From a virus: a stretch of DNA of 25,313 nucleotides. The stretch lies in the IMG/VR virus record IMGVR_UViG_3300028883_000130, positions 1-25,313 of that record, one strand, 5' to 3'. Below, piece by piece: positions 1 through 25,313 of this stretch. Position 1 is the first letter of the stretch. Each line of letters starts with the position of its first letter. Below the pieces are notes generated by a model. That model made no database searches. It saw nothing but the letters and a program-made list of their open reading frames with translations, and was not told the origin of the DNA. The translations under genes were made by a program, and so were the position numbers.

Positions 1-2
1 GT

Positions 3-176
3 CAAAAAATATCTATAACTGAAGAAAACCAATTCAGAACATTATGTATATCACGGGCGTTAGGTATGACATCTAATAAATATAAAGATAATAAAATCAA
101 TATCAAAAAAATATCGGGTAAATATCTGGTAAAAAATCACATAAATAACTGCATAAATTTCGATGTGATTTATTAA
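3..176 (+). CDS. 3' end of an unidentified ORF (5' truncated)
   Basis: A reading frame is open from the first bases of the window to a TAA at 174-176, giving about 57 codons. It is the C-terminal end of a longer gene or a small ORF. The product is basic and rich in Asn, Lys and Ile. The stretch RTLCISRALGM followed by NIKKISGKYLV loosely recalls the end of a LAGLIDADG homing endonuclease or intein-type domain, but no catalytic motif is in view, so I do not assign a function. A run of six T (190-195) shortly after the stop is compatible with transcription ending here. The gene is separated from the packaging genes by the promoter region and probably belongs to another transcription unit. Confidence 0.4.
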   Translation, partial: QKISITEENQFRTLCISRALGMTSNKYKDNKINIKKISGKYLVKNHINNCINFDVIY

Positions 177-208
177 CGGGTGATGGTTGTTTTTTATCAA
201 TCGAAATT
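156..208. repeat. Inverted repeat with T-run at the end of the first ORF
   Basis: AATTTCGAT at 156-164 is repeated in exact inverted form as ATCGAAATT at 200-208. The 35-base spacer contains the stop codon of the upstream ORF and a T6 run at 190-195. It could be a weak hairpin associated with termination or a protein-binding site. The long loop argues against a strong terminator. Confidence 0.35.
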
Positions 209-348
209 AAATAAACATAAGGAAATATTATCCAAAATCCCAAATTTCAGTTGCTTAGTAATACTAATATTCTGTAACTATACCTTGATTCCTTTACCTC
301 CTTACTATACGTATTTCAGCGAAAAGTAACATTTCTACCCCCTACTAA

Positions 349-364
349 CCGAAACCTTTATATA
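349..364 (+). promoter_or_regulatory. Archaeal BRE + TATA-box promoter
   Basis: CCGAAA (349-354) followed by TTTATATA (357-364) is a near-ideal archaeal TFB-recognition element plus TATA box, bound by host TFB and TBP. By the usual spacing, transcription would start near 385-390, leaving a leader of about 100 bases before the first packaging gene. It differs clearly from the TGTATGTT-type motif found upstream of later genes, suggesting two promoter classes. Confidence 0.7.
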
Positions 365-434
365 CTAGAAGTGCATTTACTCGTGGACTATATATATTGA
401 AAGTATACAAAAATATACATAATTTAATATATCA

Positions 435-465
435 GGAGCGTCAAAGCACGACGGGAGAAGGCGGG
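435..465 (+). other. GC-rich leader element before small terminase gene
   Basis: About two thirds of these 31 bases are G or C, in a surrounding region that is strongly AT-rich. It contains a small hairpin, CGTC-AAAGCAC-GACG (439-453), and purine-rich blocks. It lies in the predicted 5' leader of the small terminase candidate, a usual place for a packaging (pac/cos) site or a structured leader RNA. Function is not determined. Confidence 0.3.
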
Positions 466-489
466 TTCAAATTAATTTAAGTGATATAT

Positions 490-1059
490 ATGAGTAAGCA
501 ATGTAAGATAAAGAAATGGGGATTAGAAGAAGAAGTACAGTCTCTATTAGACGAAGGCAAATCGAATTATGCGATTGCCAAACATATCTCTGAAAAATAT
601 GTTGACATACCAGAGCTAGCAAAAGTAAACAAGATGACAATAGGGAGATATGTAAATAAGCTAGACGAAGAAGAGATCGAAGACAAACTAGAAGTTATTA
701 AGGATCCGACTGGCTTAATAACACAAGAGTTTAATACGAGAATGCGGAAGAACATCATAGACGCTGAAGAAATGAATAACTTAGTAATGAGTTATAAGAA
801 CAAGTTAGAGTCGGATGATCTCACAACGAGAGATCTTAAAGATATGTTGAAGGCATGGCAAACCGCTAATGATCAGATGCGAAAAAATCTCGTATCTATC
901 AGGGAATACACAGACCATCACATTATCAAGCCAACCCAAAATATTATATATAAAAAAGAAATAAACATAAAAAATACCTTGCTTGATTTCGCTAGGGAAC
1001 TATGCCCAGAATGTAGAAAGAAAGTATTTAGTATGCTAGAGGACGAGAAAAATGAATAA
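490..1059 (+). CDS. Probable terminase small subunit (HTH protein)
   Basis: A protein of 189 residues lies two small genes upstream of the large terminase, where the DNA-recognition subunit of the packaging motor is normally encoded. Residues about 10-60 form a helix-turn-helix-like region (SNYAIAKHISEKY, then NKMTIGRYVNKL). The rest is largely helical and charged, compatible with oligomerisation, and there is a CPEC pair near the C-terminus. I chose the ATG at 490, not the in-frame GTG at 481, because the GTGAT at 481-485 is the ribosome site, the same arrangement seen at other genes here. It would bind the packaging site and hand DNA to the large subunit. The assignment rests on position and the HTH, since small terminases diverge strongly. 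Confidence 0.55.
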   Translation: MSKQCKIKKWGLEEEVQSLLDEGKSNYAIAKHISEKYVDIPELAKVNKMTIGRYVNKLDEEEIEDKLEVIKDPTGLITQEFNTRMRKNIIDAEEMNNLVMSYKNKLESDDLTTRDLKDMLKAWQTANDQMRKNLVSIREYTDHHIIKPTQNIIYKKEINIKNTLLDFARELCPECRKKVFSMLEDEKNE

Positions 1060-1309
1060 AAAAATTGATTTGCCATTCTATTACCCAGGTGAAGCATATG
1101 AATTTAGTAAGACTCTGAAACACTTTCTCTATGGTCTTGTATTGACACTATTAGCTAGTGCAATTACATGGATCATTGGTTATATTGAACTTTTAGAGAT
1201 ACCAGCAGAGTATACATATGTAGTGGGTTTTATTATAGCACTATTGCTTGGACTATCTAATTTGGTAAAGCATTGGAAAGACGAATACGACGAACTTCCA
1301 ATACCTTAG
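1052..1309 (+). CDS. Small two-pass membrane protein
   Basis: An 85-residue protein overlaps the end of the upstream gene by 8 bases, so the two are probably translationally coupled. Two hydrophobic helices are evident (about residues 25-45, YGLVLTLLASAITWIIGYI, and 56-72, YVVGFIIALLLGLSNLV), each bounded by charged residues. A GAGGA site lies about 10 bases upstream of the ATG. Size and topology resemble class II holins, but placing a holin between terminase subunits is unusual and archaeal virus lysis is poorly known, so I call it only a membrane protein. With the 36-residue gene next to it, it makes a small membrane-protein pair. Confidence 0.6.
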   Translation: MNKKIDLPFYYPGEAYEFSKTLKHFLYGLVLTLLASAITWIIGYIELLEIPAEYTYVVGFIIALLLGLSNLVKHWKDEYDELPIP

Positions 1310-1317
1310 ATAATATA

Positions 1318-1342
1318 AGTATGTAGACAATGTATAATAAAT
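1318..1342 (+). promoter_or_regulatory. TGTATGTT-AATGT-type upstream motif, copy 1
   Basis: GTATGTAGACAATGT followed by ATAATAAAT lies between the 85-residue membrane protein and the next small gene. It matches the recurrent pattern TGTAT-GTTNN-AATGT-A/T-rich found upstream of other genes in this window, though its left half is degenerate. It precedes a GGAGA ribosome site and the ATG at 1363. Confidence 0.4.
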
Positions 1343-1362
1343 AGATATGGAGAGAAGTAAAT

Positions 1363-1473
1363 ATGTTCGAATTTCTTAAAGATGTAGACTTGGGCCTTAA
1401 AATCCTCGCAGGGATTGGTATGCTCTGGATTCTACAGAACTTATTCGGATTCACTTTCAGTTTCTCATTCTAG
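1363..1473 (+). CDS. 36-residue single-pass membrane peptide
   Basis: A short frame begins at ATG 1363, 9 bases after a good Shine-Dalgarno site (GGAGA, 1349-1353), and ends with TAG at 1471-1473. The peptide has a short charged N-terminus (MFEFLKDVDLG) followed by one hydrophobic helix (LKILAGIGMLWILQNLFGF) and a Phe/Ser tail. It sits between an upstream motif copy and the motif that precedes the large terminase, so it looks like its own small transcription unit. No function is recognised. Its pairing with the two-pass membrane protein upstream is the main context clue. It is shorter than usual ORF cut-offs and easy to miss. Confidence 0.5.
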   Translation: MFEFLKDVDLGLKILAGIGMLWILQNLFGFTFSFSF

Positions 1474-1499
1474 AACTGGACATTGAATAGCAAAGAACT

Positions 1500-1523
1500 T
1501 TTATGTTTTAATGTATTTTATTT
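1500..1523 (+). promoter_or_regulatory. TGTATGTT-AATGT-type upstream motif, copy 2 (before large terminase)
   Basis: TTTATGTTTTAATGT plus ATTTTATTT is nearly identical to the copy at 17496. It lies inside what would be the first codons if the large terminase started at the upstream TTG (1483). This argues that the stretch is regulatory and that translation begins at ATG 1537. Confidence 0.55.
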
Positions 1524-1536
1524 CTTTATAATAATT

Positions 1537-2916
1537 ATGAAAACTGATTATAGCATCTTAAGATATCTCAGCAGCTGCAAAGCATTCATGGAAGAAGTGC
1601 TAGGCTTAACAGTCAAAGACTTCCATAATGAATGGATTGAGGCGATGGAACACAATGATCACCTTTGTCTGTTGGCTCCTAGAGGTCATGGAAAGTCAAC
1701 GATAGTCGAAGGATTCGTTGTTTGGAATATCCTACTGAATCCAAAGATACGAATATTAATCGTATCTATGAATCAGAATAAATCTGAAGACATGATGAAC
1801 TTCATCAAGTCTTGTTTGGAATTAGAAAAAGTAACTGAACTATTTGGAGAACAAAAATCTTCAACATGGTCCAGAAATAAATTAAGAGTTAAGAATATAA
1901 CTGGTGGTATCCAACACAAAGAACCTACACTCCAAGTGTTAGGTGTGTCATCATCACAGATTTCATCTCACTACGACATGATTATTCTCGATGATGTCCA
2001 AGACCGTCAGAATGTTGCAACTGCCAATCGTCGAAAACAAATAAGAGATTGGTACAACACTGAACTGTTAGAGATGTTGGAACCTGGCGGAAAGATAATT
2101 AATATAGCAACTCGTTGGCATGAAGACGATTTGCACAATTATCTGTCGCAAAAATCTATGTATACTGTTCTTAGGTATCAGGCAATAGATTCTGAAACTA
2201 ACGAAGCATTATGGCCAGAACGATTTACATATGATGACTTAGTTACCTTACGTGATGAACACATAGGTAAGACTGCATTCTCGATGCAGTATCAAAATGA
2301 AATTGTCCAAACTGAAGATTCACCAATTAAGATTGAGTGGGTAGAAAACGCAAAAGGAAGATGGAATCCATCTAGAATTCCATCAAATACTTCTCGTTTC
2401 ATTGGTGTTGATATAGCATCAAAGAGTGAAGAAGGAGATTACTTTGCGTGCACTGTCGTATTAAAAGATGAGAATAAGAATTATTATGTTGCAGAGTGTA
2501 TAAGAGATCATAAATCAATGAGTGAACAGCTAGAAGTCATAAAGGCTTTAGCTGAGAAATATACTCCAAATAAAGTTGGCATTGAGTCAAATGCCACCCA
2601 ACGAATTATAACTGATGAATGGAAAGATACTACATCTCTCCCCATCGAGCAATTGAAATCATCTTGGGTCAATGATAAGTGGTCTAGGATCCAGAGACTG
2701 TCTGTCTTACTGGAAACTAATCGTATCATAATTAACCCAGAATTAGAACATCTATGTGATGAGTTGATTAGATTCCCTAGAGCTGCACATGATGATTGTG
2801 TTGATAGCCTTGCGTTTGCAATACAAGCATCTGGAGATCAGAGAGATGTTGACTGGAATGCTGTTATTGGTTTTATCAAAACGAAGAAACGCAATCCTTA
2901 TGTTATGAAAATATAG
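1537..2916 (+). CDS. terL: Terminase large subunit (ATPase-nuclease packaging motor)
   Basis: This 459-residue protein is the motor that pumps viral DNA into the prohead and cuts it. Visible motifs in order: Walker A APRGHGKST (47-55), Walker B DMIILDD (147-153), coupling motif NIATRWH (189-195), then an RNase H-fold nuclease with D292 (GVDIAS), E350 (VGIES) and the C-terminal HDDCVDSLA (418-426). All canonical residues are present and the length is normal for the family. I prefer ATG 1537 over the TTG at 1483 because the intervening bases carry the recurrent upstream motif and encode a Phe/Ile-rich stretch unlike a terminase start. No clear Shine-Dalgarno site is visible. The downstream Alba gene follows after 9 bases. 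Confidence 0.95.
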   Translation: MKTDYSILRYLSSCKAFMEEVLGLTVKDFHNEWIEAMEHNDHLCLLAPRGHGKSTIVEGFVVWNILLNPKIRILIVSMNQNKSEDMMNFIKSCLELEKVTELFGEQKSSTWSRNKLRVKNITGGIQHKEPTLQVLGVSSSQISSHYDMIILDDVQDRQNVATANRRKQIRDWYNTELLEMLEPGGKIINIATRWHEDDLHNYLSQKSMYTVLRYQAIDSETNEALWPERFTYDDLVTLRDEHIGKTAFSMQYQNEIVQTEDSPIKIEWVENAKGRWNPSRIPSNTSRFIGVDIASKSEEGDYFACTVVLKDENKNYYVAECIRDHKSMSEQLEVIKALAEKYTPNKVGIESNATQRIITDEWKDTTSLPIEQLKSSWVNDKWSRIQRLSVLLETNRIIINPELEHLCDELIRFPRAAHDDCVDSLAFAIQASGDQRDVDWNAVIGFIKTKKRNPYVMKI

Positions 2917-2925
2917 AGGACAATA

Positions 2926-3204
2926 ATGAGCGATATAGATGTTGTATACGTTGGGAGTGGATCTCTCTCTAAATACGTTAATGCTGGTAAATGGGTATTG
3001 GATCAAGATCGACCCGTTAAGATAATGGGCAGAGGAAACAATATTAAAACGGTTATTGATGTTGGAGAGATACTTAAGCGTAAGGTTGATGATCCAAAAA
3101 CATCCATAGAATCGACAACTGAAGAGTACGAAGACAAAAAGAATAATAAATTAAGGAATGTCTCCGTTATCTCATTTGAGATTTATGGCAAAAAGAAGGA
3201 TTAA
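2926..3204 (+). CDS. alba: Alba-family DNA/RNA-binding chromatin protein
   Basis: The 92 residues align along their length with archaeal Alba (Sso10b type): VVYVG near the N-terminus, the signature GRGNNIKTVIDVGEI at 35-49 (compare ARGRAISRAVDVAEI), and a C-terminal strand NVSVISFEIYGKK. Alba dimers coat DNA or RNA in most archaea. Oddly, the paired lysines after the first strand (GKK in Sso10b, the acetylation-controlled DNA contact) are replaced by Ser-Gly at 11-12, so regulation and binding may differ. The gene lies between the large terminase and the portal, a position usually held by packaging or head proteins. It may condense viral DNA, act as a virion protein, or modulate host chromatin. 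The family call is confident; the role is inferred. Confidence 0.85.
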   Translation: MSDIDVVYVGSGSLSKYVNAGKWVLDQDRPVKIMGRGNNIKTVIDVGEILKRKVDDPKTSIESTTEEYEDKKNNKLRNVSVISFEIYGKKKD

Positions 3205-3205
3205 A

Positions 3206-4552
3206 ATGGGATTATTAGATAGAATATTTAGACCTAGGATTAAATATTATGATGAAGTTACTGGAAAACCAAAAACTACTGTAGTTGCTGGAGAAAGTAA
3301 GGGTCTATCTGGTATAAAAGGTTCAGAACGAACTAAAGCAGAGCTTGAAAAGTATTGGACATACTATACTGGAGAAGGAACTTTATGGGCTGCAATCAAT
3401 TCAGTAGCTTACAGTACTGTAATGGTAGGGTATGATATAGTTTCAAACGATCCAGAAGCCAAGAAAATCATAGAAAGATGGTGTAGAAAGGTAGATTTAC
3501 AGCAACATTTGCTAGATAATGTAACTTATGCACTGATTTTTGGTGATGGATTCATGGAAGTTATAGGAAATAAGAAAGGTGAACCATCATCTTTAAAGCC
3601 TGTAGACCCAAAAACAATGGAAATTGAGTTCGATAAGTTCGGAATTGTACAAAATTATCGTCAAAGTTTGGGAATGAGAGACAAAGAAAGCGTCCCAAAA
3701 CTCGAAAGAGAGCGTATTTGTCATATAAAATTGTTCTCTCAACCAGATAAACCTTATGGAATATCACTATTAAAAGCTAATATGGACGCTATAAACGATA
3801 AAGTACGGGTTGATAAGGCGTTGACAGCTGCTATTTTGCGACATGGAACCTCAAAACTAGTCTTTTCTGTCGGATCTGAATCAGATGGACAGATACCAAG
3901 TGCTGATGTTTTACAAGCAATTGAAAGAGAAGTAGAAGATATTGACGAAAAGAACGAATTAATCGTTCCTTGGAACGTAAAAGTTTATCCAATAGACGAA
4001 AAAGGTATCCAAGGTGTAGAAGAATATTATGGATTTAACAGATCACAAGTTATTGTTGGTATGTTATGTCCAGAAGAAGTATTAGGTTTAGGTGCTACAG
4101 CTACAAATGCTACGTCTAAAACTAAAGCTATCTTATTTGAACGTATGATTAGATCATTTCAAAATAGAATAGCAAGAACTGTTGAAGAACAATTGTTTAA
4201 AAGAGTTCTAGCATCTAATGGATATGATATGGATCCTAAAGATCCAACTAAAGTTGATGAAGTATATGTACACATTAAGTTTAAAGGAGTAACATCCGAA
4301 GACGATGCAGAGAATGCTCGTTGGATGGGTAATTTAATTAGAGGATTTAGATCTTCAACTGTTAAACCTTTTACGATAAATGAAATTCGTAAAAAGTTTG
4401 GTGAAGAAGAGTTAGACATTCCAGAAGCTAATACCATTCTCTATGGAGAATTTGAAGAAGGATCTGAAGAGAATGAGAAACCAGACGAAGGAATGGAAGA
4501 GGAGCCAGAAGAAGAAGATGAAAGAGAAAAAGATGACACTGAGAACTCATAG
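3206..4552 (+). CDS. Portal protein
   Basis: The 448-residue protein would form the dodecameric portal ring at one capsid vertex, docking the terminase and later the neck. It lies directly after the terminase/Alba pair and before the prohead protease, the standard order. Portal-like features include YALIFGDGFMEVI followed by LKPVDPKTM and a Gly/Tyr-rich strand (about 105-150), a long helical stem region, EEVLGLGATATNATSKTK near 290-310, and a strongly acidic C-terminal tail of about 40 residues. I start at ATG 3206, which has an AGGA site at 3197-3200. An upstream ATG at 3158 would overlap the Alba gene and lacks a ribosome site. Confidence 0.9.
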   Translation: MGLLDRIFRPRIKYYDEVTGKPKTTVVAGESKGLSGIKGSERTKAELEKYWTYYTGEGTLWAAINSVAYSTVMVGYDIVSNDPEAKKIIERWCRKVDLQQHLLDNVTYALIFGDGFMEVIGNKKGEPSSLKPVDPKTMEIEFDKFGIVQNYRQSLGMRDKESVPKLERERICHIKLFSQPDKPYGISLLKANMDAINDKVRVDKALTAAILRHGTSKLVFSVGSESDGQIPSADVLQAIEREVEDIDEKNELIVPWNVKVYPIDEKGIQGVEEYYGFNRSQVIVGMLCPEEVLGLGATATNATSKTKAILFERMIRSFQNRIARTVEEQLFKRVLASNGYDMDPKDPTKVDEVYVHIKFKGVTSEDDAENARWMGNLIRGFRSSTVKPFTINEIRKKFGEEELDIPEANTILYGEFEEGSEENEKPDEGMEEEPEEEDEREKDDTENS

Positions 4553-5045
4553 AGTCGATTTCGAATATGATAAAAAATTATTCGGAAAGTCAACAGATGT
4601 TAGGATTTATCATAACGCTATTATGATTTCTCCAGGAAAACATACAGACTCTATAACCATGGCACCTGTTGAGTATACGCCAGAAGTATTGTCGGCCACT
4701 ACTCAAAATGTTAGATCTAATTATTTAAATCTAGATCACTCTCATGAAACTTTAAAGAGGGTTGGTAGATTTGTTAATCCATATTGGGATGGAGAGCATG
4801 TAAGAGCTGATCTGTACATCTATCCTGTAACCCAAAATTCTAGAGATACTATCGAATTGATAGATTCTGGAATGGTTAACTGGCTATCTGTTGAGTTACT
4901 CACTGAAGATGAATGGACTCCAGAAAATGAGATTCGTGTAAAAGATTTAGATTATATTGGATTAGCTGTTGTTACAGCACCAGCATGTAGACAAAGTTTG
5001 ATTGATGATTTAGGAGAGAGACCAGCATCTTGGATGTATGAATAA
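4533..5045 (+). CDS. Prohead maturation protease, S78/U35-like (copy 1)
   Basis: The 170-residue protein matches the HK97-type prohead protease fold: NLDHSHETLKRVGRF with the catalytic His at 69 (or 71), alternating strands, IDSGMVNWLSVEL with the probable nucleophile Ser119, and the closing strand IGLAVVTAPACRQS. It would cleave scaffold and capsid N-termini during maturation. There is no scaffold domain, unlike the second protease at 10210. The start lies inside the portal gene. ATG 4533 gives a 20-base overlap; ATG 4518 and 4443 are alternatives that would add a very basic stretch translated from the portal's acidic tail in another frame. It ends one base into the next gene (TAATG). Confidence 0.8.
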   Translation: MTLRTHRVDFEYDKKLFGKSTDVRIYHNAIMISPGKHTDSITMAPVEYTPEVLSATTQNVRSNYLNLDHSHETLKRVGRFVNPYWDGEHVRADLYIYPVTQNSRDTIELIDSGMVNWLSVELLTEDEWTPENEIRVKDLDYIGLAVVTAPACRQSLIDDLGERPASWMYE

Positions 5046-5395
5046 TGAAATCACTACACGTACTCGGATGTAAATTTTGTGACATCTTTGAGTCATTGAA
5101 AATCCCTTATGAATTATATTATCCAGATTATGATAGCATACAACAATTAGATGACTTTGTTATTGTTAATGATGGTAAAAAACATATAGTTATCGTAACT
5201 GATCATGTCACCTCCATTAGTAAAGAACAATGGGGAAGAATTCTTTACACATGTAAAGATATCTATGGACAGAATACAAAACTTAAAATAAAAATGTATC
5301 CAGTCCAAGATCATTGGCATGCAGAAGTTATATATGATAAATTAAATCCACCAAAGTTAAAAGATTTGAGGAATAAAGATGCCAACTCCAAATAA
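5045..5395 (+). CDS. Unknown protein with CxxC near the N-terminus
   Basis: A 116-residue protein is coupled to the upstream protease by a one-base TAATG overlap. The N-terminus (LHVLGCKFCDIFESLKIPYELYYPD) looks like the first strand-helix-strand of a glutaredoxin/thioredoxin fold, with CKFC at 9-12 in the redox or metal-binding position. The rest (beta-rich DDFVIVNDG, HIVIVTDHV, then a helix) does not clearly continue that fold: the cis-Pro strand is not recognisable. It could be a small redox protein or a zinc/metal-binding head protein. Position inside the head cassette suggests a virion or assembly role, but the function is unknown. Confidence 0.6.
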   Translation: MKSLHVLGCKFCDIFESLKIPYELYYPDYDSIQQLDDFVIVNDGKKHIVIVTDHVTSISKEQWGRILYTCKDIYGQNTKLKIKMYPVQDHWHAEVIYDKLNPPKLKDLRNKDANSK

Positions 5396-5960
5396 AGGAG
5401 AAAGTAAAAGTGACTTCATAGAAAGGTGTGTTCCAGCAGTTATAAAAGAAGGATATCCAAAAGATCAAGCTGTAGCAATCTGTTATTCAATTTGGAAACG
5501 TGAGAAGAAAGAGAATTCTTTTTTTGAACAACGTTCTGAATATAATTTAGGCATCTATCAAAGCGATGACTCGTCATCATTAATATGTGATGATAAGAAA
5601 GTCTTGATATTAAAAAACAATAATGATGAATCTATATGTAATATTCCTTTACTATTATATGGTGACCAATATGCATATGGATACATTGAATTAAATAGAC
5701 CATATCCAATAAATAATTGGAATGAATATTCTTATTATAAAGAACAACATCAATTTACTACAAATGATTGGATAGAAAATGGATGGAAATTTCCATTATT
5801 TGCATATCCTATAATCAAGTATGACTTATTTAATCTACCAAAAGGAATCATATATCCTAAAGAGTTGAAAGAGTATCTAGTAGATGCTGAAAGATATATA
5901 AATGAATCTGGCGATGTCCAAATAGAAGAAAGAATTATTGGTGACGAAGATGGCAGATGA
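5379..5960 (+). CDS. Head-module protein with KGESKSDFI...C...AICYSIW motif
   Basis: The 193-residue protein begins with NKGESKSDFIERC and continues to QAVAICYSIW (about residues 5-39). This short two-Cys helical motif recurs in phage proteins encoded next to portal and protease genes, often as an N- or C-terminal appendage. The remaining about 150 residues are rich in Tyr, Asn and Ile, beta-like, and not recognised. A GAGG site lies just upstream of the ATG, and the gene overlaps the previous one by 17 bases. It may be a minor virion or assembly protein. Only the N-terminal motif is familiar to me. Confidence 0.65.
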   Translation: MPTPNKGESKSDFIERCVPAVIKEGYPKDQAVAICYSIWKREKKENSFFEQRSEYNLGIYQSDDSSSLICDDKKVLILKNNNDESICNIPLLLYGDQYAYGYIELNRPYPINNWNEYSYYKEQHQFTTNDWIENGWKFPLFAYPIIKYDLFNLPKGIIYPKELKEYLVDAERYINESGDVQIEERIIGDEDGR

Positions 5961-6297
5961 GATAAGAGGATATGATGATACTTCAACTGACTCAATGAAG
6001 GATGTTGGAGTTCATGAAGTATCTGGTAATCGAGAGAATTATTATGGTCTCGTAGTTGTTCCAGCAACATCTGATGGTGTTATATCTTCAACAAAACCAT
6101 TTCCAATTGGAGGACCAACATACGCTGGAAGTATGAAAGTTATTGGAATTGTTGGTCCAGAAGATAATGAACTAAAAACAAGTAATCAAGAACTTGAATC
6201 GTTGATGACTTCAACATTACAAGAACTTAAGAAGATGAATATGTATTTATCTATGTTATGTAGTGAAGAAATTAAAAATAATGATATTGAGGATTAA
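5950..6297 (+). CDS. Unknown head-module protein with C-terminal coiled coil
   Basis: The 115-residue protein has a Gly/Val-rich first half (GLVVVPATSDGVISSTKPFPIGG) and a helical, probably coiled-coil C-terminus (about 80-105, LKTSNQELESLMTSTLQELK). I start at ATG 5950, preceded by GGTGA at 5940-5944; the TTG at 5938 is less likely. It overlaps the upstream gene by 11 bases and is followed after 2 bases by the first of two paralogous virion proteins. The mix of a beta-type domain and a trimer-like coiled coil would suit a small virion fibre or linker, but this is only inference. Confidence 0.55.
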   Translation: MADEIRGYDDTSTDSMKDVGVHEVSGNRENYYGLVVVPATSDGVISSTKPFPIGGPTYAGSMKVIGIVGPEDNELKTSNQELESLMTSTLQELKKMNMYLSMLCSEEIKNNDIED

Positions 6298-6299
6298 AA

Positions 6300-6866
6300 A
6301 TGGCAGATGTAATTAAAGACGGAACTGGGTCTGGTAAGATGGCCCAAGTAGATAGTAAGAATCGTCTTAGATGTTATGCTGTATATGAAGATGAAGCTAC
6401 TTATATAAACAGAGTAGAGGGAGAAATGTACTCTGGGATGTTAGGTGGTTCTCTAACTGGTACAAATTCAGATAGTGTTATATGTTATCTAAAAAATACT
6501 CATACATCAAAAGATATGATTATAAAGAAAATTAAACATAGATGTACTGCAGCTAATGGAACATTGAGTTTTTGGCTTAGTATGAGTGGTACTCCAGGTG
6601 GTAGTTTAACTACAGTAACTCCAACTAACAGAAACGCAAATTCAAATAACTCTGCATCAGCAGAGATGTATAAGAGTAGTGATATAACTGGTTTAACTGG
6701 CGGTAGAAAAGTTGGAAGTATCTATGGAGTTAGTGGTGCAAAATTTGAGTATGCTGAACCATGTAGTGGTTATATAATTCCACCAAATGGTACATTTACA
6801 ATGAAATGTAATAATAATACTGCTGCTCATTGGGGTGGAGTTTCATTTTACTATAGGGATGTTTGA
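6300..6866 (+). CDS. Virion structural protein, DGTGSG...VDxxNRL family (copy 1)
   Basis: The 188-residue protein opens with IKDGTGSGKMAQVDSKNRL, a signature shared by many phage virion proteins encoded near the capsid gene. The body is Gly/Thr/Ser/Asn-rich with alternating strands, including VICYLKNT and the motif SDITGLTGG. The next gene is a clear paralog, sharing the N-terminal signature, the YLKNT/YMKNT strand, an ANS...SA segment and ITGLT. Such proteins probably decorate the head or make short fibres; the biochemical role is not known. The start ATG at 6300 follows a GAGG site. It is followed after 2 bases by its paralog. Confidence 0.65.
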   Translation: MADVIKDGTGSGKMAQVDSKNRLRCYAVYEDEATYINRVEGEMYSGMLGGSLTGTNSDSVICYLKNTHTSKDMIIKKIKHRCTAANGTLSFWLSMSGTPGGSLTTVTPTNRNANSNNSASAEMYKSSDITGLTGGRKVGSIYGVSGAKFEYAEPCSGYIIPPNGTFTMKCNNNTAAHWGGVSFYYRDV

Positions 6867-6868
6867 TT

Positions 6869-7420
6869 ATGAAAATTGAAGATGGTAAAGGTAAAGGTTA
6901 TACAGTTGGAGTCGATGATGAAAATAGATTGCTAACTAACAGTGTAAGTGTATCTAAGGAACATAATATAAATCATAGTCATGGCGATGCATATAATTTA
7001 TTATTTCAAGTTGCCAAGGTCTCTGGTGGGAATGCACAAGTATATATGAAGAATACTGCAGATGATGATATTACAGTTGAGGGAGTTTGGTTAAGAAATA
7101 CAACTCCAAATCAATATGTTGATATAACTTTGGGAGATACTGGTACTGCTGCTGGTGGTACTACAGCAACTCCAGCTAATTTAAAAGCTAATAGTGGCAA
7201 AAGTGCAACTGGCACATTCATGTATGGAAATAGAATAACTGGATTAACTCAAGGAACTATAGTAGAAAGATTTTATTTGCCATCAGGTAATGAGTCTAAT
7301 TGTTATAACTTTGAACAAGATTTAATATTAGGAAAGAATAATACATTTGCAATCTATTGTAGTGAAAGTGGAAATAGATTGGATGGACACGTGATATTTA
7401 ATTATCACACAGAAGAGTAG
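6869..7420 (+). CDS. Virion structural protein, DGxGxG...VDxxNRL family (copy 2)
   Basis: The 184-residue protein is a paralog of the gene just upstream: MKIEDGKGKGYTVGVDDENRL at the N-terminus, VYMKNTADDDITV in the first half, then ANSGKSATG and RITGLTQG. Both are beta-rich and nearly equal in length, so tandem duplication is the simplest explanation. I start at ATG 6869; the TTG at 6863 overlaps the previous stop and is less likely. The family occurs in phage head regions as presumed decoration or fibre proteins. The two copies may form a hetero-oligomer or bind different surfaces. Confidence 0.65.
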   Translation: MKIEDGKGKGYTVGVDDENRLLTNSVSVSKEHNINHSHGDAYNLLFQVAKVSGGNAQVYMKNTADDDITVEGVWLRNTTPNQYVDITLGDTGTAAGGTTATPANLKANSGKSATGTFMYGNRITGLTQGTIVERFYLPSGNESNCYNFEQDLILGKNNTFAIYCSESGNRLDGHVIFNYHTEE

Positions 7421-7425
7421 ATTAA

Positions 7426-8520
7426 ATGCCAGTAGATTTCATTATAGCTGACCCTACTACTGGAAAAGAAGCAGCAGTAGAGACTGTTGACAAAAATAAT
7501 GGATTAGTAGTTGCTACTATTCCACTTAAAACATATAACAGTAGGCATCAGTTCTTTATGAATGATACTTATGCTGCTGATATGAATCAAGATGCCTCCA
7601 CTGGAGGTACTCCAGAAAACATTCACAACGGAGAAGATGATACATATTGGGAAGGAGCACAAATTGCTGGTGGCTCAGATATAGATGTGAATTCAACCAA
7701 CCAAGCACATGCTGGAACTCAGAGTGTGTATTTCAATAGATGTGAAGTTGGAGATGAGGTTGAATTTGCTAAAGGTTCATATATAGACCTAACTGGATAT
7801 AATAGTTTAACTCTATGGGTTTATATAGACAGTAACTTAAATGATAATGATAGTTTCCAAATGTATTGGTATGACCGAGTTAGGGGACAAACTGCTAGCG
7901 AAATAGTTCTACTACAAGATTATATGGACATAAATATATTGGGTGCGTGGCAAAAAGTTACAATACCAATTGATGATATGCTTGGAAGAGATTATGGAGA
8001 TATCGATGCACTTCGTATTAGATGTGCAGTAATAGATGGTATCAAACCCAGATTCTACATAGATGATATTGAATTACAAGAAACTGGTGGAGTAATAAAA
8101 TTCTCTGTTAAGCCAAGAACTGGTAAGAATTTCTATGTAGATAGACTAATGATTAATTACGCTGATGAATATGCTGGTACTGTATCTGATGGAACTATGC
8201 CAAGTATTCCTTATAATGGATTCTTTGGTGTAAGTAAATTAACCAATGGAATATTGTATCAGAGATGGCAAGATGGTTCAGTAAATAATGCTAATTTAAT
8301 TAAACAACATATTGATTTAATGTCATTCAGTAATGCGGAAGTTACAGGATGTGGTTCTGATGGAACTAATTCTTGGTGTACTATAGTTATTAACTTCCCA
8401 GCAACAGTTAAATTAAATGCAGATGACGAAGATGAACTGCGTTTATCAGTAAATGATGATTTATCAGGTTTATTATTATTAAGAATATGTGCAGGTGGGT
8501 ATGAAGAGGACATACCTTGA
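7426..8520 (+). CDS. Virion protein with carbohydrate-binding-like jelly roll
   Basis: The 364-residue protein has an N-terminal beta segment (IADPTTGKEAAVETVDKNNGL) that recalls the DGTG...VDxxNRL start of its two neighbours. A central jelly-roll domain (about residues 70-220) follows, with the pattern of carbohydrate-binding modules: GTQSVYFNR, YIDLTGYNSLTLWVYID, GAWQKVTIPIDDM and IKPRFYIDDIEL. A beta-rich C-terminal part follows (FYVDRLMINYADEYAG). A virion decoration or spike protein that touches host surface glycans is a reasonable inference. It closes the operon that leads into the first capsid gene. Family membership of the central domain is by pattern only. Confidence 0.65.
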   Translation: MPVDFIIADPTTGKEAAVETVDKNNGLVVATIPLKTYNSRHQFFMNDTYAADMNQDASTGGTPENIHNGEDDTYWEGAQIAGGSDIDVNSTNQAHAGTQSVYFNRCEVGDEVEFAKGSYIDLTGYNSLTLWVYIDSNLNDNDSFQMYWYDRVRGQTASEIVLLQDYMDINILGAWQKVTIPIDDMLGRDYGDIDALRIRCAVIDGIKPRFYIDDIELQETGGVIKFSVKPRTGKNFYVDRLMINYADEYAGTVSDGTMPSIPYNGFFGVSKLTNGILYQRWQDGSVNNANLIKQHIDLMSFSNAEVTGCGSDGTNSWCTIVINFPATVKLNADDEDELRLSVNDDLSGLLLLRICAGGYEEDIP

Positions 8521-8529
8521 TGTTGAAAA

Positions 8530-8550
8530 TGTATGTTAAATGTAAATATT
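8530..8550 (+). promoter_or_regulatory. TGTATGTT-AATGT-type upstream motif, copy 3 (before capsid protein 1)
   Basis: TGTATGTTAAATGT followed by AAATATT begins 32 bases before ATG 8562, with GGTGAT (8552-8557) in between. It fills nearly the whole 41-base gap between genes. With four bases between TGTAT and AATGT it is among the shortest-spaced copies. Confidence 0.55.
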
Positions 8551-8561
8551 AGGTGATAGAA

Positions 8562-9488
8562 ATGTCAAGATTAACAAAAATATTAGAATATTCAACGTCT
8601 TCTCCTAGAGAGCAAAAGAAACTATTAGACCGACCAGACTTTCCTGCAGACATGAAGGAATTGTTATTGTCAACTCCGTCTGAATCATCTGATCTAGTAC
8701 GTACAGAAGTTATTGGAGCAGTAATTGAAGGAGCAAAGTCGAGAGAAAGTGCTCGAAAATTATTACCAATAATAAATACAAATAGTAATACTGGAAAAAT
8801 TGTGTTTGGTACAACTCCATCTGGACAATATGCACCATATGTTGCAGAGGGTGCAGCTACTACAGTGATAACTAATAATTATTCATCTGGAAATATATCT
8901 ATAAAAAAGGCAGCAGTCCGTCCTTGTATCACAACTGAAATGATAGAAGATGGAAAATATGACGTTATAGAATTAGAACTTAGACGTGCTGGAGCTTTAT
9001 TAGAAAATAAATTAAATCAGGAAGTAATGACAACTTTACTAGATGGTGTGAGTGGACCTACAGATATTGATCCTACTACTCATATTACAATTGAGAATGT
9101 AGGTGAAGCAAAAGGAAACATTGATCAATATGGTTGGATGGCAGATTCTGTATTTTTACAACCAAAAGCATTTGGTTGGATGTATGATGAAGCGAATGTT
9201 ACAGACATCGTTGATGGAACCCATAATCTATTTGGTCTAAAAGCAACAGTAGTTGATTGTGTAACTGACGGAACTGGAACTGCATATTGGGATGCCACTA
9301 ATAGTTCAAACCATTATTATGGATTAGTATTTGATTCATATAATTTTGCATATATTGCAATGAGAGAAGATATCAATGTTAAGGAATATGATGATCCTAT
9401 ACATGATATAATTGGAATGAATGTTTCGATGAGGTTCGACGTAGGAATAATTAATGCCTCAGCAGGATGTAGAATATTAGCTAAGTAG
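8562..9488 (+). CDS. HK97-fold major capsid protein paralog 1
   Basis: The 308-residue protein is homologous to the capsid protein at 11933: shared LTK-LEYS at the N-terminus, RTEV...EGA, LPIINTN, AEGAA (95-99), SIKKAAVRPCIT, IEDG, ELRRAG (139-144) and the C-terminal EYDDPIHDIIGM, which ends about 33 residues from the terminus in both. These are typical of the HK97-fold E-loop, spine helix and A/P-domain regions. The start is ATG 8562; the GTG at 8553 lies within the GGTGAT ribosome site. Codons are more A/T-ending than in copy 2, suggesting lower expression. It might form pentamers or another minor capsomer, or be an alternative shell protein. Confidence 0.85.
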   Translation: MSRLTKILEYSTSSPREQKKLLDRPDFPADMKELLLSTPSESSDLVRTEVIGAVIEGAKSRESARKLLPIINTNSNTGKIVFGTTPSGQYAPYVAEGAATTVITNNYSSGNISIKKAAVRPCITTEMIEDGKYDVIELELRRAGALLENKLNQEVMTTLLDGVSGPTDIDPTTHITIENVGEAKGNIDQYGWMADSVFLQPKAFGWMYDEANVTDIVDGTHNLFGLKATVVDCVTDGTGTAYWDATNSSNHYYGLVFDSYNFAYIAMREDINVKEYDDPIHDIIGMNVSMRFDVGIINASAGCRILAK

Positions 9489-9495
9489 GATTGAA

Positions 9496-9972
9496 ATGTC
9501 AGACCTGAATAATCGAATAAAGAAACTTGAAGAATTAGCTGAGAAACTAGTGATCACGGAACATGATTTAAATATTGATATATCTAAATCATTTGAAAAG
9601 GAATTAAAATATCCTTTCTTGGAAACTCTGTTCATATTTTTAGATCATTTGGATACATTTACTTTGATTACTGATAGGGACGATAGAGTAATCTATGCAA
9701 ATAAAAAATTGATAGATTGGGTAGAAAAATTAGGAGAAAAGTTCGATCCAAAATCAAATAAACGTTGGTGGGAACAATTAGGATGGGATTGTAATCCATC
9801 TGATAAAGATCTAACAACTCAAGAATGTATTCAAAAAAGAAAGGTAATAAATCATACAATACCATCTAGATTAGTTAAAGGCCTTAAGTATGAAGTTATG
9901 TGCATTCCATTAAGATATAATGGAGTAGCAGCTGTTTTGTCATTAATACGACCAGTTGATAAGAATGGATGA
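9496..9972 (+). CDS. PAS-like domain protein
   Basis: The 158-residue protein has a helical N-terminus (about 1-45, probable coiled coil) followed by a PAS-like fold at 50-155: FTLITDRDDRVIYANKKLIDW is the typical first strand pair plus helix, and YEVMCIPLRYNGVAAVLSLI the closing strands. PAS domains sense ligands, redox state or mediate dimerisation; no kinase or DNA-binding partner domain is attached. It starts 7 bases after capsid gene 1 with an AGGAT site and overlaps the next gene by 8 bases, so it is embedded in the head operon. A small regulator, or a PAS fold reused as a structural adaptor, are both possible. The PAS call is by pattern and moderately sure. Confidence 0.6.
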   Translation: MSDLNNRIKKLEELAEKLVITEHDLNIDISKSFEKELKYPFLETLFIFLDHLDTFTLITDRDDRVIYANKKLIDWVEKLGEKFDPKSNKRWWEQLGWDCNPSDKDLTTQECIQKRKVINHTIPSRLVKGLKYEVMCIPLRYNGVAAVLSLIRPVDKNG

Positions 9973-10213
9973 TGAGCAGAAATGGATGGATATCTCTAAA
10001 TTTCGTGGAGAAACTATTGGAGCATTAAAAGCTATCGCAAAAGATTTAGATGAAATTAAAAAAGAGCAAAGACGATTAGCAGACAATCTAACAACTCACT
10101 GTAGAGACTATAATACATTGAACATTAGAATTGCTAAAATAGCTGGGTCAATTAGTGTAATAACTTCAATTATTATTGGTATCGCAGTTGTAGTGGGAGC
10201 AGGAATTATATGA
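9965..10213 (+). CDS. Small coiled-coil protein with C-terminal membrane anchor
   Basis: The 82-residue protein has an N-terminal helical, coiled-coil-like region (FRGETIGALKAIAKDLDEI, then KKEQRRLADNL) and one C-terminal hydrophobic helix (about 58-82, ending in IIIGIAVVVGAGII). This layout resembles XhlA-type phage haemolysin/holin-associated proteins, though similar layouts occur in unrelated small membrane proteins. ATG 9965 is preferred to TTG 9956. It overlaps the PAS-like gene by 8 bases and the protease-scaffold gene by 4 (ATGA), so expression is coupled to head assembly. It might tether proheads to the membrane or act in virus release; neither is shown. Confidence 0.55.
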   Translation: MDDEQKWMDISKFRGETIGALKAIAKDLDEIKKEQRRLADNLTTHCRDYNTLNIRIAKIAGSISVITSIIIGIAVVVGAGII

Positions 10214-11373
10214 GTGAAGAAATAAGTGTAGTAGTAAAAGGACCGATTGATAGTCTAAAGAAAAAAGAATTAGATTATAAATTGGAAAAGTATTTGAAGG
10301 ATTTCTCTCCTGAATTAATATTCTATAATGAAGATGAACACATAGAATTTGATTTAAAGGGTGGATTTGATGTTATTGGAAAAGCTGATGAAGGACGTAG
10401 GATAATTGCTGGATATGCAAGTGTGGCAATTGTAGACGATGATAACCAATATATTCCCCCAGAGGTCTTAGAAGACGGATTAAAATCTTTACTCGAAGAT
10501 GAAAGTTATGCTAATGTTATGGTTGTCCATCAAAATATACAAATTGGAAAGATATTAAAAGAATATCAAGATCTTTTAACTCACGTAGATGATAAGGGGC
10601 TCTTTATTATCGCTGAGATAAGAGATAATTTAGAATCTGCCAATGGAGTTTGGCAGAAAATATTAGAAGGAGCCATGAGAGGTTTCTCCATTGGAGGAGA
10701 AATCATAGATAAACACAATCATTGTGATGATGATAAGTGTTATGAGATTATAGATAAGATTAATTTATTTGAAGTTTCGGTTTGTAGTAGTCCAGTAAAC
10801 AAAGCCTCTGGCTTTGAGATTATTGCAAAATCGGATGTATGTGAAAAATTAGAAAATATGTGTGATAAAATGACTGAAGAAGAGATTAAAGAGGAAGTTC
10901 CTTGCACTGACTGTGAGGAAAAAGCTGAGGACATAGTCGAGGAAACTGTCGAAGAACCTGTTGAGAAATCAGAAGAAGCACAAGAGACAGTAGATCCTTT
11001 GAAAGACATCATTGAGCGATTGGATTCAATGTTTGCAACGATGGAGAAATCTATCCTTGAGAACTTTGAGAACATTATGAAGTCAATGAACGAAGCTAAT
11101 CCAGTAGAGCAAGAGGTTGAAGAGAAAACTGAAGAAGAACCTGAAGAGGAAGAAGTAGAAGAGACCAAGAAAGCCGATGAAGAAGTTCAATATGCTCTAA
11201 AAGCTAGGGACGAGGCAATTGAAGGTTATGAAGAGAAGATCAAACAACTTGAAACTCGTATTAAAGAACTTGAACAAGTTGAAGATGATCCTTTGACAAC
11301 TTCAGAAAGTGAAACTCCTCTTGAGAAAGATTCTGGACTCATAATGAAGCATGGTACGATTTATAGAAAATAA
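10210..11373 (+). CDS. Prohead protease-scaffold fusion, S78-like (copy 2)
   Basis: The 387-residue protein has a prohead protease domain at about 50-210: RRIIAGYASVAIVDDDNQYI, VVHQN with catalytic His107, MRGFSIGGEI with nucleophile Ser160, and the strand FEVSVCSSPVNKAS. Residues 220-387 are extremely acidic (runs of Glu) with predicted coiled coils and a short basic end, as expected of an internal scaffold that is digested after assembly. Fused protease-scaffold proteins are known in HK97-like phages. It directly precedes the decoration protein and capsid protein 2. A second, scaffold-free protease lies at 4533. The start overlaps the upstream stop as ATGA. Confidence 0.85.
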   Translation: MSEEISVVVKGPIDSLKKKELDYKLEKYLKDFSPELIFYNEDEHIEFDLKGGFDVIGKADEGRRIIAGYASVAIVDDDNQYIPPEVLEDGLKSLLEDESYANVMVVHQNIQIGKILKEYQDLLTHVDDKGLFIIAEIRDNLESANGVWQKILEGAMRGFSIGGEIIDKHNHCDDDKCYEIIDKINLFEVSVCSSPVNKASGFEIIAKSDVCEKLENMCDKMTEEEIKEEVPCTDCEEKAEDIVEETVEEPVEKSEEAQETVDPLKDIIERLDSMFATMEKSILENFENIMKSMNEANPVEQEVEEKTEEEPEEEEVEETKKADEEVQYALKARDEAIEGYEEKIKQLETRIKELEQVEDDPLTTSESETPLEKDSGLIMKHGTIYRK

Positions 11374-11375
11374 TC

Positions 11376-11398
11376 TGTATCAGCAATGTTTTAATTTA
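11376..11398 (+). promoter_or_regulatory. TGTATGTT-AATGT-type upstream motif, copy 4 (before decoration protein)
   Basis: TGTATCAGCAATGT followed by TTTAATTT keeps both halves but has CAGC in place of GTTNN. It lies 58 bases before ATG 11434. A second AT-rich block (ATGTATAATATATAAT) and an AGGTGAT site fill the rest of the gap. Confidence 0.4.
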
Positions 11399-11433
11399 TT
11401 TATTTATGTATAATATATAATAGGTGATATAAT

Positions 11434-11856
11434 ATGGCATTTACAGCAATCACTGGAGAAGACATCCTTAAAGAAGAAGTTTGGAATGCTTGTAATTTCA
11501 AAGCTTCTGGTGCGATCCTTGCTGGACAAGCAGTTCAGTTCTATGCAGAACAAGTAGGTAAGCCTAATTCGTATGTCTTAGCCACAAATAAAAATCACGG
11601 TGCGGCCAAAGGATCTTCAAGTGCATTCATTGGTGTAGCTGCGTATAACGCAACTAACAAAGGAGACGTTGGGATCTATACTAAAGGTAAAGTTACCGTT
11701 AGAGCATCTGGAGCCATCACTGCTGGAGATAAAGTTGCTGCATATTCAGGTGGTTACTTTAAGGCAGCCAACATTGCAGGTTCTGGTGGAATCTATAATG
11801 GTGTTGCTTTGGAAACCTTCGCTGATGATGAAGCAGGTATAATCCTCCTACATTAA
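11434..11856 (+). CDS. Capsid decoration protein (DUF2190-like)
   Basis: The 140-residue beta-rich protein matches the DUF2190-like head decoration family by pattern: an early segment ASGAILAGQAVQF, FIGVAAYNATNKGDVGIYTKGKVTVRASGAITAGDKVAAY in the middle, then YNGVALETFADDEAGIILLH at the C-terminus. Such proteins bind as trimers on the outside of HK97-type shells and stabilise them. It lies between the protease-scaffold and capsid protein 2, the usual position. It has its own upstream motif, a strong AGGTGAT ribosome site 6 bases before the ATG, C-rich codons and a T-rich stretch after the stop, all pointing to high and separate expression. Confidence 0.8.
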   Translation: MAFTAITGEDILKEEVWNACNFKASGAILAGQAVQFYAEQVGKPNSYVLATNKNHGAAKGSSSAFIGVAAYNATNKGDVGIYTKGKVTVRASGAITAGDKVAAYSGGYFKAANIAGSGGIYNGVALETFADDEAGIILLH

Positions 11857-11889
11857 ATTTAATTATTTATTTTTCATTCTTTTATAGAA
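11857..11889 (+). terminator. T-rich terminator after decoration gene
   Basis: The 33 bases after the stop are almost free of G/C and contain TTTATTTTTC and TTCTTTTA runs. Archaeal RNA polymerase stops at such U-rich tracts without needing a hairpin. It lies directly before the next upstream motif. Confidence 0.5.
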
Positions 11890-11896
11890 TAAACCA

Positions 11897-11919
11897 TGTA
11901 TGTTTCAATGTTATAAATA
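11897..11919 (+). promoter_or_regulatory. TGTATGTT-AATGT-type upstream motif, copy 5 (before capsid protein 2)
   Basis: TGTATGTTTCAATGT followed by TATAAATA begins 36 bases before ATG 11933. It contains an in-frame ATG (11900) that would add 11 Cys/Tyr-rich residues to the capsid protein; the motif shows that this ATG is not the start. Confidence 0.55.
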
Positions 11920-11932
11920 TAGATGTGGTAGT

Positions 11933-12913
11933 ATGACAAAGTTAACTAAAATGTTGGAATACTCATTTGCAGGCAATGCAGAGCGATCAAGAATGGCCAA
12001 CACAGAATCCTTTAAGACTATTGTATTAGACACTATCTCAAAAGCAGATAAAGAGCTCTTACTCAGTGAGGGTATGGAAGCTACTCCACTTTTGCAGACA
12101 GAAGTCTATAACACTATTTTAGAGGGAGCACAACCAATGATGATATGTCGTAATATCTTCCCTATCGTCAACACTGATACTAACCAAATTCGTGTCACTT
12201 ATGAATCTGGTTCATTCGGAATGGCAGAAGATGTCGCAGAAGGTGCTGCAATCCCAATTCATACCGAAAACTTTGCAACCCATAATATCGACATTAAGAA
12301 AATCGGTGTTCGACCTGTGATCACCAATGAACTTATTGAAGATGGACTTTGGGATATGGTAGAGTTTGAATTGAGACGTGCTGGTGAAAAGATTGAACAC
12401 AAATTCAACTACGACGTAATTGGAGAAGCATGTAACCTTATTACATATAGTAATATTGGAAAGACAGATTCTGATGGAGCTTGTGGCCCAAGTCTTATTG
12501 CTGGTGCAATCAAAGACTTACAGAACAAGAACCGACAGCCAACTGATATTATCCTTACTCCAACTGCTTATCATAGTTGGGTAACCAGTAGCAACTTACT
12601 CCAAGCACACCAAGCTGGAGATAACAGAGCACTAAGAGGATATGAAGCTGGTGAAATGATGGGACTTAAACAACATATGCTCACAATTAACGGTCCATCC
12701 GATGGTACGTATTCTTGGAATGGCAAATATGATGCTGCAAACGAAATTGGTGCTCTTATCTGTGATCCTTCCTATTGTATGATAGGAATGCGAAGAGATA
12801 TTAGCGTCGAACAATACGATGATCCAATTCACGATCTTGTAGGAATCGCTGCAACAATGAGATATGGTGTCAAAACCGTCGATCAAACAAAAGCACATGC
12901 ACTGTATTATTAA
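11933..12913 (+). CDS. HK97-fold major capsid protein paralog 2 (probably the main shell protein)
   Basis: The 326-residue protein is an HK97-fold capsid subunit with the family pattern TEVYNTILEGA, IFPIVNTDTN, AEGAA (102-106), DIKKIGVRPVIT, FELRRAG (about 145-151, spine helix) and EQYDDPIHDLVGI near the C-terminus. It is clearly paralogous to the protein at 8562. Strong C-ending codon preference, its own upstream motif, and a hairpin-plus-T terminator directly after the stop suggest it is the more abundant one. Translation should start at ATG 11933, not 11900, which lies inside the motif. Upstream come its probable scaffold-protease and decoration protein, so this is the complete cassette of a capsid. 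Confidence 0.9.
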   Translation: MTKLTKMLEYSFAGNAERSRMANTESFKTIVLDTISKADKELLLSEGMEATPLLQTEVYNTILEGAQPMMICRNIFPIVNTDTNQIRVTYESGSFGMAEDVAEGAAIPIHTENFATHNIDIKKIGVRPVITNELIEDGLWDMVEFELRRAGEKIEHKFNYDVIGEACNLITYSNIGKTDSDGACGPSLIAGAIKDLQNKNRQPTDIILTPTAYHSWVTSSNLLQAHQAGDNRALRGYEAGEMMGLKQHMLTINGPSDGTYSWNGKYDAANEIGALICDPSYCMIGMRRDISVEQYDDPIHDLVGIAATMRYGVKTVDQTKAHALYY

Positions 12914-12950
12914 ATAAGTTGCGTTCTGCAACTTATCTTTTCTTTTATTT
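12914..12950 (+). terminator. Hairpin plus T-tract terminator after capsid protein 2
   Basis: ATAAGTTGC (12914-12922) and GCAACTTAT (12928-12936) make a perfect 9-bp stem with a 5-base loop, followed by the pyrimidine tract CTTTTCTTTTATTT. It begins on the base after the capsid stop codon. This is the clearest terminator-like structure in the window. Confidence 0.7.
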
Positions 12951-12955
12951 AACCC

Positions 12956-12977
12956 TGTATGTTATAATGTTATTATA
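12956..12977 (+). promoter_or_regulatory. TGTATGTT-AATGT-type upstream motif, copy 6 (before neck genes)
   Basis: TGTATGTTATAATGT followed by TATTATA begins 32 bases before ATG 12988, with GGTGAT in between. It immediately follows the capsid terminator, so it marks the start of the next transcription unit, the neck genes. Confidence 0.55.
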
Positions 12978-12987
12978 TGGTGATATC

Positions 12988-13242
12988 ATGCTTCATGGAA
13001 GAGGACATCAATATAAATTAACAAAAGAATATAATGACTTATTAAACGATGCTCTATATGATCGAAATAAACTTACTGATGAAGAATTATTGAAAGTTAA
13101 TTTAGAAGATGCAGAAGGACATAATGAAATAAAATATAAGGATACATATTATAAAAAGAATGTACCTATGCCTGCTGATCGATCTCAAACTAAGATTGAT
13201 AGACGAGATACAGATCCAACTTTAGGAGAGGTGACTAGATAA
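12988..13242 (+). CDS. Unknown 84-residue charged protein of the neck operon
   Basis: The short, charged protein starts MLHGRGHQYKLTKEYNDLL and ends in a polar tail (ADRSQTKIDRRDTDPTLGEV). No hydrophobic segment or known motif is seen. ATG 12988 follows GGTGAT and the upstream motif; the in-frame ATG at 12919 lies within the terminator hairpin and is rejected. It is the first gene of the unit encoding neck proteins and is coupled to the next gene by TAATG. A small packaging or connector accessory is possible, but I do not recognise it. Confidence 0.6.
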   Translation: MLHGRGHQYKLTKEYNDLLNDALYDRNKLTDEELLKVNLEDAEGHNEIKYKDTYYKKNVPMPADRSQTKIDRRDTDPTLGEVTR

Positions 13243-13664
13243 TGGCAGATTATGCTCCAAGTTTAGTGTATCCATATGAAGTTAGAAACTCGTTCTCTCC
13301 TCCTTTAGAGTTCGATGATGTTGGTGAACAAGATCTTTTAAATAAGATTGAGATGGTTGAAGACTATATTAAAGCTACATACTTTAATGATTCAATGCCA
13401 ACTAGGGCAAAAGGAAAAGTCCCAGCATTATTAATAGTAATGTCTAAGATTATGAGAGGAAATCCAGTAGTTGCTAAGAAGTACAATGACGTTCAGGAAT
13501 TTACATTAGGTGATTATAGCGTAACTTACGATTCAACTGCTAGAGGAAAGCATGTTAACGCCTATGAATCTGCTAAATCATGGGAAGAAATGGCCCATGA
13601 AATGCTCAAGAAACGTGCATCTAGCGAACACAATTGGACAACTCCAATATTGGTGAATGGTTAA
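13242..13664 (+). CDS. Head-tail adaptor protein (HK97 gp6-like)
   Basis: The 140-residue, mainly helical protein sits at the place of the first head-tail connector, which binds under the portal as a ring. Features seen: YPYEVRNSFSPP at the N-terminus, DLLNKIEMVEDYIKATYF and a helix before RAKGKVPALLIVMSKIMRG, and a C-terminal KSWEEMAHEMLKKRA. A strong GGAGAGGTGA site lies within the end of the upstream gene, overlapping by one base. The assignment is by position and helical pattern; adaptor sequences are poorly conserved. The HNH gene begins inside its last codons. Confidence 0.6.
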   Translation: MADYAPSLVYPYEVRNSFSPPLEFDDVGEQDLLNKIEMVEDYIKATYFNDSMPTRAKGKVPALLIVMSKIMRGNPVVAKKYNDVQEFTLGDYSVTYDSTARGKHVNAYESAKSWEEMAHEMLKKRASSEHNWTTPILVNG

Positions 13665-13917
13665 GAAATATAGACCTAGTAAAAAGTATCCTTGGTATTG
13701 GAATAAACTCCGCTTTAAAGTATTCTATAGAGATAACTTCAAATGTCAGTTATGTGGTAGGTGTGTATCTACCAAATTTAATGGAGATAGAAAAATACAA
13801 TGTCATCACATCCTTCCAATAAGGTTGGGTGGAAGACATGAACTATCTAATTTAGTTACTTTATGTAGAAGATGTCATGAATTTATCCACGAAGAATACA
13901 TTAGGAGTAAAAAATGA
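13657..13917 (+). CDS. HNH endonuclease
   Basis: The 86-residue protein has a complete HNH domain: CQLC (30-33) zinc pair, IQCHHILPIRLGG with catalytic His (50-51), HELSNLVTLC with Asn65, and CRRCHEFIH (70-78). HNH proteins of this size either home as selfish elements or assist terminase in cutting DNA during packaging (HK97 gp74). Here the gene is tightly coupled inside the neck operon, overlapping the adaptor by 8 bases and the next gene by 4 (ATGA). That favours a stable function rather than a recent insertion, although packaging HNH genes usually neighbour the terminase. Family sure, role open. Confidence 0.85.
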   Translation: MVKKYRPSKKYPWYWNKLRFKVFYRDNFKCQLCGRCVSTKFNGDRKIQCHHILPIRLGGRHELSNLVTLCRRCHEFIHEEYIRSKK

Positions 13918-14234
13918 ATCATTATGAAAGTTTATTGAATAAAACAGTCGCACGATACACCCAATCTGTATCATCTAATGCATTAGGTGAAGAGGTTGAG
14001 ACTATGTCATATAGCGAATCTGGTGTAAAGTGTAGATTAGTTCCAATATCAGCAGAACAAAAGAATAAACTAGGTGGAGAATTTGAGGATGTAAGATATA
14101 CTGCTTATTTCCTTTCAACACAAACATTAACTACTGATGATCAGATAAAGTTCGAAAGCAATTCATATAAAGTTAGAGAAGTCTATGATGATTCTGGTGG
14201 ATTAACTAGAAAGGCATTATTGAGTGAACTATGA
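13914..14234 (+). CDS. Head closure / head-tail connector protein
   Basis: The 106-residue beta-barrel-like protein follows the adaptor and precedes the gp10-like protein, the position of the stopper that seals the filled head (SPP1 gp16 / HK97 gp7 type). The pattern fits: a short start (MNHYESLLNKTVARYTQ), a strand rich in V/S, GVKCRLVPISAEQKNKL, then YTAYFLSTQTLTTDDQIKF and a closing YKVREVYDDSGG. The start overlaps the HNH gene stop as ATGA. The call is by order and pattern. Confidence 0.7.
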   Translation: MNHYESLLNKTVARYTQSVSSNALGEEVETMSYSESGVKCRLVPISAEQKNKLGGEFEDVRYTAYFLSTQTLTTDDQIKFESNSYKVREVYDDSGGLTRKALLSEL

Positions 14235-14776
14235 TTTATACTAGAGTTAAGATAACTGGAATTGATGAGTTATCTAAGCGTGCTGAAAAGATGGCGAGTA
14301 AATATAATATTGCAGCCAGAAATGCAGCAAGAGATGCTCTAGACACTGTTGCTCAGAGAGCAAATCTAAATCTATTAAGAAAGATTGGCTCTAGTAGAAC
14401 TCCAAGAGGACATGCTGGCCATGGAGATCCTTTACATCAAAGACACCTTGCAGATAGTAGAGATGACATGTCTTCATGGATAATAGACACTAAAATTAAT
14501 GGAAATGTTGTCACTGCAGAATTAACTAATATATGTGAACACGCAGCAGCAGTAGAATTCGGAGTGAAAGGAACTATAACTCCTAAACATGGTAATTACA
14601 TGGTTTTAGGTTATCATGGTGGGGTTAAAAATTATGAAACTGCAATACTAAGAGAGGAAGTGAAAGGCCAAGAAGGATATGGTTTTTTACAACAAGTATT
14701 GGATAATCAAAGATTCATGCATAATCTTCAAACAAAGATTAAAAATAGTATGAGTGAATATTTGGTGAGTGTATAA
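14231..14776 (+). CDS. HK97 gp10-like neck / tail completion protein
   Basis: The 181-residue protein has the family pattern: ITGIDELSKRAEKMASKYN at the start, a helix AARNAARDALDTVAQRAN, then a strand and the hallmark CEHAAAVEFGVKGTITPK (about residues 107-124), with a helical C-terminus. It connects the closed head to the tail in siphoviruses and myoviruses. A His/Gly-rich stretch (RGHAGHGDPLHQRHL) is distinctive and could bind metal. The gene overlaps both neighbours (ATGA upstream, one base downstream), so the whole neck set is one coupled operon. Confidence 0.75.
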   Translation: MIYTRVKITGIDELSKRAEKMASKYNIAARNAARDALDTVAQRANLNLLRKIGSSRTPRGHAGHGDPLHQRHLADSRDDMSSWIIDTKINGNVVTAELTNICEHAAAVEFGVKGTITPKHGNYMVLGYHGGVKNYETAILREEVKGQEGYGFLQQVLDNQRFMHNLQTKIKNSMSEYLVSV

Positions 14777-15147
14777 TGGCATATCAACGATTAAAAGACG
14801 TGTATGATTCATTACAAGCAAATGCTGCTTTATCATCAATGGCTGATATAACTGTTGGATGGAATCATGAAGATATATCATATCCATCTGTGAATATAAT
14901 TCAAGCAGGAGGATCTGCTGTTGGACGGTTTGGTTATAAATCAGATAATGAAGTTAATGAAATTGCTACATTCCAAATAGATATTTACTCTAGAACAAGT
15001 CTAATGCAAACTTATCAAATATTGGATCTACTTAGACCAATAATGATATCTTCTGGATATGAAAAAACTGCTGACTCAGATGCATTTGAGGATGAAGTAG
15101 ATGCTCATAGAAAGATAACACGATGGTCATTAGAAACTATCGTATAA
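14776..15147 (+). CDS. Tail terminator / tail completion protein
   Basis: The 123-residue alpha/beta protein lies between the gp10-like protein and the tube genes, the fixed place of the tail terminator (lambda gpU type), which caps the tube and joins it to the head. It begins MAYQRLKDVYDSLQANAAL, with later strands VNIIQAGGSAVGRFGY and EIATFQIDIYSRTSL and the helix LDLLRPIMI, matching the family's fold order. A GGTGA site lies in the end of the upstream gene. It ends just before an upstream motif that opens the tail tube unit. Confidence 0.65.
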   Translation: MAYQRLKDVYDSLQANAALSSMADITVGWNHEDISYPSVNIIQAGGSAVGRFGYKSDNEVNEIATFQIDIYSRTSLMQTYQILDLLRPIMISSGYEKTADSDAFEDEVDAHRKITRWSLETIV

Positions 15148-15170
15148 TGTATGTTTAAATGTAATAAATA
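15148..15170 (+). promoter_or_regulatory. TGTATGTT-AATGT-type upstream motif, copy 7 (before tail tube)
   Basis: TGTATGTTTAAATGT followed by AATAAATA begins on the base after the stop codon of the tail terminator gene and 36 bases before ATG 15184, with AAGGTGAT in between. It is one of the best matches to the consensus. Confidence 0.55.
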
Positions 15171-15183
15171 ATAAGGTGATAAT

Positions 15184-15615
15184 ATGGTAGCAACTGTCAC
15201 TGGTGAGAATGTCTACGTAACAATCGGCAGTCAACTTGCAACACTTCACGCAGTATCAGATTTCTCATTAACATTCGATCGAGGAACTATCGAACAAGAA
15301 CTTGTTGGACAAGAAGGAAACTACTTTGCACAAGGTGCTCTTTCAATTGAAGGGTCATTAACTTGTTGCAGATTTGGTGCATCTGGGTCTGACGCATTCA
15401 TGGATAGTTTAGTAGATGGTAGTGTTATGACAATTTCTGGAACTACTTATAGTGGTAGTAATGGTATTGGTTTTTACTTCTATTCAGCACAGGTTACTGG
15501 TTATGACGTATCGATTGGAGATAATAGTACTATCTCTGAGGCATCTATTGACTTTACTATATTAGACCCATATAACGCAGTCTATACTAGAACTAGTGGA
15601 TGGCTGGTGTGTTAA
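15184..15615 (+). CDS. Tail tube protein (copy 1)
   Basis: The 143-residue protein has the look of a phage major tail (tube) protein: VYVTIGSQLATLHAVSDFSLTFDRG, then EQELVGQEGNYFAQGALSIEGSL, and a C-terminal VTGYDVSIGDNSTISEASIDFTIL. Rings of such subunits stack to form the tail tube. The gene starts a transcription unit with a motif and a good AAGGTGAT site, and its codons are relatively C-rich, as expected for an abundant virion protein. It is clearly paralogous to the next gene. Two Cys-rich spots (LTCCRF and the terminal WLVC) differ from the paralog's pattern, though both proteins end in Cys. Confidence 0.75.
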   Translation: MVATVTGENVYVTIGSQLATLHAVSDFSLTFDRGTIEQELVGQEGNYFAQGALSIEGSLTCCRFGASGSDAFMDSLVDGSVMTISGTTYSGSNGIGFYFYSAQVTGYDVSIGDNSTISEASIDFTILDPYNAVYTRTSGWLVC

Positions 15616-15627
15616 GGAGGATGAATC

Positions 15628-16101
15628 ATGGCATATGGTGATAATTTAAAGACCTATACTGGTGGAGACGCATTCATCTACTTTAAGGGACAAACCGCAG
15701 CTCCAAGTGCTGCTACACATGGTGTACTTGGGATAGGAGATTTCTCTTTGACTTTAGATAGAGGAACTGTTGAACAGGAACTCATCGGTCAAAAAGGTAA
15801 TTACTTTACCCAAGGATCATTGTCAATTGAAGGATCTTTGACATCAGTTAAATTAGGTAGTGGTGCCGCTGGAATATTAATGGATTCACTCATTAATAAT
15901 ACTAAGATTTTAATTTCTGGTGGAACTGCAGGTTATAGTGGGCTTAAATGGAAATTCGCATCTGGTGCTATCACTGGATTTGATCTATCAGTTGGTGATG
16001 CATCTACATTTAGCGAGGCATCAATCGATTTTACTGTCTTGAATCCATACGATCTTACAGTAACTGACGATGCAACTGGATGTAAGCTCTTATCATGTTA
16101 A
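15628..16101 (+). CDS. Tail tube protein (copy 2)
   Basis: The 157-residue protein is a paralog of the preceding gene: IGDFSLTLDRGTVEQELIG, GNYFTQGSLSIEGSL, and ITGFDLSVGDASTFSEASIDFTVL, also ending in Cys. It has an extra N-terminal stretch (about 15 residues) with a loop rich in Ala/Pro. The AGGAGG at 15615-15620 is the best Shine-Dalgarno site in the window, suggesting this copy may be the more abundant. Two tube proteins could build alternating or end-specific rings, as when a second tube-like protein caps or initiates the tail. A T-rich tract follows the gene. Confidence 0.75.
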   Translation: MAYGDNLKTYTGGDAFIYFKGQTAAPSAATHGVLGIGDFSLTLDRGTVEQELIGQKGNYFTQGSLSIEGSLTSVKLGSGAAGILMDSLINNTKILISGGTAGYSGLKWKFASGAITGFDLSVGDASTFSEASIDFTVLNPYDLTVTDDATGCKLLSC

Positions 16102-16124
16102 TTAATGTATTTTTTTATTTTTTA
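16094..16124 (+). terminator. T-rich terminator overlapping a degenerate upstream motif
   Basis: CATGTTAATTAATGT (16094-16108) overlaps the stop codon of tube gene 2 and resembles the recurrent motif with wider spacing. It runs into two T tracts, T7 then T6, ending at 16122. The tracts suit an archaeal U-rich terminator. The next gene starts at 16152 with an AGGAG site. Confidence 0.45.
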
Positions 16125-16151
16125 TGAAAAACCGATTAGGAGAATCTGCAA

Positions 16152-16631
16152 ATGACTGAAAAAACACACGAAGAAAAGAAGAAAGAACTCTTAGATAAAG
16201 TCAAGAACGATAAAGGTAAAAAACAGAAACTCGTAGAAGAAGCGACAACTCTTATTGCTACTCGTAGCAAATTGGAGAGAGATTATGATGAAGACAAAAT
16301 TGAAGTTGTCTTCTCTACTTCTCCAGAAACAAAGAGGAAAGTCCTAGCAAAGCGGCCAACAAACAAAGAAATGATTGCGATCATGATGTTGTCTGCGTCT
16401 GCATCTAAATATGAAGGTTCAGCAGAACCAGATAGTTTAGTAAAAATGGTGGAGATCTATGAAAAGTTAGCCTCCATGGCTGCTGATCTATCAGTTGATC
16501 CTGAATTAGATGCTGAATTCTGGGACTGTCATGTGTCGTTTTCTACCCTACAAAATTTCATCACTGAGTTGATTGATGCGTCCCAAAGAGGACATTCAGT
16601 CTCTCAAGATGAGATGAAGAAATTTCGTTGA
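16152..16631 (+). CDS. Tail assembly chaperone, upstream frame (gpG-like)
   Basis: The 159-residue protein directly follows the tail tube genes, the conserved place of the tail assembly chaperone in long-tailed phages. It is helical and charged (KTHEEKKKELLDKVKN), with a middle strand pair KIEVVFSTSPETKRKVLAKRP and helices ending SQDEMKKFR. The chaperone binds the tape-measure protein while the tube polymerises. The TGA stop at 16629 lies just before an open +1 frame, the usual two-product arrangement (short G, long GT). AGGAG at 16139-16143 lies 8 bases before the ATG. Identification rests on position, size and frame layout. Confidence 0.7.
   Translation: MTEKTHEEKKKELLDKVKNDKGKKQKLVEEATTLIATRSKLERDYDEDKIEVVFSTSPETKRKVLAKRPTNKEMIAIMMLSASASKYEGSAEPDSLVKMVEIYEKLASMAADLSVDPELDAEFWDCHVSFSTLQNFITELIDASQRGHSVSQDEMKKFR
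16617..16631 (+). other. Candidate +1 programmed frameshift site
   Basis: Zero-frame codons are AAG AAA TTT CGT TGA. A Phe tRNA on TTT can slip forward one base to TTC, after which the ribosome reads GTT GAG TCA in the +1 frame. The +1 frame is closed upstream by TGA at 16615-16617, so slipping must occur within these few codons, right before the zero-frame stop. A rare or slow CGT followed by TGA would favour it. No classic -1 heptamer exists in the zero frame. Confidence 0.55.
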
Positions 16632-16827
16632 GTCAGGATACGGCTATCTAGAGTTTAAACTGTGTGAATTCCTTGGTTGCTCTCCCTATGAATTAGGACA
16701 GAAACGTCATGAGAATCCTCAAGGCATACGTTTCTTGGAAGAATCTTTCGTATACCAATGGAATGAGCAAGAAAAAGCGAGAAAGGAAGCAGAGAGGAAA
16801 TCAAAGCAAGCTCGTAGAAGAAGATAA
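16618..16827 (+). CDS. Tail assembly chaperone, +1 frame extension (gpT-like)
   Basis: The +1 frame is open from 16618 to TAA at 16825-16827 and has no start codon of its own near its beginning. It encodes about 66 residues after the slip: ESGYGYLEFKLCEFLGCSPYELG, then a helix and a very basic end (KARKEAERKSKQARRRR). The pattern of a compact helical domain with CEFLGCSP..LG matches the second half of tail chaperones. Fused with residues 1-158 of the upstream frame it gives about 224 residues. It ends exactly one base before the next upstream motif. Without frameshifting this stretch would be untranslated, so a shift is the best explanation. Confidence 0.6.
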   Translation, partial: RNFVESGYGYLEFKLCEFLGCSPYELGQKRHENPQGIRFLEESFVYQWNEQEKARKEAERKSKQARRRR

Positions 16828-16852
16828 TGTATGTTATTAATGTTATTTAATA
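16828..16852 (+). promoter_or_regulatory. TGTATGTT-AATGT-type upstream motif, copy 8
   Basis: TGTATGTTATTAATGT followed by TATTTAATA begins on the base after the chaperone extension's stop and 37 bases before ATG 16865, with GGTGA in between. Its spacer between the two halves is six bases. Confidence 0.55.
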
Positions 16853-16864
16853 TATGGTGAATAT

Positions 16865-17494
16865 ATGGCAGCAGATGTATATGTATGCGAAATGAATGGT
16901 GCCTCCTGGAATATAGCAAATGCAACATTCTTATCTGGACAAGGATATGGAGTCACTGCTAGATATTGTACTACAGATAGTGCAACACCAGGTCAAACTT
17001 ACCCAATACCAATTCCAGAGGGTCCTGGTCATAATCCAAGTTATTGGAAATCACATTTCCTATTTATATCAGGACAACATGAAGGATCAATTGATTATAC
17101 TTATGTATCGTCAATTAGATGGTATTGTGATGGAGATCTATTCAACTGGGGTTCAACCGCAGCATCTGGAGTAGTATTAGTATTAGATGCTTCTGGAGAT
17201 GGATCTGAGTATGGGGTAGCATCATCAAATTATGATCAAGCAGATGGTACTCAAGGAACTTCAGGAAACAAATTGACTGCACATACTGCATGGAATTCAG
17301 CGAGTTCAAATGCTGAAGATGCGGCAGCTTTAGGTTCTGCATTTACAGTAGATGCAAGAAAGATAGAGCCTGATGATGATACTGGAATTAAATATTCTAA
17401 ATTACTAGTTCATCAAGCATGGGTAGGTGCAAGTGCAGCATCTGGTGGACCAGATCCAGAAACGTTTACATGGGTATGGGACGAAGTTAGTTAA
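16865..17494 (+). CDS. Unknown virion/tail protein (beta-rich, 209 residues)
   Basis: The protein is rich in Gly, Ser, Asp and aromatic residues, with strands such as SHFLFISGQHEGSIDYTYVSSIRWYCDGDLFNWG and SGVVLVLDASG, and a C-terminal TFTWVWDEVS. It has no signal peptide or membrane segment. Its own upstream motif and GGTGA site suggest independent, strong late expression. The composition is that of a virion surface or fibre protein. It lies after the tail chaperone, where tape-measure or tail-tip genes are expected, but it is too short and too beta-rich for a tape measure. I do not recognise a family. Confidence 0.6.
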   Translation: MAADVYVCEMNGASWNIANATFLSGQGYGVTARYCTTDSATPGQTYPIPIPEGPGHNPSYWKSHFLFISGQHEGSIDYTYVSSIRWYCDGDLFNWGSTAASGVVLVLDASGDGSEYGVASSNYDQADGTQGTSGNKLTAHTAWNSASSNAEDAAALGSAFTVDARKIEPDDDTGIKYSKLLVHQAWVGASAASGGPDPETFTWVWDEVS

Positions 17495-17495
17495 A

Positions 17496-17517
17496 TGTAT
17501 GTTTTAATGTATTAAAT
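17496..17517 (+). promoter_or_regulatory. TGTATGTT-AATGT-type upstream motif, copy 9
   Basis: TGTATGTTTTAATGT followed by ATTAAAT is the best full-length match. It starts at the second base after the previous stop and lies 52 bases before ATG 17548. The longer gap contains an extra A/T block (AAAAATATATAAA). No clear GGTGAT site precedes this gene. Confidence 0.55.
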
Positions 17518-17547
17518 CTGATATAACAAAAATATATAAATGATAAC

Positions 17548-18216
17548 ATGGCATCCAAGTCTCTTATGAACTCACCAAAAGATGGTTCTTGGGTATATAT
17601 GTGGATAGCACATTATAATGATGGAACATCACTTCCACAGTATGATCCTTATACTTTAGAAACTCATCTATTTAATGAAGTTCAACAAGATAAATTAATT
17701 AAATTTGGTTTGTATCCTTTCCCAGCTGATTTAGCAAAAAAGCTACGTGAAGAGAAGAAATTCAATGCAAGATCAAATATATTCTTGCCTAGATATGAAG
17801 TTGAAATAACTGGCAACCGAAGAGTAATAGGTGCTTTAACTACAAACTTCATAAAACAAACAACATATTACACTTGTCCTAAGTGTAAAAACAAATTTGA
17901 GAGTAAAGAAGTAGTCCGTTATAAAATCGGACCATTAAGAAGTACTCTGCAATGTCCAAGATGCGGAGATCGTGGATATTGGTATTGTACTAATTGTAAT
18001 AAAAGATATAATCACTCAGATGAAACAGATGATTTCAAATGTGTTGATTGTGGACAAAGGGTAAAACCGAAAGATATTCCTAAGTTTATAACTAATACAG
18101 TAATAGAACGCTGGAGAATATATAAATTAGGATTTCAAGAAACGATAAATGGCGTTAATAAAAAAACCATTATGCATATCCAAGAAAATGGAGATGTAGA
18201 ATTAAAAGATAAATAA
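17548..18216 (+). CDS. Virion-associated protein with two zinc ribbons
   Basis: The 222-residue protein starts with a module seen in phage structural-region proteins (WIAHYNDGTSLPQYDP...DKLIKFGLYPF, about 17-58), followed by a strand region. Two zinc-ribbon-like motifs follow: CPKC (110-113) paired with CPRC (136-139), and CTNC (147-150) paired with CVDC (165-168). A short C-terminal beta part ends MHIQENGDVELKD. The ribbons could bind nucleic acid or simply stabilise the fold. The N-terminal module is usually found alone, so the ribbon insertion is noteworthy. It precedes the giant surface protein and might be a tail-tip or baseplate component. Function uncertain. Confidence 0.65.
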   Translation: MASKSLMNSPKDGSWVYMWIAHYNDGTSLPQYDPYTLETHLFNEVQQDKLIKFGLYPFPADLAKKLREEKKFNARSNIFLPRYEVEITGNRRVIGALTTNFIKQTTYYTCPKCKNKFESKEVVRYKIGPLRSTLQCPRCGDRGYWYCTNCNKRYNHSDETDDFKCVDCGQRVKPKDIPKFITNTVIERWRIYKLGFQETINGVNKKTIMHIQENGDVELKDK

Positions 18217-18217
18217 G

Positions 18218-18275
18218 TGAATAGAACTTGATGCGTATAAACTTTTTGATTCAGCAACTTTCGCTCAAGTATTCA
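18218..18275 (+). repeat. Imperfect inverted repeat before the giant gene
   Basis: TGAATA-GAA-CTTG (18218-18230) pairs with CAAG-TATTCA (18266-18275) except for a three-base bulge, enclosing 35 bases. It follows the zinc-ribbon gene stop and is followed by a pyrimidine-rich stretch, so it may help terminate the upstream transcript. The long loop makes it weak. Confidence 0.3.
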
Positions 18276-18285
18276 TCCTTATCTA

Positions 18286-18312
18286 TCTATGTTAGAAATG
18301 TTTTGATAAAAT
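18286..18312 (+). promoter_or_regulatory. TGTATGTT-AATGT-type upstream motif, copy 10 (before giant gene)
   Basis: TCTATGTTAGAAATGT followed by TTTGATAAAAT starts 43 bases before ATG 18329, with TTAGGT between. It has one base change in the first half and a six-base spacer. It supports the giant frame starting a new transcription unit at 18329. Confidence 0.45.
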
Positions 18313-18328
18313 TAATTAGGTTTAATAT

Positions 18329-21300
18329 ATGATAGAAATATTATTACTAACAATTTTTATATTGTTAGGTTTAGGAGCGGTCTATTTCAGACATGATATA
18401 TTCAGATGGGTTAAGGCTCACTGGAAGAAATTAGCAGTTATTGGCACAACTGGCTTAGTTTTAGGAGGTGGTGGTCTTTTATTTGACGACGACCCACCTG
18501 AGCCGCCAGAAATGGACGTTACAGATTGGCAATATGCGAGTACTATATTTACTGCTTTTGCTGGAAGTGGTTCAACTGATTGGTCAAATCCATCAAATGT
18601 TGCATCATCAAATAATGCAGATGCAACTTGGACAGGAACTATGTTTTCTTCATATAGTTATTATTTATGGGTGCAAAATTTTGGTTTTGATTCAGGAGAT
18701 GTACCTGAAGGTGCAACAATTGAATCTATTGAGGTAGGTATAGAAAGAGCCAAAGGTGTTGGAGATAGTATAACTGATAAATATTTATATTTAATTAATG
18801 GAGATAATATGTCAGGATTTATAAGTAAAGCGTCTGCTAGTGCGTGGCCTACCTCGGATACTTGGACTTATTATAATTATACACCTGCATTTTGGGGATT
18901 TGGTGGTTTTGACCAAGAAGATGTTGTTGATACTCAATTTGGTTGTAAATTTTCTGTTCAAGGTGTCTCTTCAGATATTGCGTATGTAGATTGTATTCGA
19001 ATTAGAGTTTGGTATTCAGAAAATGTTGCTCCTACTGTTACATTAATGGATATACCTGACTCAGCAACTAATAGTGATGTTTCAAATATTACGTGGGATT
19101 GTAATGATACTGACGGTACTATTGCTAGTGCTGCTATTGGTATAGCAAACAAGACAGGTGAGAAATGGTTCAGAAATTCTGATAATACATGGCAATCAGG
19201 TAAATTTGAATACCAATCAGCTAATCCAAGTGATGGTAGTTTTAATGAAGCTGATGAAGAGGCCTATTTTAATTTAAGTGCTGAAGGTGGCTCGTGGGAA
19301 GTTGGAAACAACTATGAAGTATTTGTCCAATGTAGAGATGATGATAGTGATGCTGCAAGAAGTGATAGGGACAGTTGGAGTCACATAGCAGACAATCCAG
19401 CTCCAACGTTTAGCGGACCTGGACCAGCTAATGAATCTACTGGAGTATCTTTGCAACCAACTTTAAATATTACTATTTCTGATTTAGGTGGAAATGATAC
19501 GACTGTTGATTGGTATAATGCAACTTCTTCAAGTGGTCCTTGGACGCATGTTGCACATTTTACAAATCATCCTGCAAATACAAGTAATTCTACAACAGCT
19601 ACTTTTGCAACTGAATTTTCTACAACTTATTATTGGAGAGTCTATGCAAATGATGGAAATTCAAACGTTTCATCTGATATTTATGAGTTTACTACAGGAG
19701 TAGGTCCAGAGATGCAAAATCCCTATCCTGAAGATGATGCCACTGATATTTTAACAGGATTACAATATGTAACTGTATATATAAATAATTCAGCGAATAA
19801 TGTAACCTTTGAAGGATATACTAATCCTGGGGGAACTAAAGTATTAGATTCTTATAATACATCAGTAACTAATGAAACACTGTATGCTCCGTTAGATACT
19901 TATTTCTTATATAATAAATCAATTCATTGGTGGTGTAATGTTAGCGCTGATGGTTCGAATTGGACTTCATACGAGCACAATTATACAACTTTCAATGGTT
20001 CTGGATTTGTTATTATAGACTCTTTTACTGAAACTAATGACACTTGGGCTACAGTTGCTCATACTGATAATGATGGCTCTGTTTGGGCGACGCAGGAAGA
20101 TTACTCTTGGTCTAATACAACACATACATTTCCTCATTGTCATCGTTTAAATCTTCTTAATATATCTCGTTTTTATGACATGGAATTTTTAGATGCGGAT
20201 TATAGTTATTATCTATATTATGCTTCACCTACTACTGATAGATGGAAAAATGTAATTTCTAATGATGATTTTTCATCATATATACTCCATTCGATAAGTG
20301 GTGGCATTCAATGGTTAATGACTGCTAATAATACTGACGGTCTAATTGAAGTACAATTTTATACTGGAATGCCAGATGCAATACATGATATTTATGGAAA
20401 TGAAACTTTACATGTATCTGGATGGAATGGTGTAAATGATATTACTACTTATGAATGGGAGTCTGATGGAGATTTAGCTCAACTAGATAGTGATTGGCAT
20501 GAAGCTTTTACATCAGTTTGTTTTGATGATGAATGGAATATTTTTGGAGCGTATGATGACGGGTTAGCAGTGTATGAGATGGATAACTATGATATCAACA
20601 GTTCACCTGATGCTACTAACACAACATATGACGATATTGAACAAATGTATTTCGATACGGATAATGGGTATTTATATCTTGCTAGAGGAAGTAATGGGTT
20701 GACAATTGTTACATATGATAGAGGCACAAGAAACTTCACAGAACATTATTCAAATGATGGAGTAATTGACGGTGAATCTTATACTTTCAATGATGTGATT
20801 GTAAATGATGACCTTATTTATCTAGCATGTGGAACAGATGGTTTATTTTCGTATATATTTGAAGGTGGTTCGTTAATTCCTCAAGCAGTATTAAGTTTAA
20901 ATGGAGATGATTGTTTAAATCTAGCATTAAATGAATCTGAAAACTTAATATTTGTAGCCGCTGATGATTATTTATATATGGTAGGTTATGAATTAATTCG
21001 TGTTGCTCCACCTGTTATTACTCCTGTTATTGCGGGTGACCCAACAGGAGATTCAACTCATCGTGGTGGCTATATTAGATATGTCAATCAATCTTTTAAC
21101 AATCAATCGTTTTGTAATGTAACTGCAAATATTACTGTTCCAGATTATCGTACAATGGGGCGTTATTTCCAGACAACAGATGATGATATTCTTATACCGT
21201 CTGGTAATCTTACAGATGGTGATGGAGATTTTAACGAGAAGAACCATAGTCTTATTGCTAGTAAATGGGAATGTACATATACAGGAGAATACAGTCAGAT

Positions 21301-24300
21301 AAGTGGTTATCTCATTGGTTCTGGTATGAGTCCACCTTGGGTATCATATGCGATTTATACTGATAATATCGGGGAACCAGGAACATTACTTGGTTTTACT
21401 GAGAGAGATTGGCCTGGAAGTGATACTTTTACTGACGTTGAACGTGATGCAGGAACGTTATACTATCCACCCTGTACTCGTATATGGTTTACAGGAGATA
21501 TAGCATACAATGAAACAGGAGCTTCTATTAATTCAGTATCTTTGACAGAAGGAACAAGTTATTGGATTGTGATGGCAACGAATGATAGTTATGGGTATTC
21601 TGTTTATCCAGAAGTTTACGACCCGTATGATTTGGGATGGCAACCTTATAATTACTCAGAGGATATTTATTGGTTATTAGGTAATAATCTTGGAGATACC
21701 TGTTATGTTAAATCTGCGCCATACAACATACAATCTGATATGAATTTCAGTAATGTATCGAGTCCAGTTTGGTCAGATGGAATTGGCGCTAACGGAGAAA
21801 GTCCACATTTTGCATGTATTTATGCTTTAGCAAATTCAACATATAATGAAGTACCAACTATTGAATTAGCATCATGCACATTAAAATGGTATAATGATTC
21901 TGTTAATACTTGGAATTTAACAATGTCAGAAATAGGGGCTACAAACAATTGGACTTATAATGTTACTGGATTAGATGATGATGTTAGTTATACATTTGAT
22001 ATATTAGCTGAAGATGAATTTGGTAATACTATAACATATGAACATTATCGTCAAATTGTAGAAGGAAATACAGAAAGAATTGAATTTGAATGTAATGTAC
22101 CTGCTACTGAAGAGGCAGACCACAAAGGATATTCAAATTCAAATGTTTCAACTCATCTATATAATAGTACATATTGTTTTTATTTAGAGAATAGAACTTA
22201 TGGTACTGATACATGGTATGGTGATGATGAACATATGGAAGATGCTCTTCCTCACGAACAAGGAGTTGATGGTACTGCAGATGATACTGGAGGTTGGGTG
22301 AATACAATTCCTGGTGATACTTTTAATGCTAGACATTGTTTAAAATTTGCTGGTGGTTGGTGGGATGAAAATATCTCAATTGAAAGTGAAGTAACAATTA
22401 ATAATATATACATTCATTGGTGGACAGGTGGTGGAAATGATTATGATACTATGCGTGTCCATTACGGACATTTAGATACTTTATATGATTTTGGATGGTT
22501 AGAGCTTACTGAAGAGATAGGTGAATCTTGGAACGCTCAAGAGATGCCTACAAATTCTACAACTAGATATCTTAAAGTTGAGGACGATATCCCAGCAGAC
22601 GTTACAGACCCATCTGGTACAGATAATACTTTGAGATTGGTTTGTGACCATATCAATATATCGGCTAATATTGATGATTCTACATTCGATGGAAACTCAA
22701 TTTATAATTTCTTTTGTGGATGGGATAATAATGGAAGTTTATCATTCTCTAAAGAATCTGCTGGTATTTATTCTAATAGAAGTTATACATCTTTTGTATT
22801 ATTTAATATACCAGAAGGTATTTATAATGGAACAAATAATGTAACTGATTCTGATGGAGATACTTTATCCGATTATTGGGAATTGAATTATACATTCACA
22901 AATCCATTTATGATGGATACTGATGGAGATGGAACAAACGATAACGTAGATGGTGCTCCAAATGATTTCGAAGCAACTACAAATCCAGAACCTACAATAA
23001 CTAATGAAAATCCTACAAACGAATCGAGTGGTAATTCTCCAACTCCGCCAAGAACATTTAGTGTAGTTGTAGGAGATGATAACTGGGTTGATATATATTT
23101 CAGAACTAATGTAACTGGTGATTGGGATAATATGGGTACTAATCTTTCAGTGCTGCCTGGAGTTGGTGGAACTACTTATTCACAAGAGAACTCATCATTT
23201 ACCGATGAGGATACATGGTATTGGTGGAGTGTTTGTGTTAATGACGGAACTCAATGGTATAATGAAACTTATAAATTTGAAACTTTAACTGCTCCAGACC
23301 AATCAAATGAGAATCCAACTGATGGCTCTTGGGATTGGCCAACTGTCTTAAATGTGACAGTTGAAGATGATTATGGTGCAATATCTTGGAATATCTCATG
23401 TCCTGCACTAAATAGTTATAATGAGAGTACTGGTCCTGAAAATGAAGCTGAGAATGAATCTATTGAATGCGATGTTATAGACTTTCTAGTTTCTAATACT
23501 ACATATACTTGGTATGTAAATATTTCAAATACATATGATATATGGACTAATGAAACGTATACCTTTACTGCTGGACGTGCTCCATCTATAAGTAGTTTTG
23601 AAGTTGTACCAGAAGGAAATAATAATTGGGATAGAGACAATAATAATTTTACATGCAACTTTACGATTACAGATGAAGATTCATCTAATGTATGGCTATT
23701 GTTTACGTTTTCAAAAGGTGGAACTCCTGATACCCCCACAAATAGTTCTAAACAAGCTACGTATTGGGTAACTGCTGCAAATTATTCCCAAGATAATGTC
23801 GATATCGATTGGGATTCTGGTGATTGGAGCGATACAACTGAAGATATTAATGTGACATTAAGAGTTTATGATACTCATATTTATAATGATACTAATTCTA
23901 CAGATAATACGTTAGTCGGTATTGATGGAACAGCGCCTACGTTTAGTGCATGGGCACAAGATGCAGATGCTGATAGTGGTGGAGATGGTTATGCTCCGAA
24001 TACTAATTATGAAGATGATACTACTACTCAAGGAGATTTTTCAGGATGTACAGACGCTCATTCAGGAATTGCATCAGATGGATATAAAATTAAATCTAAT
24101 GAGCAGGGTGGCTATGGCGCAAATGGTGCCGCGACAAACAGACAATGTACATTAGTTGCGGGAACAAACAATATCTATTATAGTATTACTGATGATGCAG
24201 GAAATGAAGCAACTGGTGATACTGGAGATAATATCTTTTACGGAACAACTGACCCGTCAAACTTTGATATGGATTTAACTGGAAATGTTTCTGGTTATGA

Positions 24301-25313
24301 TTTAGATGCTGGTTGGGCAGAAGATGAGACTGATATAACTAGTGGCTCGTATGTGTATTTCAATACATCATTTGACCATACTTCTGGAACTTGGGGAATT
24401 ACAGTTGATGCCGATGGTTCAGCAGATTGGGGTTCTGGTGGAGCTTGGAAAATTGTATTCGAAGCAGGATTTAATGTAGCTCAAAAATCTGATGATTCAA
24501 CTCCTTATACTTCAAATAATTATGAAACTGATACAGGTCAAGAAGATTCTATTACCGTCGAAATTATCAATAATTGTGGTGAAGTTTATGAGATGACTTT
24601 AAATACTCCTGTTGAAGATGATTTACCAACTTCTGACCCAGCCGATACACCAAATGATTTGACAGATGTTGATTCTATTATTGGAAACTCTGTTGATGCA
24701 ACAACATTGATTGCTGATGTTCAATGTCAAATTTATCATAATGATACAGGTAAATATTGGGATTGGGTAGCTACTGAGTGGGTGCCATCGCCATCAGATA
24801 ATACTTGGAAACAGGCAAATTGTACTGATGATACGTATGATGAAGCGAATGAAAATTGGACATTAGTTTGTAGTAATGTTGATTGGAATCTTGGTGGAGT
24901 ATTAGCTCAACAAACATTTTCAATTATTGCGAAAACTTTTGATGAATGCTCTAATTGGAAAATTGGAATTGATTCGTGGACAATGCCTGCTCTTTATACA
25001 TTAACTGTTGATAATGATACACTTGATTATATCACTTATACTGGAGTTAATACTTCAGCATATACCGTCAATTACAATTATATTGGTGCTGATACTGGAA
25101 TTGAGTATTTAGCTATTTGGAAACCTGATGGAAGTTATGTGAAATCATATCATGATTCTTTTGAAGAAGCTAGTGTATGGACAATATGGGATATTACCCA
25201 TCCTCATATGTCTGTTCCTCAAGAAGCATGGCAATCCCCATTAAACGAAAACTGGACTTCAACATATTGGATGAAATATGGTAATGGAACAGTTTGGGAT
25301 TGTGACCATACTG
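18329..25313 (+). CDS. Giant multi-domain surface/fibre protein (3' end beyond window)
   Basis: One frame stays open from ATG 18329 to the window end, at least 2,328 codons with no stop seen. The N-terminus has two hydrophobic segments (about 3-20, ILLLTIFILLGLGAVYF, and 38-52, AVIGTTGLVLGGGGLLF), then DDDPPEPPE and a long extracellular-type body. Visible domains: a beta sandwich at about 57-225; Ig/PKD-like repeats (NPAPTFSGPGPANES, TTYYWRVYANDG) to about 560; a propeller-like region at about 725-890 (YLYLARGSNGLTIV, DLIYLACGTDGLF); further beta modules (WEC...SQISGYLIGSG near 985); Asp-rich thrombospondin type 3-like calcium sites at about 1507-1541 (DSDGDTLSDYWE, DTDGDGTNDN); then more Ig-like repeats (WYVNISN, WTNETYTF). 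N-x-S/T sequons are very frequent. This is probably the adhesion fibre or spike, although membrane anchoring is also possible. Confidence 0.85.
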   Translation, partial: MIEILLLTIFILLGLGAVYFRHDIFRWVKAHWKKLAVIGTTGLVLGGGGLLFDDDPPEPPEMDVTDWQYASTIFTAFAGSGSTDWSNPSNVASSNNADATWTGTMFSSYSYYLWVQNFGFDSGDVPEGATIESIEVGIERAKGVGDSITDKYLYLINGDNMSGFISKASASAWPTSDTWTYYNYTPAFWGFGGFDQEDVVDTQFGCKFSVQGVSSDIAYVDCIRIRVWYSENVAPTVTLMDIPDSATNSDVSNITWDCNDTDGTIASAAIGIANKTGEKWFRNSDNTWQSGKFEYQSANPSDGSFNEADEEAYFNLSAEGGSWEVGNNYEVFVQCRDDDSDAARSDRDSWSHIADNPAPTFSGPGPANESTGVSLQPTLNITISDLGGNDTTVDWYNATSSSGPWTHVAHFTNHPANTSNSTTATFATEFSTTYYWRVYANDGNSNVSSDIYEFTTGVGPEMQNPYPEDDATDILTGLQYVTVYINNSANNVTFEGYTNPGGTKVLDSYNTSVTNETLYAPLDTYFLYNKSIHWWCNVSADGSNWTSYEHNYTTFNGSGFVIIDSFTETNDTWATVAHTDNDGSVWATQEDYSWSNTTHTFPHCHRLNLLNISRFYDMEFLDADYSYYLYYASPTTDRWKNVISNDDFSSYILHSISGGIQWLMTANNTDGLIEVQFYTGMPDAIHDIYGNETLHVSGWNGVNDITTYEWESDGDLAQLDSDWHEAFTSVCFDDEWNIFGAYDDGLAVYEMDNYDINSSPDATNTTYDDIEQMYFDTDNGYLYLARGSNGLTIVTYDRGTRNFTEHYSNDGVIDGESYTFNDVIVNDDLIYLACGTDGLFSYIFEGGSLIPQAVLSLNGDDCLNLALNESENLIFVAADDYLYMVGYELIRVAPPVITPVIAGDPTGDSTHRGGYIRYVNQSFNNQSFCNVTANITVPDYRTMGRYFQTTDDDILIPSGNLTDGDGDFNEKNHSLIASKWECTYTGEYSQISGYLIGSGMSPPWVSYAIYTDNIGEPGTLLGFTERDWPGSDTFTDVERDAGTLYYPPCTRIWFTGDIAYNETGASINSVSLTEGTSYWIVMATNDSYGYSVYPEVYDPYDLGWQPYNYSEDIYWLLGNNLGDTCYVKSAPYNIQSDMNFSNVSSPVWSDGIGANGESPHFACIYALANSTYNEVPTIELASCTLKWYNDSVNTWNLTMSEIGATNNWTYNVTGLDDDVSYTFDILAEDEFGNTITYEHYRQIVEGNTERIEFECNVPATEEADHKGYSNSNVSTHLYNSTYCFYLENRTYGTDTWYGDDEHMEDALPHEQGVDGTADDTGGWVNTIPGDTFNARHCLKFAGGWWDENISIESEVTINNIYIHWWTGGGNDYDTMRVHYGHLDTLYDFGWLELTEEIGESWNAQEMPTNSTTRYLKVEDDIPADVTDPSGTDNTLRLVCDHINISANIDDSTFDGNSIYNFFCGWDNNGSLSFSKESAGIYSNRSYTSFVLFNIPEGIYNGTNNVTDSDGDTLSDYWELNYTFTNPFMMDTDGDGTNDNVDGAPNDFEATTNPEPTITNENPTNESSGNSPTPPRTFSVVVGDDNWVDIYFRTNVTGDWDNMGTNLSVLPGVGGTTYSQENSSFTDEDTWYWWSVCVNDGTQWYNETYKFETLTAPDQSNENPTDGSWDWPTVLNVTVEDDYGAISWNISCPALNSYNESTGPENEAENESIECDVIDFLVSNTTYTWYVNISNTYDIWTNETYTFTAGRAPSISSFEVVPEGNNNWDRDNNNFTCNFTITDEDSSNVWLLFTFSKGGTPDTPTNSSKQATYWVTAANYSQDNVDIDWDSGDWSDTTEDINVTLRVYDTHIYNDTNSTDNTLVGIDGTAPTFSAWAQDADADSGGDGYAPNTNYEDDTTTQGDFSGCTDAHSGIASDGYKIKSNEQGGYGANGAATNRQCTLVAGTNNIYYSITDDAGNEATGDTGDNIFYGTTDPSNFDMDLTGNVSGYDLDAGWAEDETDITSGSYVYFNTSFDHTSGTWGITVDADGSADWGSGGAWKIVFEAGFNVAQKSDDSTPYTSNNYETDTGQEDSITVEIINNCGEVYEMTLNTPVEDDLPTSDPADTPNDLTDVDSIIGNSVDATTLIADVQCQIYHNDTGKYWDWVATEWVPSPSDNTWKQANCTDDTYDEANENWTLVCSNVDWNLGGVLAQQTFSIIAKTFDECSNWKIGIDSWTMPALYTLTVDNDTLDYITYTGVNTSAYTVNYNYIGADTGIEYLAIWKPDGSYVKSYHDSFEEASVWTIWDITHPHMSVPQEAWQSPLNENWTSTYWMKYGNGTVWDCDHT

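Follow-up and report, generated by a model that had tools for sequence, protein, structure and literature searches.

Organization of the chaperone locus

Frameshifted tail chaperones are common, and the majority of those described are made by a −1 shift. In the window analysed here, the whole of the 25,313-base IMG/VR virus contig IMGVR_UViG_3300028883_000130, which carries terminase, portal, prohead protease, capsid and head–tail genes, a candidate gene of this kind ends within a short overlap with an open +1 frame (Table 1). The question is whether the two frames are joined during translation and, if so, by which movement of the ribosome and at which codon. A first-pass annotation had placed the chaperone stop TGA at 16629 and a +1 frame lacking a start codon from 16618, and these coordinates are correct: the +1 frame stays open between 16618 and 16824, is closed by the stop at 16825–16827 and has neither ATG nor GTG in the whole open stretch. 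The overlap, given there as about four codons, reads AAG AAA TTT CGT TGA. If TTTC is read as Phe, the fusion has 224 residues followed by a stop.

Table 1. Features of the chaperone locus, in positions of the window
Feature	Position	Strand	Remarks
Tail-tube-like paralogue 1, upstream neighbour	15184–15615	+	48% identical to the next gene; role from position
Tail-tube-like paralogue 2, adjoins the chaperone gene upstream	15628–16101	+	Role from position
AGGAG, likely ribosome-binding site of the chaperone gene	16138–16142	+	Direct reading; 9 nt 5′ of the ATG
0-frame chaperone ORF (G), 159 aa, C-terminus KKFR	16152–16631	+	ATG at 16152, TGA at 16629–16631; 56 distinct homologues
TGA in the +1 frame, upstream bound of the overlap	16615–16617	+	Same opening point of the +1 frame in 41/56 relatives
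Putative shift site AAA_TTT_CGT	16620–16628	+	TTTCGT kept in 56/56; E-site codon restricted
E-site AAA	16620–16622	+	Part of the shift site
Slippery P-site TTT	16623–16625	+	Part of the shift site
A-site CGT	16626–16628	+	Part of the shift site
0-frame TGA stop right behind CGT	16629–16631	+	Directly after CGT in 39/56 relatives, 1–7 codons on in the others
+1-frame extension (T), 66 aa, VESGYGYLEFK...RRRR	16627–16824, stop 16825–16827	+	pN/pS 0.29; three-helix model

Conservation of the split among relatives

The searches of IMG/VR started from the chaperone itself, from its tail-protein neighbour, from the capsid protein and from an alignment of the chaperone. The iterated profile search returned 107 matches, 57 of them distinct; one (L109) is truncated before the site and was left out, so that 56 distinct relatives were counted. 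In all 56, TTT CGT lies in frame shortly before the 0-frame ORF closes and is crossed by an open +1 frame, which has a length of 60–71 codons in the 54 relatives whose end is complete. The 0-frame stop follows 0–7 codons past TTT CGT. The TTTC and nearby stop that the first-pass annotation had singled out for comparison are thus kept throughout, although the stop is not an essential part of the signal, since in some relatives it is up to seven codons away. The combination is also specific to this gene. The same loci contain 926 ORFs of 80 aa or more, among which TTTCGN within the last nine codons, combined with a +1 frame that stays open for 50 codons or longer, was found 54 times, 53 of them in the chaperone gene and once in an unrelated ORF. 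Chance is excluded, as the pattern appears in only 1 of about 870 other ORFs. In one relative (L097:6551–6553) an in-frame TAA interrupts the otherwise intact chaperone 0-frame upstream of an intact TCC TTT CGT junction.

The window is a metagenomic contig, and a sequencing or assembly error might have split what is really a single gene. The probability of this is negligible: the same split is present in 56/56 relatives from many data sets, and a separate IMG/VR contig (L002) is identical to the window at this locus and differs from it elsewhere. A fused single-frame version, the finding named at the outset as fatal to the frameshift claim, was sought among the 56 distinct relatives and none was found. 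An indel was therefore rejected; on sequence comparison, the arrangement shared by the relatives excludes it and the split is real.

A second way to dispense with frameshifting is independent synthesis of T, by termination–reinitiation or from an internal start. There is indeed a close overlap between the T frame and the 0-frame stop, and some relatives have an ATG 7–11 codons into T. However, the T frame of the window has neither ATG nor GTG, 14 of the 54 complete relatives lack any ATG in T, and a start-like codon upstream of the site, counted back to the preceding +1-frame stop, is absent in 51/56 and present in only 5/56. The conserved +1 sequence begins, moreover, at the first T codon, and reinitiation leaves the conservation of TCC/AAA-TTT-CGT unexplained. 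The sequences of the relatives argue against the separate downstream start that would have undermined the original claim, and we regard it as very unlikely.

Both parts of the putative fusion are under purifying selection. In 90 pairwise comparisons, frame 0 has a median pN/pS of 0.25 and the +1 part one of 0.29; the latter value indicates that the +1 part is a real protein segment. The layout is that of a G/GT pair: a short ORF and a longer frameshifted ORF that share their N-terminus, with both parts constrained.

Identity of the chaperone and its neighbourhood

In L105, one of the relatives, the T stop codon is followed after 2 nt by the start of a tape measure protein of 1410 aa (phrog_1533, E = 8e-52; Pfam PhageMin_Tail, E = 1.7e-32). 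In another (L102) a 1381-aa tape measure lies about 1.5 kb further on, behind two small genes that resemble those 3′ of the window chaperone. The 25 kb of the window itself yielded no recognisable tape measure gene, so the name given to its chaperone rests on the relatives. The tail assembly chaperone family phrog_9001 was matched by 3 of 19 fusions (best E = 0.0017), and a search of phage records with the window chaperone gave no match.

The two parts were folded separately rather than as the GT fusion. The AlphaFold model of the 0-frame G (pLDDT 85) consists of a long helix, a β-hairpin and further helices, and that of T (pLDDT 86) of three helices. Neither the G fold nor a sequence profile had a significant match in the PDB, and the T fold had none among viral proteins. 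The BFVD structural matches of G include annotated tail assembly chaperones (E = 0.02–0.2), the best matches being unnamed; among the structural neighbours is the pre-tape measure frameshift protein G of Xylella phage Sano. The assignment as a tail assembly chaperone, already made in the first-pass annotation, is well supported by gene order, through the synteny with the tape measure in L105 and L102, and at most moderately by the predicted fold.

Other features of these contigs may be mentioned here. The window has two paralogous HK97-type major capsid-like genes (8562–9488 and 11936–12913; 32% identical). An ORF of more than 2328 aa (18329–25312) runs off the contig; it has an N-terminal hydrophobic segment and apparent Ig-/fibronectin-like repeats, and its first 724 aa have no NCBIfam match. 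A relative encodes a 706-aa prohead protease with an internal LAGLIDADG-like domain, possibly an intein (L128:9861–11978).

Probable archaeal affiliation

One relative (G016) encodes an archaeal-type PCNA and another (G004) the small subunit of an archaeal-type primase, above the Pfam cut-off; weaker primase matches were obtained in G007 and in G013, the contig of L021, a close relative of the window. In a specificity control with 14 genomes, the PCNA and primase families matched the four archaeal ones and no other. The capsid protein, compared with phage records, had its lowest E-values with haloarchaeal tailed viruses. The window itself contains no PCNA or archaeal-type primase gene; the MCM and Hjc markers were sought without a match, and no tRNA genes were found on the long relatives. 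Taken from these sequences, an archaeon is the likely host of the clade. The single match in a search of genome collections was contig L053 (QNBZ01000001.1) of a Guaymas ‘Planctomycetota’ MAG; it is as long as IMG/VR contig 3300013103_000052, is probably a misbinned viral contig and was set aside as host evidence.

Position of the shift and proposed mechanism

The overlap is bounded by the flanking stops, so that the shift has to lie within four codons; in 41/56 relatives, as in the window, the start of the open +1 frame is five bases 5′ of TTT. Within this overlap only UUU_C lets a tRNA re-pair in the +1 frame in all of the relatives, and this favours the forward slip from TTT to TTC suggested in the first-pass annotation. 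No conserved RNA fold was found 3′ of the site in a consensus prediction (RNAalifold, 40 sequences, −0.06 kcal/mol). Folding of single sequences was slightly stronger than that of mononucleotide shuffles (mean z = −0.77), and that of the window was not stronger (z = +1.1).

The codon 5′ of TTT is TCC in 34 relatives, AAA in 18, ACC in two, AAG in one and AAT in one. Serine at this position is encoded by TCC in 34/34 cases, against a background of about 8.5% of serine codons in the relatives' contigs and 3.1% in the window; codon identity among the E-site serines is 1.00, compared with roughly 0.2–0.4 in most nearby four- or six-fold degenerate columns. On the maximum-likelihood tree the TCC state changes about seven times, at least four of them on well-supported branches. 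The invariance of TCC against a low background and the repeated switches show selection on the E-site codon and not on the amino acid alone. The A-site CGT is not the common arginine codon either, as it averages 10% of Arg codons in the relatives' contigs (17% in the window, where AGA accounts for 60%). Double coding, as Arg in frame 0 and Val in frame +1, could contribute in part to its conservation.

Two further explanations bear on these codons. Transcriptional slippage that adds or drops a base would be expected to give mixed frames equally well, yet the homopolymers of the site (AAATTTCG or TCCTTTCG) are at most three bases long, and slippage has no use for the conserved CGT and TCC; we consider it extremely unlikely. 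Alternatively, the motif might be kept for residues essential to both frames (F-R and F-V), with the real signal elsewhere. Frame 0 indeed has Phe and Arg in every case, and the +1 part begins almost always with Val. However, TCC is not forced as the codon for a serine that lies before the junction, haloviruses keep TTT_CGC with Ala rather than Val as the +1 residue, and the four-codon overlap holds no other conserved element. Such a purely dual-coding origin is, in our view, very improbable.

We thus consider it highly probable, judging from sequence, that a G/GT chaperone pair is made by a +1 slip at UUU_CGU in a tailed archaeal dsDNA virus; the slip itself, its direction, its efficiency and the chaperone activity are what we infer. 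Under the proposed mechanism, most ribosomes would read AAA TTT CGT TGA and stop, giving the 159-aa G protein that ends in KKFR. In some cases the P-site tRNA-Phe would move from UUU to UUC, its better codon, while the A-site CGU awaits tRNA-Arg, and reading would resume with GUU GAG UCA to give the 224-aa GT fusion (...KKF-VESGYGYLEF...RRRR). The pause at CGU would depend on the host. The signal would be the nonanucleotide alone, with UCC or AAA in the E site, UUU in the P site and CGU in the A site, and would require neither a downstream RNA structure nor a second start. By analogy with phage lambda, G and GT may together coat the tape measure, with GT bringing in the tail-tube subunits.

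Comparison with known frameshift sites

UCC_UUU_CGU is the +1 site of influenza A PA-X, proven by mass spectrometry, in which the peptide GLWDSFVSPR shows the +1 direction (PMC3498833). The efficiency there is about 1%, and a mutant with AAA in the E site shifts less but is still active; its authors proposed a class of such sites working in diverse eukaryotes (PMC3498833). The nine bases are identical in 34/56 relatives of the window, and the two systems share the CGU A-site, the preference for UCC, the lack of an evident stimulatory structure and, probably, the UUU_C slip. By this likeness, the efficiency in the window family may be similarly low. The differences are that the window family probably belongs to tailed archaeal dsDNA viruses, with a different ribosome and a product for virion assembly, that the slip was measured in influenza and is predicted here from sequence, and that the E-site of the window itself is AAA. 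Amalgaviruses (PMC5052127) share the UUU_CGN motif for a P-site slip, but these are plant RNA viruses that make a polymerase fusion and use all four CGN codons, whereas the window family uses CGU only.

The same frame would be reached by a −2 shift, with one extra residue (KKFR-VESG). A −2 shift is known in phage Mu (PMC5009743), and GenBank gives a ‘putative programmed translational −2 frameshift’ for HRTV-14 and HSTV-4 (some Hafunaviridae chaperones). At the present site, however, tRNA-Phe would need to pair with AAU or CCU, or tRNA-Arg with UUC, and no relative appears to offer a good pairing. UUU_C followed by a CGN A-site is, moreover, a known +1 motif, and the peptide from the identical influenza site agrees with +1 and not with −2 (PMC3498833). 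We therefore hold a −2 shift to be unlikely. The predicted tryptic junction peptide would be FVESGYGYLEFK after a +1 slip and VESGYGYLEFK after −2.

In phage lambda, too, the tail tube gene, G/GT and the tape measure gene follow in this order, and a rarer longer product has the same N-terminus, but the slippage is −1; the G:GT ratio there is about 30:1 (PMC5009743). Listeria phage PSA had been named as a +1 precedent at the chaperone gene; this does not hold, since in the same review its +1 shifts are in the capsid and tail-shaft genes (PMC5009743). A 2024 paper on frameshift prediction states that a general motif for forward shifts has not yet been identified (PMC10885494). For archaea, a 2021 review gives a −1 shift in a fucosidase gene as the only case shown experimentally (PMC8211752).

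Similar sites in cultured archaeal viruses

The chaperone junction of HSTV-2 is TCC TTT CGC; it is AAG TTT CGC in HF2, HRTV-14, Serpecor1, HSTV-4 and VOLN27B, and GGG TTT CGC in HRTV-4, HRTV-29, HFTV1 and BLv36, with the T frame at +1 in every case. Not all archaeal viruses have the motif, as the chaperone genes of HGTV-1 and psiM2 lack a TTT_CGN junction. Archaeal +1 chaperones had been described as few in the first-pass annotation. The TTT-CGC motif was proposed in 2020 for the HF1 group, from sequence only (PMC7230728), and the HSTV-2 chaperone is called ‘+1 very likely’ in two reviews (PMC5009743, PMC8211752). A literature search largely confined to papers outside subscription turned up no treatment of the sites of Haloferuviridae and BLv36; an earlier mention is possible.

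The HF1-like haloviruses resemble the window family as archaeal tailed viruses with a chaperone gene, a proposed +1 shift and TTT_CGN beside a stop (PMC7230728), but have CGC instead of CGU, Ala as the +1 residue and proteins that are not detectably homologous; the window clade, in contrast to them, is uncultivated. HSTV-2 likewise shares an archaeal viral G/GT pair probably made by +1, at TCC_TTT_CGC, and belongs to a distinct protein family. Profile comparison detected no similarity between the G proteins of the window family and those of the haloviruses. The site may be shared by descent or by convergence.

Frameshifted tail chaperones and the UUU_CGN +1 site are already known, and one archaeal group has been proposed to use it. 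What is added here is how broadly and strictly the site is conserved, its CGU form with an E-site codon that is under selection and matches that of influenza, and the extension to the site of HSTV-2, the Haloferuviridae and BLv36. A forward-shift motif is thereby offered that is kept in 56/56 members of a diverse uncultivated clade and is also present in cultured families of haloarchaeal viruses. The preference for UCC in the E-site echoes an unexplained feature of PA-X and provides dozens of natural variants for testing. More tentatively, UUU_CGY with a selected E-site codon may be a widespread +1 signal of archaeal tailed viruses, in chaperone families not recognisably related, slippery through a property common to archaeal and eukaryotic ribosomes, influenza and archaeal viruses having converged on the same nine bases; we find this broader reading possible without thinking it probable. 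The mechanism is open to direct test, since HFTV1, HSTV-2 and HF2 are growable isolates.

Some GenBank annotations of these viruses differ from the frame relations given above. For HRTV-14 and HSTV-4 (L135 and L137), annotated as −2, a +1 slip at TTT_CGC gives the same frame without mispairing. For HRTV-29 (L111:13392–14071; MZ334526) the annotated fusion is −1, yet the T-like frame continues at +1 from GGG TTT CGC.
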